Source: Rossellomorea aquimaris (GTDB taxonomy: Bacteria > Bacillota > Bacilli > Bacillales > Bacillaceae_B). Taken from it: a DNA stretch of 64,000 nt. Positions 1 to 64,000 of the stretch are shown piece by piece; position 1 is the first letter of the stretch; each line of letters begins with the position of its first letter. The notes under the pieces are model-generated. The model saw nothing but the letters and a program-made list of their open reading frames with translations. It ran no database searches and was not told where the DNA came from. The translations under genes and the position numbers were made by a program. Where the stretch lies: assembly GCF_000935355.1 (NCBI RefSeq), contig NZ_JXZC01000007.1:62001-126000 (forward strand). Reading direction: 5' to 3'.

Positions 1-956
1 ATGAATTGCTTCGCTTTATTGACTGCGTTGGCAGCATCCTGGAATGCCCCTGCAATCAAGTTAACCTTTCCGTCATGTTTTAAAATATCACCCGCTGCGT
101 AAAGACCTTCTATCGATGATTCGCTGTTTGTCGTACCGGCTATGTAATACTGATCGATCATGTCGATATCCAATGAACTATTTTTCAGCAGTGAAGTATC
201 TATTTCATACCCATGATTAATGATCACTTCATCAATGGGTAAATAGAATACCTCTTTAGTTTGATGATTGGTCAGTTCCACCTTTTCAATGGATTCGTGA
301 TCGGCGGCTGCAATCAGCTTGGTAATCGATGTGTTGAGGAGGCATGAGGCCGAACTGTTCATGAGCTGGGCACATTGAGCTTCGTGTCCGTTCAATGCTT
401 CCTTCCGATAGGCAACATACACTTTCTTCGCTACGGGTTCTAATTCATTTGCCCAATCGATGGCTGAGTTCCCTCCACCTGAAATGATGACCGTCTTATC
501 TTTGAACCTTTTCAATGACTTGACAGTGTAGTTTAAATTAGAAACTTCAAATCGTTCCGCCCCTTCGATATCAAGCTTTTGAGGATTGATGATTCCGCTT
601 CCCACTGCAATGATGACCGTTTTTGAGTAGTGCTTTTCGCCAGAGGACCCTTTTAATATAAAGATCCCTTTTTCATTGCGTGTAATGGATTCAACTTTTT
701 CGTTCAAGACGACGGAGGGATCGAAAGTCAAACCTTGTTGAACAAGCTGCTGGATTAATTTCGCCCCGGGAATCGGAGTGAGTCCCCCTACATCCCAAAT
801 CATTTTCTCAGGATACACATGTATCTTTCCACCCAATGTTGGTTGATACTCGATGATCTTTGTTTTCATTTCTCTAAGTCCACTATAGAAAGCTGAGTAA
901 AGTCCCGCTGGACCTCCCCCAATGACTGTCACATCAAATAGTTCATGATTATCCAT
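1..956 (-). CDS. Ferredoxin-NADP reductase-like flavoprotein (YumC/YcgT type), C-terminus cut by window edge
   Basis: Translating the minus strand from the ATG at 956-954 gives an open frame that runs off position 1, about 318 codons. The N-terminus has a dinucleotide-binding motif (VTVIGGGPAGLYSAFY), a second nucleotide-binding motif lies near mid-protein (IISGGGNSAIDW), and the GLYAAGDI segment typical of thioredoxin-reductase-like proteins is near the visible end. The family moves electrons from NAD(P)H to ferredoxin or flavodoxin. A Fur-like box lies 34 bp upstream and the gene diverges from a siderophore transporter, so a role in reductive iron release or iron-stress electron supply is plausible but inferred. 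The last residues are outside the window. Confidence 0.88.
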   Translation of the reverse strand, partial: MDNHELFDVTVIGGGPAGLYSAFYSGLREMKTKIIEYQPTLGGKIHVYPEKMIWDVGGLTPIPGAKLIQQLVQQGLTFDPSVVLNEKVESITRNEKGIFILKGSSGEKHYSKTVIIAVGSGIINPQKLDIEGAERFEVSNLNYTVKSLKRFKDKTVIISGGGNSAIDWANELEPVAKKVYVAYRKEALNGHEAQCAQLMNSSASCLLNTSITKLIAAADHESIEKVELTNHQTKEVFYLPIDEVIINHGYEIDTSLLKNSSLDIDMIDQYYIAGTTNSESSIEGLYAAGDILKHDGKVNLIAGAFQDAANAVNKAKQF

Positions 957-989
957 TTACGTCCACTCCTCGAGTAACCAAAATACAAT

Positions 990-1004
990 TGATTATCATT
1001 CTCA
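990..1004 (-). promoter_or_regulatory. Fur box, reductase side
   Basis: On the minus strand the 15-mer TGAGAATGATAATCA matches the 7-1-7 Fur consensus TGATAATNATTATCA at 12 of the 14 defined positions. It lies 34 bp upstream of the reductase start. Confidence 0.7.
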
Positions 1005-1050
1005 ATTACATCCTACCTCTTTTTTTCTTCGTTGACAATAAAAAATTATA

Positions 1051-1079
1051 TTGACATTAGTAAAAAAGGATTATAGTAT
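1051..1079 (+). promoter_or_regulatory. Probable sigma-A promoter of the siderophore transporter operon
   Basis: TTGACA at 1051-1056 and TAGTAT at 1074-1079 are 17 bp apart. Transcription would start near 1086, just before the perfect Fur box at 1096-1110. Confidence 0.55.
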
Positions 1080-1095
1080 TTAAATTGTTCGAGAT

Positions 1096-1110
1096 TGATA
1101 ATCATTATCA
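1096..1110 (+). promoter_or_regulatory. Perfect Fur box, transporter side
   Basis: TGATAATCATTATCA is an exact 7-1-7 palindrome and an exact match to the Bacillus Fur consensus. It sits between the predicted promoter and the ATPase ribosome binding site, where bound Fur-Fe2+ would block transcription. Confidence 0.9.
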
Positions 1111-1151
1111 ATGGATTATTCATTTACTATACTACATACGGAGGTCTTACT

Positions 1152-1997
1152 ATGGTCCGCCTCTATACAAACGAATTAAGTATTGGCTACGGTGAACGCC
1201 TCATCGTAAAGAACTTAAGCGTGGACATCCCTGATAAAAAAATCACAACGATCATAGGCTCGAATGGTTGTGGAAAATCGACTTTACTGAAAGCGATTAC
1301 CCGCATCATCCCCCATCACTCCGGCAACGTCCTTTTAGATGGTGAAAACATTTCTAAAGGAAACACCAAGGAATTAGCGAAGAAGATGGCGATTCTTCCT
1401 CAAACCCCGGAGAGTGCCAGTGGACTGACAGTTGGGGAATTAGTTTCATATGGTCGTTTCCCTCATCAAAAAGGAATGGGCCGTCTATCGAAGAAAGATT
1501 ATGACGTCATCAACTGGGCTCTTGAAGTGACAGGGACACAGGAATATAAATACAGGGAAGTCGATGCCTTATCAGGTGGTCAAAGGCAACGCGTCTGGAT
1601 TGCCATGGCCCTTGCCCAGGAAACAGATATCATTTTCCTCGATGAACCGACTACATATTTAGATATGGCTCACCAGCTGGAAGTACTGGAACTTCTACAG
1701 AAGCTGAATAGAGAACAGGAACGCACCATTGTGATGGTCCTCCATGATCTAAATCAAGCTGCACGATTTGCCGACTACATCGTTGCTCTAAAAGAAGGAG
1801 AAATCGTCAAAGCCGGAAATTGTGAGGAAGTCATCACACATGAAGTCCTGAAAAAGGTCTTTCAAATCGATGCTGAGATAGGTAGAGATCCTCGAACAAA
1901 CAAGCCAATGTGTTACACATATAATCTACTAAAAGGAGAAGATCAACATGAAAAAATGGCTCATCCCGTTCACTCTGCTGTTAGTGCTGCTCGTTAG
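1152..1997 (+). CDS. Ferric-siderophore ABC transporter, ATP-binding protein (FecE/YusV-like)
   Basis: ATPase that powers iron-siderophore import at the inner face of the membrane. The 281-residue protein has Walker A GSNGCGKST, signature LSGGQRQR, Walker B IIFLDEPTT and the switch histidine in VMVLHDLNQAARF. The start is placed at the ATG at 1152, seven bases after GGAGG at 1140-1144; the frame is open further upstream but those codons overlap the Fur box and have no ribosome site. Its 3' end overlaps the next gene by 50 bp, and the last ~17 residues look like read-through tail rather than conserved sequence. First gene of a Fur-controlled four-gene operon. Confidence 0.95.
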   Translation: MVRLYTNELSIGYGERLIVKNLSVDIPDKKITTIIGSNGCGKSTLLKAITRIIPHHSGNVLLDGENISKGNTKELAKKMAILPQTPESASGLTVGELVSYGRFPHQKGMGRLSKKDYDVINWALEVTGTQEYKYREVDALSGGQRQRVWIAMALAQETDIIFLDEPTTYLDMAHQLEVLELLQKLNREQERTIVMVLHDLNQAARFADYIVALKEGEIVKAGNCEEVITHEVLKKVFQIDAEIGRDPRTNKPMCYTYNLLKGEDQHEKMAHPVHSAVSAAR

Positions 1998-2877
1998 TGC
2001 CTGCGGCAACAGTTCTACGAACGAAGAAGGCTCGGATTCAAAAGAAAAGGACACGAAGTCTTCTGATACCATCACCTATCAATCAGAGAATGGACCGGTT
2101 GAAGTACCGGCAGATCCACAGCGCGTAGTCGTCCTATCCTCATTTGCCGGTAACGTCATGGCGTTGGATGTGGATGTTGTAGGTGTCGACTCATGGTCTA
2201 AAATGAATCCCCGTTGGGATAAGGAATTAAAAGATGTGGAAGAAGTAACCGACGAAAACCTGGAGAAAATCATCGAGCTCGAACCAGATTTAATCATCGG
2301 CCTTTCCAATATTAAAAATGTCGATAAGTTAAATGAAATTGCCCCTACTGTTACATACACTTATGGAAAAGTAGACTATTTAACACAACATATCGAAATT
2401 GGTAAACTACTAAATAAAGAGAAAGAAGCGACAGAATGGGTGGATGACTTCAAGAAGCGTGCCCAGGCTGCAGGAGAAGACATCAAAGCGAAAATTGGAG
2501 AAGATACCACCGTTTCCGTTATTGAAAGCTTCAATAAGCAATTATACGTTTATGGAAACAATTGGGGTCGCGGTACCGAGATCCTCTATCAGGAAATGGA
2601 CCTGAAAATGCCTGAAAAAGTAAAAGAACAAGCGTTGGAACCTGGATATTTCGCTCTTTCAACAGAGGTTATGCCTGAGTATGCCGGAGATTATCTGATT
2701 ATAAGCAAAGATCCAAAAGCAGATAACTCATTTATGGAAACTGAAACATACAAAAACATTCCTGCGGTAAAGAACAACCAAGTATATGAAGTGAATATGA
2801 TGGAATTCTACTTTAATGATCCATTAACACTTGATTACCAGCTGGATTTCTTCAAAGAGAAATTTCTAGGCAACTAA
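1948..2877 (+). CDS. Ferric-siderophore ABC transporter, substrate-binding lipoprotein
   Basis: Extracytoplasmic receptor (309 residues) that delivers a ferric siderophore to the permeases. The N-terminus is a lipoprotein signal peptide with lipobox LVSAC (Cys19), followed by a Ser/Lys/Glu-rich linker and a FecB/FhuD-type periplasmic-binding fold from about residue 42. AAAGGAGA precedes the ATG by a normal distance, confirming a start inside the ATPase frame. The siderophore cannot be named from sequence; the general look resembles hydroxamate binders such as YfiY, which is a weak inference. Confidence 0.94.
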   Translation: MKKWLIPFTLLLVLLVSACGNSSTNEEGSDSKEKDTKSSDTITYQSENGPVEVPADPQRVVVLSSFAGNVMALDVDVVGVDSWSKMNPRWDKELKDVEEVTDENLEKIIELEPDLIIGLSNIKNVDKLNEIAPTVTYTYGKVDYLTQHIEIGKLLNKEKEATEWVDDFKKRAQAAGEDIKAKIGEDTTVSVIESFNKQLYVYGNNWGRGTEILYQEMDLKMPEKVKEQALEPGYFALSTEVMPEYAGDYLIISKDPKADNSFMETETYKNIPAVKNNQVYEVNMMEFYFNDPLTLDYQLDFFKEKFLGN

Positions 2878-2882
2878 TTCGT

Positions 2883-2913
2883 AAAGGGGATTCTTATTAC
2901 AAGAATTCCCTTT
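2883..2913 (+). terminator. Intra-operon attenuator hairpin
   Basis: AAAGGGGATTCTT (2883-2895) pairs with AAGAATTCCCTTT (2901-2913) over 13 bp including one G-T pair, with a 5-base loop and a pyrimidine-rich tail. It lies between the receptor and permease genes and would favour receptor over permease expression, or protect the receptor mRNA 3' end. Confidence 0.6.
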
Positions 2914-2946
2914 CTTTCTACTCCAATAAAGAAAAGATGATGGATT

Positions 2947-3954
2947 ATGAAAACTCAAAATCAGCGAATTCCATTTTTTTATAAGTTAATCGGGGCCACC
3001 TTCTTATTTGTAGCTGCATTTCTTGTATCTGTGGTGTATGGGGCTGCGGAGACAACTGTGAAGGACGTATGGCTTGCATTGACTCCGTCCGGTGACGGAG
3101 ATAAGGTAACCATCCTGCGGGAGATCCGCTTCCCCAGAGAAGTTGCCGCCATTGTTGTTGGGGCCTCTTTAGCCGTCTCGGGAGCCATCATGCAGGGCAT
3201 GACGCGAAATCCCCTTGCAGACCCGGGGTTACTTGGATTGACAGCGGGAGCAAACGCAGCATTAGCCGTTGCTCTTGCCTTCTCTTCTTCCATCAGCTAC
3301 TTTGGCATTATGATTGCTTGCTTCCTCGGCTCTGCTATAGGGGCATTGTTGGTATTCGGCATCAGCTCAATGAAACGGGGCGGCTTCTCTCCCTTTAGAA
3401 TTGTATTGGCCGGTGCAGCCGTTTCCGCCTTTTTATTTGCCATTTCTGAAGGAATCGGTCTTTACTTTAAGCTTTCAAAAGATGTTTCGATGTGGACCGC
3501 CGGTGGAATGATCGGGACAACCTGGAATCAGCTTCAAGTGATTGTTCCATTTGTTTTTATCGGTATTGTGGTAGCAATCTTTTTATCCAGACAGCTAACA
3601 ATACTAAGTTTAAATGAGGAAGTTGCCGTCGGATTGGGTCAACGAACAGCTTTTGTGAAAACGATTCTGTTTATCGTAATTGTTTTACTTGCAGGAGCTG
3701 CCGTTTCCCTTGTTGGGAATATGGTATTCATCGGCTTGATGATCCCCCATATAGTCCGGGCTGTGGTTGGGACTGATTACCGATTCATCATCCCCATCTC
3801 CACCCTGTTTGGAGCATCCTTCATGCTTCTGGCAGACACAGTCGGCCGCACGATCAACGCTCCTTTCGAAACACCAGTGGCAGCGATCGTCGCAATGATG
3901 GGCTTACCTTTCTTCCTATTTATCGTACATAAAGGAGGGAAAGGATTTTCATGA
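2947..3954 (+). CDS. Ferric-siderophore ABC transporter, permease 1 (FecCD family)
   Basis: Polytopic membrane protein (335 residues, normal family length) with about nine to ten hydrophobic segments. It carries the FecCD hallmark GASLAVSGAIMQGMTRNPLA near residue 75 and the GLMIPHIVR coupling segment near residue 258. With the next gene it forms the membrane channel for the siderophore. The ribosome site (AAAGATGATGG) is weak, which with the upstream hairpin suggests lower expression than the receptor. Confidence 0.93.
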   Translation: MKTQNQRIPFFYKLIGATFLFVAAFLVSVVYGAAETTVKDVWLALTPSGDGDKVTILREIRFPREVAAIVVGASLAVSGAIMQGMTRNPLADPGLLGLTAGANAALAVALAFSSSISYFGIMIACFLGSAIGALLVFGISSMKRGGFSPFRIVLAGAAVSAFLFAISEGIGLYFKLSKDVSMWTAGGMIGTTWNQLQVIVPFVFIGIVVAIFLSRQLTILSLNEEVAVGLGQRTAFVKTILFIVIVLLAGAAVSLVGNMVFIGLMIPHIVRAVVGTDYRFIIPISTLFGASFMLLADTVGRTINAPFETPVAAIVAMMGLPFFLFIVHKGGKGFS

Positions 3955-4958
3955 TACACCCTGATTTGATTAAAAAACAAAGGTTACTACTTATCGGATT
4001 ACTTGTACTTATCGCAGCAACAACATTTATTAGCATTGGATTGGGCTACTCTTCCGTATCCTATGATCGACTCCTTCCTACTATTTTAGGTGAAGGAACA
4101 TTTAAAGAAGAATTCATACTTTTTTCCATTCGTTTACCGAGAATCATCGTTACGATTTTGGCGGGTATGGCCCTTGCTTTATCCGGATCCATACTGCAAG
4201 GGATTACCCGAAATGACTTAGCCGATCCCGGCATTATCGGGATTAATTCCGGGGCAGGGGTTTCCATTGCCATCTTCTTCTTATTTTTCCCGATAGATGC
4301 CGGTTCATTTGCATATCTGCTGCCGCTTGTGGCTTTCGCAGGTGCTCTTCTTACAGCCTGCTTCATCTATATGTTTTCGTATAGTAAGCGGAATGGGATT
4401 CAGCCTGTCAGATTAGTCTTAGTAGGGGTCGGATTCTCGATGGCACTATCTGGGCTCATGATCATTCTCATCTCCAGTGCCGAACGGGCAAAAGTGGATT
4501 TCATTGCCATGTGGCTGGCGGGGAATATCTGGGGGTCAGACTGGCCGTTCATCTGGGCGCTTCTACCATGGTTGGTGATTCTGATTCCGTTTGCAATCTA
4601 TAAGTCTCAGATGCTGAATCTTTTGGGACTAAGTGAACCTGTCTCTGTAGGTGTAGGAGTTTCCATCAACCGCGAACGTTTCATCATGCTGATGGTAGCA
4701 GTAGCCCTGGCCGCCTCAGCTGTTTCGGTCACAGGGGGAATCGCCTTTATCGGATTAATGGCCCCCCATATCGCAAAAGCACTGGTCGGACCACGCAATC
4801 AAATGTTCATCCCGATTGCCATACTGCTTGGAGGATGGCTACTATTACTCGCTGATACAGTCGGGCGTAATATCCTTGAACCCGATGGCATTCCAGCCGG
4901 GATCATGATCGCTTTAATCGGGGCTCCTTATTTCATGTATTTGTTATTGAAGAAATAA
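3951..4958 (+). CDS. Ferric-siderophore ABC transporter, permease 2 (FecCD family)
   Basis: Second channel subunit (335 residues), overlapping the first permease by 4 bp (ATGA), which implies translational coupling. It has the matching motifs ALSGSILQGITRNDLADPG and GLMAPHIAKALVG. It pairs with the upstream permease, and both are served by the ATPase at the head of the operon. A 95-bp inverted-repeat element begins 10 bp after the stop codon and may end the transcript. Confidence 0.94.
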   Translation: MIHPDLIKKQRLLLIGLLVLIAATTFISIGLGYSSVSYDRLLPTILGEGTFKEEFILFSIRLPRIIVTILAGMALALSGSILQGITRNDLADPGIIGINSGAGVSIAIFFLFFPIDAGSFAYLLPLVAFAGALLTACFIYMFSYSKRNGIQPVRLVLVGVGFSMALSGLMIILISSAERAKVDFIAMWLAGNIWGSDWPFIWALLPWLVILIPFAIYKSQMLNLLGLSEPVSVGVGVSINRERFIMLMVAVALAASAVSVTGGIAFIGLMAPHIAKALVGPRNQMFIPIAILLGGWLLLLADTVGRNILEPDGIPAGIMIALIGAPYFMYLLLKK

Positions 4959-4967
4959 GATTTTATT

Positions 4968-5062
4968 GAGGGACGGACCTTGTTACATGTTATTTTTTTA
5001 CGGTTATGTGATAGGAACGCACTTTTGCGTGTTGAGGGAGTCGAGTAGAAGGTCCGTCCCTC
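4968..5062. repeat. GGACGGACC inverted-repeat element, copy 1
   Basis: GAGGGACGGACCT (4968-4980) faces its exact complement AGGTCCGTCCCTC (5050-5062) across a 69-bp interior. The interior is not shared with the other copies. It starts 10 bp after the stop codon of the second permease. Confidence 0.85.
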
Positions 5063-5138
5063 TCTGCCAAGAAGATGACTACTCTTATGTAAAAACCTGC
5101 AATTTCCTTTTAGTTTGAATTAGGGACATGTATTTACC

Positions 5139-5158
5139 TTACATTCAATATAATGTAA
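5139..5158 (+). promoter_or_regulatory. Candidate operator/promoter of atoE
   Basis: TTACATT (5139-5145) and AATGTAA (5152-5158) form a perfect 7-bp inverted repeat that encloses a TATAAT -10 hexamer (5149-5154). A factor bound here would cover the promoter. The regulator is not identified and the -35 is not obvious. Confidence 0.45.
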
Positions 5159-5179
5159 CAACCACCGAGAGGAGTTGTT

Positions 5180-6496
5180 ATGATGTTATCTTCTATTGCA
5201 GATCGAGTCTCAAGAGTTGTCCAGCGTTACTTGCCAGATGCATTTGTCATTGCAGTTCTCCTTACTTTATTTGTTTTCATAGTCGGATTTATTACGAACC
5301 CTGAAGAACCCATTACTCTCGTTAAATCATTTGGAGATGGATTTTGGGTTTACCTAACGTTTACCATGCAGATGGTCCTCCTTTTACTGACCGGGATGGT
5401 ATTAGCAGCTGTACCCGTTGTTAAAAAAGGACTGGCATCAGTAGCAGGACTCGCAAATACTCCTACTAAAGCTTATGTTCTTACATTTGTAGTGTCTGCT
5501 TTCGCCTATTATATTAACTGGGGACTTGCGGTTGTAGTTGGGGCTATTTTTGTACGTGAGGTTGGTAAGCGAAATCAGCAGGCACACTTTCCTCTCCTAG
5601 TTGCAGCAGCTTATTCACCAACTGTCCTTTACACCGCTGGTTTATCAAGTTCAATCGGTTTGACTGTCGCTACAAAAGATCATTTCTTAGCGGATGTGAT
5701 GGGTGTCATCCCTACTTCAGAGACCATATTCAATCCTTCCACTCTCATTATTTTTGCTGTCTTGTTTGTTACCATGCCAATCGTCATTTGCCTGATGGCT
5801 CCAAAGAAAAATATTAAACCTTACGAGGAAAAAGAAGTTTCCTTGAAAAGAGAAACCGTATCACAGGAAGCGGATACGCCTGCTCTTAAACTTGAACAAA
5901 CGCCCGTATTAGGGATTGTGACAGGTATTGTTGGATTGATTTATGTGATAAATGAATTCGTGATCGGAAGAGATCTCGACTTGAATATCATTAATATCTT
6001 GTTTCTTTCTCTGGGCCTTATCCTTCACCGTTCACTTGGACAGTTTGGGAATGCTTTTAAAGAAGCTGTTGGGTCAACTTCTCCTATTATCTTGCAATTT
6101 CCATTCTACGCCGGAATCATAGCCGTTCTTTCAAGTTCAGGTTTGGGTCAAACGATCATTGATGGTATGACTTCCATTGCAAATAAGGAAACCTTTGATG
6201 TCTTTACTTATTGGTCAGCAGGGGTTGTGAATATATTAGCTCCTTCTGGAGGAGGCCAATGGGCATTACAAGGTCCTTTACAGGTTCCAGCAGGAATGAA
6301 GTTAGGAGTTGATCCCTCAACGATAGCAATGGCCGTTGGCTGGGGAGATGCATGGACGAACCTGATTCAACCCTTCTGGGCGCTTCCGATTCTGAGTATT
6401 GTTGGACTTCATATTAGACACATCATGGGTTACTGCTTTTTACTGGCTATCTGGGTTGGAGTCATTACTACCATCTTGTTGCTATTCTTGTATTAA
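5180..6496 (+). CDS. atoE: Short-chain fatty acid transporter, AtoE family
   Basis: Inner-membrane carrier (438 residues) of the AtoE/DcuC-like superfamily, which takes up acetoacetate, butyrate and similar short acids. The N-terminus (ADRVSRVVQRYLPDAFVIAV) and the APSGGGQWALQGP segment near residue 353 are family hallmarks, and there are about ten to eleven hydrophobic helices. A GAGAGGAG ribosome site precedes two adjacent ATGs (5180, 5183); the first is used here. The gene is monocistronic, between a repeat element and a bidirectional terminator. No CoA-transferase or thiolase lies next to it. Confidence 0.92.
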   Translation: MMLSSIADRVSRVVQRYLPDAFVIAVLLTLFVFIVGFITNPEEPITLVKSFGDGFWVYLTFTMQMVLLLLTGMVLAAVPVVKKGLASVAGLANTPTKAYVLTFVVSAFAYYINWGLAVVVGAIFVREVGKRNQQAHFPLLVAAAYSPTVLYTAGLSSSIGLTVATKDHFLADVMGVIPTSETIFNPSTLIIFAVLFVTMPIVICLMAPKKNIKPYEEKEVSLKRETVSQEADTPALKLEQTPVLGIVTGIVGLIYVINEFVIGRDLDLNIINILFLSLGLILHRSLGQFGNAFKEAVGSTSPIILQFPFYAGIIAVLSSSGLGQTIIDGMTSIANKETFDVFTYWSAGVVNILAPSGGGQWALQGPLQVPAGMKLGVDPSTIAMAVGWGDAWTNLIQPFWALPILSIVGLHIRHIMGYCFLLAIWVGVITTILLLFLY

Positions 6497-6531
6497 AGAG
6501 CTTATTTAAAGTTGATGCTAAAAAAATAGAT

Positions 6532-6574
6532 AAAAAAAAGACTGGTCCACTCAAAGTGGATCAGTCTTTTTTCC
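6532..6574. terminator. Bidirectional intrinsic terminator between atoE and the BASS gene
   Basis: AAGACTGGTCCACT and AGTGGATCAGTCTT form a stem with one G-T pair, flanked by an A-run on the left and TTTTTT on the right. It therefore serves both convergent genes. Confidence 0.85.
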
Positions 6575-6633
6575 CTACTGCCTCAATCTCATAAAATGGT
6601 TAAAACCATTGTTCTTTCACTTCAATCGTTTCA

Positions 6634-7614
6634 TTACCTTGCATTCGGACTAGCTGCCCGAGGCACAAATTCCTCCTCTTTCCCATCCTTAACTGGCTTC
6701 TTACTCCAGAACGTGGCAAGTATCGGCCCTGAAATATTATGCCATACAGCTGCAATGACACTTGGTAAAGCAGCCAGCGGTCCAAAATGGGCAGTGGCAA
6801 GTGCCACTCCAAGTCCGGAATTTTGCATACCGACTTCAATCGAAATCGCCCTTCTTTTACTTTCATCTAATTTCATAAGGACTCCAGTTCCATAACCCAG
6901 TCCAAGTCCAAATAGATTATGGAGGATGACAGCCGTAAAAATGATCGCCCCTGAGGTTGCGATATTATTGACATTGGCTGATACGACTGCCGAGACGATG
7001 ATAATGATAGCCAATACCGAAATCAACGGAATGACATTTAGACTTTTTTCCACTGTGCTCGGGAATAGCTTTCGAATGACTAACCCAAGAGTGATGGGTA
7101 CGATGATCACTTGAACGATGGAAAGAAACATGGCGATTGGATCGACAGGAAGCCATTGGCCAGCTAACGCTAACAAAATCAGTGGCGTCGCAATCGGTGC
7201 CAATAGTGTTGACAGTGATGTCATGGCGACGGATAGTGCCAGATTCCCTTTTGCCAGATACACCATGACATTGGAGGCCGTTCCACCTGGAACCGATCCC
7301 AGTAATACCAATCCAGCAGCTAATTCATTCGGTAGATTCAGTATGTACGCTATCAATAGGGCACCCAATGGCATGATGATGAATTGCGCCAGTACTCCGG
7401 TTAGGACCGGCAACGGCTTCTTCAGAACAAGCTGAAAGTCGACGGGCTTTAATGTAAGTCCCATTCCAAACATCACGACACCTAATAGAATCGTTATGTA
7501 CCCTCCCAAAGGCAGAAAAGGATCAGGAACAAAATAGGCTACCGCTGCTACGAGGATGACCCAGACAGCGAAATATTTACCTGCCAGATTGCTGATTGTT
7601 TCGAGTAGTTTCAT
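6634..7614 (-). CDS. Bile acid:sodium symporter (BASS) family transporter
   Basis: Membrane protein of 326 residues with about nine to ten helices and the BASS landmarks LGSVPGGTASNVMVYLAKGN near residue 105 and EVGMQNSGLGVALA near residue 260. Many bacterial members carry organic anions other than bile salts. GGAGG stands before the ATG. The start overlaps the stop of the upstream flavoenzyme by one base (TAATG), so the two are translationally coupled and the substrate is probably the acid that enzyme oxidises, or a related one; that link is inference. Confidence 0.9.
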   Translation of the reverse strand: MKLLETISNLAGKYFAVWVILVAAVAYFVPDPFLPLGGYITILLGVVMFGMGLTLKPVDFQLVLKKPLPVLTGVLAQFIIMPLGALLIAYILNLPNELAAGLVLLGSVPGGTASNVMVYLAKGNLALSVAMTSLSTLLAPIATPLILLALAGQWLPVDPIAMFLSIVQVIIVPITLGLVIRKLFPSTVEKSLNVIPLISVLAIIIIVSAVVSANVNNIATSGAIIFTAVILHNLFGLGLGYGTGVLMKLDESKRRAISIEVGMQNSGLGVALATAHFGPLAALPSVIAAVWHNISGPILATFWSKKPVKDGKEEEFVPRAASPNAR

Positions 7615-9008
7615 TATTGTTCCTCCTTCTTTTTATGTACTAATTTATGAGGGTTAAAGATTCCATTTGGATCTATGGCCAGCTTGATTTTTTCCATTAC
7701 CTGCAAAGCACCACCGTGTTCCCTCTGTTGATACTTCATCTTTCCGACTCCTACACCATGTTCACCCGTGCATGTACCATTACGTTCAAGGGCATACTCC
7801 ACGATTTGTTCGTTATAGATTTCCGCTCTCTTCACCTCTTCAGGATCGTTTAAATCAATCATGAGGGATGTATGGTAATTCCCATCTCCCACATGTCCGA
7901 GGATTCCCCCTATCAACTCTAATTCTTCCAGCCTTTTTCGTGCATACTGCACGGCACCGGACAATTCTGAAATCGGCACACACACGTCTGTCACCATGAG
8001 CTTCCTTCCTGGATTTCCATGTACATAAGCATAGGCAAGATTATGTCGCGCTTCCCACAATCTATTCCTTGCTGCAGTGTCTTCTTCAAACACGATTTCT
8101 TCACAGTCATGATCAGACATAATCTCTTTGGTGAATTCCACATCTTGTTGGAGACCTGCTTCATTACCATGAAACTCAAGAAAAAGAGTAGGTCTTTCTT
8201 TATAATCCGTCTCACTGAATCTATTTACTTGAATCATCGATGGTTCATCCACCAGCTCCACTCTCGCAATCGGAATGCCGGCTTGTAAAATGGACACGAC
8301 CGCTTCCACTGCATCATTTATATGATTGAACGATGCCCGTGCTGCTACAATATGTTCAGGAATGCCATATACGCGGAGGGTTAACTCTGTGATACAGCCT
8401 AATGTTCCTTCTGACCCTACGAATAGACTGTTCAAGTGATAGCCAGACGACGATTTCTGAGCCATGTTTCCTGTGTGAATCACCTCTCCATCCGGAAGTA
8501 CCACTTCCAAATCCCGAACCTGATCCCGCATGACTCCATATTTTACAGAAGTTGTCCCACTTGCGTTAGTGGCAGCCATGCCTCCTAGGGTCGCATCAGC
8601 ACCTGGGTCAACTGAAAAAAAGAGACCATACTTCTTCAATTCTTTATTTAACTGGGAACGTGTAACACCAGGTTGAACCTTAACGAGGAAATCCTTCTCC
8701 CTCACCTCGAGTATTTTATTCATCCGGGAAAAATCAATGGTGATCCCTTTATCATATGGAATCACATGACCTTCAAGGCTTGTACCCAGACCAAACGGGA
8801 TAATGGGTGTGTGATGAGCGGATGCCACCTTCACAATCGCGCTCACCTCTCCGGCACTCTCAGGGAACACCACTATATCCGGAGAACTCGGCCTATGATA
8901 GGATTCATCCTTCCCATGCTGCTCTAAAATCGTTTCATTCACCGTCACCCGATGACTATCTACGACTGCCCCCAGTTCATCCACCAAACGACTATCCTTC
9001 ACACTCAT
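7614..9008 (-). CDS. FAD-linked oxidase, D-lactate dehydrogenase (LDHD/cytochrome) type
   Basis: Oxidises a 2-hydroxyacid, probably D-lactate or a relative, with FAD. The 464-residue protein has an FAD_binding_4 domain (IIPFGLGTSLEGHVIPYDKG, PGADATLGGMAATNASGTT) and a C-terminal FAD-oxidase domain with GHVGDGNYH and TGEHGVGVGKM. The start at 9008 is set by GGGGAGAGGG just upstream; the frame is open about 66 codons further 5' but without a ribosome site. It lies first in an operon with the BASS transporter. It lacks the GlcF-type iron-sulfur partner, unlike the second flavoenzyme near 55.6 kb. Confidence 0.9.
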   Translation of the reverse strand: MSVKDSRLVDELGAVVDSHRVTVNETILEQHGKDESYHRPSSPDIVVFPESAGEVSAIVKVASAHHTPIIPFGLGTSLEGHVIPYDKGITIDFSRMNKILEVREKDFLVKVQPGVTRSQLNKELKKYGLFFSVDPGADATLGGMAATNASGTTSVKYGVMRDQVRDLEVVLPDGEVIHTGNMAQKSSSGYHLNSLFVGSEGTLGCITELTLRVYGIPEHIVAARASFNHINDAVEAVVSILQAGIPIARVELVDEPSMIQVNRFSETDYKERPTLFLEFHGNEAGLQQDVEFTKEIMSDHDCEEIVFEEDTAARNRLWEARHNLAYAYVHGNPGRKLMVTDVCVPISELSGAVQYARKRLEELELIGGILGHVGDGNYHTSLMIDLNDPEEVKRAEIYNEQIVEYALERNGTCTGEHGVGVGKMKYQQREHGGALQVMEKIKLAIDPNGIFNPHKLVHKKKEEQ

Positions 9009-9031
9009 ATGCCCTCTCCCCTTCTGAAAAT

Positions 9032-9052
9032 GTATAATGTAACGAATTATAC
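9032..9052 (-). promoter_or_regulatory. Candidate operator upstream of the LDHD/BASS operon
   Basis: GTATAAT (9032-9038) and ATTATAC (9046-9052) form a perfect 7-bp inverted repeat with a 7-bp spacer, 24-44 bp upstream of the start codon. It contains the 11-mer TATAATGTAAC also found in the atoE promoter, which may be chance. Confidence 0.4.
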
Positions 9053-9101
9053 CTAATAATCTGAATATTTCAATAGTAAAAAAGATATTTCTTCCTCCGG
9101 T

Positions 9102-9183
9102 GAGGGACGGACCTCCAGAATAATGAATGATGAGAAGAATACTATAATGGCACGGATACTGTATTGGTAGAGGTCCGTCCCTC
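9102..9183. repeat. GGACGGACC inverted-repeat element, copy 2
   Basis: GAGGGACGGACCT (9102-9114) faces AGGTCCGTCCCTC (9171-9183) with a 56-bp unrelated interior. It abuts the A-run of the next terminator. Confidence 0.85.
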
Positions 9184-9221
9184 AAAAAAAGCGGTACCGG
9201 AATCATCCGGTACCGCTTTTT
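9184..9221 (-). terminator. Intrinsic terminator of the aldolase operon
   Basis: GCGGTACCGG and CCGGTACCGC form a perfect 10-bp stem with a 6-base loop, followed on the minus strand by a T7 run. It lies 7 bp after the aldolase stop. Confidence 0.93.
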
Positions 9222-9227
9222 GGTCGT

Positions 9228-10325
9228 TTATTTCTCTATCAATCTTTTTAGTTTCTCATCCAACACCACAAATAACTTAGTCAATTCTTGTTTTGAAACG
9301 TTCTCATATTGATCTCCTATACTTACTTCATACGCACACTCATTTTCAGTCACTTCTTTTACATATCCCGTTAACCCAATACCTGTCTCCTCATATAAAT
9401 CTATTAAAATCGTTTCTATTTCTTTTTGTGGATACTGAAAGAAGACATGAAACATATTGGAGACAGGCTTTTCAGGAAGAGTCGATACACCCCGGCAGCC
9501 GTTAAAAAGACCGGCAAGTTCTTTAGCTCCTTCATAATACTGATTCATTTTGTTAATTCGTTGGTCAAAATAGTAATCTGCACTCAGGATGTAGGGATAG
9601 AGGCTGATGAGATCACCGCCATGACGCCTTTTCCACACCTTTGATTCTTTCGTAAACTCCTCGCTTCCTGCCAGGATCGCACCTGCAATTCCTCCGATGC
9701 CTTTATAGAATGAAATATAGACACTATCGAAAAGAGAACAGATTTCTTCTGCTGATTTACCATAGTGGGGCAGAATTTCATACAGTCTTGCACCATCTAA
9801 ATGGATCCTGATCCCTTTTCCCCGGCAGTATTCAGAGATGTTTTCAAGCGTCTCGTAGTCCGGCAGTTGACCGCCGATTTCCCTTTGAGGCAGTTCTAAC
9901 AATAAGCATGCAATGTCTGTTTCAAGACCAATCACGTCTTCCAATCCAATCACACGATCCTTGTCAGCTAATAGAATCGGTTCAATTCCATGTAATTTCT
10001 TCAGCCCATCTTCTTCATGGATTTCTAAATGGCTTAAAGGATGGTAGGCCACCCTGTGCAAATCTTTTTGATCACACCAAACACGCAGGGCGATCTGCTG
10101 AGCCATCGTCCCACTCGGGAAGAAAACGGCACTTTCTTTTCCCAGGAAGTTGGCCATCTTCTTTTGAAAGTCTTCTATGATCCTACCCGATCCGTAAATG
10201 TCACTGTCCAAGTCACCACCTATATCTACTAAAGCCTCTTTAAGAACACCCAGATTTCGTTTCCCATGTCCCTGAAGTTGAAAAGCAGTCTGTTTATACG
10301 CTTCAAATAAAGTTTTTTTTCCCAT
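9228..10325 (-). CDS. Threonine-aldolase-like, beta-eliminating lyase family PLP enzyme
   Basis: PLP-dependent fold-type I enzyme of 365 residues, close to low-specificity L-threonine aldolases that cleave threonine to glycine and acetaldehyde. Visible features are the pocket segment FPSGTMAQQIALR, the cofactor-contacting IHLDGARLYE, and the likely Schiff-base lysine in SFYKGIGGIAG. AAAAGGAG is placed 7 bases before the ATG. It lies 14 bp downstream of the alpha/beta hydrolase on the same strand and ends at a strong terminator, so the two probably share a transcript, although their functions show no clear link. Substrate is inferred by family. Confidence 0.88.
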   Translation of the reverse strand: MGKKTLFEAYKQTAFQLQGHGKRNLGVLKEALVDIGGDLDSDIYGSGRIIEDFQKKMANFLGKESAVFFPSGTMAQQIALRVWCDQKDLHRVAYHPLSHLEIHEEDGLKKLHGIEPILLADKDRVIGLEDVIGLETDIACLLLELPQREIGGQLPDYETLENISEYCRGKGIRIHLDGARLYEILPHYGKSAEEICSLFDSVYISFYKGIGGIAGAILAGSEEFTKESKVWKRRHGGDLISLYPYILSADYYFDQRINKMNQYYEGAKELAGLFNGCRGVSTLPEKPVSNMFHVFFQYPQKEIETILIDLYEETGIGLTGYVKEVTENECAYEVSIGDQYENVSKQELTKLFVVLDEKLKRLIEK

Positions 10326-10339
10326 CGTATTGCTCCTTT

Positions 10340-11302
10340 TTATGAGTTCATCACTTCTTCAATGAATCCCTTCACTCGTTTTTTGTATTCCTCTTCCTCT
10401 ACCGTAAAGCCTTCTGTGTGACCGGCGCCTGGCACTATCCATAATGCTTTCATGCTATTTGTTGCTTCGTACAGGCGATTGGCCATTTCGGTTGGAACAA
10501 GCTCGTCCTGATCTCCATGAATGATGAATAGAGGTAACTTGTTTTTTTTCACCTGTTCGAGTGCAGAGGCTTCATTGAACGAATAGCCTGCTCTCACCTT
10601 CGTCACCATACTCGTTATTTCCATAATGGGAAATGCCGGCAAACGGTAAAGATATTTTAATTGGTGAGTCAGCTCTTCTTTCAATGAGGTGTATCCGCTG
10701 TCTGCAATGATTCCTTTCACCTCTTCTGGAAGGTCTTCACCACTTGTCATCAATACGGTTGCTGCCCCCATGGAAAAACCGTGCAAAAAAATGGATTCTT
10801 CACCTTTTTCATTGATTAAGAGATTGATCCATTCTTTATAATCTAATCGATCGTCCCAGCCATACCCGATATAATTCCCTTCACTTTTCCCGTGGCCTCT
10901 TGCATCGGGTTTGAGAATATTGTATCCTTCCTCGTAATAGAATCTTGTGATTTCAGGCATCTGCTCGCTATTCCCTTTATACCCATGGGCGAGTATAACG
11001 GATTTCCCATTCGGTGACTCATTTTCAAGGTATTGAGCTCTAAGGGTCAAGCCGTCCTCTGTTTTGACCTCAACCGATTCAAAGTTCCGCTTACGTGTCC
11101 AGTTCCTTAATTCTTCTAATCTTTTTTGTTCTTCCTCCAAAGCACTGACAGCTTCCACCGCTTCTTCCGTGCCTCCATATAATTCTATTGCCTCGTTACT
11201 TCTATTAATTGCAACCTCATAAAAATAGTTACCGGCTACAAAAAGACCTACCACCAATAACAACAGCAAACTGCTTATGATCCATGCGAAACGTTTTTTC
11301 AT
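10340..11302 (-). CDS. Membrane-anchored alpha/beta hydrolase (YqkD-like)
   Basis: Serine hydrolase of 320 residues. One N-terminal transmembrane segment follows MKKRFAW and would anchor the catalytic domain outside the membrane. The nucleophile elbow is HGFSMGAA, the likely acid is in IHGDQDELVP and the base in GAGHTEGF, so the triad is complete. The start at 11302 is chosen because AAGGGG lies 8 bases upstream; a start seven codons earlier has no ribosome site. Substrate unknown; the family includes esterases and peptidases. Confidence 0.85.
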   Translation of the reverse strand: MKKRFAWIISSLLLLLVVGLFVAGNYFYEVAINRSNEAIELYGGTEEAVEAVSALEEEQKRLEELRNWTRKRNFESVEVKTEDGLTLRAQYLENESPNGKSVILAHGYKGNSEQMPEITRFYYEEGYNILKPDARGHGKSEGNYIGYGWDDRLDYKEWINLLINEKGEESIFLHGFSMGAATVLMTSGEDLPEEVKGIIADSGYTSLKEELTHQLKYLYRLPAFPIMEITSMVTKVRAGYSFNEASALEQVKKNKLPLFIIHGDQDELVPTEMANRLYEATNSMKALWIVPGAGHTEGFTVEEEEYKKRVKGFIEEVMNS

Positions 11303-11426
11303 GACATGGTCCCCTTCGTACAAGTAGTTACCTCTATTTTACTTGAAGCCGTTATGTGTTTCATAGAAAAAGGCATGCTCATATGTGCTATTTTTTACAG
11401 CTTTTCCATATACAGAATCCCCCGGA

Positions 11427-11470
11427 TAAAAAAAAGAGCTTATCTTCCTCTTAATGGGAGATAAGCTCTT
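11427..11470 (-). terminator. Intrinsic terminator of the sortase operon
   Basis: AAGAGCTTATCT pairs with AGATAAGCTCTT, followed on the minus strand by a long T-run. The stem begins at the last base of the sortase stop codon. Confidence 0.88.
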
Positions 11471-12081
11471 CAAATTCCTTTATTCTCTTCGACAAGTTCT
11501 GTATAGACAACCAATCGTTCTACGTAATTATGGATTTCCCGGTCAAAATAACCTGTGCACGTAATCAAATTAAGCATGCGCTTTTGACTTGGACCAAAAA
11601 TGGTTCTGAGAGGCGCGTCGTCTTTTTGATAGGCGACTTTTTCCCTTACTACAAATGTCAGGGTTGCTCCATCTTTATCTTGTAACTGGATCTCATCCCC
11701 AGGCTCAAGCTCTTTTAATTCATAAAAGACAGCAGCCTTTTTCTCATCATCTACATGGCCAGCCAAAACAGCATTGCCTTTTTCCCCTGGTTGAAAGCCC
11801 GGTTCAAACCATGCAACATCCTCTCCGTTATCCGGAAGCTCCATATTTCCTTCCTTATCGAGTCCGAATTCCTTGATAGGTGCTTCAAGGTCAAGCTTCG
11901 GTATGGAAAGAATAGCTGGTGTCATACTGTATTCTTTTTTTATCGGTTCAGGAGTAGCGGGTTGAACAGGTTGTTCGATGGTGGATGATTGAACTTCACT
12001 TTTCGTAACCGATTGAGGCTCTTCGGCAGCACATGCCGCCAGAAGAGCCATCAATGGGAAAGATAATAGAAGTCTTTTCAT
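11470..12081 (-). CDS. Class F-like sortase with a lipoprotein signal
   Basis: Transpeptidase of 203 residues predicted to anchor surface proteins. Sortase landmarks are the catalytic His in LAGHVDDEKK, the Cys in NLITCTGYF, and a downstream Arg in ERLVVYTEL. The N-terminus is unusual: a short hydrophobic stretch ends in a lipobox-like LAAC (Cys17), so the enzyme may be held by a lipid rather than by a transmembrane helix. Its start overlaps the stop of the upstream DUF4397 gene by one base; that protein carries a sorting signal and is the obvious substrate. The class assignment is from memory of family features. Confidence 0.87.
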   Translation of the reverse strand: MKRLLLSFPLMALLAACAAEEPQSVTKSEVQSSTIEQPVQPATPEPIKKEYSMTPAILSIPKLDLEAPIKEFGLDKEGNMELPDNGEDVAWFEPGFQPGEKGNAVLAGHVDDEKKAAVFYELKELEPGDEIQLQDKDGATLTFVVREKVAYQKDDAPLRTIFGPSQKRMLNLITCTGYFDREIHNYVERLVVYTELVEENKGI

Positions 12082-12872
12082 TATTTTTGCAGTTTTCTGC
12101 GTGTAACAAATAGTAGAGCTGCTCCACCTAATACTGCCGTTGCAAGTACGATTGGAAGAGTGGAAGACGATTCAGTCGCTGCTCCACCCATACCAGTTTC
12201 AGGCATACTGCCAGGCATTAATGTATAATCTTTCAGGACAAGTACTTCCAATTGATCTGATGTATTGATTGCGAACACGCTATATACCGTGTTTTCTTCA
12301 AGCATTGTTCCAGACAGGTCTAATACTTGATCTCCTTCTGGTGTTCTGATTTCTAAGTCATAAGTTCCTGGATCTAACTCTTGATAATCCGTGATTGCTT
12401 TGAACTCGGCTCCACTGAATAGTGAGTCCCCACCTACAAGACCAACATCAACAGTTGGAGCATCCGGGGAAAGATGTCCTACACGCACCTTTGTCATTCC
12501 CTCTGTTACATCCATTGAATCCTGAGCTACTACTAACTCCAGGTTTTCGAGTGTATTAGCAGCCGCTACGGTGTAAGCCATTCCTGCTTCAACCGTTAAA
12601 TCTTGAGAAATGACAGGATCTTCGCTTCCCATGGTTCCTGCAGCATAGATTTCAACTTTATGATCCCCAGCAGGAAGATTCATATAATCTGTTGCTGCTT
12701 TAAATTCTGCGCCTTCAACCACTGCATTTCCATCCACATACACATCGACAGCAGGAGCATCAGGAGAAGCATGGACAATACGCACCATCGCATCATTCTC
12801 AGCCGCAAACGCACCTCCAGCCAGTGATAACATTAACATGACAGTTGCCAAAATCGAGAAAATCTTTTTCAT
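12081..12872 (-). CDS. DUF4397 cell-surface protein with an MPETG sorting signal
   Basis: Secreted protein of 263 residues: signal peptide ending near GAFA-AEN, then two tandem DUF4397 repeats, each with an (A/L)SPDAP(A/T)VDV motif (about residues 30-120 and 125-215). The C-terminal cell-wall sorting signal is MPETG, a Gly/Ser-rich stretch, a hydrophobic helix and an RRKLQK tail. MPETG replaces the usual LPXTG. The ATG at 12872 has AAAGGAG at good distance; a GTG three codons upstream is possible. The protein is translationally coupled to the sortase. The function of DUF4397 is unknown. Confidence 0.88.
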   Translation of the reverse strand: MKKIFSILATVMLMLSLAGGAFAAENDAMVRIVHASPDAPAVDVYVDGNAVVEGAEFKAATDYMNLPAGDHKVEIYAAGTMGSEDPVISQDLTVEAGMAYTVAAANTLENLELVVAQDSMDVTEGMTKVRVGHLSPDAPTVDVGLVGGDSLFSGAEFKAITDYQELDPGTYDLEIRTPEGDQVLDLSGTMLEENTVYSVFAINTSDQLEVLVLKDYTLMPGSMPETGMGGAATESSSTLPIVLATAVLGGAALLFVTRRKLQK

Positions 12873-12894
12873 TTCTTCCACTCCTTTTGTATGT

Positions 12895-12922
12895 TGTACA
12901 AGTTTTGTATTTTACTTGTACA
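12895..12922 (-). promoter_or_regulatory. Perfect inverted repeat in the DUF4397-sortase leader
   Basis: TGTACAAGT (12895-12903) and ACTTGTACA (12914-12922) are exact complements with a 10-bp AT spacer, between a TATACAT-like -10 and the ribosome site. It could be a repressor operator or an mRNA hairpin; no regulator is identified. Confidence 0.5.
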
Positions 12923-13116
12923 TCTAATGTATAATCATTGGAGAAATATATCAACTTATAAACTGTCAGATTAGCACATTCAACTCTCTGAGACATTTTG
13001 ACTCACAAAAGGGAGAATATTTTTCATTACTTAAAAACCGATTACCATTGACACCTTCCATTTGATGCATATAAAATGTGAAATAATCATTTTCAACATA
13101 TAAAATCATATAAACA

Positions 13117-13183
13117 CTCGTATAATATTGGAAATATGGTCCAAAAGTTTCTACCAAACCACCGTAAATGGTTTGACTACGAG
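13117..13183 (+). ncRNA. Purine riboswitch aptamer, guanine class
   Basis: P1 is CTCGTA (13117-13122) with TACGAG (13178-13183). The conserved junction GTTTCTACC is at 13147-13155. The 3' junction reads GACTA, so the specificity base equivalent to position 74 is C (13177), the guanine/hypoxanthine type; adenine aptamers have U. The remaining ~90 bp form an expression platform with terminator and antiterminator before the adenine deaminase gene. Confidence 0.92.
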
Positions 13184-13226
13184 AGGGAGTAGAGCCAAAA
13201 GTCTCTATTCTTCTCTCTCTACGTCA

Positions 13227-13254
13227 AACCTCGGGTGCATCCCGGGGTTTTTTT
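13227..13254 (+). terminator. Riboswitch-controlled terminator before ade
   Basis: AACCTCGGG pairs with CCCGGGGTT around TGCAT, followed by seven T. Upstream CTCTCTACGTCAAAC (13215-13229) can instead pair with aptamer 3' strand GTTTGACTACGAGAG, giving an antiterminator. Ligand would therefore switch the gene off. Confidence 0.88.
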
Positions 13255-13276
13255 ATATAGATAAGGAGAGGATCCC

Positions 13277-15022
13277 ATGAGTACCAATAAAGAAAGAATA
13301 AAAAAACGAATTGCAGCTGCGAATAAAGATATCCCGGCAGATCTGGTTATTAAAAATGGAAAAATCATCGATGTTTTCAATCTTGACATCATTGAAGAAG
13401 ATGTGGCGATTTCAGATGGGATGTTCGTTGGAATTGGAGATTTTGAAGGTAAACAGGTAATCGACGCAGAGGGGAGATATATTAGTCCTTCTTTTATCGA
13501 TGCACATGTTCATATAGAATCCTCCATGGTCACACCGTCCGAATTTGCAAAAGTCGTCCTCCCACATGGGGTCACGACCGTTATTACAGACCCCCATGAA
13601 ATCGGGAATGTATCCGGAGAAGAAGGAATCGGATTCATGCTGGATGATTCAGGGAACATTCCATTAGACGTGTTTACCATGCTCCCATCATGCGTGCCGG
13701 CAACACCGTTTGAAAATGCAGGGGCAACCCTGACAGCCAAGGAGCTGGAACCTTTCTATAAGCATGAGCGTGTCCTTGGACTGGCAGAGGTAATGGACTA
13801 CCCTTCCCTCCAAATAGGCGAGAATTCCATTGTCGATAAAATCACTGTCACCTCGGAGTATAGTCACAATATGGACGGACATTTAGCAGGACTTTCCACA
13901 AATGCGATCAATGTGTATAAAGCAGCGGGCATTCGGACCGATCATGAATGCACCACCGTCCCTGAAGCATTGGAACGGATACGACGAGGGATGTACCTTC
14001 TCATTCGCGAAGGATCCGTGGCCAAGGATTTAAAATCACTTATAGGTGTAGTGAACGAAAGAAACGCCCGTCGTTGTCTATTCTGTACAGATGATAAACA
14101 TTTAGATGATTTAATGGAAGAAGGCAGTATCGATCACAATATCCGCCTAGCCATCAAAGAGGGACTCAATCCTCTATTAGCCATTTCCATGGCCTCCTTG
14201 AATGCTGCTGAATGCTATGGGCTACACACAAAAGGAGCCATAGCTCCTGGATACGATGCGGATTTTGTATTATTGGATGACCTTAAAACGCTCTCTATAT
14301 CAGAGGTGTACAAAGAAGGAAAACTAGTAGCAGCACATAGTCGATATGTTGGTGAATCAATCGTAAGACTGGCGCCAACACCACCTCTGACTTCAACTGT
14401 CCATATTCCGGATCTCACTGAAAAGGATCTGCAAATCGAGATAGGCGGAACAAATAAAGCACATATTATTGAAATTATCCCTAACCACCTTAGAACCAAT
14501 AAACGGATTGAAAAAGTTCAAGTAGAAAATGGATTCTTTATCCCTTCTATTCAACAGGACCAACTTAAAATGGCTGTCATTGAAAGACATAAAGGGACAG
14601 GAAACATCGGCTTGGGCATAGTAAAAGGATTAGGATTGAAAGAAGGAGCCATCGCCACCACCATTGCCCATGATTCTCACAACATTGTTGCAACCGGTAC
14701 AAATGATCTTGATATGCTGCAAGCCATAGAGTCGCTTAACGAAATGAATGGCGGCCTGGTGATGGTGAAAGACGGAAATGTCATTGCTTCTCTTCCGTTA
14801 CCGATTGCCGGGTTGATGTCTGATCAGGGAGTTGAAGAGGTGGTATCCGGGCTCAGGGAGTTGAAAAATGCGTTTATAGAAATAGGATTTTCCGGGGACT
14901 TTAATCCATTTCTGACTCTCTCTTTTCTCACATTGCCTGTTATCCCTGAGTTGAAGCTGACGGATTTAGGATTGTTTGATGTTAATGGTTCCCGGCATAT
15001 TGAGGTTGGGGTAGAGGGCTGA
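13277..15022 (+). CDS. ade: Adenine deaminase
   Basis: Hydrolyses adenine to hypoxanthine and ammonia in purine salvage. The protein has 581 residues, the family's usual length. The metal-dependent amidohydrolase core shows DAHVHIESSM (about residue 75), TTVITDPHEIGN (about 105), DGHLAGLS (about 200), TDHECTT (about 220) and FCTDDKH (about 275). AAGGAGAGG lies before the ATG. Control by a guanine-type riboswitch makes sense because the product hypoxanthine feeds the guanine nucleotide pool. It is followed by a repeat-rich intergenic region. Confidence 0.96.
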   Translation: MSTNKERIKKRIAAANKDIPADLVIKNGKIIDVFNLDIIEEDVAISDGMFVGIGDFEGKQVIDAEGRYISPSFIDAHVHIESSMVTPSEFAKVVLPHGVTTVITDPHEIGNVSGEEGIGFMLDDSGNIPLDVFTMLPSCVPATPFENAGATLTAKELEPFYKHERVLGLAEVMDYPSLQIGENSIVDKITVTSEYSHNMDGHLAGLSTNAINVYKAAGIRTDHECTTVPEALERIRRGMYLLIREGSVAKDLKSLIGVVNERNARRCLFCTDDKHLDDLMEEGSIDHNIRLAIKEGLNPLLAISMASLNAAECYGLHTKGAIAPGYDADFVLLDDLKTLSISEVYKEGKLVAAHSRYVGESIVRLAPTPPLTSTVHIPDLTEKDLQIEIGGTNKAHIIEIIPNHLRTNKRIEKVQVENGFFIPSIQQDQLKMAVIERHKGTGNIGLGIVKGLGLKEGAIATTIAHDSHNIVATGTNDLDMLQAIESLNEMNGGLVMVKDGNVIASLPLPIAGLMSDQGVEEVVSGLRELKNAFIEIGFSGDFNPFLTLSFLTLPVIPELKLTDLGLFDVNGSRHIEVGVEG

Positions 15023-15035
15023 TGGGTTTGTTTGG

Positions 15036-15145
15036 CTGTTGAATTATGTTCTTTTTTTGACAGTTAAATTACTAGGTATTTTCACCTGTTGAATTCCTCG
15101 GGAAATTTGACTGTTGATTTTTATAATTTATTTAACAGTCGAATC
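15036..15145. repeat. 25-bp-period quasi-repeat array
   Basis: A ~10-base core of the form C(T/A)GT(T/C)(G/A)A(A/T)T(T/C) begins at 15036, 15061, 15086, 15111 and 15136, exactly every 25 bp, while the rest of each unit is AT-rich and variable. It lies just after ade. Confidence 0.65.
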
Positions 15146-15170
15146 GTCCACAATATGAAATAGCTCTGCT

Positions 15171-15259
15171 GTACCAGGTACAATTTATCCTATTTGTACC
15201 TGGTACAGTTGTCATAACAATAAGTGCCAGGCACAGAATCAACATTCCGTGCCTGGCAC
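15171..15259. repeat. Four related 11-bp palindromes forming two hairpins
   Basis: GTACCAGGTAC (15171), GTACCTGGTAC (15196), GTGCCAGGCAC (15224) and GTGCCTGGCAC (15249). Each is a palindrome around a central base and each adjacent pair forms a longer inverted repeat. The two pairs differ by matched changes. Confidence 0.75.
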
Positions 15260-15274
15260 TCATTTTATCCCATT

Positions 15275-15311
15275 CAAAAAAAGAGATGTCTCCATACACC
15301 CGAGACATCTC
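15275..15311 (-). terminator. Intrinsic terminator of the flotillin gene
   Basis: GAGATGTCTC and GAGACATCTC form a perfect 10-bp stem followed on the minus strand by a T-run, 8 bp after the flotillin stop. Confidence 0.9.
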
Positions 15312-15318
15312 CTTCACT

Positions 15319-16830
15319 TTATTTACTTTGACTCTCTTCTTTTACGTCTGTTTCTTCCTTTTCGTTCGTCACTGCGACTTCCTTGTCAGCTGATTCAGAG
15401 ATCGCTGGCTGATAAGGTCTCTCGTGGGTTCGGTTTGCATATGACTTCAGTAATTCACCTACATCGATGCCTGTCATCTCACGCAATGGTTCCTGCATAT
15501 CAAGCATCGTTCTTGTGATGCTTTTCCCAAAGGAAGGGACTCCCTGGCCATTACCGGAATCAATGATCTTAACGGATTCGATGTTGTTAAGCGGCTGGGC
15601 AATTTTCTCTGCGAAAACTGGCAGCATTTCGATTAGTTTCTCAGTAATGATGACATCTCCATGCTTCTCCATTGCTTCAGCAAGCAGTTTACGGGATTCG
15701 GCTTCCGCCTTACCACGTTCCCTGATAACATCGGCTTCGGCAGAACCTTCTTCCCTGCGGATCTTGGCTTTCGCCTCCCCGTCAATTTCAGCCTTCCGAG
15801 CTTCAGCTTCCGCTTTACGAGTGGTTTCGTAGTATTCGGCATCGGCTTTTGTTTTACGCACTTTTGACTCTTCTGCTTCAAGCTTGACTGCACGTTCTCG
15901 CTCGAGGAATTGAAGCGTTAATTCTTCTTCCTTCACTTCCTTGGCTAATTTAGCTTTTTCCAGCTCATAGGACTGTTCGGATTTCGCTCTTGCCCGCTCT
16001 GTTTCTTCTTTGAAGGATGCGTCTTTAATATCCTTTTCTTTTTTGGATTCGGCGATCGTGATTTGACGCTTGTATTCTTCTTCTTTCGCTTCCTGATCGG
16101 TTTGGGCACGGTGAATACGGGTTTCTCGCTCGGTGTTTGCTTCTGCAATTTCAGCTTGCTTGCGAACCTCGGCGATACGTGGACGACCAAGATTTTTCAA
16201 GTAGCCATTTTCTTCGTCTGCATCCCTTATATCAGTCAACCCGAGTGACGTAATTTTGAAGCCCATGAGATCCAGCTGCTTCTGGGCAATTTCCGAAACG
16301 TCAGCGTTAAATTTCTCACGGTTGCTGTTGATGTCTTCAACAGTCATCTTAGAAAGAATCGCACGAAGATTACTTCCCAGCACTTCGATGATTTCATCTT
16401 CAATTTCTTTTTGGTCCTTACCAAGGAACTGCTCGGCGTAGTTGGCAATCCCGTTTAATGTGTCGGCCACCTTCACCATGGCCACTGCGTCTGCAACGAT
16501 TGGTACTCCGCCATTTGTGTACACTCTCGGTGTCGATAGCTTTAATTGGAAACTTGTTAGATTAACAGGTGTGGATGTTTGGAAACGTCTTAACCTGTAC
16601 CCACCACCCCTGATTATTTTCATGGAACGCCCTTCCTGGTCGGTGAAAATATTCGTTTCCTTTTCAGGATCCCCCAGTTTCGGTCCGGTAATGATCAGTG
16701 CCTGGTTGGATCTCGCTGTACGATAGCGGAACCTCATCCAGAAATAATACGCGATCCCTGCAATAGCGGCAATAACCAGAACAGGAATGAGGAACATGAA
16801 AAATCCGATGATACTTAACGATCCTAGCAT
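15319..16830 (-). CDS. floT: Flotillin family membrane-scaffold protein (FloT/YuaG-like)
   Basis: Scaffold of functional membrane microdomains. The 503-residue protein has an N-terminal hydrophobic anchor (about residues 5-30), an SPFH/band-7 domain (about 40-200), then a long charged coiled-coil region rich in EAEARKAEI-type repeats (about 230-400) and a C-terminal oligomerisation region. Length matches Bacillus FloT. The start at 16830 has GAGAGGGG 8 bases upstream; an upstream TTG is less likely. B. subtilis floT sits with yuaF (NfeD-type), which is not next to this gene. Confidence 0.93.
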   Translation of the reverse strand: MLGSLSIIGFFMFLIPVLVIAAIAGIAYYFWMRFRYRTARSNQALIITGPKLGDPEKETNIFTDQEGRSMKIIRGGGYRLRRFQTSTPVNLTSFQLKLSTPRVYTNGGVPIVADAVAMVKVADTLNGIANYAEQFLGKDQKEIEDEIIEVLGSNLRAILSKMTVEDINSNREKFNADVSEIAQKQLDLMGFKITSLGLTDIRDADEENGYLKNLGRPRIAEVRKQAEIAEANTERETRIHRAQTDQEAKEEEYKRQITIAESKKEKDIKDASFKEETERARAKSEQSYELEKAKLAKEVKEEELTLQFLERERAVKLEAEESKVRKTKADAEYYETTRKAEAEARKAEIDGEAKAKIRREEGSAEADVIRERGKAEAESRKLLAEAMEKHGDVIITEKLIEMLPVFAEKIAQPLNNIESVKIIDSGNGQGVPSFGKSITRTMLDMQEPLREMTGIDVGELLKSYANRTHERPYQPAISESADKEVAVTNEKEETDVKEESQSK

Positions 16831-17029
16831 TCTGACAACCCCTCTCAATCTTTTCTATAAATCAGTCAAACAACCGATTTATTATTTAATAAAATTGCTA
16901 GCTACACTATCATCTACGGAATAGTTGTAGAAAAGTTTCAATATTTAGGTAAATTTTCTAATTTAAATCCATTAATACCTAGCCCTTCCTTCTCATTCCT
17001 GTGATAAAATAAAAGCGTTCACAATTTAT

Positions 17030-17215
17030 ACATTGCTCATTGGTGAAGATGATCAGTTCATCTTCTTAAAAGGGAAGTTGGTGAAAGTCCAACGCGGTCC
17101 CGCCACTGTAAAGCTGAGAATTCGTATGCATCCACTGTTTCCAATCGAAATGGGAAGGAATGCGAAATCGCTGACGCTGAGCCAGGAGACCTGCCAAATG
17201 GGAAGAACACAGAAG
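17030..17215 (+). ncRNA. Cobalamin riboswitch
   Basis: Contains the core GCGGTCCCGCCACTGTA (17094-17110) and the B12 box GCCAGGAGACCTGCC (17181-17195), preceded by the GGAAG...GGTGAAAGTCC segment. These are the strongest signatures of this class. The ends are approximate. About 85 bp downstream is an intrinsic terminator, so control is probably transcriptional. The only gene before the next terminator is an acyl-CoA thioesterase. Confidence 0.93.
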
Positions 17216-17299
17216 TTCCTACGGGAGATAGGAGGGTGTTGCGCTAATGAGACGTCACAAGAGGAATTACAGTACTCAGAACGTTTACCTGGAATAGCC

Positions 17300-17331
17300 G
17301 CATCTTCTTTTCAAAGGAAGATGCTTTTTTT
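17300..17331 (+). terminator. Terminator in the cobalamin riboswitch expression platform
   Basis: GCATCTTC (17300-17307) pairs with GAAGATGC (17317-17324), then seven T. It lies between the aptamer and the thioesterase start at 17362. Loop-adjacent bases extend the stem slightly. Confidence 0.88.
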
Positions 17332-17361
17332 ATTTCAGAAATTAAACTGGGAGATGAGAAA

Positions 17362-17835
17362 ATGGAACAAGCTTATTCGGTAGAGCGTTCAAAAACCATA
17401 CAAACAAAATTGGTATTGCCACCAGACACCAATCATATGCAAACGATTTTCGGAGGAAAGATCCTTTCCTATATTGATGAAATTGCTGCACTATCAGCAA
17501 TGAAGCACTCCAGCTCAGTCGTCGTCACGGCATCGATTGACTCCGTCGACTTCTTGTCATCCGCCACTGTCGGCGATGCTCTAAGCCTTGAGGCATACGT
17601 CACTTCCACAGGCAGAACATCAATGGAAGTGTATGTAAAAGTGTACTCTACGAATCTCGTAACGAGTGTCAAAACACTGACGACTGAATCATTCCTGACG
17701 ATGGTGGCCGTTGATGAAAATGGAAAACCGAAGCCGGTTCCAAAGGTCATTCCACAAACGGAAGAAGAAGTGCGGCTTTTCAAGACGGCCCCTTTAAGAA
17801 AAGAGCATAGAAAAAATCGTGCGCTTATTTTGTAA
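17362..17835 (+). CDS. Acyl-CoA thioesterase, hotdog fold (YkhA/BACH-like)
   Basis: Hydrolyses acyl-CoA to free acid and CoA. The 157-residue single hotdog domain shows the family segments NHMQTIFGGKILSYIDEIAA (about residues 22-41) and VVTASIDSVDFLSS (about 50-63). A GGGAG ribosome site precedes the ATG. It is the only gene between a cobalamin-riboswitch terminator and the terminator at 17867, so B12 level should set its expression. That link is unusual for this family; a possible rationale is relief of propionyl- or methylmalonyl-CoA build-up when B12 is scarce (inference). Confidence 0.92.
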   Translation: MEQAYSVERSKTIQTKLVLPPDTNHMQTIFGGKILSYIDEIAALSAMKHSSSVVVTASIDSVDFLSSATVGDALSLEAYVTSTGRTSMEVYVKVYSTNLVTSVKTLTTESFLTMVAVDENGKPKPVPKVIPQTEEEVRLFKTAPLRKEHRKNRALIL

Positions 17836-17866
17836 ACAGTCCGTAATTGTTGACGATTTAGACTAC

Positions 17867-17901
17867 AAAAACACTCAGAGTTTTTACCCTCTGAGTGTTT
17901 A
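17867..17901. terminator. Bidirectional terminator after the thioesterase
   Basis: AACACTCAGAG pairs with CTCTGAGTGTT around an 8-base pyrimidine-rich loop, with A-rich left and T-rich right flanks. It serves the thioesterase and the convergent small gene. Confidence 0.75.
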
Positions 17902-17950
17902 TAAAGTCGAGTCTACTAAATAAGATTATCAGAAAAAACTCCTTTTCCCT

Positions 17951-18214
17951 CTAATTCTCCGTTCTATATGGCACCATATATTTAGTAAAATACGCTCCTA
18001 AAAATAGGAAGACTATGGTTAGAAACCAACTGATAATTCCCCTGAACCCTAACCAGTAAGCAAATAGGTTCACTATTGCAATCATAAAAAAACAGATGGA
18101 GGTTAAAGCTGTCTTAAATCCGGTAATACCTGCTGTTTTCCTTTTCTTCACTACATAAAAAATGGAGAAGCACAGTGAGATAAGAAGGATGATTGTGAAA
18201 ATAATCGGTATCAA
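17951..18214 (-). CDS. Small three-helix membrane protein, unknown
   Basis: Predicted 87-residue protein not recognised as a named family. It has three hydrophobic segments (about residues 3-22, 35-54 and 58-78) and a basic KKRKTAG loop. The start is TTG at 18214, supported by GGAGG seven bases upstream, which argues for a real gene. It converges with the thioesterase. Function unknown. Confidence 0.65.
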   Translation of the reverse strand: MIPIIFTIILLISLCFSIFYVVKKRKTAGITGFKTALTSICFFMIAIVNLFAYWLGFRGIISWFLTIVFLFLGAYFTKYMVPYRTEN

Positions 18215-18371
18215 AAGAGTTCCTCCTCACAAAAATTTTTAAATCTCCAATCATCATATCACTAACCAACGAGAAATTGGGTAATAATTGGAAAATCAAC
18301 TCTTATTGTGAAACTTCTTCTATTCTTGTCCGTATGAATAGTATTAGTAAATAAAAGGAAGAGGGATAAAA

Positions 18372-19034
18372 TTGAATAGGAATTTTGTCTTACTGGACTT
18401 ATTGATTTATGTAGCAATACCTCTTTTCGTTTGGAATATCATGAGGGATTACATTGGGGATTATTATGCTATGCTCCTCTCTTCTGTTCCAGGGATCATC
18501 TATACGGTTTATCGTTTTATCGAAATGAAGAAAGTAAACACGTTTGGTTTGTTCATTCTAGTCACGCTGATTGTCGGTACTCTGATTGACGTACTGGCTG
18601 GTTCCTCCATCCAACTCCTATGGAATAATGTATACTATGCCGCTGCTTTAAGTTTATTTTTCTTCTTCACCATGTTGTTCCGAAAACCGATTTCCCTTTT
18701 CTTTGGACTTGATTTCGCAGAACTTCAAGGATACGACCGTACCTTTTGTAAGCGACTCTATTATAAAAAGCCTCTCTATCGGATTTTTCAATTCATCACT
18801 CTATGTTTTGCCTTGAGAAGTGGGATTCTGGCAATTGTTAAAGCATGGCTTATTCTGGAGTACGGAGTTGAAGCATTCGATAAAGGGATAATAATCAGAC
18901 AAGCCTTTAGCTGGATTATGACCGGGATTACCGTGGCTGGTTTCATTTATATCGGGAAAATCATACAGAATTCGCCCCAATTAGTAAAAGAAGTGCAGAT
19001 GGAATTTAATGAGGAAGAGAAAAAATCAGTTTAG
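18372..19034 (+). CDS. Multi-pass membrane protein, resembles VC0807 family
   Basis: Protein of 220 residues with about six hydrophobic segments. The start is TTG at 18372 behind GGAAGAGG. The layout (LLDLLIYVAIPLFVWN at the start, an FFGLDFAELQGYDR segment mid-protein) resembles VC0807-type membrane proteins of unknown function; that match is from memory and only moderate. It stands alone upstream of the HTH-TPR regulator with no sign of shared function. Confidence 0.72.
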   Translation: MNRNFVLLDLLIYVAIPLFVWNIMRDYIGDYYAMLLSSVPGIIYTVYRFIEMKKVNTFGLFILVTLIVGTLIDVLAGSSIQLLWNNVYYAAALSLFFFFTMLFRKPISLFFGLDFAELQGYDRTFCKRLYYKKPLYRIFQFITLCFALRSGILAIVKAWLILEYGVEAFDKGIIIRQAFSWIMTGITVAGFIYIGKIIQNSPQLVKEVQMEFNEEEKKSV

Positions 19035-19157
19035 GAGCTCAGCTACTATTGGATTTGGATGTTATTGCCTTCAGACCTCCGTCTTGTTCGTAACCTATAG
19101 AATACAGAGAAGATATTTCCTATAATGGATAATAAAATAGTTCATTTGGGGTGTAGT

Positions 19158-20408
19158 ATGATCGAAGGTAAATTAATTAAATTTCATCGTGAAGATTCGG
19201 GTTTGACTCAGGAGCAGCTTGCACAGGGGATCTGCTCTACCACACATCTCAGTAAAATCGAAAGAGGGATCACAGAGTATTCCAGTGAAATCACTGATTT
19301 ACTTGCGAGGAGGCTCGGAATCGATATGGAAGCAGAACGTTCCCGCTATCATTCCCTGCAGGTGAAGTTGTCAGAGTGGAACGATGCCATCATTATGATT
19401 CGGACGAATGACATCGATCGATTAAAGAAAGAAATTGAAAAAGAGCCCTTACGATTTCTTTCCGACTTTTTTGTTCACTACAACCTATTATTGGCAAGAT
19501 ATTATCTTTTTTTTAATAAACTTGGAAAAGCAAAAGAAATACTGGACATGTTCGAACATAAAAACTACTCTCTTTCCCCTTTCGAACAGAATTTATTGCT
19601 GCATGTCAAGGGAATCTATCATCATTCAACAAGGCAGTTTAACTCTTGCATCAAAGTTTTAAAACAGATTGACGATGAATATCCGAACTCCGAATATTAT
19701 TTTCATCTGGCATTAGCCTATCATTCCATTCATTCAAACACTTTTGCCTATTATTATGGGCAAAGAGCTTTGCGTTTTTTCCAAAAAACACTGAATATCC
19801 TTAGGGTTATCGATTCTGAAACGTTGATTTTAATCCAATTGAATGCCAAAGAACCCTTTGATATGGAAGAAACCAAACAACAGTACGATAAGCTCCTCAG
19901 AGTCTGTGAATCCGTTAATTCCAAGGAAAGGGCACATAAAATCCACAACAATCTGGGATTTGAATATTTTAGGAGAAAACGATATTCTGAATCAAAAGAA
20001 TCCTATGAAAAAGCATTAAAACTTATCAATGAAGATACCCCAGCTTCCCATTATCTAGTCACACTTAGCGGATATATACTGGCTTGTCTGAAAGGGGATC
20101 TGCTTTCTTCTGAAGAGCTCAATCAATTAGCGACAAAAGGCCTGAAAATGGCAACTCAGCATCAGGATCCCACCTACGTATTCTTTGAAATATATTTACT
20201 TACGATAAAAGGAAATGAACAAGAATTATATGAGTATATTGAAAATACAGCCCTCCCCCATTTCAACAAAACGGGGAGTAGGTTGATGTATCAGCATTAT
20301 GAAAGACAACTATTTTTATATTATGTAAAAGCCGGGCAGACAGACAAAGGATTCAAACTTGCATCCGATAAAATGTCCAATGAAATAAGCTATTATGAAT
20401 TAGAGTGA
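19158..20408 (+). CDS. HTH-TPR transcriptional regulator (RNPP/PlcR-NprR-like architecture)
   Basis: Cytoplasmic regulator of 416 residues: an N-terminal Xre-type HTH (about residues 5-60, with GLTQEQLAQGI and TTHLSKIERG) followed by tetratricopeptide-like helices to the C-terminus. This is the layout of peptide-sensing PlcR, NprR and related regulators. The start at 19158 follows GGGGTG; an ATG 33 bp upstream overlaps a TATAAT-like -10 and lacks a ribosome site. It precedes a large secreted protease, as NprR does for its target, but no signalling-peptide ORF is visible next to it, so peptide control is only a possibility. Confidence 0.85.
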   Translation: MIEGKLIKFHREDSGLTQEQLAQGICSTTHLSKIERGITEYSSEITDLLARRLGIDMEAERSRYHSLQVKLSEWNDAIIMIRTNDIDRLKKEIEKEPLRFLSDFFVHYNLLLARYYLFFNKLGKAKEILDMFEHKNYSLSPFEQNLLLHVKGIYHHSTRQFNSCIKVLKQIDDEYPNSEYYFHLALAYHSIHSNTFAYYYGQRALRFFQKTLNILRVIDSETLILIQLNAKEPFDMEETKQQYDKLLRVCESVNSKERAHKIHNNLGFEYFRRKRYSESKESYEKALKLINEDTPASHYLVTLSGYILACLKGDLLSSEELNQLATKGLKMATQHQDPTYVFFEIYLLTIKGNEQELYEYIENTALPHFNKTGSRLMYQHYERQLFLYYVKAGQTDKGFKLASDKMSNEISYYELE

Positions 20409-20417
20409 TGACGCGGT

Positions 20418-20453
20418 TAATGATAAAAGGAGGTTCCCTTTTATCATTTTTTT
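20418..20453 (+). terminator. Intrinsic terminator of the HTH-TPR regulator
   Basis: ATGATAAAAGG pairs with CCTTTTATCAT, then seven T, 12 bp after the stop. It leaves no room for a downstream peptide gene on the same transcript. Confidence 0.9.
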
Positions 20454-20634
20454 CTGGCTGATTTCTCGTTGACTGTTGAGTGACCCTACTTGGTGTATCA
20501 ACAACCCCAACTCAATACCCTTTTTTCACTACTTTTCTCCTACTCCCTCCTCAAAATCAGAAGATAAATAATCAAATCCAGAACAATGAGTAGTTAAATA
20601 GACCATGTATAAACCCCCATACAAACATCCCCGC

Positions 20635-20659
20635 TTACAATTTACAATACAAATTGTAA
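20635..20659 (+). promoter_or_regulatory. Candidate operator upstream of the subtilase
   Basis: TTACAATTT (20635-20643) and AAATTGTAA (20651-20659) form a perfect 9-bp inverted repeat with a 7-bp spacer, 46 bp before the protease start. The remaining region (20454-20634) shows nothing else clear. Confidence 0.5.
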
Positions 20660-20704
20660 TAATATTTCGAATTATGTATCCAACACTACAGAAAAGAGGT
20701 AGAA

Positions 20705-23700
20705 ATGATGAATGGATCTTCCATCGCAAAGAAATCAGCTGTGATTGCATTATCCACTGGATTACTCTTATCCCCCGTATCGGGCTACTCCTCTCCAACA
20801 GCTACGGCTGCGGATTGGAAAGCAGAAACGATTTTATCTTCTTTGACAGAAGAGCAAAGACAAGCCCTGCATCAACTGGAATTAAATAACGCCGAGGGTC
20901 TCCAAGGATTTCAACCGAATGAATTGGCATCCTCTGAAGAGATTTCCGTCATTGTTCAATTTCAATCCAAACCTGGGCATGTAGCTGTACTAGAAGCTGC
21001 AGTAAAAGGAAAAACGGTAAAGAAAGAAGACGCCAAAGCCCAGGTGGATAAAGAACATAAGATGTTTAAAGAAGATGTTGCGAAACATCTATCTCCCAGT
21101 CTTGTAAAAGGAAAGAAGATAGAGCCGAAAATCACTGAAACCTATAAAGAAGCATATAACGGTGTGGCGATGACGCTTCCTGCCGATCAAGTCGAGCTGC
21201 TGCTTAACTCCAAAGCAGTCAAAGCTATATTTAAAAACCATTCCTATACAGTCGATCCGGTTCAACAAGACCTTCCTGATGATGTCGACCGTGAAATTAC
21301 GACATCCGTTGAAAGCATTCCTTATTTAAAGGTGGATGAATTACATAAGGAAGGAATCACAGGAGACGGAATCAAAGTTGGAGTCATTGACACAGGTGTC
21401 GACTATAACCACCCTGATTTAAAAGATGCCTACAAAGGTGGATATGACTTTGTTGACGATGATGCAGACCCAATGGAGGCAACGTATGAAGATTGGAAGA
21501 GTACGAGTGAACCAGAGTTCAGTTATACGGGAAATTCCTATTATACTTCTCATGGTACTCATGTATCCGGAACCATTGTAGGACAAAACGAGAATGATAG
21601 TGAAGTATCGGTAGAAGGTGTTGCCCCGGATGCAGACCTATATGTGTATCGTGTCCTTGGTCCTTACGGAAGTGGTTACACGGAAGACGTCCTTGCAGGA
21701 ATTGAGAAATCGGTTCAAGATGGTATGGATGTCATCAACCTATCATTGGGAGCAGGTGTCAATGATCCTTATTATCCTACTAGTACCGCTCTTAACTATG
21801 CCGTATTAAATGGTGTGACGGCCGTTGTTTCAGCAGGGAATGCAGGACCAAATGACTTCACCCTTGGCTCTCCTGGTACAGCAGCTTTGGCTTTGACAGT
21901 CGGGGCGAGTGATGTCCCCGTTTCCCAAACCACTTTTACCGGTCAAACGCCAGATGGCTGGTCAACCGGTATTGTGAGTATGGCTAGGGGATTCGCTCAC
22001 ACCTTCGATAGTTTTGAAGATCAATCACTAGAACTAGTAGATGTTGGCCTAGGGTATGAAGCAGACTATGAGAATAAAAACGTAGAAGGTAAGGTCGCTT
22101 TTGTTCAGCGAGGAAATTTTGCCTTGAATGACAAGGTGAAATTTGCCAAGGAACATGGTGCCAAAGCCGTGATTATGTACAACAATGCAGAAGGTCATGT
22201 AGGATATAACCTTGGCGAATCTGCCCATTACGTACCGGCCTTCTCGATGACAAAGGCTGCCGGGGAAGAATTAAAAGCAGCAATCGAAAGTGGCACATCA
22301 AGCTTCACGTTTACGAACTTAGAAGAAAGCTTTACAGAGGGTGACCAGTTAGCCGATTTCAGTTCAAGGGGTCCAGTAAACAAAAGCTTGGATATGAAAC
22401 CTGAAGTAGTCGCTCCCGGGGTCAGTGTTCTATCGACTTTCCCTTCTTATATGATCGATCCTGAGAACACGGCGGACTATCAGTATGCTTACTCAAGACT
22501 TTCGGGAACTTCGATGGCTTCTCCTTTCACAGCGGGAGTTGCAGCTTTACTTTTAGGAGAGAATCCGGATCTCGAGCCAGCTGATATTAAAACGATACTC
22601 ATGAACTCATCTGATCCTTTGAAGGGAGATTACAGCGTATTTGAGGTTGGTGCAGGAAGAGTGGATCCGTACCAAGCTCTTCACAGTCAGACAAAAATCC
22701 AAATAAAAGACAAGACGCTACTTCCTAACGGAGAAGAACTGATTGCAATCGATAACCCAACTGGGGGATTGAGCTTTGGAAATCAGGTAGTGGCCGAAGG
22801 GGATCACCTCCGCGTACAAAAAAGCTTTGAAATTACGAATAACAGTGATGAAAAGAAAACCTTTGACATTACCTTTGAAGAGAATGTACAGGAAGGCACC
22901 CAAAGTCTCAAGGAAAATGGCGTTGAAGTGACTTCAGACAAGTCCATTATGGTGAACGGAGGTAACAAAAAATCTTCAAATCTCTTCCTGACAATGCCAA
23001 AAACTGCTGCGAAAGGGATTTACGAGGGATACTTTGTCGTGACGAACCGAGCTGACAAAACAGAAAGCTACCGTGTGCCATTTAGTGTGAAGAGATCGGA
23101 GGAAGGTTTTAATACACTTGAATTGTTATCCCCTACCTATGCTTCTCCACATTATACGCATGGTTATGATCCATTCCGCTATCCTTGGGCACTGGTTGAG
23201 TTCAACCTGAGTTCACCGATGGAAAGCATGGACGTGATCCTGCAGGATGGAGAAACAGGTGAAGATCTGGGATTGATCGGTACCATTGGTTTACAGGGTG
23301 CCCTGCTGGATAACGACTACTTATTAAGGGCTTTCCAAGGTGGCTATTTCGCATTTACAGGCGATAAAAAAAATCCCGTTTCAAAAGAAATGAGCATCGC
23401 TAAACCGGGTCACTATAAAATCAAGTATGCGATGAAAGATCCAAAGGGTAAAGTAAAAACAAAAACAGAGCATTTCTATATTGACATTGAAGGTCCTTCG
23501 TTCAAGAGTTCTCTGGATGGTGAGTCTCCGTTCCTTGAATATAAACCAGGTCAGGAAACGTATCCTTTTGAGATTGAAATTACAGATCCACTTATTGAAG
23601 ACATGAAAGAAGAAGGAATCGACGCAGATCAATCTAAAAACTTTATGATTTATTATTGGAATTCACCATTCCCTTCCTCCCCTCTTTATATGGATGAGAG

Positions 23701-24781
23701 CGGTAAGTTCGTCGAAGAAATCGCAATGAACGAGAACGTGGATGCCCTCAACTTTAGAATGAAGGGGTATGATATGGCCGGAAACAACACTCCAGAGAAG
23801 AACTATTTCTTCATTAAAGAAGGCACACCGAATGCATATCTGCAAACCGAAGTCGATACCGTTGTAACAGGTGAAACCGTAAAGGCAGCCTTAGTACTTG
23901 ATAATGTTGAGGATGCAAAGGAAGCCACATGGACATTTAAAGATTACTACGGAAAAAATCCGGAAGTGATCGATGCCCAACTATCCCGGGAATTTTCAGA
24001 TAAAGCGTCCTTGACACTTGAAGGAAATCAAATCAAAGTAACGTTCAACGAACCTGTTCAATCATTCGACCATAGCACAATTGTTGATGTGCAAGTAAAG
24101 CTTCAAGATGAAGTGTTCACTAAGCAAGACGTTCTGGATCCAACAGTAACCGTAACAAATTCTAACAATGAAACGATGAACCTATTGCATGCTGGTGCTG
24201 GATTCACTGTAAATCCTGACTTTAATTCAATCAAGGGATTCGTAAGCCCTGAAGGATTCGATACCGGTAATGGCTACAATGCCAAAAAGGATTGGGAAAA
24301 AGCAGGTGCAAACGTAGAATTCAAAAATTCTACTGGGGACGTCTTTATTCCATCTTCCATCACGGATAATGGTGAGTACTCCATCGAGAAACTTCCGTTA
24401 AATAAAGACCCTTATGAAATAACCATAACACTTCCCGGTCACTTCTTAACTAAGAAGAATAATGAGAAAATCGGATATGAATACAATGGAGAGCTTTATG
24501 GAAAATATCATAGAGTGAGCAATATGAAACCCGTTGGAGGAGACGTAAACCAGGATAATGTCATCGACATCCATGATGCCATTGCCATTCAGGATGCCTG
24601 GAACACAAACGATCGTGCTGCCGACATCAATTTCGATGAAGTGGTGGATGCGAATGATATGAAGTTTGTTCAAGAGAACTATCTGTTACAGAATGAGCAT
24701 ATTAAGGATGCTCCTGGTCCAGTTGAATCAATTGACGGAAAAACATTGGATTCGATTTTAGAGGAATTAGGACTGAACTAA
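20705..24781 (+). CDS. Secreted subtilisin-like (S8) protease, Vpr-like, with C-terminal dockerin-like module
   Basis: Extracellular serine protease of 1358 residues. Order: signal peptide ending near TATAA-DW (residue 36); inhibitor_I9 propeptide (about 75-185); S8 catalytic domain with Asp229 (VIDTGVDYNHPDL), His283 (SHGTHVSGT) and Ser603 (LSGTSMASP); an inserted PA domain (about 425-545); several beta-sandwich segments; and a C-terminal dockerin-like pair of calcium loops (GDVNQDNVIDIHDAIAIQ and ADINFDEVVDANDMKFVQ, about 1279-1330). Start: ATG 20705 after AAAGAGGT, with a second ATG at 20708. Vpr itself is about 800 residues, so about 550 are extra. Probably regulated by the adjacent HTH-TPR protein (inference). 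Confidence 0.93.
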   Translation: MMNGSSIAKKSAVIALSTGLLLSPVSGYSSPTATAADWKAETILSSLTEEQRQALHQLELNNAEGLQGFQPNELASSEEISVIVQFQSKPGHVAVLEAAVKGKTVKKEDAKAQVDKEHKMFKEDVAKHLSPSLVKGKKIEPKITETYKEAYNGVAMTLPADQVELLLNSKAVKAIFKNHSYTVDPVQQDLPDDVDREITTSVESIPYLKVDELHKEGITGDGIKVGVIDTGVDYNHPDLKDAYKGGYDFVDDDADPMEATYEDWKSTSEPEFSYTGNSYYTSHGTHVSGTIVGQNENDSEVSVEGVAPDADLYVYRVLGPYGSGYTEDVLAGIEKSVQDGMDVINLSLGAGVNDPYYPTSTALNYAVLNGVTAVVSAGNAGPNDFTLGSPGTAALALTVGASDVPVSQTTFTGQTPDGWSTGIVSMARGFAHTFDSFEDQSLELVDVGLGYEADYENKNVEGKVAFVQRGNFALNDKVKFAKEHGAKAVIMYNNAEGHVGYNLGESAHYVPAFSMTKAAGEELKAAIESGTSSFTFTNLEESFTEGDQLADFSSRGPVNKSLDMKPEVVAPGVSVLSTFPSYMIDPENTADYQYAYSRLSGTSMASPFTAGVAALLLGENPDLEPADIKTILMNSSDPLKGDYSVFEVGAGRVDPYQALHSQTKIQIKDKTLLPNGEELIAIDNPTGGLSFGNQVVAEGDHLRVQKSFEITNNSDEKKTFDITFEENVQEGTQSLKENGVEVTSDKSIMVNGGNKKSSNLFLTMPKTAAKGIYEGYFVVTNRADKTESYRVPFSVKRSEEGFNTLELLSPTYASPHYTHGYDPFRYPWALVEFNLSSPMESMDVILQDGETGEDLGLIGTIGLQGALLDNDYLLRAFQGGYFAFTGDKKNPVSKEMSIAKPGHYKIKYAMKDPKGKVKTKTEHFYIDIEGPSFKSSLDGESPFLEYKPGQETYPFEIEITDPLIEDMKEEGIDADQSKNFMIYYWNSPFPSSPLYMDESGKFVEEIAMNENVDALNFRMKGYDMAGNNTPEKNYFFIKEGTPNAYLQTEVDTVVTGETVKAALVLDNVEDAKEATWTFKDYYGKNPEVIDAQLSREFSDKASLTLEGNQIKVTFNEPVQSFDHSTIVDVQVKLQDEVFTKQDVLDPTVTVTNSNNETMNLLHAGAGFTVNPDFNSIKGFVSPEGFDTGNGYNAKKDWEKAGANVEFKNSTGDVFIPSSITDNGEYSIEKLPLNKDPYEITITLPGHFLTKKNNEKIGYEYNGELYGKYHRVSNMKPVGGDVNQDNVIDIHDAIAIQDAWNTNDRAADINFDEVVDANDMKFVQENYLLQNEHIKDAPGPVESIDGKTLDSILEELGLN

Positions 24782-24799
24782 ATATCTGCCAGAATTATA

Positions 24800-24832
24800 G
24801 GAATGGGCCCTCATCCACCAGGGTCCATTCCT
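24800..24832 (+). terminator. Probable terminator of the protease gene
   Basis: GGAATGGGCCCT pairs with AGGGTCCATTCC (12 bp, one G-T) around a short loop. The T tail is weak (CTTTCTGCTTT). Confidence 0.6.
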
Positions 24833-24916
24833 TTCTGCTTTGAATACTACAAACCACCCTTCCTACATACAAATGAAGAGATAACTTAAAAACTTCATCG
24901 TGAAGGAGAGTGCTTC

Positions 24917-25168
24917 ATGTATAGCTATTATCAGCCTTATGATCGTAACCAGGGCATGAATGTAAATACTTCCTATACCACTTTGATTGATCCATTCGTC
25001 GTCAGGAGACTGCAGTCCGTTTTGGGAAAAATGCTCATTGTGGAGACCACGAAAGACACGATTCGAGGCGACTTGATCGAGGTTCAACCGGATCATATTG
25101 CCCTTAAAGCCGGTGACTCTGTATTTTTCGTGAGAATTCAACAGATCGTCTCCATAATGCCTGTGTAA
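24917..25168 (+). CDS. DUF2642 protein (YuzF-like)
   Basis: Small 83-residue protein of a Bacillus-restricted family. After a Tyr/Asn-rich start, the second half carries the DUF2642 pattern: TTKDTIRGDLIEVQPDHIAL leading to FFVRIQQIVSIMPV, predicted beta strands reminiscent of Sm-like folds. AAGGAGAG precedes the ATG. It stands alone after the protease. The molecular function is not established. Confidence 0.85.
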   Translation: MYSYYQPYDRNQGMNVNTSYTTLIDPFVVRRLQSVLGKMLIVETTKDTIRGDLIEVQPDHIALKAGDSVFFVRIQQIVSIMPV

Positions 25169-25262
25169 ATAGTCCATTTGCCCATTAAGACAACATCGGG
25201 AATCTTGGGCTCAACTTACACATCCCTCAGACATATACTACCCTGAGAGGAGGCATGACAGA

Positions 25263-25469
25263 ATGGATCGTTTTATTCTTTTGTTGGTAGCTGGTATTTT
25301 ATCCGGATTTGCATTATTGAAAGCTCCTTTAGCAGGAACGTTTTTAGCGAGCATCGCTCCGGTAACGGACGTAATTGGCATTTTAGCAATTCTTATATTC
25401 TCTCTTTTCCTTATAAAGGAGTTTTGGAAATACTCGGTAAGTAAAAAAAAAGACTCAGATTTTTTCTGA
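25263..25469 (+). CDS. Small two-helix membrane protein, unknown
   Basis: Predicted 68-residue protein with two hydrophobic segments (about residues 4-30 and 35-54) and a charged C-terminus (KKKDSDFF). GAGAGGAGG lies before the ATG and a strong terminator overlaps its 3' end, both supporting a real gene. No family recognised. Confidence 0.72.
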   Translation: MDRFILLLVAGILSGFALLKAPLAGTFLASIAPVTDVIGILAILIFSLFLIKEFWKYSVSKKKDSDFF

Positions 25470-25480
25470 GTCTTTTTTTA
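25443..25480. terminator. Bidirectional intrinsic terminator
   Basis: AAAAAGACTCAGA pairs with TCTGAGTCTTTTT around a 5-base loop. It serves the small membrane gene and the convergent acetyltransferase and overlaps the former's last codons. Confidence 0.93.
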
Positions 25481-25486
25481 TGCTTA

Positions 25487-26260
25487 TTATTTAAACCACA
25501 TTGTCAGTAATTTTTTATATCCCTCGTGATCGATTTCCTCTTTCGTCATCTCTCCATCCTTCCAATGTGTAAAGGACGTATCGGTTAACGTTACATTCCC
25601 GTTATCAGTCCGTTTTGTCAGCAATGGATGCTTGTTAAAAGGGGAATCTGAATGGTTGGCAATAATCGTTTGGATGTCATTCAATTGAGTGACATCCTTT
25701 ATGTGATCACTTGAATCGAAAGCATATCCTGTTTTCCATTCCGAATGCTTATGTTTTAATTTCATTTCAAAAATATAATCTCCATAGGGACTGTCGGCCT
25801 TTTTGACTCTAAACTCCCCATTTGAAGAAACGACAGCTTCTCCCGATAACGGCACTGGTTTTAACGGGAGATTCCCTCCAAAACCTGTATCAATCACATA
25901 GGTTGTATCCTTATGTGTGACTAGAATGAGCACATGAGTTCTTCCTGACGTCTGGTACTGCTTTTTATCATGATTGTAGACGACTCCACGAACGAGAACC
26001 GCATCAAATCGATTTTCGATCAAAAATAAATAAAGCAATGTATTCAATTCATAACATAGACCACCTTCGTTCTTCACGAGCATTTTATTCATTAGATTTT
26101 CTTTGGTAAGGTCGGTGAATGTATCTTCGATAACGCATAGATTTTCGAATGGGATGTTTTTAGCTGTTTCTTCTAAAATGGTATTTAATTGTTGAAAGGT
26201 GATTTTTGCTTTGGTTGGATAATGGATCCTTTTACGAAATAATGTATTTAAATCGCTGAT
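25487..26260 (-). CDS. Arylamine N-acetyltransferase, apparently with an ATC start codon
   Basis: Transfers acetyl from acetyl-CoA to arylamines and hydrazines. The usual N-terminal domain (KNIPFENLCV) lies upstream of the first in-frame ATG at 26092, so a start there would delete an essential part of the fold. The in-frame region back to a TAA stop has no ATG, GTG or TTG. GGAGGG lies six bases before an ATC at 26260; starting there gives 257 residues and puts the triad at Cys69 (GGLCYEL), His109 (GRTHVLI) and Asp124 (VIDTGFGG), almost the classic Cys69-His107-Asp122. Either a rare ATC start or a recent start-codon loss. Confidence 0.8.
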   Translation of the reverse strand: MSDLNTLFRKRIHYPTKAKITFQQLNTILEETAKNIPFENLCVIEDTFTDLTKENLMNKMLVKNEGGLCYELNTLLYLFLIENRFDAVLVRGVVYNHDKKQYQTSGRTHVLILVTHKDTTYVIDTGFGGNLPLKPVPLSGEAVVSSNGEFRVKKADSPYGDYIFEMKLKHKHSEWKTGYAFDSSDHIKDVTQLNDIQTIIANHSDSPFNKHPLLTKRTDNGNVTLTDTSFTHWKDGEMTKEEIDHEGYKKLLTMWFK

Positions 26261-26375
26261 GGTGAGCCCTCCATTTCTAAAAAGAGATTCTCCTATCTGT
26301 TAACTATTTTTTACTCTATTCAATGTAGAATTTCAAGAAAAACACTTCCAAAACAATCTTAATAAGGGATGGGCC

Positions 26376-28244
26376 TCACCCGTATTTCTCTTTGTACCGG
26401 CTTAGTGTAATCAAGGGCCATATCCACCGGTAGCTATGGTAGTGTATATAGAAGTGTCCTGGAAGACCGACTCCCGTGGGATACGTTTTGGATGGGTCAT
26501 CTGATGTTCCGTTTATTAAATCGAGAAGCGCCATGATGCCCAGGTCGATCGCAGGGGTTGGTTTGTCTTCGATACAGATGAGAGATTCCAGTGCCCATGC
26601 GGTTTGTGAGGGGGTACTGAAGGGAAGAGGCACGTATTTTTTCTCCTGATCACTGTAACAGGATTCTCCCCAGCCCCCGTCTTTGTGTTGAATTCTTTCC
26701 AGCCATGCTTTCGCTCTTTGGATATGTTTATCAGAAGAAGGAACTCCGGTTGCTTTCATTCCCGTGATGGCCGCCCATGTTCCATAGATGTAGCAGACAC
26801 CCCATCGCCCATACCATGAGCCATCGTCCTTTTGCATCAGTTTCAGCCACTGAACCCCTCTTTTCACCTGTGGATGATCCTTGTTCAATCCTGCCCGGCT
26901 GCCCAGGAATTCCAGTGCTCTGCCTGTTAAGTCAGGGGTTGATGGATCGATTGCCGCTGCCTCTGCCCCGTCCATTGGAAAAGAAGTGAGAAGGGGTTTC
27001 GTCTTGTTTTTTTCAAAAGCCGGCCAGCCTCCATCACGGTTTTGCATACCAATCACCCATTCAATCCCACGGTCCCATGATTGCCGGATTAGTGGACTTT
27101 CTGCAGCTGAATAGGTAATGGCCCTGAGAGCCGCCGTCGAATCATCCACATCGGGGTGAATGGTGTTGCTCTCAGAAAAGCCCCACCCTCCAGGCTTTAT
27201 GCCACTCTCCATCGCCCAATCTCCATAACGAAAATGTTGTTTCTTAAGGAGGTACTCCACCGCCTTCTCTATGGAATGGTCTCCTGCATTCACACCCGCT
27301 TCCTGGATAGCATGGCTGATCAGTGCTGTATCCCACACGGTGGAGGGAGAATTCTGAAGATGAATGCCTTTCTCCGTTTCGCATGCCATCTTTTTCAAAC
27401 CCTGAACAGCCTTTATAATGATGGGATCACCCTTCTTGTATCCCAAAGCCAACAGGGCATAAATCATATAAAAGGTTGTGCTGAAGTAACTCAGATACGT
27501 TCCATCTGGTTCAATCCGTTGAAGCATGTACTGCTGGGCAAACTGCCGGCCCTGTTGATGAAGGTGGGATGGAATATTTATCAAGGACTGCAGGCCCTCG
27601 TTGATTTTCGAAAATAATTTCAGCTCCCTATCACTGTAATTTACTTCATGTGATCTGCGGGACAGATGCTTTATTTGTGGTATGCCGTTCATTTTTATCG
27701 AGAACTGCTGGTCTTTCAGCAGCAATAGTGGTGCCAAATGGGCTCGTGCGTAGCTGCTGAGATCCCAAAAGTTCAAGGGGAATTGTTTCGGGATCATTAG
27801 AAACTCGATGGGGATCGGAAGCAAATGCTTCCAATCATATTGTCCATTAATCGCAAGCATAAATTTAGTAATCGAGTGCGCATCGTTTAAGCCACCCTTT
27901 TTTTCTATAAAATGTTTGGTTTTCTCAAGTCTCTTATCATCGTCCTTTACCGTTCCGCTATACAATAGTGCAAAGTAGGCTTCAATCGTTGAAGACAGAT
28001 TTCCTTCCTTTTCATCTTCAAAAAGCTTCCATGTCCCTTCCCTTGTCTGCAGCTTCCACAGTCGATTCACCAGCCGTCCCACAAGCTCTTCATCATGCAT
28101 GTCAAGTGAACGCAGGAGAATGATCATATACGCATCTGTCATCACGCTATTTTCAAAGCAGAAGGACCAACTTCCTTCTGCGTTCTGTTTATCCTGAAGA
28201 TCACTCACCAGTTTATGAATCGTATTCTCAATCTTCTTTTTCAT
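26376..28244 (-). CDS. sqhC: Squalene-hopene/sporulenol-type terpene cyclase (SqhC)
   Basis: Class II triterpene cyclase of 622 residues, the expected length. The protonating motif DVDDSTAALRA lies near residue 365, and several QW repeats are visible (KPGGWGFSES, NRDGGWPAFE, DGSWYGRWG, KDGGWGES). B. subtilis SqhC cyclises tetraprenyl-beta-curcumene to sporulenol; the exact substrate here is inferred. A clear AGGA site precedes the ATG. The gene stands alone; no terpene synthase gene is adjacent. Confidence 0.93.
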   Translation of the reverse strand: MKKKIENTIHKLVSDLQDKQNAEGSWSFCFENSVMTDAYMIILLRSLDMHDEELVGRLVNRLWKLQTREGTWKLFEDEKEGNLSSTIEAYFALLYSGTVKDDDKRLEKTKHFIEKKGGLNDAHSITKFMLAINGQYDWKHLLPIPIEFLMIPKQFPLNFWDLSSYARAHLAPLLLLKDQQFSIKMNGIPQIKHLSRRSHEVNYSDRELKLFSKINEGLQSLINIPSHLHQQGRQFAQQYMLQRIEPDGTYLSYFSTTFYMIYALLALGYKKGDPIIIKAVQGLKKMACETEKGIHLQNSPSTVWDTALISHAIQEAGVNAGDHSIEKAVEYLLKKQHFRYGDWAMESGIKPGGWGFSESNTIHPDVDDSTAALRAITYSAAESPLIRQSWDRGIEWVIGMQNRDGGWPAFEKNKTKPLLTSFPMDGAEAAAIDPSTPDLTGRALEFLGSRAGLNKDHPQVKRGVQWLKLMQKDDGSWYGRWGVCYIYGTWAAITGMKATGVPSSDKHIQRAKAWLERIQHKDGGWGESCYSDQEKKYVPLPFSTPSQTAWALESLICIEDKPTPAIDLGIMALLDLINGTSDDPSKTYPTGVGLPGHFYIHYHSYRWIWPLITLSRYKEKYG

Positions 28245-28318
28245 AGACCTATCCTCCCGATATCTGCTCTGCTTTTATGTATATGTGAAGAATGCGGGTA
28301 CTAGTAGTGAGATGCAAA

Positions 28319-28356
28319 GAAGAGCCTGCTTCCCGGTTTCAGGAGTCAGGCTCTTT
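28319..28356 (-). terminator. Probable terminator of the DUF2161 gene
   Basis: AGAGCCTG pairs with CAGGCTCT with extra partly paired bases inside, directly after the stop. The T tail on the minus strand is short and interrupted. Confidence 0.6.
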
Positions 28357-29070
28357 CTATTGTTCTTCTATTTTCTTTAAGTAATAGCTTACGAGTTCGG
28401 GATACTTCTCCAGCTCCGACTTTCCTTGCTCCGTTAGCTGGTAGACTCCCCTTTTCACCCGCTCAAACCAGCGGTAATAATTCTTCTGAAGAATGGATGG
28501 GGTTTTCGCACCCGTGCCCAACTTAGTTAAGTTCCTCGGTGACATTGGCCCGTGTTTTTCTAAGTAACAGGCTATCTGAATGCAGTTTTCCTTGTAAGCC
28601 GTCATAATTTTCGTCTTATTACTTCCGCCTACATTGTAATCTGCACTGCGCCCTTCGATTTCCTTTACAAGAGCCGCCCTTTTTCGCTTACTGTTCTTCA
28701 TACTCTTACTCCGGTCAAAGGTTTCTGGATGAATGACAAAATCAAGCTTTGGCGTTTTCGTAGTAAACGAAACGGTGATCAGACCAAGCTCCAATCTGCG
28801 GACCAAGTGGCAGACATCATTCCACCGCTTTGACCGGGGACGCTTCGGTTTCGGGATTGCAATGTAGACAAGATCTGTGAGTCTCTGACGCTTTGTCGCT
28901 TGAATAAGAAGCTCGACATTCAATGAGAGCTTCAATTCCACAATCACGAGTTCGTCTTCTTTAAAGGCAGTCACATCACAATCGTTCACTTCACCGTTCA
29001 CCTGGTATCCCTGTTTGTGAAAATGTTTTTGGATCGGTTGATAGAGATCCGATTCTTTAAGTTTCTTCAT
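28357..29070 (-). CDS. DUF2161 protein, putative PD-(D/E)XK-type nuclease fold
   Basis: Protein of 237 residues. The N-terminal half shows the pattern of a PD-(D/E)XK core: NDCDVTAFKEDELVIVELKLS (Asp, then ExK) followed by QATKRQRLTDLVYIAIP. The C-terminal part looks like a winged-helix module (GPMSPRNLTKLGTG ... YQLTEQGKSELEKYP). AGGAAGG precedes the ATG. It is not beside restriction or repair genes. Nuclease activity is unproven. Confidence 0.82.
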   Translation of the reverse strand: MKKLKESDLYQPIQKHFHKQGYQVNGEVNDCDVTAFKEDELVIVELKLSLNVELLIQATKRQRLTDLVYIAIPKPKRPRSKRWNDVCHLVRRLELGLITVSFTTKTPKLDFVIHPETFDRSKSMKNSKRKRAALVKEIEGRSADYNVGGSNKTKIMTAYKENCIQIACYLEKHGPMSPRNLTKLGTGAKTPSILQKNYYRWFERVKRGVYQLTEQGKSELEKYPELVSYYLKKIEEQ

Positions 29071-29139
29071 GGTACAAACCTTCCTGGGAAAGAATTCTAT
29101 AGGGTAAAGTATAGACTATTCGAGAGATTTTTGCAGTTT

Positions 29140-29180
29140 GGGAGAAAAAGAGACCCCAACTCCTGTTATTGGAATTGGGG
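29140..29180 (-). terminator. Probable terminator downstream of nagP
   Basis: On the minus strand CCCCAATTCC pairs with GGAGTTGGGG with one mismatch, then TCTCTTTTTCTCC. It lies about 100 bp after the nagP stop. Confidence 0.55.
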
Positions 29181-29279
29181 AAAGCATTGGAATTGCTTTA
29201 TCTGCCGATTGAAAAATAGACAGCCATATTCATGATACTATCTGACATTCTACAAAAAACGACAAATCCCCTTCCCTTT

Positions 29280-30728
29280 CTATCCTCTAATCCTCTCAAT
29301 CTCATCAGCCACAAACTGCACCGACGTCCCGACAATCACTTGAATGCTATTTTCCCCGACCACATGAATGCCAGGAACTCCTGTCGCTTTGATTCGCGCC
29401 TGATCCACGGCATCCATGTCCTTCACTTCCACTCTCAATCTTGTTATACAATTATCAACGGATGTTACATTTTCATCTCCGCCGAGTCCTGCATAGATCT
29501 CCGTTGCCATCACGGCAAACTTTTCGCTTTGAGTATGAGCTGTTGCACTCTCCCCGACGGCTTCTTCGCTGTCTTCTTCACGCCCCGGTGTCATAAGATT
29601 GAATTTCGCGATCATGAAACGGAACAAGAAATAGTAGAGAAGGGCAAATACGACACCTTGTATGAGAAGCATATACGGAAGGTTCGCTAACGGAAGTCTT
29701 GAGCTCAGGATGAAATCGACGAATCCTGCGCTGAAGCCAAATCCTGCCGTCCATTGAAAGAAGGAGGCAATGGCCAGGGATAACCCTGTCAGGACCGCAT
29801 GCGCTACATAAAGGGCAGGTGCCACAAACATGAAGGCAAACTCGAGAGGCTCAGTCACTCCTGTGAAAAAGGAAGCAAAACCGGCAGCCAGCATCAGTGA
29901 TGCCACCTGCTTCTTCTTACTTGGTTTTGCAGCATGATAGATGGCAAGCCCCGCTGCAGGAAGACCAAACATCATGACCGGGAAGAACCCAGCCTGATAC
30001 ATTCCCGTCACACCTTTTTCACCCTTACCTGACCAGAAGTTCCCGATATCATTAATACCGGCAACGTCGAACCAGAATACGGAATTCAAAGCATGATGCA
30101 ATCCTGTAGGAATTAATAATCGATTAAAGAAGCCATATAAACCAGCACCCGTGAAGCCGAGCCCGCTGATTTCCTTCCCGAATGAAACCAGGGCAGTGTA
30201 GATGACCGGCCAAACGAACAGCATCACGCCTGATACAACCAGCATGGCAATCGCCGACATGATCGGAACCAATCGTTTTCCGCTAAAGAAAGCGAGTGCA
30301 TCCGGAAGCTTCACAGAACTGAATCGATTGTACATAACTGCCGCAACGATCCCTGACAGAATTCCGACAAACTGATTACCGATTTTCTCAAATGCAGGAT
30401 TGACCGATGCGGCATCCACACCTTGAAGCAGTGCAACTGAGTCCGTTGAAAGGAGTGTTGTAATAACGAGATAAGCGACCAACCCGCTCAGGGCTGCAGA
30501 ACCATCCTTTGTTTTGGCCATCCCGAGCGCCACCCCGACCGCAAACAGAATCGACATATTATCAATGATCGAAGCGCCCGCCTTGATTAAGAAAGCTGCA
30601 ATCGGACTATCCGCACCCCAACCAGTCGGATCGATCCAATACCCGATCCCCATCAGAATCGCGGCGGCCGGCAGAACGGCAACCGGAAGCATCAACGAAC
30701 GACCAATACGCTGAAGATATTTCATCAT
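29280..30728 (-). CDS. nagP: PTS N-acetylglucosamine transporter, EIIBC
   Basis: Imports and phosphorylates GlcNAc to GlcNAc-6P. The protein has 482 residues: a Glc-family EIIC domain (about 1-370, with TGLHHALNSVFWFDVAG and GVTEPLEFAFMFVAP) and a C-terminal EIIB domain with phospho-Cys in VDNCITRLRVEV (near 425). There is no fused EIIA, as in Bacillus NagP. AGGGGG precedes the ATG pair. No nagA, nagB or nagR is adjacent, and no cre or dre-like operator is visible in the 165 bp upstream. It complements the MurNAc cluster at 46-55 kb, whose end product is also GlcNAc-6P. Confidence 0.92.
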   Translation of the reverse strand: MMKYLQRIGRSLMLPVAVLPAAAILMGIGYWIDPTGWGADSPIAAFLIKAGASIIDNMSILFAVGVALGMAKTKDGSAALSGLVAYLVITTLLSTDSVALLQGVDAASVNPAFEKIGNQFVGILSGIVAAVMYNRFSSVKLPDALAFFSGKRLVPIMSAIAMLVVSGVMLFVWPVIYTALVSFGKEISGLGFTGAGLYGFFNRLLIPTGLHHALNSVFWFDVAGINDIGNFWSGKGEKGVTGMYQAGFFPVMMFGLPAAGLAIYHAAKPSKKKQVASLMLAAGFASFFTGVTEPLEFAFMFVAPALYVAHAVLTGLSLAIASFFQWTAGFGFSAGFVDFILSSRLPLANLPYMLLIQGVVFALLYYFLFRFMIAKFNLMTPGREEDSEEAVGESATAHTQSEKFAVMATEIYAGLGGDENVTSVDNCITRLRVEVKDMDAVDQARIKATGVPGIHVVGENSIQVIVGTSVQFVADEIERIRG

Positions 30729-30893
30729 TTTGTTTTCCCCCTATCAGTCTTCAATTTTTGTAAAATATAAGTGCGTCCCTTGGACAAAACTCTTACAGTA
30801 GACAATATTCCTATACCGGATTTTTTAGAAGTGTATATAGTGACCTTTCATACTTATTTTCACTTACTTGTTCCATAGTTAGAGCCTTTGTAC

Positions 30894-31796
30894 TCAGGGA
30901 TTTTTATTGGATTTCTCTAAATCATTGACCACCGTGTTGACCAGCAGAATCAAAAAAGAATAAGCCATAACAGGAAACAACACAATATAGGGCTCCAACA
31001 ACAACTCTCCGTATCGACTTCCGATCAAACCTGCCCATTCATACGTCGAACTGGAATAAACGTTGAACTGATCATGCTCCTGTCCCGAAGTAATGACGGT
31101 CCCTCCTATAAAAATATGAAAAATAGCGAGATGCAACAGGAGAGTGAGAACCTGTACGAGCTGCCTGCCTGACAAAATGATGAGTCTCGGGAGGAGGTGG
31201 GGAAAAACATGTCTTCTTGCACGATGATAGGAAGATCCACCCAGCACACGTGCACTATCCATGAAATCAAATGCGTGAATAATCCTTACCGTTTCCCCGA
31301 CCATTTTTGCTGTAGTCGGTACACCTACTATAGTGAGGACAAAGAGCTGTAAAAAAATTGATTGGGGCTGTGTCAGCGAAGGAGCACTCCTCAACTCATA
31401 CAGTAAAAAAGGTGCCAGCCAGATAATTGCTATCAGGGACTGGGGGACGAAGGTGAATGCCTGGAGAAACCCTTCTACCCAGGGTGAAGTAAGCCAGTTT
31501 TTAAGCCATACTCCCAGAAAAGTCGCAAGGATGATCCTAAAAGCGGTGACAATGAATGCAAATATCATTGTCCACTTCGCCCCGATCACCAACAAATAAT
31601 ATAGATCCCTTCCTTCCCGGTCCGTTCCAAGCAAATATAAGCTCGAAGGCGGGTATGGAGTAGTATCCACCACTGCACCATTTTCGTCATACAAAAATGG
31701 CTTGGGGACGGGTTCTTCTTTTACAAATGGCCAGATGACGCTCACGAGAAAAAGCAAAGCGAGTAGATATGCTGGAAGCACCCTTGATGATTTCAA
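30894..31796 (-). CDS. ABC transporter permease, DppC/OppC-like
   Basis: Membrane protein of 300 residues with the binding-protein-dependent transport fold. An N-terminal helix and TDREGRDLYY (DppC-type) precede about five helices, and the EAA-like loop is DSARVLGGSSYHRARRHVFP. Its start overlaps the stop of the partner permease by 4 bp. The gene is last in the operon. No ATPase or binding protein follows, so the energy source must come from elsewhere. Confidence 0.85.
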   Translation of the reverse strand: MKSSRVLPAYLLALLFLVSVIWPFVKEEPVPKPFLYDENGAVVDTTPYPPSSLYLLGTDREGRDLYYLLVIGAKWTMIFAFIVTAFRIILATFLGVWLKNWLTSPWVEGFLQAFTFVPQSLIAIIWLAPFLLYELRSAPSLTQPQSIFLQLFVLTIVGVPTTAKMVGETVRIIHAFDFMDSARVLGGSSYHRARRHVFPHLLPRLIILSGRQLVQVLTLLLHLAIFHIFIGGTVITSGQEHDQFNVYSSSTYEWAGLIGSRYGELLLEPYIVLFPVMAYSFLILLVNTVVNDLEKSNKNP

Positions 31797-32707
31797 CCTT
31801 TCCCTCCTCCCTTCGTTCCATAAAATCGCTGCCGGTAGTGGATTGTACCTTTTATCACTATAAAAAGTGGTGTCATTAAGAGGATCAGCATGATAGCCCT
31901 CGATGCCGCAGGCTGATCTCCCATGATAAAGGTCATGATCCCGCTGCTATGAAACAGGAATTCGAGGACCACGAGATTTGTAAGCAGGACAAGGGTGATG
32001 ACGGGTAAATGTGCCAGGCACTCCATGACCGTATTTTTAAAAATGTGGTGGAACGAAATGGCAGCATCGGAAATCCCTTTTGATTTTGCAAAGAGTACAT
32101 AATCCTTTTCCATCTCTTCCTTCATGAAAAGAAGGTTGATTTTAAGGAGATATATGCCCGGGACGATGCTTAAGGTTAATAGTGGTAAAAGATAAGCCGG
32201 TTTAGCGCTGGTGGAATAGGCTGCTGCAAGTTCAACCCCTGTCTGTTTGTAGAACCACACAACAGATAATTGAATGCTAAATATAAAGAAGGCGTCTGGA
32301 AGTGATTCAAGAATCCCTACAGTGGCAAGCGTCATTTTCTTCAAAAAAGGATGAAGATGGATATACATCAAACTCGCCATTGCGGCAATTAATAAGGCTA
32401 ATATGAAGCTTCCCAGAAGTAAGGATAAACTATAAAAATAGGAATCTGTTATATAGGGAAACAAGTCCATCGTGACCACCTGCTGATGGAATTCCTCGGA
32501 CCTCGCTTCAGGCATTCTGGCGTAGGATCTGGTTTCCGAATGTACATAATATGAAAGTGTGTGCGGCTGCAAAATATCCATCAGGATCGTTAGGATAGTT
32601 GATGTAAAGGTCTTTAAGCCCCCAATCAATGCAGGAGAAGCCAGTAGGAGAATGATGCCTATGCACGTCAATCCATATTGTCCCACTTCTTTAATGAATT
32701 TCACCAT
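31793..32707 (-). CDS. ABC transporter permease, DppB/OppB-like
   Basis: Partner permease of 304 residues, six hydrophobic segments, with the EAA-like loop DYVLFAKSKGISDAAISFHH in the expected place. The ATG at 32707 has AAGGGG 8 bases upstream; an ATG at 32713 is too close to it. It is less conserved than typical DppB (long charged insert near residues 55-80). Follows the ArsR-like regulator by 12 bp. Confidence 0.83.
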   Translation of the reverse strand: MVKFIKEVGQYGLTCIGIILLLASPALIGGLKTFTSTILTILMDILQPHTLSYYVHSETRSYARMPEARSEEFHQQVVTMDLFPYITDSYFYSLSLLLGSFILALLIAAMASLMYIHLHPFLKKMTLATVGILESLPDAFFIFSIQLSVVWFYKQTGVELAAAYSTSAKPAYLLPLLTLSIVPGIYLLKINLLFMKEEMEKDYVLFAKSKGISDAAISFHHIFKNTVMECLAHLPVITLVLLTNLVVLEFLFHSSGIMTFIMGDQPAASRAIMLILLMTPLFIVIKGTIHYRQRFYGTKGGGKG

Positions 32708-32719
32708 GAACATAACCCC

Positions 32720-33766
32720 TTATGTTAAATCAGACTCATATATAAATTGTTCTAATAAAGGCAGCGAGATGAACTGACTAAGGTCCGCCCGCAGCGACTC
32801 CATTTTCTCTCTGTTTCCTGAATAAAAAATGTAATAGCCTTTCCGCTCACTCTTCACAAGCCCGGACTTTTGGAGAGTTTTGATGTGACTGGAGATGGTC
32901 GCTTCAGCCAGGTCATGTTTTTCCGCAAGCTGTTTTGTGCTGTATGGATGCATCAAAACATCCCGCAAGATCTTTAATCTTGTTGCTTCCCCCAAGGCTT
33001 TTAACATAAGCACTAAATCTATGGGTGGCTCATCATTCGACGCTTCAGTCTCAGGTACCGCGACGTGCAATCCCAAGAAAAGGCTTCCAGGATATACACC
33101 AAGCATGACATGAGGGGTAATGAAGGTGGATGGCTGCAGTGTGAGATTGGAATATTCTTTTAACGAAAAACGATACGTCTCACCCTTTTGCACCTTAATG
33201 GTCGACCCTTTTAGTGTAACATCAGGATGGAGCTCATTCAGTGCATCGAGAGAAGACTGATCAAGCTTTTGCTGGAAAGTGGCGGATGCCCCCGTAATCC
33301 AGGGCTGTATCCGGAACAATTCCCGTTGGAAAATCTTTTCGTTGTATTCGTAAAGGATCTGGTGAATATGATCCTTCCACTGCTTCGGATGTTTCAGCAA
33401 ATCTTTTTGATGATGGTTCAGCGGCGACATACGGTTATCTTTCCTCCAGCCTTGAAGCGATTCGACCCTGTACTGCTCTCCCAGCATATAAAAAACGAAT
33501 GCTTCATCAGGCATGGAACAAATAAATTCGATAGCTTCTTCTGTAGAGGACTCATTAAGCTTGTATTCGTTGCGGATGTTCATTAGATACAACCACTCAT
33601 AGGTCAACGATCCAATCATGCGAATATCAGAGACCATTTCTTGTGAAAGCAACGCCTCTGTGTCCGTCGCCCACTTCCTGCGATAAGGATGATGGACAGG
33701 ATTACACAACACATGCAAACTTGCCACCAATTCATTAAATGGTGAAAACACAATTTCAATACCCAT
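32720..33766 (-). CDS. ArsR-type winged-helix regulator with a large N-terminal domain
   Basis: Regulator of 348 residues. The last ~100 form an ArsR-like winged helix (LKALGEATRLKILRDVL, AEATISSHIKTLQKSGLVKS, then the wing RKGYYIFYSG). The first ~240 residues have no motif I recognise with confidence, possibly DUF5937. GAGGTGGAG precedes ATG 33766. It heads an operon with two orphan peptide-type permeases and so probably controls them. No Cys/His metal-binding cluster of classic ArsR type is visible. Confidence 0.82.
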   Translation of the reverse strand: MGIEIVFSPFNELVASLHVLCNPVHHPYRRKWATDTEALLSQEMVSDIRMIGSLTYEWLYLMNIRNEYKLNESSTEEAIEFICSMPDEAFVFYMLGEQYRVESLQGWRKDNRMSPLNHHQKDLLKHPKQWKDHIHQILYEYNEKIFQRELFRIQPWITGASATFQQKLDQSSLDALNELHPDVTLKGSTIKVQKGETYRFSLKEYSNLTLQPSTFITPHVMLGVYPGSLFLGLHVAVPETEASNDEPPIDLVLMLKALGEATRLKILRDVLMHPYSTKQLAEKHDLAEATISSHIKTLQKSGLVKSERKGYYIFYSGNREKMESLRADLSQFISLPLLEQFIYESDLT

Positions 33767-33879
33767 AAGGACTCCACCTCTAACTGATTCGTTATTCACC
33801 TAATCAAATTCTAAAACTGGATAAATTAAACAAAACTTACGGTATATGGAGGCATTTGTCAAGAGTGTTTTTTTGGTTT

Positions 33880-33968
33880 GAGGGACGGACCTTGGAGTTC
33901 GATATAAGAAATGGTGTGGTTATGGGGGTTGGTGGTGGCGGATGGGTCGTAAGGGAGGTCCGTCCCTC
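33880..33968. repeat. GGACGGACC inverted-repeat element, copy 3
   Basis: GAGGGACGGACCT (33880-33892) faces AGGTCCGTCCCTC (33956-33968), interior 63 bp and G/T-rich. It lies between the ArsR operon promoter region and the gltD terminator. Confidence 0.85.
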
Positions 33969-33979
33969 TTTAAACACGC

Positions 33980-34014
33980 AAAAAAACCCCCGTCAGGCAT
34001 CAAGCCCGACGGAG
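33980..34014 (-). terminator. Intrinsic terminator of gltBD
   Basis: On the minus strand CCGTCGGGC pairs with GCCTGACGG (one mismatch) followed by GGG and seven T. A further GGACGGACC half-element (34013-34025) sits between it and the gltD stop. Confidence 0.85.
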
Positions 34015-34025
34015 GTCCGTCCCTC
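34013..34025. repeat. GGACGGACC half-element at gltD 3' end
   Basis: AGGTCCGTCCCTC, a single arm 8 bp from the gltD stop. It could also pair with the left arm at 33880. Confidence 0.75.
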
Positions 34026-34033
34026 GTTCTCTA

Positions 34034-35521
34034 TTAAGGTAATTCAGTTGTGCCCATGAGGTAGCGGTCGCATTCGCGGGCTGCTTCTCGGCCTTCGTTG
34101 ATGGCCCAGACGATAAGGCTTTGGCCTCGGCGCATGTCTCCTGCAGCGAAGACTCCATCGACGTTGGTCAGGTATTTACCGTATTCTGCTTTAACGGTGG
34201 AATTGCTGTTTGTTTCGACTTCAAGTTCTTTGATCAGATCTTGTTCCGGACCACTGAATCCGATAGCCAGAAGGACAAGGTCTGCTGGCCATGCTTTTTC
34301 TGTTCCAGGAATTTCATCGCGGATCTTGTTTCCAGCCTCGTCATAACGAAGTTTTACATTAACCGTATGAACTTCCTTGATATGACCATGCTCGTCACCG
34401 ACAAACTTCTTGGTCATGACAGCGTACGCACGTGGATCTTCTCCAAGTACTTCTGCTGCTTCTTTTTGACCGTACTCCACCCGGTGAATGACCGGATATT
34501 GCGGCCAAGGGTTGCCGACTTCATCACGCATGGCACCCTTTTTATCATAGATATCAAACTGAGTGAGGCTTTTACAATTATGCCTTACAGAAGTCGCTAA
34601 ACAATCTGTACCTGTATCTCCTCCACCGATGACGATGACGTTTTTCCCTTCAGCAGAAATATAGTTTCCGTCTTTCAGGTCAGAATCCAATAAGCTTTTT
34701 GTATTCGCATGAAGGAACTCCATTGCGTAGTGAACGCCTTTCAAATCCCGCCCATCCACTTGGATGTCACGATGAACGGCAGCTCCCCCGCAAAGGATTA
34801 CCGCATCAAAGTTTTCACGCAGGTTTTCGACTGTGTAGTCTTTCCCGACCTCCGTATTCGTAACGAATTCAATGCCCTCTTCTTCTAGAATATCGACTCG
34901 CCGCTTCACGACTGAATAAGGTAATTTCATTTCCGGGATGCCATATGTCAATAATCCGCCTACACGGTCATTTTTTTCGAAAACAGTCACAAGGTGGCCT
35001 GCTTTATTCAATTGGGCAGCAGAGGCCAATCCTGCAGGACCTGATCCCACGACCGCCACCCTTTTACCGGTGCGGTATTCGGGAGGTTCCGGAATGACCC
35101 AGCCTTCTTCGAACCCTTTTTCGATGATCGAGCGCTCCACTGTTCTGATCGCTACAGGCGGCTCATTGATTCCAAGTACGCATGCCCCTTCACAGGGTGC
35201 CGGACACGCAAAACCAGTGAACTCCGGGAAGTTGTTCATCTGATGCTCACGCTTAAGGGCTTCCTTCCACTGTCCCTGGTACACAAGGTCATTCCATTCC
35301 GGTATTAAGTGATAAACGGGGCAACCCGTTGTCGCTCCATTGATTTCCATTCCAGACTGACAGGTAGGAACGCCGCAATCCATACAGCGCGCCCCCTGTT
35401 TCTTGACTTCTTCTTCCGAAAGAGGAGAGGTGTAATCGTTCCAATCCTTCGTTCGTTCAGCTGGATTTCGCTCATCTAATGTTTGTCTTTTGTATTCCAT
35501 GAATCCAGTCGGCTTTCCCAT
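34034..35521 (-). CDS. gltD: Glutamate synthase, small subunit
   Basis: NADPH-oxidising subunit (495 residues) that feeds electrons to the large subunit in the GOGAT reaction. N-terminal cysteine clusters ([15 protein letters not shown] and [14 protein letters not shown]) bind [4Fe-4S]; FAD-binding [17 protein letters not shown] near residue 150; NADP-binding [13 protein letters not shown] near 290; and FAD contact [14 protein letters not shown] near 460. It starts 17 bp after the large-subunit stop. A hairpin terminator follows. Confidence 0.96.
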
Positions 35522-35538
35522 AATATCCCCCTCCCTCT

Positions 35539-38500
35539 TTATTTCGCTGGTTCCAACACTTTTTTCTCTTCTTTTGTACCTTCTTCAAATGCTGCCATTT
35601 CGGCATCGAATTTTTCTAATCCACTATTTTCAAGCTCACTGATCCGTTCTCTCATCTTGAGGTACGATTTCGGAATCACGCGCACAAATTTTGACACGTA
35701 GGAATCCCAGTTCGCTAAAATCTTCTTGCCATTGTTGCTGTTTGTATAATGAACGTATTTCTCGATCATGTCGTATACATCTTTCATTTCTTCCGGATCA
35801 AATAATGGTTGAACGAGGACAAGCTCCTGGTTACATCTTGATCGGAAGTTTTCATCTTCATCCAGTACATAGGCGACTCCACCTGACATACCTGCAGCAA
35901 AGTTTCGGCCTGTAAGACCGAGTACAACCACTTTTCCACCTGTCATATATTCACATCCATGGTCCCCGACACTTTCAACGACTACCTGCGCTCCACTGTT
36001 TCGGACACAGAAACGCTCGCCGGCTACTCCATAAATGTAAGCTTCTCCACCGGACGCCCCGTAGAAGGAAACGTTACCGATGATCGTGTTTCGTTCAGGA
36101 ATGAACGTAGCGGTTGGATCAGGATGAACGATGATTTTCCCGCCTGATAAACCTTTTCCTACGAAGTCATTAGAATCCCCGACCAGTCTCAGCGTCAGAC
36201 CTTTTGGAATAAAGGCACCGAAGCTTTGTCCAGAAGATCCTTTAAACGTCAATTTGATTGTATCTTCCGGTAAGCCTTCTGCACCGTAACGTTTTGTAAT
36301 TTCACTTCCAAGCATCGTACCGGTTACGCGGTGAATGTTTCGAATCGCTGTCGTCCATTCAACCGGTTCTCCCGTTTCAATCGCTTGGCGGCAGCGTGGA
36401 ATCAGCTCTTGATAATCGAGTGTTTTCTCAAGTTCGTGATCCTGTTTTCTTGTCGCATAGCGGCCCACCTTTTCAGGCACATCGGGCTGATGCAGAAGAG
36501 CAGAGAGGTCGATTCCTTTCCCCTTCCAATGATCAATTGCTTCGTTTGCTTCAAGAATGTCGGTTCTGCCAATCATTTCATTGATCGTTCTGAAACCAAG
36601 TTGAGCCATAAGCTCTCTTGTTTCCTGGGCAACAAAACGCATGAAATTCGCTACATGCTCAGGGTCACCTGTGTATTTTTTACGTAACTCAGGGTCTTGT
36701 GTCGCAATACCGACCGGACATGTATTCAAATGACAAACACGCATCATGACACATCCAAGGACAACAAGCGGTGCAGTGGAAAATCCATACTCTTCCGCTC
36801 CTAAAAGCGATGCAACAACAACATCCCTGCCCGTCATCATTTTCCCATCAGTTTCGACGACAATCCGGTCACGAAGACGATTCAGTAACAGGGTCTGGTG
36901 AGCTTCGGCAAGACCGATCTCCCATGGCAATCCTGTATGTTTCAGACTGGTTCTCGGTGCAGCACCCGTTCCCCCGTCATATCCACTGATCAGCACCACA
37001 TCCGCCCGGCCTTTTGCCACACCTGCAGCGATCGTTCCAACACCTACAGCTGATACCAGCTTTACGCTGATGCGTGCTTGCGGGTTTGCATTCTTCAGGT
37101 TATAAATCAGCTCGGCAAGGTCTTCAATCGAATAGATATCATGATGAGGCGGTGGTGAAATCAATTCCACTCCAGGTGTTGATCCCCTCACTTCAGCAAC
37201 CCAAGGATATACTTTTTTCCCAGGGAGATGTCCGCCTTCACCAGGTTTCGCTCCTTGAGCTACCTTGATTTGAATTTCGTCCGCATTAACCAGGTAATGG
37301 CTTGTTACACCGAAGCGTCCTGACGCTACCTGTTTGATCGAACTGCGTCTTGAATCCCCATTTTCATCCGGGGTGAAGCGGCTTGGATGTTCCCCGCCTT
37401 CACCTGAGTTGCTTCGTCCCCCGATCTTATTCATGGCAATCGCTAATGCTTCATGGGCTTCCTGACTGATGGATCCGAACGACATGGCACCGGTCTTGAA
37501 TCGGCGACAGATTTCTTCTACTGATTCAACCTCTTCAATCGGGATGGGCTTCGTTTCTTTAAATGAAAGAAGTCCGCGCAGAGATTGCAGATTCTGCTTT
37601 TCGTCTGTGAGCATGCTGGAATATTTTTTGAATAACTCATAATTATTCGTACGACATGCATGTTGAAGGGTGTGAATCGTACTTGGATTGTACGCATGAT
37701 CTTCTCCATTTTTACGGTATTGGAATTCATCTCCCGATTCCAATGTGCGTTGATTATCTTTTCGATCATTGAACGCTTTTCGATGTCTTAACAACACTTC
37801 TTTTTCGATGATATCCATCCCGATCCCGCCGAGTCTTGACGCTGTACGGGTGAAATATTTATCAATCACATCTTTATGGATGCCTACCGCTTCAAATATT
37901 TGTGCTCCACGGTAACTCTGAATCGTGGATATCCCCATTTTAGATAAAACCTTGATGACACCGTCTGTCCCTGATTTCACAAAGCTTTCCACCGCTTGTT
38001 CGTATGTGGTGTCCTGCAACTCACCCTTGTCGATCAGATCACGCAGGGTTTCATAGGCTAAATAAGGATTGATTGCTTCTGCACCATATCCGAGCAGGGT
38101 GGCGAAATGGTGGACCTCCCTTGGTTCTCCTGATTCTAAAAGGATGCTGACAGTCGTACGCGTTCCTTGGCGAATTAAGTGATGATGCAGACCTGAAACG
38201 GCAAGGAGTGCCGGAATGGCTGCCTTATCTTTCACAACTCCACGGTCAGATAAAATAAGGAGTGTCGCACCATCTTCAACGGCCTGGTCAGCTTTTTCAT
38301 ACAGTGCATCCAGGGTACTTTCCAGCTGATTTTCTTCATCGGTTACATCAAATAGAATCGATAAAGTAACAGCTTTGAAACCCTTTTCGTTTTGATGACG
38401 TAGCTTTTCAAGCTCTCTACCGGTTAAAATCGGTGACTTTAAATGGATATGCCTGCAGCTTTCAGGACCCGGGTTAACCAGGTTTCCTTCTGCTCCGATC

Positions 38501-40137
38501 GTTGTTCCCACAGATGTAATGATCTGTTCTCTAATCGCATCGATCGGCGGGTTTGTCACTTGAGCAAATAGTTGTTTGAAGTAGTTATAAAGAAGCTGTG
38601 GCTTTTTCGACAATACGGCAAGAGGTGAATCATAACCCATGGAGCCAACCGGATCTTTCCCGTCCGTAACCATCGGCTTAATGATTTTGTTCAGTTCCTC
38701 ATTTGTGTAGCCAAAAGCCTGCTGCTGTAAGAGGACTTCCTCTGAATCCAGTTGAACAGGTTCATATGTCGTTTCAGGTAAATCCTCAAGTTCAAATTTA
38801 TTATTATCCAGCCAATGTCTGTAAGGATGCTCGGAAGCAACGCGAAGCTTGATCTCTTCATCCGGAATGATTCTTCCTTTTTCCAGATCGACAAGCAGCA
38901 TTTTTCCTGGCTGTAATCGATCTTTGTACACAATGTCATCGGCGAAAATATCCAGGGCCCCTACTTCAGAACCAAGGACGATCATGCCGTTCTTTGTCAC
39001 ATAGTAACGAGCCGGGCGCAGTCCATTTCGGTCCAGGCAGGCACCTATCTGTTTTCCATCTGTAAACACAAGGGCTGCCGGTCCATCCCACGGCTCCATC
39101 AAACAGCTATGATACTCGTAGAAGTCCTTTTTCTTCGGATGGATCGTGTTATCGTTTTCCCAAGGCTCCGGTACCATCATCATAGCCGTGTGAGCAAGGG
39201 ATCTCCCTGATAAATGAAGGAATTCAAAGCAGTTATCAAACATAGAGGAATCACTGCCTGTCTCATCAATGACAGGAAGGATTTTTTCCAGGTCTTCTTC
39301 TTTAAATGCACTTGAATGGCACAGCTTCTCACGTGCGCGCATCCAGTTCACATTACCTCTTAATGTATTGAATTCTCCATTATGGATGGTATATCGGTTT
39401 GGATGAGATCGCTGCCAGCTTGGGAAAGTGTTTGTACTAAAGCGGGAATGTACAAGGGCTAAAGCTGACCGGAACTCAGGGTGGTTGAGGTCAATATAAA
39501 AGGAATCCAGCTGCTCGGGAATGAGCATCCCTTTGTAAACGATGGTCGTGGAAGACAAACTACAAAGATATACATCCTCTTGTCCTTCTACAGTTGCCAC
39601 TTCTTTTTCAATTCGTTTACGGATTACATATAGCTTACGCTCGAAATCCATCCGGGATTGTATATCATCCGATACGCCGATGAATACTTGACGAATGAAC
39701 GGTTTCGACTTCGATGCCACTTTCCCTACAAAGGAATCATTGAGTGGAACCGGTCTCCAGCCCAGTGTCTTTTGACCTTCTTCTTCAATGATGCGCTCAA
39801 AGATCTCTTTACTCTTCATGCGCTTCTCATAATTTTCAGGAAGGAACACCATTCCAATCCCATATTCACCTTTTCTGGGAAGGATGATGTCTTCTTTCTC
39901 GCATTGCTTTTTGAAGAAATGATGAGGAATTTGGGTAAGGATACCTGCACCGTCCCCAGTACTTGTATCAGCTGATTGTCCTCCGCGATGCTCTAAGTTG
40001 CATAGAATGTTAATTGCATTTTGAACGATGCTATGACTCTTTGTTCCATCAATATTAGCAATCATTCCAATTCCACATGCTTCATGTTCTTGCGCAGGGT
40101 CATACATGCCTTGCGCTACAGGAAGATTCGTTTTCAT
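35539..40137 (-). CDS. gltB: Glutamate synthase, large subunit
   Basis: Converts glutamine and 2-oxoglutarate to two glutamates (named gltA in B. subtilis). The protein has 1532 residues: a 20-residue propeptide, then Cys21 (EHEACGIGM) as the N-terminal nucleophile of the class II glutamine amidotransferase, a central domain, the FMN/[3Fe-4S] synthase domain with [15 protein letters not shown] (about residue 1135), and the C-terminal beta-helix ([14 protein letters not shown]). A GGAGGACATTGG region precedes the ATG. A divergent gltC regulator gene is not adjacent, unlike B. subtilis. Confidence 0.97.
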
Positions 40138-40175
40138 CCAATGTCCTCCTCTACTAAACGTGTATATTTTTTGAA

Positions 40176-40222
40176 TAATTAACCGGTTAATTAAATTTTC
40201 TTAATTTTCGTTAGTATATCAT
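40176..40222 (-). promoter_or_regulatory. gltB promoter and leader palindrome
   Basis: On the minus strand an extended -10 (TGATATACT, near 40214-40222) is followed by the perfect 18-bp palindrome TAATTAACCGGTTAATTA at 40176-40193, about 40-55 bp before the start codon. It looks like a dimeric repressor site just after the transcription start. It does not match the GltC or TnrA consensus I know. The rest of 40223-40529 is AT-rich with no clear feature. Confidence 0.5.
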
Positions 40223-40529
40223 GAAATTTAGAAAAAACGAAAAATTAAGTTAACGGGAAAAGAGGAATTTTTCCAAATATATATGTAATTGAATAGATAA
40301 ACGTTGATATATAAATGTTTATTTTTACTTAATATTCAGAATCTTTAAAAGCTTGATACAATCACAAAGAAATCGCTTTCAAAAAGCCGCTCACTGGAAC
40401 ATTTTTCATCAAATTTCTACATGAATTTTCATGCAAAATTTTAACTAAAAAAATTTTTTTACCACTTAAAATTCAGCCCCATAAACTCTTGTTCTTTTCC
40501 CCTCGATACCACTTTTCAAACCACCAGAA

Positions 40530-40568
40530 GAGGGACGGACCTCCGAAAATCACGGAGGTCCGTCCCTC
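40530..40568. repeat. GGACGGACC element, compact copy forming a perfect 16-bp hairpin
   Basis: GAGGGACGGACCTCCG pairs perfectly with CGGAGGTCCGTCCCTC around a 7-base loop. It begins 7 bp after the SRPBCC gene stop and may act as its terminator, though the T tail is poor. Confidence 0.88.
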
Positions 40569-40575
40569 TTCTTCA

Positions 40576-41037
40576 CTACTTACTCGCTTCTTTTAATGCT
40601 TCACTTTCAACCCGGTCCATGAATTCGGTGACGACTTTGTTATTATTTTTTTCTCCGCCAAGCTTTAATAAGACTTTCCCAAGGAAGTTCAGTCCTCTGT
40701 TCTCGCCTTTATAGATGAATCTGGTTTGGCGGTCGTCTATTTTGTGGAGGGTAAATTCAGCCTCGATTTCAAAGGCTTTGGCGAGTGTGAAACCAATTTT
40801 ATTGTGTTTTTTCTCGGGGGTGTTTTCATATTCAAGGTCTTCTACAATATATGTCTCGATTCTTTTCCCCTCCTTGTATTTTTGTTGGTAGGTGGACCCT
40901 ACCACGCCTTCCTTTTGCTCCAGAACCTTGTTCTCAACGACGTTCGGCATAATTCGTTGAATGTTCTCAAGCTCAAACAAATGCCAGACTGTTTCAATAT
41001 TGACTGGAATGATCCTTTCTTCATGCCATTTAATCAT
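40576..41037 (-). CDS. SRPBCC (START-like) family protein
   Basis: Small ligand-binding fold, 153 residues, beginning IKWHEERIIPVNIETVWHLF, the usual start of this superfamily, and ending in a long helix (KVVTEFMDRVESEALKEASK). These proteins bind hydrophobic ligands. GGAGAGG precedes ATG 41037, which lies inside the end of the MerR gene (8-bp overlap), so the two are coupled. The ligand may be what the MerR regulator senses (inference). Confidence 0.82.
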   Translation of the reverse strand: MIKWHEERIIPVNIETVWHLFELENIQRIMPNVVENKVLEQKEGVVGSTYQQKYKEGKRIETYIVEDLEYENTPEKKHNKIGFTLAKAFEIEAEFTLHKIDDRQTRFIYKGENRGLNFLGKVLLKLGGEKNNNKVVTEFMDRVESEALKEASK

Positions 41038-41380
41038 TCTTATCCTCTCCTTTTCCCATTTCGAAGAAATCATCCATTTCTTCAATCACTGTTTGTATGC
41101 GCTGAATCTCCGCTTCTAAATCCCGTTTCTTCGCACGTATCAATTGCTCCAAGTTCTCAAAGGATTCGTCATTGACCACGGTTAACATTTCTTGAATGGA
41201 AAAGTTAAATCTCCTTAAGTAGACTAACAAACGTCCTACCAGATAGGATCCATTATCATAATAGCGATAGTTATTTTCAGGATCGATATACACAGGTTCC
41301 AGCAATTTAATCTCTGCGTAGTAACGCAATGTTTCCTTACTCAGTCCTGTCATCTTGGAAAACTCGCTCACCTTGTACAT
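41030..41380 (-). CDS. MerR family transcriptional regulator
   Basis: Protein of 116 residues with the N-terminal MerR winged helix (YKVSEFSKMTGLSKETLRYY, then DPENNYRYYDNGSYL) and a coiled-coil dimerisation helix (about 75-105). There is no Cys metal-binding loop, so an organic signal is likely. Start at 41380 after GAGGTGG. Its promoter has the long spacer and palindrome typical of MerR autoregulation. Coupled to the SRPBCC gene. Confidence 0.88.
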   Translation of the reverse strand: MYKVSEFSKMTGLSKETLRYYAEIKLLEPVYIDPENNYRYYDNGSYLVGRLLVYLRRFNFSIQEMLTVVNDESFENLEQLIRAKKRDLEAEIQRIQTVIEEMDDFFEMGKGEDKND

Positions 41381-41400
41381 TCTTTCCACCTCACACCTAA

Positions 41401-41432
41401 ATCATAAACCATGTGGTGCACCACACGGTCAA
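41401..41432 (-). promoter_or_regulatory. MerR-type promoter with a palindromic operator
   Basis: On the minus strand TTGACC (41432-41427) and TATGAT (41406-41401) are separated by 20 bp, longer than the normal 17. The spacer holds the perfect 14-bp palindrome TGTGGTGCACCACA (41412-41425). This is the classic geometry for MerR activation by DNA distortion. Confidence 0.75.
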
Positions 41433-41435
41433 TCC

Positions 41436-42488
41436 CTATCTTTGTGAAATGGGGTTTCCACGAATCGATGCGCAGCTTTTTACGAATTTCTTCACCTCTA
41501 CACATGCCTCTTCAATCGAACCCGCTTTTAACGTCACCTTTTGATCTTCAGGATACTGACTCGCAGTATGGTAGTATCTAGGGTCATAATAGTATTCCAA
41601 TAAAAGCTCTAAGATCCGCTCATAGTTCTTCTCTTTCAGTTCGCTCTCTATTTGATTGGCAACCGGGCTATGTATACGTCTCTTGATACACCGAAACGCT
41701 TCTGCAAATTCATCATGATGCTCGTGTAAGCGGTATTCATTTAATAGATGTTTGACTCTCTCTTTCATTGGCATTTCAATAAAGATATGGAAACCGTTCT
41801 CCTTTTTCCCCACTAAAAAGTCTGGGAGAAGCAGCTTTCCGATTCGTTTGCTTTCTGCTTCAAATAGTATAAAGGGAGAATCCCGGAGCTCCATCAGGTC
41901 CTGAAGCAAAAGGGAATCAAAGGTTTTCTGGTTCCTTGGTGTCAACCCGATTTGTCCAAAAATGGAGCCTCGATGATTGGCTAGCGTTTCGATATCCAGG
42001 ACCGGATACCCTTCTTTAAGAAGTTGTTTCAGGATGACTGTTTTCCCAATACCGGTTCCACCGTTTAACACAAAGGCTTCAGGCTTCACTTCAAAGGTTT
42101 CTAATTCTTTCAACACCCATTGACGATACGCCCTGACTCCCCCTTGAACACGGGAAGTTTTCACACCCATTAAATCCAGGAAGGTGGCAGCCGCTTTGCT
42201 TCGCATCCCGCCCCGCCAGCAGAAAACCACAATCTCACCATCCAGTTTCTTAAACTCTTTTATAAAATCAGGAAGCTTTCCTGAGAAGATTTCCAAGCCC
42301 CGCTCCGTTGCCCTCTCTTTGCTCACTTGCTTATATAGAGTCCCGACTTCCGCTCTCTCTTCATCATTGAAAACAGGTATGTTCATACTGCCCGGAATCG
42401 TCATCTCCCTGTATTCAGAAGGAGATCTGACGTCTACGAATGTATAATTATTTATATCACATTGATCTATCATTATATCTTTGAACAT
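41436..42488 (-). CDS. mnmH: tRNA 2-selenouridine synthase (rhodanese + P-loop)
   Basis: Modifies the wobble 2-thiouridine of certain tRNAs to 2-selenouridine or, without selenium, to a geranylated form. About 350 residues. The N-terminal rhodanese domain has Cys in VVFCWRGGMRSKA (near residue 90); the P-loop is NGGTGIGKTV (near 150). The start is ambiguous: ATG 42488 is used, but ATG 42497 or GTG 42509 fit the AGAGGGG site nearly as well. No selD or selA is in the window. Confidence 0.9.
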   Translation of the reverse strand: MFKDIMIDQCDINNYTFVDVRSPSEYREMTIPGSMNIPVFNDEERAEVGTLYKQVSKERATERGLEIFSGKLPDFIKEFKKLDGEIVVFCWRGGMRSKAAATFLDLMGVKTSRVQGGVRAYRQWVLKELETFEVKPEAFVLNGGTGIGKTVILKQLLKEGYPVLDIETLANHRGSIFGQIGLTPRNQKTFDSLLLQDLMELRDSPFILFEAESKRIGKLLLPDFLVGKKENGFHIFIEMPMKERVKHLLNEYRLHEHHDEFAEAFRCIKRRIHSPVANQIESELKEKNYERILELLLEYYYDPRYYHTASQYPEDQKVTLKAGSIEEACVEVKKFVKSCASIRGNPISQR

Positions 42489-42748
42489 TTCATCCATTCC
42501 CCTCTTCACTTCTCATCCCTATTTTACCACCACTCTAACTCTAATGTTCGCAAGATTCTGTCATCATTCTAACCCTTTCTTCAGTTTTCGAAACTTTTTA
42601 CCTAGTCAATTCCTCCTGGTTAACGATGGAATATTCAGTTTTTTCACCTCGTTGGTACTATATACCATAAGATCACAACACCTTATAATGAAAATAGAAA
42701 TAATATTTCATATTTTTATTTTATTTCGTGAAGTATTATTTCAAAAAA

Positions 42749-42762
42749 TGAAAACGGTTTCT
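42749..42762 (+). promoter_or_regulatory. Candidate cre (CcpA) site upstream of the glycosidase
   Basis: TGAAAACGGTTTCT matches the cre consensus TGWAANCGNTNWCA at all defined positions but the last. It lies 40 bp before the start codon. The rest of 42489-42801 is AT-rich; a GGTACTATATACC quasi-palindrome is at 42653-42665. Confidence 0.6.
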
Positions 42763-42801
42763 TTTATCGGAAATCAGTTAATGAAAGCGGGGGATTTGTT
42801 G

Positions 42802-44352
42802 ATGAAAGCAGTAAAGTACATGATCATGGCCGCCTTGTTGTTCTCGCTTGCCCTTCCTTTTTCTACAGGAAAAGCAAAAGCTTCGGAAACTCAGGTGCCT
42901 AAACATGAAATGCGTGCAGCATGGATTGCCACGGTTCAAAACATTGATGTGAAAGCTGGAATGGACAAGCAGGAGTATACGGATTGGGTTACAGAGACCC
43001 TTGACGAACTGAAAGAGTTGAAGTTTAATACCGTCATCTATCAGGTGAAACCTACTGTAGATGCCTTCTATCCATCTAAACTGGCTCCTTGGTCCCAGTA
43101 TATTACAGGTGACAAACAAGGAACCGATCCGGGATATGATCCACTTCAGATCATGATCGATGAATCTCATAAGCGCGGAATCGAGGTTCATGCATGGGTG
43201 AATCCGTACCGAATCACGATGGCAAATCAAACGATCGAGTCACTTGCAGATAACAATGTAGCTAAACTGCATCCAGAATGGGTAGTGAAATATGGCAAGC
43301 AATATTATTTGGACCCGGGTATACCCGAAGTCCAAGAATACCTGATTGATACGGTTGAAGAATTAGTGAGCAATTACGACATTGAAGCCGTTCACATGGA
43401 CGACTATTTCTATCCTTACCGAATTGCAGGAGAAATCTTCCCAGATCAAGATACATACGAGAAATATGGAAGTTCATTTGACGATATTGAAGACTGGAGA
43501 CGAAATAACGTAGATGTTCTTGTAGCTGACATCAATTCAGCCATCAAAGACATTAAAGAATGGGTTCAGTTCGGTATTTCCCCATTTGGTGTATGGAGAA
43601 ATATTGCCGATGATCCGACAGGAAGCGCTACACAGGCAGGACAAACGAATTATGACGACCTGTATGCAGACACTCGCCAATGGATCAAAGATGGAAGCAT
43701 CGATTATATTACCCCACAAATCTATTGGTCTAGAAATCTAGCTGTTGCTAATTACTCCGTTCTTTTGGATTGGTGGAGTCAGGAAGTGAACGAGTATGCG
43801 TACAACCACCCTGTTAATCTTTATATCGGGATGGCTGACTATAAGGTAGGAGACAATTTTGACCAGGAATGGTTCAATCCTTACGAGCTGCCTGAGCAAA
43901 TCATGGACAACCGTGAAAATGGAACCACCCTTGGTCAAATGCATTTCTCTCTTAGACAAATTTTCGAGAACCCGCTTGGTTACGCAGATATTTTACGTAA
44001 CGAGGTTTACACAGAACCCGCTTTAACTCCTGCCACTCCTTGGAACAATGAAACGCTGCCAAAGAAACCAAATACGGTGAAAGCAGACAAACATGAAAAT
44101 CATGTAACGTTGACCATCGATGATCAACATCACTCCGATGCCAGAAAATATGTCATCTATCGCTTTGATGGCGTGAAAGAAGGAGATTACGAGAATCCGG
44201 CAAACATTGTGGACGTCGTTTATTCTCAAGAAGGGCTTACAACGTATGAAGATACTTCAGCCGAAGAAGATGGAATGTACACATATGGCGTTACGTCCGT
44301 ATCTCCGACAGGGGTAGAAAGTAAGGATGCGAAAACGGTAAGGGTACAATAA
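42802..44352 (+). CDS. Secreted glycoside hydrolase-like protein, GHL10/DUF187 family (YngK-like)
   Basis: Exported protein of about 516 residues. Signal peptide with cleavage near KAKA-SETQ; GHL10 TIM-barrel domain from about residue 40 (MRAAWIATVQNIDVK, EVHAWVNPYRIT, AVHMDDYFYPYR, FGISPFGVWRN, DYITPQIYWS); a C-terminal fibronectin-III-like segment (about 430-516). Start at 42802 after GGGGGAT; the open frame extends about 107 codons upstream without signal features. The family is thought to act on cell-surface polysaccharide, substrate unproven. A cre-like site suggests carbon repression. Confidence 0.9.
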   Translation: MKAVKYMIMAALLFSLALPFSTGKAKASETQVPKHEMRAAWIATVQNIDVKAGMDKQEYTDWVTETLDELKELKFNTVIYQVKPTVDAFYPSKLAPWSQYITGDKQGTDPGYDPLQIMIDESHKRGIEVHAWVNPYRITMANQTIESLADNNVAKLHPEWVVKYGKQYYLDPGIPEVQEYLIDTVEELVSNYDIEAVHMDDYFYPYRIAGEIFPDQDTYEKYGSSFDDIEDWRRNNVDVLVADINSAIKDIKEWVQFGISPFGVWRNIADDPTGSATQAGQTNYDDLYADTRQWIKDGSIDYITPQIYWSRNLAVANYSVLLDWWSQEVNEYAYNHPVNLYIGMADYKVGDNFDQEWFNPYELPEQIMDNRENGTTLGQMHFSLRQIFENPLGYADILRNEVYTEPALTPATPWNNETLPKKPNTVKADKHENHVTLTIDDQHHSDARKYVIYRFDGVKEGDYENPANIVDVVYSQEGLTTYEDTSAEEDGMYTYGVTSVSPTGVESKDAKTVRVQ

Positions 44353-44354
44353 GC

Positions 44355-44393
44355 AGAAAGAGCGCTTCTCCGCGATGGAGAAACGCTCTTTCT
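44355..44393. terminator. Bidirectional terminator, glycosidase / cysteine dioxygenase
   Basis: AGAAAGAGCG-C-TTCTCC pairs with GGAGAA-A-CGCTCTTTCT over 17 positions with one mismatch, loop GCGAT, T-rich on the right. It overlaps the dioxygenase stop codon. Confidence 0.88.
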
Positions 44394-44943
44394 ATTTTAA
44401 TTGCATTTCCTTTACCTTTTGCCTGATATGTTCCGGCCACCATGCCCCGCATTCTTCAGAAACAACACAGGCAGCACATTTTTCCAAGTCGTACACCATC
44501 ATACCCTGAATAGGCGGAGAATAGAGATGGAGAGTCACCAGGTCTTCCCCACCCCCCTTCTTCATTTTGTGAACACCTTTTTTCGGTGCAAAAAAGAAAG
44601 AACCTTCCCTGTATTCACGATGGAATATTTCCTGTGGAAGCTGGTTTTCTTTTACTTCAAAGAGTGTATTGACTGAAGTCCCGTTCATGACTTGAATCCA
44701 TCCCTTTGAGTCCCCATGATCATGCGGTGCACATTCCATGTCGGACCAATTCATCACGAGGAGCTCTGCTACTTCATTTTGATAAAGGAGCTTTCGATAA
44801 TATGGCTTCCCATCCGGAGACTGTAAGTAGGGCTGTAAATCATCGAGCTTTACGTCTAGAGACTGCAAGACTTCTTTAAGTTCTTTCGTGGAAGGGGTTG
44901 TCAATTCATCTAACCGATTCTTTATCCGTTCCTTTAAGGACAC
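44392..44943 (-). CDS. cdoA: Cysteine dioxygenase family protein
   Basis: Cupin-fold, iron-dependent thiol dioxygenase, 183 residues, converting cysteine to cysteine sulfinate. The metal-binding pattern PHDHGDSKGW (about residue 73) and the later His in VTLHLYSPP (about 140) are both present. It lies 18 bp after the EamA transporter gene on the same strand, suggesting one operon for making and moving a sulfur compound (inference). Ends at a strong bidirectional terminator. Confidence 0.9.
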   Translation of the reverse strand: MSLKERIKNRLDELTTPSTKELKEVLQSLDVKLDDLQPYLQSPDGKPYYRKLLYQNEVAELLVMNWSDMECAPHDHGDSKGWIQVMNGTSVNTLFEVKENQLPQEIFHREYREGSFFFAPKKGVHKMKKGGGEDLVTLHLYSPPIQGMMVYDLEKCAACVVSEECGAWWPEHIRQKVKEMQLK

Positions 44944-44961
44944 CGCGATTCCTCCCTGATG

Positions 44962-45885
44962 TTATCGTTTCCTCCATAGAAACCGATGGAAAATAGAAAT
45001 CATCTGGCCATTCACAATCACAACTCCTATTATAATTATGACTCCACCCAGTATGGTTATGAAGAAAATTTTCTCATGAAGGAGAAGGATCGCAGCAATA
45101 AGAGTGGTGACAGGCTCCAAATACAGGAACATCGACACCTTTGACGCATCCAATACCTCCAATGCTTTCGCCCAGTACCAATACGCGATACCCGATACAA
45201 ACACCCCGAGGAACATCAAGTGGGCCCATTCCACATTTGATAAAAGAGAAATCCCTTCCCAGCCGCGGTTTCGGATAAGAAAAGGAATGGTTAAGCTGAA
45301 ACCCAGTAGACTCATGTAAAAGGTGATGACAAGGGAGGGCAGCTCGATACGGAGTTTTTTCAGCAACACTGAATAGATGGCCCAGTTCAGCGTACTGAGA
45401 ATCATCAGGATATAACCGATATTGACAGCAAATCCGATGGACTGCCCGCTCCTCGCTGTCGTTACCATCAGTACGCCTGTAATAGCCACAATCATGCCCA
45501 GCGCTTTTGGAACCGTCATCTTTTCATGTAAAAAAATCATGGAAAGGATTACGGTGAACACGGGAGAAAATGATATCATCCAGCCTGCTGATGATGCATC
45601 GATTGTAAGGAGGGCCGACGCCTGGATCACCTGATGAATGAAGACACCAAGTACCCCCAGCACAATCAGGTGCGGGATAAACTTTAGTGGAATCGTGAGC
45701 CGATATCTTTTTAAAAGTAAGAGCATAAGCAGAAACAAAGCTCCGATCGCAAACCGAAGAACGAGCAGCGTATACGGATCAAGGGTGTCCAACACTGCTT
45801 TTGTTGATACAAATGATATGCCCCAGAAGCTGATGGACATCGTGGCATACAAAGAGGCGGCAACCTTTGTTTTAACTGGAATCAT
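44962..45885 (-). CDS. EamA/DMT family transporter
   Basis: Ten-helix drug/metabolite transporter of about 307 residues made of two EamA repeats; SFWGISFVSTKAVLDTLDP begins the first, and LNWAIYSVLLKKL the second. The start at 45885 is chosen because AGGAT lies 10 bases upstream and the first helix follows; the frame is open about 89 codons further but this runs into a repeat array. Likely cotranscribed with cysteine dioxygenase, so export of cysteine-related metabolites is possible. Confidence 0.88.
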   Translation of the reverse strand: MIPVKTKVAASLYATMSISFWGISFVSTKAVLDTLDPYTLLVLRFAIGALFLLMLLLLKRYRLTIPLKFIPHLIVLGVLGVFIHQVIQASALLTIDASSAGWMISFSPVFTVILSMIFLHEKMTVPKALGMIVAITGVLMVTTARSGQSIGFAVNIGYILMILSTLNWAIYSVLLKKLRIELPSLVITFYMSLLGFSLTIPFLIRNRGWEGISLLSNVEWAHLMFLGVFVSGIAYWYWAKALEVLDASKVSMFLYLEPVTTLIAAILLLHEKIFFITILGGVIIIIGVVIVNGQMISIFHRFLWRKR

Positions 45886-46000
45886 GGGCGGGGTATCCTT
45901 TCTGAAAGAGGTCTTTGTATCATGGTATGCTCGTCCAGGGGAAAGATGTGGGGATTGTGTTGGAATTGGGAGTGTGGATGGGATGAATTTTTGGTTTTTT

Positions 46001-46097
46001 GAAAATAAATCCGGGAATTTGAAAATAAGTTGGATGATTTTGAAAATAAATCTGAGAATTTGAAAATAAGTTGGGTGATTTTGAAAATAAACTGGGA
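46001..46097. repeat. Phased GAAAATAA array, 20/21-bp period
   Basis: GAAAATAA recurs at 46001, 46021, 46042, 46062 and 46083: spacings 20, 21, 20, 21. Alternate units resemble each other, so the higher-order repeat is 41 bp. It is in the intergenic region between the EamA start and the GH4 stop. Confidence 0.8.
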
Positions 46098-46129
46098 TCA
46101 GGAACCGCTCGGGTATCGCTGATCTATCG

Positions 46130-46252
46130 AGAGTCGATAAAATAATGGGCAAAGTCGATAATATATCCAGAAAGTCGATAATAAACAGGCCAAACTCGAT
46201 AATATATCCAAAAAGTCGATAATAAACAGCTCAAAGTCGATAATATCTCAAC
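46130..46252. repeat. Phased AGTCGATAAT array, 21/20-bp period
   Basis: Six units; the GTCG core (CTCG once) is at 46133, 46154, 46174, 46195, 46215 and 46236: spacings 21, 20, 21, 20, 21. Units alternate between ATATATCC and ATAAACAG tails, a 41-bp higher-order repeat. There are no unique spacers, so it is not CRISPR. Confidence 0.85.
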
Positions 46253-46290
46253 AATACCACTCCCCCCCCCTACTTCTCGCCAATCCACGC

Positions 46291-46323
46291 AAAAAAGTGC
46301 CTCAAATCACCATTTGAGACACT
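46291..46323 (-). terminator. Intrinsic terminator of the GH4 operon
   Basis: AGTGCCTCAAAT pairs with ATTTGAGACACT (one mismatch) around CACC, followed on the minus strand by T5-T6, 8 bp after the stop. Confidence 0.88.
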
Positions 46324-46331
46324 ATCCTTCC

Positions 46332-47663
46332 TTAACTATGGCTAAATCGCTCATGAAACTGGGGTAAATACTCTTTATGCACCTCAAGCATTTCATCCAG
46401 CAGCAGCTTCGCCTTCACATCGCTCGTCACCAACGGATTGATCGTCATGGCAAGCATCGCTTTTTCATAGGATCCCGTAACCGATGCTTCTGCAGCAACG
46501 CGTTCAAAAGATTTAATTTGATGAACAAGTCCACTCACAGCCACTGGCAGCTCTCCGACTGCAATCGGCTTGGGGCCGGACTTCGTAACGACGCAGTTCA
46601 CTTCCACGGCGGATTCCCGCGGCATATCACTGATTGCACCGTCGTTCTGTACATTCAGCGTTTGAATGTCTCCGCGGTCATTAAAAATGGATGAGATGAG
46701 ATTACAGGCCGCATCGCTGTAATAAGCCCCTCCCCTTTGTTCAAGCTGCGGAGGCTTGATATCAAGGTTTTCATCCTTGTAAAGTTCGAAAAGCTCATTT
46801 TCTAATTGCTGGACCACTTCGGCCCTGGTGGTCCCCGTCTTGAATTCCTCTATCTGCTTTTCTAAAATATCACTGGTTTTATAGAAATAGCGGTGATACG
46901 GACATGGAATGATTCCCAGACTCTTGATGAACTCCGGCTCCCATGGAAGTGGAGCAATATTCCTCATGCTGACCTGCTTGTCGGGATTGCTCATGACTTC
47001 CAGCACGTCCCCTAAAACCGATTCACCGTCCACCAAAACGTCCAACCCGTAAACCATATGGTTCAATCCTGCAAAGTCGATATGCAGTCGTTCCACCTCC
47101 ACATCAAGAAGCCTGGCCAATGTCATTCTCGTATTTATGGGCAGATTACATACCCCAACGACCTTAGGATGTGACCCGTACCGGAGCAGAGCTTCTGTCA
47201 CCATGCCTGCCGGATTCGTAAAATTGATCAGCCAGGCGTCCGGGCAAAGCTCCTGCATTTCATCTGCGATATCAAGTAGGACCGGAATCGTCCTCATTCC
47301 CTTGAACAATCCCCCGGCCCCATTCGTTTCCTGGCCAATCATCCCGTACTTGATCGGAAGCCTCTCATCGTGAATTCTCGCTTTTAATTGTCCGACTCTC
47401 ATTTGAGTCGTGACAAAATCAGCATCTACCAATGCCTCTTTCCTGTCCAATGTCAGATGAATCTCCATGGGAACCCCGGCTTTTTCCACCATTCTCTTCG
47501 CCAAATTCCCAACGATGTCGAGCTTATCTTTCCCAGCTTCAACATCCACAAGCCACAGCTCACTCACTGGAAGCTCATCATAACGCTTGATCAATCCTTC
47601 CACAAACTCGGGCGTATAGCTTGAGCCCCCTCCGATCGTAACGATCTTGATTCCGTTCTTCAT
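46332..47663 (-). CDS. GH4 family 6-phospho-beta-glucosidase-like enzyme (LicH/ChbF type)
   Basis: NAD+- and metal-dependent glycosidase of 443 residues that cleaves phosphorylated disaccharides brought in by a PTS. NAD-binding VTIGGGSSYTPEF at the N-terminus, LINFTNPAGMVTEAL near 145, metal-binding Cys in GVCNLPINTR near 170, and His in GLNHMVYG near 200. It is last in an operon with Lac-family PTS IIB and IIC and an RpiR regulator, and that cluster faces MurNAc-recycling genes, so its substrate may be a cell-wall disaccharide phosphate rather than cellobiose-6P. That is inference. Confidence 0.9.
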   Translation of the reverse strand: MKNGIKIVTIGGGSSYTPEFVEGLIKRYDELPVSELWLVDVEAGKDKLDIVGNLAKRMVEKAGVPMEIHLTLDRKEALVDADFVTTQMRVGQLKARIHDERLPIKYGMIGQETNGAGGLFKGMRTIPVLLDIADEMQELCPDAWLINFTNPAGMVTEALLRYGSHPKVVGVCNLPINTRMTLARLLDVEVERLHIDFAGLNHMVYGLDVLVDGESVLGDVLEVMSNPDKQVSMRNIAPLPWEPEFIKSLGIIPCPYHRYFYKTSDILEKQIEEFKTGTTRAEVVQQLENELFELYKDENLDIKPPQLEQRGGAYYSDAACNLISSIFNDRGDIQTLNVQNDGAISDMPRESAVEVNCVVTKSGPKPIAVGELPVAVSGLVHQIKSFERVAAEASVTGSYEKAMLAMTINPLVTSDVKAKLLLDEMLEVHKEYLPQFHERFSHS

Positions 47664-47681
47664 TGTGTATGCCTCCTCTGA

Positions 47682-47972
47682 TTACTTGGCAACAAACGCC
47701 AATACAAAGCTTATTAAGAAACTGACAACCACTGCTAATAAAACGCGCTTCTTTTTAACAGAAGCATCTTCAACGGGACCTTCAATTTTCAAAAGAACAA
47801 ATGAGAGTCCAATCGAAGCCGAAATCCCCGTTGCTAAAAATACGCTCCAATCCTTTGCGAGTCCCGCACTCATCAAGGGTTTGGAAAGAAGTAAAAGTCC
47901 AATAGATACGGAGATCAGAAGAACAAAAACACTCCTGAAACCGATTCTCTTAGGGACAACCGTCTCTGTCAT
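47682..47972 (-). CDS. Small three-helix membrane protein in the PTS/GH4 operon, unknown
   Basis: Protein of 96 residues with three hydrophobic stretches (about residues 12-28, 38-56, 72-94). GGGAGTGA precedes ATG 47972. The open frame continues upstream through the repeat region but that part has no start signal and is rich in repeat-derived sequence. It starts after the tandem repeats and ends 18 bp before the GH4 gene. No family recognised; its position suggests a link to sugar uptake. Confidence 0.7.
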   Translation of the reverse strand: MTETVVPKRIGFRSVFVLLISVSIGLLLLSKPLMSAGLAKDWSVFLATGISASIGLSFVLLKIEGPVEDASVKKKRVLLAVVVSFLISFVLAFVAK

Positions 47973-48067
47973 TTGAATCACTCCCAATGCTAATGAAGAA
48001 GTGGGAATCCTAGGACCCCCACTTCTGTTATTTTGATATGATCGTATTTTACTAGGGGCAAAGCCCC

Positions 48068-48454
48068 TCCGCTTTTCTATCTGTCCAGCTGCGGCGGCTA
48101 GCCCCTCGAGGTCATAAGTCAATTCAACCCAAAAGGCAAAGAACGCCTTTCCGGTTGATTCGCCTTATGCTTGTCGGGGCTGATCGAGCCGCCTCCGCTT
48201 TTCTATTGTCCAGCTGCGGGCTTAGAGGCTCGAGGTCATAAGCCAATTCATCCAAAAAGGCAAAGAACGCTTTCTGGCTGACTCGTCTTATGCTTGTCGC
48301 CTCTGGGCAAAGCCCCTCCGCTTTTCTATTGTCCAGCTGCGGGGCTTAGAGGCTCGAGGTCATAAGTCCAGCCCACCAAAAAGGCAAAGAACGCCTTTCC
48401 GGTGGACTTGCCTTATGCTTGTCGCCTCTGGGCAAAGCCCCTCCGCTTTTCTAT
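48068..48454. repeat. Three tandem ~125-bp hairpin repeats plus a partial copy
   Basis: Units start at 48068, 48194 and 48317 with TCCGCTTTTCTAT...GTCCAGCTGCGG, and the opening bases repeat again at 48442, running into the PTS IIC stop codon. Each unit has TCGAGGTCATAAG near the left, CTTATGCTTGTCG near the right and a central AAAGGCAAAGAACGCCTTT hairpin. Stem bases next to the central hairpin differ between units but stay complementary (unit 1 AATTCAACC/GGTTGATT, unit 3 AGTCCAGCCCACC/GGTGGACTT). It resembles a repeat common in Bacillaceae genomes, from memory. Confidence 0.92.
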
Positions 48455-49734
48455 TATGCGGCTTGTTGTTCGTTTTCTTCCATTTTCATCATCTTCTTGT
48501 CGTACATTTTGAAGAATGGGAAATAGATAGCGAACGAGATTGCGATATTGATAAGAACCATGACGATGGCTCTCCAGTCACCACCCGTTGCCAGGTACGC
48601 TCCGATTGGTGCCGGGAGTGTCCATGGAGGCATGATGTAGGTTGGCGATACCAGCCCTACAGTTGTTGCAACATATGCCAGAGTACCCGTGATAAGCGGG
48701 ATCGTTACAAATGGAATGATCAGAATCGGATTCAATACAATGGGAGCACCGAAGATGATGGGCTCATTGATATTGAAGATACCAGGTACGATACTTGTTC
48801 TTCCTAACGCTTTCAGGTATTTTGAGCGGGAGAAGAAGACCATGGCAAGAACCAATCCAAGAGTCGCTCCTGATCCACCTATCCAGATGAACCACTGGTA
48901 GAATGTCTCCGGTGCGATGTGTGGAATCGCTTCTCCGTTTGCAACCGCATCTGCGTTGTTTACAAGGAACACTTCCCATAGTGGACGCGCAACCGTTCCT
49001 ACTACAGATACACCGTGGATACCGAATGACCAGAAGAATGTAATTAAGAATACCGGAATTAATACGCCGAATATACTGTCACCAGCAGTAACCAATGGAG
49101 CAACCGCTACACCGATTAGATGATGCAAGTCTACTCCTGCCACTACGGTAACCGCAGAAACCAATAGAATGACAATCGCTACAGGAATAAGTGCTTCAAA
49201 GCTTCGTGATACAGATGCCGGTACTTGCTCAGGCATTTTGATCGTAATATTTTTCGTCTTACAGAATCTCAGGATTTCAACTGCCAGAATCGATACGACC
49301 ATGGCGACGAATAATCCATGACCACCAAGGTTGGTCATTGGCAGGACCCATCCTTCTCCGTCCATTACTTTTGGAGTAATCGTCAATAGAAGAGCAGCTA
49401 CTGAAATTTGGGCACCGGATAATGGATCCAGGTTATAGCTTTTCGAGAGGTTGTATCCTATCCCGAAGGCTATATAGAGTGACATGATGAACATGGTCAG
49501 TCGGTATGGAATCAGGATTTCGACGATGTTGTCTGCGGCCCACTGCTTGATGTCTCCGAATATTCCGCCATCAGGCAGCGGTGGAAAAGCTAAGATCAGG
49601 AAAAATGAACCGACGATGATAAATGGCAGTGCTGAAATAACCCCATCCCGGATTGCTTGCAAATGCCTTTGTTCAGAGAGTCGGGCCATTGGACCTGATA
49701 AGTTATTCTCTAGAAAATTCACAAACTTTTGCAT
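48454..49734 (-). CDS. PTS IIC, lactose/cellobiose family (CelB/LicC-like)
   Basis: Sugar-translocating membrane subunit, 426 residues, about eight to ten helices. Family landmarks: ISALPFIIVGSFFLILAFPP near residue 35, the NEPIIFGAPIVLNP signature near 320, and WTLPAPIGAYLATGGD near 385. There is no fused IIB. Works with IIB (27 bp upstream) and the IIA encoded on the other strand. Its stop codon lies inside a partial repeat unit. Context suggests import of a murein-derived or other beta-linked disaccharide. Confidence 0.93.
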   Translation of the reverse strand: MQKFVNFLENNLSGPMARLSEQRHLQAIRDGVISALPFIIVGSFFLILAFPPLPDGGIFGDIKQWAADNIVEILIPYRLTMFIMSLYIAFGIGYNLSKSYNLDPLSGAQISVAALLLTITPKVMDGEGWVLPMTNLGGHGLFVAMVVSILAVEILRFCKTKNITIKMPEQVPASVSRSFEALIPVAIVILLVSAVTVVAGVDLHHLIGVAVAPLVTAGDSIFGVLIPVFLITFFWSFGIHGVSVVGTVARPLWEVFLVNNADAVANGEAIPHIAPETFYQWFIWIGGSGATLGLVLAMVFFSRSKYLKALGRTSIVPGIFNINEPIIFGAPIVLNPILIIPFVTIPLITGTLAYVATTVGLVSPTYIMPPWTLPAPIGAYLATGGDWRAIVMVLINIAISFAIYFPFFKMYDKKMMKMEENEQQAA

Positions 49735-49761
49735 GTTTTTACCCCCTTGTTTCCTATTAAA

Positions 49762-50067
49762 TTAGTTGGTTAATTCTTTTACTGTTTTCAGTAAAGTCGG
49801 GCCACCAAGTGGCGTGTATGCTTGTGGAGGAATCGGACCGCAAGGAACATTCGCTTCATCAGCGGCTTTCTTCACTTGATCAAAACGGTGTCTGATCTGC
49901 GGTGCTACCATACAAACATCCCATCCTTTGGAAATCTCCTCAGATACCTCACCGGTTCCAATTGCATGGACTTCCATCTCAATCCCTGCTTTGTCCCCTT
50001 CTTTTTTCAGTGCATTAACGACAATTGCGCTGGACATTCCCCCGGAACATACGAATAATACTCTCAT
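49762..50067 (-). CDS. PTS IIB, lactose/cellobiose family
   Basis: Cytoplasmic phosphotransfer subunit, 101 residues, with phospho-Cys in LFVCSGGMSSAIV (Cys7-8 region) and the MVAPQIRHR segment typical of this family. It starts 2 bp after the RpiR regulator stop and precedes IIC by 27 bp. It receives phosphate from the IIA encoded at 51096. Confidence 0.93.
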   Translation of the reverse strand: MRVLFVCSGGMSSAIVVNALKKEGDKAGIEMEVHAIGTGEVSEEISKGWDVCMVAPQIRHRFDQVKKAADEANVPCGPIPPQAYTPLGGPTLLKTVKELTN

Positions 50068-50069
50068 TT

Positions 50070-50936
50070 CTACTCTTCCTCCTCTTTCATTCTTTGTACT
50101 ACTTCATGTGTATGAATAATTTGCTCGTAGACGCCATGTCCTTTTTTCATGCATAAAGCGACGAATAAAGCATCAATCACGACGAGTTGAGCAATTCTTG
50201 CCGTCATGGTCCCGATTCTGATATTGTGTTCCTCCTCGGAAATCGTCAGGACGATATCAGCCAGCTTCCTTGCGGGTGATTTCCCATGCTGTGTCAATAG
50301 AATGATTGTGGCTCCTTTTTCCTCGGCTACATTCATCAGCTTAAGTATTTCCTTTGTCTGACCCGATGTTGAGACGACGAAGAGAACGTCTCTTTCCGTT
50401 AAGTTTGCGGCCATCATCATTTGCACATGGATATCACTCGCTTGAAACGCCAGATAGTTGAGCCTTAATAGTTTTTGAGTAAAGTCTTCCGCTACTACAG
50501 CTGAACCTCCCACTCCATACAGGTATACCCGTTCAGCTTCATGGAACGCGTTCACAGCACGATCCAGTTCATCTATGGAAAAAAGCTTTTCCGTGTTCTT
50601 GATCGCTTGATAGGTGTTTACCAGTACTTTGTTAAATACGGTTTCAAGATTGTCTTCAAAGTGCAGGAGTGTATTGATATCATGACTCATTGTTTCTTCA
50701 ATATTCGTGCTTTTGGCCAGTTCGATTTTCAAGCCGCTGAAACTATTGATCCCGATCCGTTTGCAGAACCGGATGATGGCGGCTTCACTGCTGCCACATG
50801 ATTGTGAGAGTTGCTTTGTCGTCATTTCCATTACTTTCTCAGGAAACTCCAACACATATTGAGCAACCGCAATTTCAGACGGGGTGTAATTCTCCATCTG
50901 ACTTTTGATGTGTTTTAATACTTGAAATTCTGTCAT
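50070..50936 (-). CDS. RpiR/MurR-family transcriptional regulator
   Basis: Regulator of 288 residues: N-terminal HTH_6 domain (TPSEIAVAQYVLEFPEKVME, CGSSEAAIIRFCKRIG) and C-terminal SIS sugar-phosphate-binding domain (YLYGVGGSAVVAEDF, DVLFVVSTSGQTKEIL). GGAGGTGACT precedes ATG 50936. It sits between two divergent operons and a palindrome in the intergenic region is its likely operator. MurR-type members respond to MurNAc-6P; by context that is a reasonable ligand here. Confidence 0.9.
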   Translation of the reverse strand: MTEFQVLKHIKSQMENYTPSEIAVAQYVLEFPEKVMEMTTKQLSQSCGSSEAAIIRFCKRIGINSFSGLKIELAKSTNIEETMSHDINTLLHFEDNLETVFNKVLVNTYQAIKNTEKLFSIDELDRAVNAFHEAERVYLYGVGGSAVVAEDFTQKLLRLNYLAFQASDIHVQMMMAANLTERDVLFVVSTSGQTKEILKLMNVAEEKGATIILLTQHGKSPARKLADIVLTISEEEHNIRIGTMTARIAQLVVIDALFVALCMKKGHGVYEQIIHTHEVVQRMKEEEE

Positions 50937-50962
50937 AGTCACCTCCAAAAAAATGATTGTCT

Positions 50963-50976
50963 TGAAAAGGCTTTCA
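50963..50976. promoter_or_regulatory. Candidate cre site between the divergent sugar operons
   Basis: TGAAAAGGCTTTCA matches the cre consensus TGWAANCGNTNWCA with one change (C to G). It would give CcpA control to both operons. Confidence 0.5.
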
Positions 50977-50995
50977 GTTTAATATGATTATATGC

Positions 50996-51015
50996 GATAA
51001 TGAAATTAAATTTCA
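50996..51015 (+). promoter_or_regulatory. Extended -10 and palindromic operator of the PTS IIA/mupG operon
   Basis: GATAAT (50996-51001, with an upstream TGC) overlaps the perfect 15-bp palindrome TGAAATTAAATTTCA (51001-51015). A repressor at the palindrome would block the start site. The RpiR regulator encoded next door is the likely ligand-dependent binder. Confidence 0.65.
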
Positions 51016-51095
51016 ATATTATTTTAAAATATTTAAACTTTTATTTTACTACTCTAGAAAAAACTAGTTCTAAACAGAATGAGGAGGAATACACA

Positions 51096-51428
51096 ATGGC
51101 AGAGGTACGCAACGTAGAAATGGAGATTTTTGAAATTATATCAAACGGCGGGAATGCAAAAAGCACCGCATATGAGGCACTTGCAAAGGCACATGAAGGT
51201 AAGTTTGATGAAGCTGAAGAAATGCTTAAGACAGCTCATGAGGAGCTGAACAAAGCTCACAAAACGCAAACGAGTCTGATTCAGGCAGAAATCAATGGAG
51301 AAGATTTTGAAAAATCACTTCTGATGATTCATGCCCAGGACCACTTGATGACCTCTATCAGTGAAATCTCATTAATTGAGCAGATGATACCCTTGTTAAA
51401 AAGAATAGATAAACTAGAAAACAACTAA
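51096..51428 (+). CDS. PTS IIA, lactose/cellobiose family
   Basis: Soluble phosphocarrier, 110 residues, all-helical, with the active histidine in LMIHAQDHLMTS (near residue 80). Start ATG 51096 after GAGGAGGA; an open frame upstream lacks a ribosome site. It is the missing component for the IIB and IIC on the opposite strand, and leads the operon of MurNAc-recycling enzymes, tying the two together. Confidence 0.94.
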   Translation: MAEVRNVEMEIFEIISNGGNAKSTAYEALAKAHEGKFDEAEEMLKTAHEELNKAHKTQTSLIQAEINGEDFEKSLLMIHAQDHLMTSISEISLIEQMIPLLKRIDKLENN

Positions 51429-51446
51429 TTTTAAGGAGGCATACCA

Positions 51447-52535
51447 ATGAGTAAAAGACTGGGAGTTTCAATTTACCCGAACCATTCAACGACTGAAAAA
51501 GATAAAGAATACCTGGCACTGGCTGCGTCTTACGGTTTTAAGCGCGTGTTCACCTGCTTATTATCAGTTGAAGGAGACAAAGATGGGATCATCTCGAACT
51601 TTAAAGAAACGATTAAGTTTGCCCGCGAAAAAAATATGGAAGTCATCGCTGACATCAGTCCCCGTATTTTCAAAGAACTGAATATCTCGTATGATGATTT
51701 ATCCTTTTTTGCGGACCTGGGTGCTCACGGTATCCGCCTTGACCTCGGGTATACAGGGCATGAAGAATCGATGATGTCGTACAACCCTTATGATCTGAAA
51801 ATTGAGCTCAATATGAGTAATGCAACGAAATACATCGATAACATCATGACGTATCAACCGAATAAGGATCAATTGCTTGGATGTCATAACTTCTATCCTC
51901 ACCGCTACTCCGGTTTATCCTATCCATTCTTTATCGATTGCAGCCAAAAGTTTAAGGATTTCGGGATGAGAACGGCCGCGTTTGTCTCTTCTTCCGATGC
52001 TACATTCGGTCCATGGCCGGTCACGGAAGGATTGCCTACGTTAGAAATGCATCGGAACCTTCCGATCGAAGTCCAGGCGAAGCATCTTTTTGCCACAGGG
52101 TTGATTGATGATGTCATTATCAGTAACGCTTATGCATCAGAACGTGAAATACAGCTTCTCAGTGAACTGAACACATCGAAGCTGACCTTTACAGTCGAAA
52201 CCTGTGAGACGACCACTGACTTGGAAAAGACGATTATATTTGAAGAACCGCACTTTTATCGTGGTGACGTGTCTGATTACTTGATCCGCTCGACTCAAAG
52301 CCGCGTGAAATATCGTGGAAGAGAATTCGCTCCCCACAATACAGCTGATATAAAGCGCGGAGACATTGTCATTGAAAACGACCTATATGCCCAGTATGCG
52401 GGCGAGCTTCAAATCGCACTTCAAGATATGGAGAACTCAGGCAAAACCAATGTGGTGGGGCGGATCCGCGAAGAAGAAATCTTCTTATTGGATTACCTGA
52501 AGCCATGGGGTAAATTTGCGTTTCAAACCAAGTAA
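51447..52535 (+). CDS. mupG: 6-phospho-N-acetylmuramidase (MupG, DUF871)
   Basis: Cytoplasmic glycosidase that splits MurNAc-6P-GlcNAc after PTS uptake, as shown for the S. aureus protein. 362 residues, in the usual range: N-terminal TIM barrel (RLGVSIYPNHST, CHNFYPHRYSGLSYPFF near residue 150, AAFVSSSDATFGPWPVTEGL near 180) and a C-terminal cyclophilin-like domain (about 240-362). AAGGAGGC precedes the ATG. Second gene of the operon, 18 bp after PTS IIA. Confidence 0.92.
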   Translation: MSKRLGVSIYPNHSTTEKDKEYLALAASYGFKRVFTCLLSVEGDKDGIISNFKETIKFAREKNMEVIADISPRIFKELNISYDDLSFFADLGAHGIRLDLGYTGHEESMMSYNPYDLKIELNMSNATKYIDNIMTYQPNKDQLLGCHNFYPHRYSGLSYPFFIDCSQKFKDFGMRTAAFVSSSDATFGPWPVTEGLPTLEMHRNLPIEVQAKHLFATGLIDDVIISNAYASEREIQLLSELNTSKLTFTVETCETTTDLEKTIIFEEPHFYRGDVSDYLIRSTQSRVKYRGREFAPHNTADIKRGDIVIENDLYAQYAGELQIALQDMENSGKTNVVGRIREEEIFLLDYLKPWGKFAFQTK

Positions 52536-52552
52536 TGTGGAGGTTTCTTTAG

Positions 52553-53467
52553 ATGACTAGAGTAATAGGGATCGATGCAGGCGGGACGAAAATACAGGGA
52601 CTCGTTCTTGATTCAGAGAAGAACATCCTGTTCCAAAGCTTATCCGGACACGGCAATCCAACGGTTTCCTTTGATGAGGCACTTACCAATCTCTCATCCG
52701 TGATTCAACAATGCCTGGAACACACTTCTTCTGATGAGGTTTCCCATATTGTCATCGGGATGGCAGGTGCCGAGTCAGGTAATCTGGCTCATCGAATCAG
52801 GATGGAGTTACAAAGGATGACTTCCCTGCCCATAATCGTTTTGAATGATGCCACCCTTGCCTATTTCAGTTTAATCGGGAATCAGGACGGTGTGATGACG
52901 ATTGCGGGAACGGGTTCGATTTGTTATGGACGAAACGGTAAACAGGAAGGAACGACCGGCGGCTGGGGACACCTTCTTGGTGACGAAGGCAGTGCGTATC
53001 ATATTGCGATTGAAGCCTGTAAGCAGGCTTCAATGGAAATGGATTCCGGTAAACCACCTTCCCCTCTCTCCCTTGATATTTTAAACGAAATCGGAGCGAG
53101 TGATGGGAAAGGATTAAAAGGGTTCATCTATTCTTCTGTCAAAGGTGAAATTGCAAAGCTTGCGAAAGTGGTTCACAAGCAGGCTGAAGCTGGTAATGAA
53201 TCGGCCCTTCTTTTATTTAAAAATGCCGGGGAGCAGCTGGCCCGACAGACAACTACCTTAATGGAGAAACTGCAGATCACTGCGAAACCGGTTATTGCCT
53301 TAAAAGGAAGTGTCCTTGAACATAATGTGGTGGTGCAATCCACTTTTAAAGAAGGGGTTTCAGAGCGTTTTCCAGACGCTTCCTATATCATCGACTCTAC
53401 CTCCCCTGCCACAGGGGCAGTCGATGTGACAAAAGCCATCAGGGAAGGAAGGTTGTCATATGAGTAA
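52553..53467 (+). CDS. N-acetylglucosamine/MurNAc kinase, BadF/BcrA ATPase family (MurK-like)
   Basis: Sugar kinase of the ASKHA superfamily, 304 residues. IGIDAGGTKIQGLVLD is the phosphate-1 motif, AGAESG, LNDATLAYFS and TIAGTGSICYG are the following motifs, and GGWGHLLGDEGSAY is typical of GlcNAc kinases. Clostridial MurK phosphorylates both MurNAc and GlcNAc at O6. Here it would use the GlcNAc released by MupG. Overlaps anmK by 8 bp. Confidence 0.9.
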   Translation: MTRVIGIDAGGTKIQGLVLDSEKNILFQSLSGHGNPTVSFDEALTNLSSVIQQCLEHTSSDEVSHIVIGMAGAESGNLAHRIRMELQRMTSLPIIVLNDATLAYFSLIGNQDGVMTIAGTGSICYGRNGKQEGTTGGWGHLLGDEGSAYHIAIEACKQASMEMDSGKPPSPLSLDILNEIGASDGKGLKGFIYSSVKGEIAKLAKVVHKQAEAGNESALLLFKNAGEQLARQTTTLMEKLQITAKPVIALKGSVLEHNVVVQSTFKEGVSERFPDASYIIDSTSPATGAVDVTKAIREGRLSYE

Positions 53468-54626
53468 GCGTTTAGCCGTCGGATTAATGTCCGGTACGTC
53501 TGTGGATGGGGTGGATGCTGCCCTTGTTTCAATTGAAGGGAGTGGCACGGATACAAAAGTGGAGTTCGTTCATTATTCGACGAGTCCCTTCCCTTCCCAC
53601 GTAAAAAAGAAAATCTTCGACGTTATGAGTGTCACAGAATCGTCCACTCCCCTCCTTTCCAGCTTGCATTTTGAACTTGGAGACGTTTATGCCGATGCTG
53701 TGTTGAAGGTGTGTAGAGAGGCTGGCACTTCAGTAGAGGAGTTAGACTTTATCGGATCTCACGGGCAAACGGTCTATCACCAGCCTTTTCATACGGAAGA
53801 GTCGGTTCCTTCCACTTTGCAGATCGGTGAGCCGAGCGTGATAGCGTACCGTACCAACACTAGGGTAGTCTCCAATTTCCGCTCCATGGATATGGCTGCC
53901 GGAGGTGAAGGGGCCCCTCTTGTACCTTATACTGAATTCCTTCTCTACCGAAAAGAAGACCGGGGACGACTTCTTCAGAATATCGGCGGAATCGGAAATG
54001 TGACCGTACTTCCTAAAGGTTGCTCTCTTGAGGAAGTCTTCGCATTTGATACTGGTCCTGGAAATATGGTCATAGATGGTTTATGCGAGCGACTGTTGGG
54101 CCTCTCTTTTGATGAGAATGGAGAGATTGCTGCGAAAGGAACGGTCCACAAAGAAATCGCACAAAAATGGATGGAATGGGAGAAGGATTTCTTCCTTAAA
54201 GAGCCTCCTAAATCAACGGGCCGCGAGCTGTTTGGAGAAGTATTCGTAAATCGGATCCTTGACGAGTTTGGGGATCTTTCGAAAGAAGACCTCATTGCAA
54301 CGGCGACCTACTTTACAGCTCTGTCGATTTCTGATGCGTATAAAAAATTTGTTCTTCCAAAGCATCCCATCAACGAAGTGATCATTGGCGGCGGCGGAAG
54401 CTACAATGGGACACTTCTTCGTATGATGCGGGAGCTTCTTCCCCAGTTGGACATTCACATCCAGGAAGATATCGGTTATTCATCCGATGCCAAGGAAGCA
54501 ATCGCCTTTGCCCTCCTGGCGAACGAAACGCTTCACGGAAATCCTGGCAACGTCCCAGGAGCAACAGGAGCAGGTAAACCCGTCATACTGGGGTCCATCA
54601 CTCCTCGTCCCGTATTCACAAATTGA
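53460..54626 (+). CDS. anmK: Anhydro-N-acetylmuramic acid kinase
   Basis: Opens the 1,6-anhydro ring of anhMurNAc with ATP to give MurNAc-6P. 388 residues, the family's length. Signature motifs: GLMSGTSVDGVDAALV at the N-terminus, GSHGQTVYHQP near residue 100, GGIGNVTVL near 180, FDTGPGNMVIDGL near 200 and GGGSYNGTLLRMM near 310. Its substrate comes from lytic transglycosylases, so cell-wall fragments with anhydro ends are recycled too. Starts inside the kinase gene before it. Confidence 0.95.
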   Translation: MSKRLAVGLMSGTSVDGVDAALVSIEGSGTDTKVEFVHYSTSPFPSHVKKKIFDVMSVTESSTPLLSSLHFELGDVYADAVLKVCREAGTSVEELDFIGSHGQTVYHQPFHTEESVPSTLQIGEPSVIAYRTNTRVVSNFRSMDMAAGGEGAPLVPYTEFLLYRKEDRGRLLQNIGGIGNVTVLPKGCSLEEVFAFDTGPGNMVIDGLCERLLGLSFDENGEIAAKGTVHKEIAQKWMEWEKDFFLKEPPKSTGRELFGEVFVNRILDEFGDLSKEDLIATATYFTALSISDAYKKFVLPKHPINEVIIGGGGSYNGTLLRMMRELLPQLDIHIQEDIGYSSDAKEAIAFALLANETLHGNPGNVPGATGAGKPVILGSITPRPVFTN

Positions 54627-54645
54627 AAGGCAGGTACTGTAGAAC

Positions 54646-55545
54646 ATGGACCTTCATAAGATCCTGACTGAAACGAGAAATCCTCGAACTTTAAACATAG
54701 ATACATTAAGCACGGAGAATATTTTGGAGAAAATCAATGGTGAAGATCAGACTGTTGCCTACGCCGTGGAAAGAACCATCCCAGTTGTTTCACGTGTAGT
54801 CGATTCCATCGTTGCAGGGTTGGAAAAAGGCGGACGTCTTCTTTATGTAGGTGCAGGCACAAGCGGACGTCTCGGCATCCTTGACGCATCAGAATGCCCG
54901 CCTACCTTCAGCACAGATCCCGGCCAGGTGATCGGAATCATCGCGGGTGGTGAAAGAGCCATCCAGTTTCCCTTAGAAGGCGCCGAGGATGATGAAGAAG
55001 GCGGGCGCAACGAAATCGTGATCCGTGAAGTCGGTCCAAATGATGTCGTGGTTGGCATTGCCGCAAGCGGACGGACGCCCTATACGATCGGAGCCTTAAA
55101 GGAAGCAAATTCAAGAGGAGCCGTAACGGCCTCGGTCGTTTGCTCACCTCAATCCCCGATGTGTGATGTGGCCGATCACTCGATCGTCGCAGAAGTCGGT
55201 CCGGAAGTCGTCACGGGCTCGACGCGAATGAAAGCCGGAACAGCCCAAAAACTGATTTTGAATATGATCACAACCGCATCCATGATCAAACTGGGCAAAG
55301 TATACAGCAATCTCATGGTCGACGTGATGCCATCAAACGAAAAACTGAAAGTCAGAGCGCGCAACATCATCATGGAAGCAGCGGACGTCTCCGAACGAGA
55401 AGCAACCGAAGCCCTTGAAACATACGGCAGTGTCAAACCTGCCATCCTATCGCTTCTGACTGGCCTCGAAGAAAAAGAAGTCTACGACCTTCTCACCCTT
55501 CACAAAGGCCACCTGCGCTCAGCCATGAAAGCCGGAATGAAATAA
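54646..55545 (+). CDS. murQ: N-acetylmuramic acid 6-phosphate etherase
   Basis: Removes D-lactate from MurNAc-6P to give GlcNAc-6P. 299 residues with the SIS-domain motif YVGAGTSGRLGILDASECPP (about residue 66) and GSTRMKAGTAQKLILN (about 185), both diagnostic. Last gene of the operon. The D-lactate it releases could be oxidised by the LDHD-type enzyme elsewhere in the window. A repeat half-element follows 9 bp after the stop. Confidence 0.96.
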   Translation: MDLHKILTETRNPRTLNIDTLSTENILEKINGEDQTVAYAVERTIPVVSRVVDSIVAGLEKGGRLLYVGAGTSGRLGILDASECPPTFSTDPGQVIGIIAGGERAIQFPLEGAEDDEEGGRNEIVIREVGPNDVVVGIAASGRTPYTIGALKEANSRGAVTASVVCSPQSPMCDVADHSIVAEVGPEVVTGSTRMKAGTAQKLILNMITTASMIKLGKVYSNLMVDVMPSNEKLKVRARNIIMEAADVSEREATEALETYGSVKPAILSLLTGLEEKEVYDLLTLHKGHLRSAMKAGMK

Positions 55546-55553
55546 CCTTAATT

Positions 55554-55566
55554 GAGGGACGGACCT
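55554..55566. repeat. GGACGGACC half-element after murQ
   Basis: GAGGGACGGACCT, 9 bp after the murQ stop. A degenerate partner (AGGTATCGTCTC) lies shortly downstream near 55580. Confidence 0.65.
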
Positions 55567-55644
55567 TGACCTATCGTCAGGTATCGTCTCTTTACTCTTT
55601 TTATACCAGATTTGAAAAACATGTTAAAAAAGGTGGAAATTAGT

Positions 55645-57057
55645 ATGATCACTCCAGACATTAAAAAGCGGTTCATCGAAATCGTCGGCGAAGAAAATTA
55701 CCGGGATACTCCCGCAGAAAAACTTGTCTATTCCTATGACGCAACTCCTAATTACCAATCCATGCCTGACGCGGTCATCGTCCCACGTTCGTCGGAGGAG
55801 GTATCAGAAATCGTGAAAATCTGCAATGAGCATCGGATTCCGATCGTTCCAAGAGGATCGGGAACGAATCTCTGCGCAGGTACCTGCCCTACAGAAGGCG
55901 GACTTGTTCTCATATTCACCCATATGAACAAGATTCTGGAGGTGGATGAAGAGAATCTAACCGTTACCGTCCAGCCTGGTGTTGTGACCCTGGATCTCAT
56001 TCATACAGTGGAAGCCAAGGGTCTTTTCTATCCTCCTGACCCAAGCTCTATGAAAATCTCAACGATCGGTGGGAACATTAATGAGAACTCCGGTGGTTTG
56101 AGAGGACTGAAATATGGCGTAACCCGCGATTATGTGCTGGCATTGGAAGCCGTCCTTCCTAATGGGGACATCATCCGTACCGGTGGGAAACTTGCGAAAG
56201 ATGTAGCTGGCTATGATTTGACCCGCCTTTTTGTGGGATCTGAAGGAACACTTTGCGTCATCACGGAAGCGACATTAAAGCTTGTTCCCATGCCTGAAAC
56301 GAAGCAGACGATGCTGGCCCTTTATCAGGATATCGAAGCGGCTGCCCAAAGTGTTTCAAGTATCATCGCCAATCGCATCATTCCGACTACCCTGGAATTT
56401 TTAGATCAGCCAACACTTGAGGTTGTCGAGGATTTTGCCAAAATCGGCTTGCCAACCGATGTAAAAGCGGTTCTCCTGATTGAACAGGATGGTCCTCCTG
56501 AAGTGGTTGCCCGGGATATGAAACGAATGGAGGAAGTGTGTTCACAGAACAACGCTGTATCCGTTCAATTAGCCAAAACAGAAATAGAAGCAGATGCCCT
56601 TCGTACCGCCCGCCGTTCTGCCCTATCGGCACTCGCCCGTCTTAAACCGACGACGATTTTAGAGGACGCGACGGTTCCCCGCTCTGAAATTGCCAAGATG
56701 GTAAAAGCGATCAATGATATTTCCGAGCGTTATAAGTTGAAGATTTGTACCTTCGGCCATGCCGGGGACGGAAATCTTCACCCGACGGTTGCGACCGACG
56801 CCCGGGATCATGATGAAATGGAACGGGTCGAAGCTGCCTTTGAAGAGATATTCGCTCATGCTATCGAATTGGGTGGAACCATTACCGGAGAACACGGAGT
56901 CGGCATGATGAAAGCCCCTTATCTCGAATGGAAACTTGGACCTGAAGGCATTGCAGCCATGAAAATGATCAAGCAATCATTCGACCCAAATAACATTATG
57001 AATCCGAATAAAGTATTCGCTAAAGAATCAAGAAAACGTGTGGTGATTTCAAGATGA
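55645..57057 (+). CDS. glcD: Glycolate oxidase FAD subunit
   Basis: Flavin subunit of a glycolate (2-hydroxyacid) oxidase, 470 residues. FAD_binding_4 (IPIVPRGSGTNLCAGTCPTEG, PSSMKISTIGGNINENSGG) and C-terminal FAD-oxidase domain (GHAGDGNLHPT, ITGEHGVGMMKAPYLEW). Start ATG 55645 after AGGTGG; two earlier ATGs lack a ribosome site. Coupled by a 4-bp overlap to glcF. Corresponds to the B. subtilis ysfC-ysfD pair. It differs from the LDHD-type protein at 7.6-9.0 kb, so the genome has at least two 2-hydroxyacid oxidases. Confidence 0.93.
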   Translation: MITPDIKKRFIEIVGEENYRDTPAEKLVYSYDATPNYQSMPDAVIVPRSSEEVSEIVKICNEHRIPIVPRGSGTNLCAGTCPTEGGLVLIFTHMNKILEVDEENLTVTVQPGVVTLDLIHTVEAKGLFYPPDPSSMKISTIGGNINENSGGLRGLKYGVTRDYVLALEAVLPNGDIIRTGGKLAKDVAGYDLTRLFVGSEGTLCVITEATLKLVPMPETKQTMLALYQDIEAAAQSVSSIIANRIIPTTLEFLDQPTLEVVEDFAKIGLPTDVKAVLLIEQDGPPEVVARDMKRMEEVCSQNNAVSVQLAKTEIEADALRTARRSALSALARLKPTTILEDATVPRSEIAKMVKAINDISERYKLKICTFGHAGDGNLHPTVATDARDHDEMERVEAAFEEIFAHAIELGGTITGEHGVGMMKAPYLEWKLGPEGIAAMKMIKQSFDPNNIMNPNKVFAKESRKRVVISR

Positions 57058-58373
57058 CAACCCTTTTAGAAAAACAAAAGATACAGCAGGAATTCAAAGA
57101 TCGCATGGATGAAGATGAACTATTGAATTGTATGAGATGCGGTTTCTGTCTCCCTTCATGTCCTACTTATATTGAGTCAGGTTTTAAAGAATCTCACTCC
57201 CCGCGCGGCCGAATCGCATTAATGAAGGCAGTGGTGGATGGCGTCATCGAACCCGATGAAGAAGTGGAACGAACATTGGATCTTTGCTTGGGCTGCAGGG
57301 CGTGTGAACCTGTTTGTCCATCCGGCGTGAACTACGGTCACCTTTTAGAAGAGGCGCGCGATATCATCAATCAAAATAAAAAACACTCCCTTCCTGTACG
57401 GGTTCTGAGAAAAACCGTTTTTGAAGGATTATTCCCGCACCCGGACAGAATGAGAATGGTTACGAACCTTCTCGGAATCTATCAGCGTTCTGGATTGCAG
57501 AAGGCAGTCCACACGACGGGTGTAATGAAGCTATTCCCGGAAAGCATGGCGACTATGGAACGGGTCCTACCTCAAGTTCCAAAACTGAAAGACATGAAGG
57601 AACGCCCAACGTCGCTTTCCTCGATTGGTGACGTTCGTAAAAAAGTCGCTTTCTTCTCAGGATGCTTGATGGATACGATGTTTCTGGAAACAAACAATGC
57701 CACTACGAAACTATTGCAGCTGGCAGGCTGTGACATCGTGATCCCAAAGACACAGACTTGTTGCGGAGCCTTGCATGGTCATAGCGGTGAAAAGACTGCA
57801 GCGAAGGATTTGGCAAAGAGGAACATCGCGGCTTTCGAAGAATCAGGAGTTGATTATATCATCACCAATGCCGGGGGATGCGGAGCCTTTCTCGTCGACT
57901 ATGATCACTTACTGAAAGATGATCCTGATTGGAAAGATCGTGCGGTTCAGTTTAAAAATAAAATCAAGGACATCTCATCCATTCTTGTAGAATTAGAGTT
58001 TCATAAAAAGAAATTGGATGTTTCCCCCCAACGGATCACGTATCAGGATTCGTGTCACTTGCGAAACGTGCAGCGTACTTTTGTGGAACCAAGACTTCTC
58101 CTGCAATCAGTTGAAGGTGCTGATTACGTCGAGATGAAACAAGCCGATCACTGTTGTGGATCAGCCGGGATCTACAACATCGTCGAATCAGAAATGTCCA
58201 TGAAGATCCTCGATCACAAAATGGACAACGTCGAACAAACCCAGGCAACCACCATCATCACATCAAACCCGGGCTGCCTCCTCCAAATGAAACTCGGCAT
58301 CGAACGAGAAGGCCTATCCAACAACATGCGTGCCATCCACATCGTGGACTTTTTATTGGAAGCCATTCAGTGA
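57054..58373 (+). CDS. glcF: Glycolate oxidase iron-sulfur subunit
   Basis: Electron-transfer subunit, 439 residues. Two [4Fe-4S] motifs, CMRCGFCLPSCPTY (about residue 25) and CLGCRACEPVCPSG (about 80), then two cysteine-rich CCG domains (SGCLMDTMF...TCCGALHGHSG and DSCHLRNVQ...HCCGSAGIYN). Overlaps glcD by 4 bp. It passes electrons from the flavin to the respiratory chain. A repeat element begins directly at the base after its stop. Confidence 0.94.
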   Translation: MTTLLEKQKIQQEFKDRMDEDELLNCMRCGFCLPSCPTYIESGFKESHSPRGRIALMKAVVDGVIEPDEEVERTLDLCLGCRACEPVCPSGVNYGHLLEEARDIINQNKKHSLPVRVLRKTVFEGLFPHPDRMRMVTNLLGIYQRSGLQKAVHTTGVMKLFPESMATMERVLPQVPKLKDMKERPTSLSSIGDVRKKVAFFSGCLMDTMFLETNNATTKLLQLAGCDIVIPKTQTCCGALHGHSGEKTAAKDLAKRNIAAFEESGVDYIITNAGGCGAFLVDYDHLLKDDPDWKDRAVQFKNKIKDISSILVELEFHKKKLDVSPQRITYQDSCHLRNVQRTFVEPRLLLQSVEGADYVEMKQADHCCGSAGIYNIVESEMSMKILDHKMDNVEQTQATTIITSNPGCLLQMKLGIEREGLSNNMRAIHIVDFLLEAIQ

Positions 58374-58455
58374 GAGGGACGGACCTCTTCATTTACTCAA
58401 ATCCCGTTAAATCAACGTTTTGTTTTCGGGCGGAGTGTTTGGAGGTCCGTCCCTT
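58374..58455. repeat. GGACGGACC inverted-repeat element, copy 4
   Basis: GAGGGACGGACCT (58374-58386) faces AGGTCCGTCCCTT (58443-58455), interior 56 bp. The left arm starts on the base after the glcF stop codon and the right arm ends 6 bp before the stop of the convergent small gene. Confidence 0.85.
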
Positions 58456-58461
58456 CTTTTT

Positions 58462-58620
58462 TCATTTTTTGGTTTTGAAGAAAGAAAAGTAGACGAGGAA
58501 GGATAGGATGATTCCATAGGCTGCTAGTAGAGTAAGAGCGTTTGTGGCGTTTGATGTAAGCCAGGTGAAGATGGCTGAAATGAGGACTATTGGTGCGCTT
58601 ATCAACATTGTTTTATTCAT
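58462..58620 (-). CDS. Small two-helix membrane protein, unknown
   Basis: Protein of 52 residues with two hydrophobic segments (about 5-20 and 27-46) and a KTKK end. AGGAGGT stands 8 bases before ATG 58620, which makes the short frame credible. Upstream open frame to 58788 has no start signal. No family recognised. Confidence 0.65.
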   Translation of the reverse strand: MNKTMLISAPIVLISAIFTWLTSNATNALTLLAAYGIILSFLVYFSFFKTKK

Positions 58621-58839
58621 TTCCGAACCTCCTTTTGGTACTAAATGATGGATAATGGTATATACGGTCAGGCGTGGGAATGGTTTCCTTTTTATTGTTG
58701 AGAGGTAGTTGTTTTCCGGGCGTACCAAGTACAAATTAAGGATCTCACATGCACACGATCGCTTATTTGCATCCTTACAAATCGCCAAATTCCACCTGTT
58801 AAACTACCGCCAGATGAACAAAGAGACGAATCCCCTCCA

Positions 58840-58908
58840 AGGTCCGTCCCTCTTTAACGCTCTTTAACGATTTGATTAGGATCACGGGGTGTTAGAGGTC
58901 CGTCCCTA
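58840..58908. repeat. Two GGACGGACC half-elements in direct orientation
   Basis: AGGTCCGTCCCTC at 58840-58852 and AGGTCCGTCCCTA at 58896-58908 point the same way, the latter 6 bp from the bioA stop. The 58621-58839 stretch upstream has no other clear feature. Confidence 0.75.
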
Positions 58909-58914
58909 ACCCCC

Positions 58915-60273
58915 CTAAACCCCTACTGCTTCCTTCGTTGTGATTTCTATTGCTTCTTCCATGATTCCTACCATTTTCTCTAGTTCTTCTTGGGTTGTGG
59001 CGAGTGGCGGCATGAAGACGATGGTGTCTCCGATAGGCCGGGTCAGCATACCCAGTTCACGCATCTTGATGGTGGTCCGGTAGCCTACTCTGTTTTCCCA
59101 CAGGAACGGCTTTTGACTGGTTTTATCCTGTACCAACTCGATGCCGCAGATCATACCAAGCTGCCTGATGCTGCTTACATGGGGATGATCCTTTAAAGGA
59201 GCTAACAAGGATTCAATGATTTTCGTTTTCTCTTGAACTTTCCCTATCAGGTTTTCTCTTTCATAGATTTCCAGATTCGCCAATGCCGCTGCACATCCCA
59301 GCTGGTTTCCTGTGTAGGAATGGCCGTGGAAGAAGGTTTTCAATGATGTGTAATCATCATAAAAAGCTTCATAGATTTCTTCGGTGGTTAGGGTAGCGGC
59401 AATCGGAAGGTACCCACCGGTGATTCCTTTTGCCACTGTCATGATGTCCGGCTGGACTTGTTCATGCTCGACAGCGAACATTTTTCCTGTGCGGCCGAAG
59501 CCTGTTGCCACTTCATCGACAATCAGGAGCACCTCATATTTTCGACAGAGCTTTTCAACTCCTTTAAAGTAGCCCTCCGGCATAATATTCATGCCACCAG
59601 CACCCTGTATCAGCGACTCCACGGTCATTCCGGCGATTTCATGATGATGCTCTTTCAAAATCCCTTCCAGCTCTTCAAGTGCACCATCTCGAATCTCTTC
59701 CTCATCCTCTAAATCCGGGTGATGGACCACGTCCGGGAACGGGGCAACAAGTGATTCAAACATAAGAGATTTATAGACTCTGTGAAAAATGTCCACTTTC
59801 CCTACACTGATCGCACCCACCGTATCTCCATGGTACGCATTTTGCAGAGTGATAAATTTCTGTTTTTCCGGTTTCCCTTTATTTTGCCAATATTGATAAG
59901 CCATTTTTATGGCAATTTCAACAGAGGTTGCACCGCTGTCTGAATAAAAGACTCTGGTTAGTCTCTCCGGGGAAAGTTGGACCAGCTTCTCGGCTAACAA
60001 AATAGATGGAACATTGGTGGCACCGAGCAATGTCGAGTGAGCGATTCTATCAAGCTGATCCTTGATTGCTTGATTGATTTCCTCATTGCGATGGCCATGT
60101 ACATTTAGCCAAAGGGAAGAATAGCCATCAAGATATTGGTTGCCGTAGATGTCCCTAAGATAAACGCCTTCCCCACTTTCTATCACCAACGGGTTCTCAT
60201 CATAATCCTTCATCTGTGTAAAAGGAAGCCACATATACTGACTGCTTTTTTCAATAAGCTGCTGTTGATTCAC
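58915..60273 (-). CDS. bioA: Adenosylmethionine-8-amino-7-oxononanoate aminotransferase
   Basis: PLP aminotransferase of biotin synthesis (KAPA to DAPA), 452 residues. Markers: [12 protein letters not shown] at the N-terminus, [15 protein letters not shown] near 50, [14 protein letters not shown] near 112, [16 protein letters not shown] near 250 and the PLP lysine in [13 protein letters not shown] near 280. It overlaps the end of bioD by 23 bp, downstream in the same operon under the BirA operator. bioW/F/B/I are not in the window. Confidence 0.95.
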
Positions 60274-60973
60274 TCTGTATATCCTCCTCTGACTCTTCTA
60301 GTTTCCAATTTTCAAATAACTTACCTACATCGACAGTTGCAAAATCCTGCGATATGTTTGGCAGTACACCGATTACCTTTACACCGGTTAACGTTTCGAT
60401 GATTCGTTTGTTGTCCAGTTCGATCTCCGGCATTTCATCTCTGGATGTCTGATTCAGGATGATGCCTGCGATATCAATACTTCGTTGTTTCAATGCCATC
60501 ACTGACAGGACCGTATGATTAATTGTGCCAAGTCCAGCCCGCGCGACAAGTATGACAGGCAGTGACACTCGTTCGATTAAATCAAGAATGGTTTCTTCTT
60601 TGTTTAACGGGACGATCAGCCCCCCAGCTCCTTCAACCAGTAAAAGTTCGTAAGTGCTTCGTAACTTCTCCACTTGCTCTAAAATCGGCTTCAGCTCAAC
60701 TGTCACCCCGTCTATTTCAGCTGCCAGATGAGGAGAGCTTGGCGTTTTTAATAAATATGTATTCGCATCTTTACCAAAAGAACGATTAGTGACCTCTTCA
60801 TAAAATTCAGTATCGGGTGCTACCAGTCTATCTTTTTTCAAGACAGCTCCACTTTGCACGGGCTTATAGGGGAATGCATCAATGCCCTTTTCCAAGAAGT
60901 ACTTTGTTAGCAGTCCAGTCGTTATCGTTTTTCCGATATCCGTATCTGTGCCGGTAATGAAAAACCCTTTCAT
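60251..60973 (-). CDS. bioD: Dethiobiotin synthetase
   Basis: ATP-dependent carboxylase forming the ureido ring (DAPA to dethiobiotin), 240 residues. P-loop [14 protein letters not shown] at the N-terminus, YKPVQSGAV near residue 38 and [10 protein letters not shown] near 113 are diagnostic. GGAGGG favours ATG 60973 over ATG 60976. The C-terminal tail is longer than usual and runs into bioA. First gene of the bioDA operon. Confidence 0.95.
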
Positions 60974-60989
60974 CATTTCCCTCCTTTTA

Positions 60990-61020
60990 ATGTTAACCTT
61001 ATTTACAAATAGGTTAACAT
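60990..61020. promoter_or_regulatory. BirA (biotin repressor) operator
   Basis: ATGTTAACCT (60990-60999) and AGGTTAACAT (61011-61020) are exact inverted repeats separated by 11 bp, matching the TGTTAACC...GGTTAACA form of the biotin operator. Lying between bioD and bioY, it can shut both directions when biotin is sufficient. Confidence 0.9.
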
Positions 61021-61062
61021 TTAAGATAATAACAATCATACCACAGTTTTAAGGAGGAGAAA

Positions 61063-61641
61063 ATGGAAATGGGAAAAACAAGAGAGATGGTCTTATGTGG
61101 TCTTTTTGCCGCTTTAATGGCAGTGGGAGCGAATGTGTCTCCCTTTTTAATGATCGGAGGAGTCCCGGTCACCCTTCAGTTGATGTTTGCCATCATTGCC
61201 GGAGGAATGCTTGGGAGCCGAGTGGGAGCGAAGGCGATGACGGTATATTTAGCTTTGGGATTAGTCGGGGCACCGGTCTTTGCACAATTTAAAGGAGGAC
61301 CATCAAGCTTACTCAGTCCCACCTTTGGATTTGTCCTATCCTTTATCGCGGTTGCTTTCGCCGTGGGGATGGTTCTCGAAAAAAAGCGAACGCTTGGAGG
61401 ATATCTCACTGCAGGAATCCTTGCCTTATTGTTAAATTACATAATCGGAACGAATTTCATGTACCTGGCCCTGACATTTTGGGCGGCAGCACCGGACGGA
61501 TTCAGTTACACGGTTGCATGGGGATGGATGGTTGCGTATCTGCCGTTGGATGTAGCAGTGACGGCTGTTTCCATGGTGGTCCTTCAGCGATTGTATAAGG
61601 TAGTACCGTCGAGGAATATGAGTCCTTCTTTTCATAAATAA
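61063..61641 (+). CDS. bioY: Biotin transporter BioY
   Basis: Substrate-binding membrane component of an ECF-type biotin transporter, 192 residues, about six helices. The GGVPVTLQLMFAIIAGG segment near residue 30 and the GGPSSLLSPTFGFVLSF segment near 78 are typical. AAGGAGGAG precedes the ATG. Divergent from bioDA with a shared BirA site. No ECF ATPase genes adjacent, as is common for group II BioY. Confidence 0.94.
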   Translation: MEMGKTREMVLCGLFAALMAVGANVSPFLMIGGVPVTLQLMFAIIAGGMLGSRVGAKAMTVYLALGLVGAPVFAQFKGGPSSLLSPTFGFVLSFIAVAFAVGMVLEKKRTLGGYLTAGILALLLNYIIGTNFMYLALTFWAAAPDGFSYTVAWGWMVAYLPLDVAVTAVSMVVLQRLYKVVPSRNMSPSFHK

Positions 61642-61660
61642 GGGGAGCATTTGTATAGAT

Positions 61661-61745
61661 CGGCAGCTGAGGGATTGGATTCAGCTGCTGATTTCCGCAC
61701 AATATTCAGCAGCTGATTTTAAGCGTTCATTAAACAACTGAATCC
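61661..61745. repeat. CAGCTGA-type quasi-repeat array after bioY
   Basis: CTGA cores at 61667, 61688, 61713 and 61738 are spaced 21, 25 and 25 bp. Two units, TCAGCTGCTGA (61681-61691) and TCAGCAGCTGA (61706-61716), are exact complements and form a hairpin. It lies between convergent bioY and panE. Confidence 0.65.
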
Positions 61746-61769
61746 CCCATTAAACCAACTCCATTCCAC

Positions 61770-61807
61770 AAAAAAACACCCGACACCTTATATCAGGTAT
61801 CAGATGT
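61770..61807 (-). terminator. Intrinsic terminator of panE
   Basis: ACACCCGACACCT and AGGTATCAGATGT pair over 13 bp with G-T pairs around a 6-base loop, followed on the minus strand by a T-run. Confidence 0.82.
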
Positions 61808-61816
61808 CTCACATCA

Positions 61817-62734
61817 TTATTTATTTGCGATCTCATAAATCTTCAGATTCCCATAAATCAAACGCAACTCACGGGCTTCAATCCCCTTTGCTTCAGCAGC
61901 CTTCAATAAGTATCCGTATAAATGATCCGCTTCCACGGAGAGGTTTTTTTCCATATCCCGCTGTAAGGATGATTTCATACGATAGCCCATTTGATTGATT
62001 TTATCGTATTGAGCATCTTCTATTTTCTCAGCAAGTGGCGCTTTTAAGCCTCTCATGATCATAGCCGCTTCATAAAGGACTCCTTTGATCATAGCTGCAC
62101 CCTTCCCTATTTCCCGAATCGGTCCAATCGGTGCCCGGAATAAGGATGTTACCCCTGAAAGTGTGGTGATAAATAAATACTTATGCCACATATCCTGTTC
62201 AATGGTGTGGGATAATCGAAAGTTAGCCTTCGTTCCTGAAAAGGCCTCTTCTAGCTTCACAATTCTATCCGTTCGCTCACCACTTCTTTCTCCAAAGACG
62301 AGATCATGAATGGGACTTGATTGAATGACTTTCCCTGATTCGTCAAGCGTCGATTCGACAAAGCATAAACCGCCAATCACTCTTTCTTCACCGAATGATT
62401 CAATAAGATCGTCCATGTGGGACATACCGTTTAAAAGTGGCAGGATCATCGTATGCTCACCCACGAAGGAGTGGATACTCTCGATTGCTCCCTTGAGATG
62501 ATAGGCCTTGGTTGAGAGGATGATAGCATCAAAAGGCTCTGCCTTTTCTTCTGCTCTCAACGTTCTGGGCTTGCAGTGAAAATCACCATGTACACTGTCC
62601 ATTTTCAATCCATGCTCTTTGAGCTGCTGCTCTCTACGCTCACGGACAAGAAACGTAACATCCTCGCCTTTCTCTATCAATCTACCTCCGAAGTAGCCCC
62701 CAACGGCACCTGCACCAACGACTAGTATTCTCAT
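61817..62734 (-). CDS. panE: 2-dehydropantoate 2-reductase (ketopantoate reductase)
   Basis: NADPH-dependent reductase of the pantothenate/CoA pathway, 305 residues. RILVVGAGAVGGYFGGRL is the nucleotide-binding start, ILSTKAYHL near residue 72 contains the catalytic-side lysine, and LLNGMSHMDDL near 99 and a C-terminal helical domain complete the fold. GGAGGCGG precedes the ATG. Monocistronic. Several paralogues are common in Bacillus, so true ketopantoate specificity is not certain. Confidence 0.88.
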   Translation of the reverse strand: MRILVVGAGAVGGYFGGRLIEKGEDVTFLVRERREQQLKEHGLKMDSVHGDFHCKPRTLRAEEKAEPFDAIILSTKAYHLKGAIESIHSFVGEHTMILPLLNGMSHMDDLIESFGEERVIGGLCFVESTLDESGKVIQSSPIHDLVFGERSGERTDRIVKLEEAFSGTKANFRLSHTIEQDMWHKYLFITTLSGVTSLFRAPIGPIREIGKGAAMIKGVLYEAAMIMRGLKAPLAEKIEDAQYDKINQMGYRMKSSLQRDMEKNLSVEADHLYGYLLKAAEAKGIEARELRLIYGNLKIYEIANK

Positions 62735-62817
62735 TCCATCCGCCTCCTTTTACTCTTCACATATCATATACCATTCTCCGATATGAAAGCGGATAAATCA
62801 AAAATAGTAGCTTTTTT

Positions 62818-62848
62818 AAAAAAAGTGCCCCCAAAAAGCAGGAGACAC
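62818..62848 (-). terminator. Intrinsic terminator of the methyltransferase gene
   Basis: On the minus strand GTGTCTCC pairs with GGGGGCAC (two G-T pairs) followed by seven T, 6 bp after the stop. Confidence 0.78.
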
Positions 62849-62853
62849 CTCAT

Positions 62854-63462
62854 TCAATACATTAACCCGTACACCAAAAATCGCTCATACTCATTCTTTT
62901 CATATTCCCCTGACAAATTCACCTCTTTCCGTAAAACAAATAGGGGGTGATCTTCTAAATAATGAACATAATCATCGGAGCTATAGTACAACACGATCTC
63001 GATATCACGTGGTGATTGTTCCACTGAAAAGAGGATGTTATTGATGATCTTCATGAATATCTGTACAGAGAACGGATTGAAAAAATAAAATCGGTTATCC
63101 TGTGGGTGGATTGTATATTCTTCTGCCAAACAGTGATAGAAATAGAGATCATTACGTTTGATTTTCGCCTTTTTCAAATAGCTTTCCCGGTTCGCCACGG
63201 CTTCTTCATAAAACTCTTCATTCATTTCAATGCCAACAACGGTGGATTGAAATAGGTGGTGGATAAAGAAATTCAAACGCCCTTTTCCACAGCCGAAATC
63301 CACCACGCGATCGCTTTCGTTCAATCCATAATGTTTGAATAATTCATCCAGTGCCTGATACGGAGTCGGCTCATACCGATGATAATGAAAAGACCGGTGA
63401 AACCCCATCTGTAACTCACTCGTTTCAACACCTAATAATTCATCATAGTTCTCTTCCTTCAT
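62854..63462 (-). CDS. Class I SAM-dependent methyltransferase, substrate unknown
   Basis: Methyltransferase-fold protein of 202 residues. The SAM-binding motif I is VVDFGCGKGRLNFF (near residue 53), followed by GIEMNEEFY (motif II) and FFNPFSVQIF (near 130) where a motif IV would lie. AAGGAG precedes the ATG. It stands alone. It could methylate a small molecule or protein; nothing in the context decides. Confidence 0.82.
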   Translation of the reverse strand: MKEENYDELLGVETSELQMGFHRSFHYHRYEPTPYQALDELFKHYGLNESDRVVDFGCGKGRLNFFIHHLFQSTVVGIEMNEEFYEEAVANRESYLKKAKIKRNDLYFYHCLAEEYTIHPQDNRFYFFNPFSVQIFMKIINNILFSVEQSPRDIEIVLYYSSDDYVHYLEDHPLFVLRKEVNLSGEYEKNEYERFLVYGLMY

Positions 63463-63602
63463 ACATACTCCTTCATTTCTATATTCAAATCGTATTAAAA
63501 ACCGGTTTCATTGGGAACCTCTTTCTACTCAAGTTATTTCCCTCTTCAAAATAACATAAGCACTTTCATTGACAAACCTTCAAAATCCTAATACATTAAT
63601 AG

Positions 63603-63736
63603 TAACAAGGGGAGTAGCGACCGGTAATCGGCTGGTGAATCGTCATCCCGGTATGAAAATACCTGGTTCATCAGGCTTTAGCTCATTCTTCAGCACGCAA
63701 GACCTTGGTACAAAATATTTGTGCCGGGGTCTTTTT
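63603..63736 (+). ncRNA. yybP-ykoY (manganese) riboswitch with terminator
   Basis: AAGGGGAGTAGC at 63607-63618 is the opening signature of this class. At the 3' end AAGACCTTGGTACA (63699-63712) pairs fully with TGTGCCGGGGTCTT (63720-63733) and leads into T6, the typical AGACCUU terminator arrangement of the family. Mn2+ binding normally relieves termination. It precedes a cation exchanger gene. Confidence 0.87.
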
Positions 63737-63763
63737 TCTGTGCACTGGCTTGGAGGAAATTAT

Positions 63764-64000
63764 ATGGTTTACATTGTTTTTTTACTCGCTGCAGCCATCG
63801 TGGTTGCGGCCGCTATTTACCTGAATCAGTTCGGAGATGTCATCAGCAAGAAGTCTTCATTAAGCGGGGCTGTCGTAGGAACATTCCTCATTGCAGGGGC
63901 AACGTCACTCCCTGAATTAACAACGAGTTTAACGGCGGTTTATATCGATAACCCTGATATTGCCGTGGGGAACATGCTCGGTAGTAATGTGTTCAATCTA
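63764..64000 (+). CDS. CaCA-family cation/proton or sodium/calcium exchanger, N-terminal part (cut by window edge)
   Basis: First 79 codons of a membrane exchanger. After a hydrophobic first helix comes the alpha-1 repeat: GTFLIAGATSLPELTTSL and AVGNMLGSNVFNL, diagnostic of the YrbG/CaCA superfamily. TGGAGGAA precedes the ATG at 63764. The Mn2+ riboswitch upstream suggests it exports manganese or handles it with calcium. The rest of the gene is outside the window. Confidence 0.9.
   Translation, partial: MVYIVFLLAAAIVVAAAIYLNQFGDVISKKSSLSGAVVGTFLIAGATSLPELTTSLTAVYIDNPDIAVGNMLGSNVFNL

Follow-up and report, generated by a model that had tools for sequence, protein, structure and literature searches.

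A Lac-family PTS gene cluster of Rossellomorea aquimaris with predicted substrates from peptidoglycan

Gram-negative bacteria recycle peptidoglycan through AmpG, NagZ, AnmK and MurQ, with a lytic transglycosylase acting outside the cell and AnmK and MurQ inside. In Staphylococcus aureus, MurNAc-GlcNAc is handled by MurP and MupG (PMC6262408). The mupG-murQ-murP-murR genes of this organism provide a GH170 enzyme, MurQ, an RpiR-type regulator and a Glc-family PTS for uptake of a peptidoglycan disaccharide. The chb operons combine a Lac/cellobiose-family PTS with a phospho-glycosidase (GH4, with ChbG, in E. coli; the GH170 enzyme ChbE in L. paracasei), and MurQ, MurK and AnmK are not named among the chb genes in the accessible part of the L. 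paracasei report (PMC12791066). ChbE and a cellobiose-type PTS are needed for growth on diacetylchitobiose (PMC12791066). The celRBAXC operon of B. coagulans CELO2, studied with cellobiose, has five genes, including those for a cellobiose-type PTS and a DUF871 protein, and lacks a phospho-glucosidase and MurNAc enzymes (PMC6271610). A PTS of this type adjoining a DUF871/GH170 gene is already known from the last two reports.

A literature search, which left out most subscription papers, found nothing on MurQ and AnmK together with a cellobiose-type PTS, nor on GH170 as a muramidase. For MurNAc-6P with glycoside hydrolase family 4, the only match, subscription papers again being mostly outside the search, was PMC6262408.

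Organization of the cluster

The window analyzed here is a stretch of 64,000 nucleotides from the 4.3-Mb genome of Rossellomorea aquimaris (assembly GCF_000935355.1, contig NZ_JXZC01000007.1, positions 62,001-126,000 of the forward strand), and all coordinates are window positions. The core of the cluster spans 46332..55545. Family profiles place GH4, IIC, IIB and RpiR genes on the minus strand, and Lac-family IIA, GH170, BadF-type kinase, AnmK and MurQ genes on the plus strand. Every cluster gene named in a first-pass annotation has strong family matches, and the inventory was incomplete, as it overlooked a 96-residue membrane protein, the operator pair at 51001/51034, and a GHL10 gene with its own operator pair.

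The leftward unit begins with the RpiR/MurR-type regulator (50070..50936; PF01418 and PF01380), with GGAGG ahead of the ATG at 50936. It is followed by EIIB (49762..50067; PF02302, 47 bits against a cut-off of 23.6) and EIIC (48454..49734; TIGR00410, 412 bits against a cut-off of 236; PDB 3qnq, 298 bits), both of the lactose/cellobiose family. The 96-residue membrane protein (47682..47972, minus strand) is located between EIIC and GH4. The longer ORF containing it has no match in Pfam or NCBIfam. The protein occupies the same position in Rossellomorea, Peribacillus, Virgibacillus, Brevibacillus and some Gottfriedia. The last gene (46332..47663) encodes a GH4 protein with the domains of that family (PF02056/PF11975) and a CNLP sequence, matching the CN[VLI]P motif of GH4 6-phospho-beta-glycosidases. 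Its best solved relatives (5c3m/1s6y, about 700 bits) are chains labelled 6-phospho-beta-glucosidase. A hairpin at 46296..46323 on the minus strand, 3' of this gene, resembles a terminator by consensus and probably ends the unit.

On the plus strand, EIIA of the lactose/cellobiose family (51096..51428; PF02255, 118 bits) starts at about 51096 rather than at the ORF start, 51000. Next are the GH170 gene of the MupG family (51447..52535; PF19200/PF05913), MurK (52553..53467; PF01869; PDB 8zo3, 118 bits), AnmK (53460..54626; PF03702, 333 bits; NF007142, 556 bits against a cut-off of 435), and MurQ (54646..55545; TIGR00274, 369 bits against a cut-off of 302; 4lzj, 302 bits). Solved structures back the MurK, AnmK and MurQ assignments as well. 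The entry 8zo3 is named for both MurNAc and GlcNAc, and MurK phosphorylates GlcNAc as well. The AnmK gene is the one copy found in the genome.

A survey of gene neighborhoods, which the first-pass annotation had called for, finds this combination again in Rossellomorea, Peribacillus, Virgibacillus, Brevibacillus and Gottfriedia, with varying gene order. This recurrence in differing orders argues that the linkage is not due to chance. In Gottfriedia the genes form a single co-directional run, AnmK-MupG-IIB-IIC-GH4-IIA-MurK-MurQ-RpiR. AnmK is absent from the Virgibacillus loci L015 and L016, and MurQ from 11 of the 13 Rossellomorea-group loci.

A common operator-like element and the genes behind it

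The divergent promoter of the cluster contains a tandem operator (51001..51048), consisting of the 15-bp palindrome TGAAATTAAATTTCA (51001-51015) and a degenerate copy (51034-51048). A sigma-A-type promoter for the leftward unit, TTGAAA-18-TATAAT (50987..51016, minus strand), identified by its 11 of 12 consensus matches, has its -35 element overlapping this operator. With up to three mismatches and the 33-bp spacing, the pattern has three sites in the 4.3-Mb genome, and the reversed-pattern control has none. The other two sites are ahead of a separate murQ-murP-mupG operon and ahead of the GHL10 gene (42696..42743, again two 15-bp palindromes starting 33 bp apart). Among 75 GH170 loci (the window and L001-L074, many of them closely related to one another), 50 such pairs are found, compared to at most 2 for each of 59 permuted half-sites; 43 control loci contain one pair. 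In all 13 Rossellomorea-group loci (L001-L012 and L036) the pair precedes the GHL10 match by 87-119 bp, and it stands ahead of murQ-murP in all 11 relatives, with RpiR not found in the murQ-murP stretches of 9 of these 11.

The first-pass annotation had named a murP elsewhere that carries all MurNAc uptake as a finding that would refute its reading. A separate murP is indeed present (L088): a MurP-like Glc-family IIBC outside the cluster, with murQ and a mupG of the MurP-linked type, behind the same operator; IIA, IIB and IIC of the cluster are of the Lac family. An operator-like element is common to the cluster and murQ-murP, with RpiR predicted to bind it. Judged from these sites, the murP operon apparently belongs to the same regulon, and it looks like a partner of the cluster rather than a refutation of the link between the PTS and MurNAc. 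Another operon elsewhere in the genome, of the chitobiose type (L089; ChbG, GntR, GH4 and Lac-PTS), does not have the tandem operator. It holds the ChbG of the genome; no ChbG match is found on the window, nor at the equivalent place in the Rossellomorea loci. The genome search returned no GH3 NagZ (the same search was positive in 10 of 14 controls), and NamZ was not found in the genome.

The GHL10 gene (42802..44352, plus strand; PF02638, 291 bits) lies about 2 kb from the cluster, and the two intervening genes look unrelated. The protein has a signal peptide by eye, and Pfam gives no domain besides GHL10. Of the PDB entries, Cwp19 alone matches it at E 1e-3 (5oq2/5oq3, 362 bits), over the catalytic domain. 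Cwp19 of C. difficile, reported as a lytic transglycosylase (PMC6016235), has three CWB2 cell-wall-binding repeats in addition to the GHL10 domain that both proteins have. Not all GHL10 proteins are of this type, as DigH is termed a hydrolase (PMC12288456). We predict that the window protein is a lytic transglycosylase, likely one that cuts the cell wall.

GH170 and GH4 clades

The GH170 tree, which left out S. aureus MupG, L. paracasei ChbE and B. coagulans CelX, has two clades: clade I is linked to MurP and clade II to a lactose-family PTS. The window enzyme is located in the 101-row clade II, which contains no MurP-only rows; the 30 such rows all fall in clade I. A place for the window enzyme in the MurP-linked clade was rejected on this tree, and what was first called MupG is a clade II paralog rather than an S. 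aureus-type enzyme, with 27% identity to the murP-linked copy of the same genome. ChbE is reported to have 26% identity to S. aureus MupG, which suggests that ChbE does not belong to clade I. A search by coordinates for DUF3284 beside GH170, aimed at placing ChbE in the tree, found none in 12 Lactobacillaceae genomes. Residues invariant in both clades include D69, R97, D99, H147, N148, E200, R203, R272, D274, E320 and Q322, and because of this the window enzyme probably keeps the basic chemistry of the family.

The two clades differ in their neighbors. MurK is found within 8 kb of MurQ in 0 of 29 cases beside clade I and in 39 of 40 beside clade II (0/28 and 7/7 in the survey loci alone; Fisher p 1.5e-7, with kinship ignored), and AnmK is also absent from the 29 clade I loci with MurQ. 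MurNAc specificity does not extend to the whole of clade II, as 65 of its 105 genes lack a MurQ within 8 kb. The cluster differs from the S. aureus-type system in these respects as well as in its Lac-family PTS: its GH170 is outside the MurP-linked clade, and the MurP-linked genes have no adjoining GH4, MurK or AnmK.

The window GH4 belongs to a clade of 36 rows, all linked to GH170 (support 97/93, and 99 in a second tree); six further GH170-linked rows lie outside it. Seven conserved positions distinguish this clade from unlinked GH4s, with no obvious catalytic change, and they give no clue to specificity. In hand-dereplicated clade II loci, window-type GH4 tends to occur together with AnmK (p 0.0026) and with MurQ (p 0.0015). 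The association with AnmK is not strict, as AnmK is found in 11 of 65 loci without such a GH4 and is lacking in 4 of 11 with it. GH4 chemistry requires a free C3 hydroxyl. The lactyl ether blocks this position in MurNAc-6P-GlcNAc, which GH4 should therefore not cleave. The GH4 route through this compound in the first-pass annotation is thus mechanistically unlikely, and GH4 as its hydrolase was set aside on this general argument.

The functional tie between the PTS, GH4 and the MurNAc genes that the same annotation had drawn is borne out by the co-directional units elsewhere, the cluster-only GH4 clade and the common operator. The cluster is most likely a dedicated peptidoglycan-sugar system, and not a cellobiose operon adjoining MurNAc genes.

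Proposed route and alternatives

We consider it fairly probable that the Lac-family PTS of this operator-sharing cluster imports GlcNAc-MurNAc and GlcNAc-anhMurNAc, its predicted substrates, and phosphorylates the GlcNAc end. The Cwp19-like enzyme would cut glycan strands outside the cell, leaving anhydro ends, and the disaccharide would enter as GlcNAc-6P-(anh)MurNAc. GH170 and GH4 would release GlcNAc-6P and either MurNAc or anhMurNAc from it, GH170 acting on the N-acetylated form and GH4 on the de-N-acetylated GlcN form; this division is the weakest step of the proposal. MurK and AnmK would then produce MurNAc-6P, and MurQ would convert it to GlcNAc-6P and lactate. RpiR would keep all three promoters repressed until a sugar phosphate such as MurNAc-6P appears, and the opposite isomer, MurNAc-GlcNAc, would be left to the murP operon. 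The specificity of the PTS likely differs from that of MurP, as the first-pass annotation had suggested; its example of a new specificity, MurNAc-GlcNAc, is not new, being that of S. aureus MurP/MupG (PMC6262408), and an operon of this kind is present here.

In a variant of this route, GH170 is the sole cleaving enzyme, and GH4 serves chitobiose or cellobiose also admitted by the PTS. AnmK, MurK and MurQ do occur with clade II GH170 in loci without GH4, and the need for ChbE on diacetylchitobiose (PMC12791066) shows that GlcNAc-6P disaccharides can also be served by GH170 enzymes besides MupG, a point that speaks for the preferred route as well. Against the variant are the persistence of this GH4 as a cluster-specific clade across several genera and its association with AnmK and MurQ. 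This variant, whose probability overlaps that of the preferred route, is possible but doubtful. The PTS could instead be a second importer of MurNAc-GlcNAc, producing MurNAc-6P-GlcNAc for GH170 to cleave as S. aureus MupG does (PMC6262408), while GH4 would act on some side substrate, for instance chitobiose-6P. The residues invariant in both GH170 clades and the MurQ in the cluster would fit, and MurK, acting also on GlcNAc, could serve the GlcNAc freed from MurNAc-6P-GlcNAc, which counts against the preferred route. On the other hand, an S. aureus-type operon for this disaccharide is already in the genome behind the same operator, and a second importer would leave unexplained both the distribution of MurK beside MurQ in the two clades and the presence of AnmK and GH4. 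We regard it as unlikely.

It is quite improbable that ordinary beta-glucosides or chitobiose are the substrates of the PTS and GH4 and that the MurNAc genes are no more than their neighbors. The match of IIC to the cellobiose/chitobiose family, the labels of the solved GH4 relatives and the close similarity of the conserved GH4 residues to those of unlinked GH4s agree with such a module. E. coli was able to consume cellobiose with the B. coagulans operon (PMC6271610), which counts against the preferred route as well. Against the module are the cluster-specific GH4 clade, the single co-directional unit of Gottfriedia and the operator in common with murQ-murP. A plain cellobiose or chitobiose operon was set aside, as a separate one without such an operator exists in L089. 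In comparison with the chb operons, the cluster lacks ChbG and has an RpiR-type regulator.

The preferred route, import of GlcNAc-(anh)MurNAc, resembles Gram-negative recycling in its AnmK and MurQ, its predicted lytic transglycosylase and anhMurNAc as a proposed intermediate. It differs in the proposed use of a PTS in place of AmpG, in the GH3 NagZ not found in the genome, and in the proposed phosphorylation before glycosidic cleavage. The evidence is about evenly balanced on whether the whole set is a Gram-positive, PTS-based counterpart of AmpG-NagZ-AnmK, comprising the Cwp19-like enzyme in secreted form, the Lac-PTS, the clade II GH170 and the GH4 clade, and MurK and AnmK leading to MurQ, in one MurR regulon with MurP for the opposite isomer. 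If true, it would show by what route some Bacilli salvage what muramidases and lytic transglycosylases release, and AnmK would have a metabolic role in Gram-positive bacteria that does without NagZ. It would account for two phospho-glycosidase families and two kinases standing together, and much of the second GH170 clade would receive a function. It would also supply a simple genomic rule, by which MurK beside MurQ indicates a PTS that phosphorylates the other sugar.

Composition and recurrence of the cluster

The cluster (46332..55545) carries GH4, a small membrane protein, IIC, IIB and an RpiR regulator on the minus strand, and IIA, GH170, MurK, AnmK and MurQ on the plus strand. The gene identities proposed in the first-pass annotation are borne out by Pfam and NCBIfam matches to GH4, Lac-family IIC, IIB, RpiR, Lac-family IIA, GH170 (MupG_N/MupG_C), a BadF-type kinase, AnmK and MurQ, each in its place. 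The best solved relative of the kinase (MurK) is the N-acetylmuramic acid/N-acetylglucosamine kinase 8zo3 (118 bits). AnmK, found once in the genome, comes closest among solved chains to levoglucosan kinase (226 bits), followed by AnmK (215 bits), but its score is above the NCBIfam AnmK cut-off (556 bits vs 435). The membrane protein (96 residues) lies between IIC and GH4, and has the same position in several genera. A 124-bp repeat (3.2 copies, 48056-48455) separates its gene from that of IIC, and additional short repeats are found at 45997-46246.

The genome (4.3 Mb in 44 contigs) has Rossellomorea as its nearest named relatives. A separate murP, for which the first-pass annotation advised a search, is present in a murQ-murP-mupG operon (L088) encoding MurQ (300 residues), a Glc-family IIBC (452 residues) and GH170 (342 residues). 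This IIBC is below the cut-offs of both the NCBIfam MurP model (316 bits, cut-off 516) and the slightly higher-scoring sucrose model (333 bits, cut-off 559), so the name MurP rests on the position beside murQ and mupG. A chitobiose-type operon (L089) contains ChbG/YdjC, GntR, GH4, IIC, IIA and IIB. The GH170 of the window shares 27% identity with its L088 counterpart; for GH4, the window and L089 proteins are 52% identical. Neither GH3 (NagZ) nor NamZ was found in this one genome. NagE-like GlcNAc PTS IIBC proteins are encoded at about 29280-30728 on the minus strand (TIGR01998, 659 bits) and at G000:C12:20106 (597 bits). Cobalamin and purine riboswitches are located on the plus strand, at 17025-17212 and 13098-13199.

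The neighborhood survey suggested at first pass finds that the combination recurs, with GH4, Lac-PTS, GH170 and MurNAc enzymes in varying order; the genes form a single co-directional run in Gottfriedia and another in Brevibacillus. This is seen in the 74 loci for which the window GH170 served as query, a sample biased towards the window type. Of 299 genomes sampled evenly from the same class, 89 have GH170 (103 places) and 123 have GH4 (E 1e-30); 60 of the 101 GH170 places outside this genome were fetched as survey loci (41 best-scoring and 19 others). Exceptions to the linkage are L210 and L240, where an IIC about 70% identical to that of the window lies beside GH4, without GH170 in the examined stretch. 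One Clostridium GH170/Lac-PTS cluster has a NamZ gene next to it (L029:13265-14455), whose product shows no clear signal peptide. The locus titled Roseburia sp. 1XD42-34 (L016) is placed with Virgibacillus in the GH170 and GH4 trees, and its label may be wrong. A literature search by title and abstract found no description of this gene combination.

GH170 subgroups and the kinases beside MurQ

A GH170 tree of 134 rows, built by a quick method with a long-branch warning, splits into 33 rows with the L088 protein (clade I) and 101 with the window protein (clade II), with support of 100 for the separating branch. The neighbors in clade I are MurP only (30), Lac and MurP (1), Lac (1) or none (1), and those in clade II are Lac (89), Lac and MurP (3) or none (9), with MurP only in 0. 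The two clades share 32 invariant residues, including likely catalytic acids.

Neither MurK nor AnmK was found for any of the 29 clade I GH170 genes with MurQ within 8 kb; of the 40 such genes in clade II, 39 have MurK and 27 have AnmK. The MurK query was the window protein, which strongly divergent kinases could escape. The sole MurK miss (L040) is a second GH170 of its locus, placed in clade I by the tree. The survey loci alone give 0/28 vs 7/7 for MurK (Fisher p 1.5e-7, kinship ignored) and 0/28 vs 6/7 for AnmK.

In S. aureus, MurP and MupG are reported to carry out uptake and cleavage of MurNAc-GlcNAc (PMC6262408). MurNAc taken up by MurP is already phosphorylated. If the phosphate were instead placed by a PTS on the GlcNAc end, MurNAc or anhMurNAc would remain unphosphorylated and would need MurK or AnmK ahead of MurQ. 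That MurK serves GlcNAc instead remains an alternative; however, cleavage of MurNAc-6P-GlcNAc in the MurP clusters likewise frees GlcNAc, yet no MurK is found there. For related systems, a B. coagulans cellobiose-type PTS/DUF871 operon is reported to confer cellobiose consumption on E. coli (PMC6271610), and the GH170 enzyme ChbE of L. paracasei to be required for growth on diacetylchitobiose (PMC12791066).

A shared predicted operator

The predicted operator, TGAAATWWWATTTCA, is paired, with starts 33 bp apart. Three pairs are present in the genome (up to 3 mismatches; reversed-pattern control 0): before murQ-murP-mupG, before GHL10 (42696..42743) and in the divergent promoter of the window cluster (51001..51048), where the leftward −35 box overlaps it. 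Single sites (up to 1 mismatch) occur at 11 places (reversed control 4), 6 of them distant from these three. One unpaired site (L216, G000:C13:1675; 1 mismatch) precedes, by about 100 bp, a gene resembling murC on visual inspection. Sequences resembling CcpA cre sites lie near both window operators (50963-50976 and 42749-42762), the first mostly kept in Rossellomorea.

The 75 GH170 loci (the window and L001-L074; 1.52 Mb, many close relatives) contain 50 pairs at 33 bp, compared to at most 2 for permuted half-sites (n=59). The 43 control loci (295 kb; 42 that carry an unlinked GH4, plus L090, which has other PTS genes) have one, in L225 (2+2 mismatches). A pair lies 87-119 bp upstream of GHL10 in 13/13 Rossellomorea-group loci, and ahead of murQ in 11/11 murP operons of relatives. 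As RpiR is not seen in 9 of these 11 stretches, the window RpiR likely controls all three promoters. In the survey loci, pairs spaced by 33 or 34 bp, counted at any position of the fetched stretch, are found in 14/30 of clade I and 9/30 of clade II; the element is common, not universal. Ten relatives without MurQ in the Lac cluster have exactly one full MurQ, in the murP operon. The predicted operator gives strong support for placing the cluster and murQ-murP in a common regulon.

GHL10, GH4 and the proposed substrates

The GHL10 protein (42802-44352), whose family includes E. coli DigH, matches Cwp19 (5oq2, 362 bits). Cwp19 is reported to be a lytic transglycosylase that generates 1,6-anhydro products (PMC6016235), whereas DigH is reported to hydrolyze denuded glycans (PMC12288456). 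GHL10 genes also sit within Clostridium clusters (L043/L044), and L126 has one between AnmK and MurQ. Among dereplicated clade II loci, GHL10 is associated with AnmK (4/18 vs 1/58, p 0.01); the association with GH4 is not significant (p 0.15).

The window GH4 belongs to a clade of 36 rows, every one GH170-linked (support 97/93, and 99 once 20 unlinked paralogues are added). Of the remaining groups, the largest comprises 42 unlinked rows and 1 linked, and only seven positions distinguish the window-type clade from these 42. Six of the 42 GH170-linked GH4s are outside the clade, 1 in the largest other group and 5 outside both. GH4 enzymes oxidize C3 of the glycone, which the lactyl ether blocks in MurNAc; MurNAc would thus be unsuitable as glycone, and the activity on MurNAc-6P-GlcNAc first envisaged for this GH4 is unlikely. 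GlcNAc-6P or GlcN-6P glycones are the plausible substrates.

Many bacilli have N-deacetylated peptidoglycan. In E. coli, the substrates of GH4 are reported to be glucosamine-6P glycosides, produced once ChbG has removed the acetyl group (PMC12791066). Together, these two points suggest that GH4 would act on the GlcN form and GH170 on the GlcNAc form, the weakest step of our reading. Near the 105 clade II genes, an Eis-like GNAT acetyltransferase is found in 7 cases (loci L031, L033, L134 and L138-L141) and GH4 in 44, never both, which would weakly fit this division.

The cluster is a real, recurrent peptidoglycan-sugar system. Its best reading, which we consider somewhat probable, is that the Lac-PTS would import GlcNAc-MurNAc and GlcNAc-anhMurNAc, and MurP the opposite isomer.
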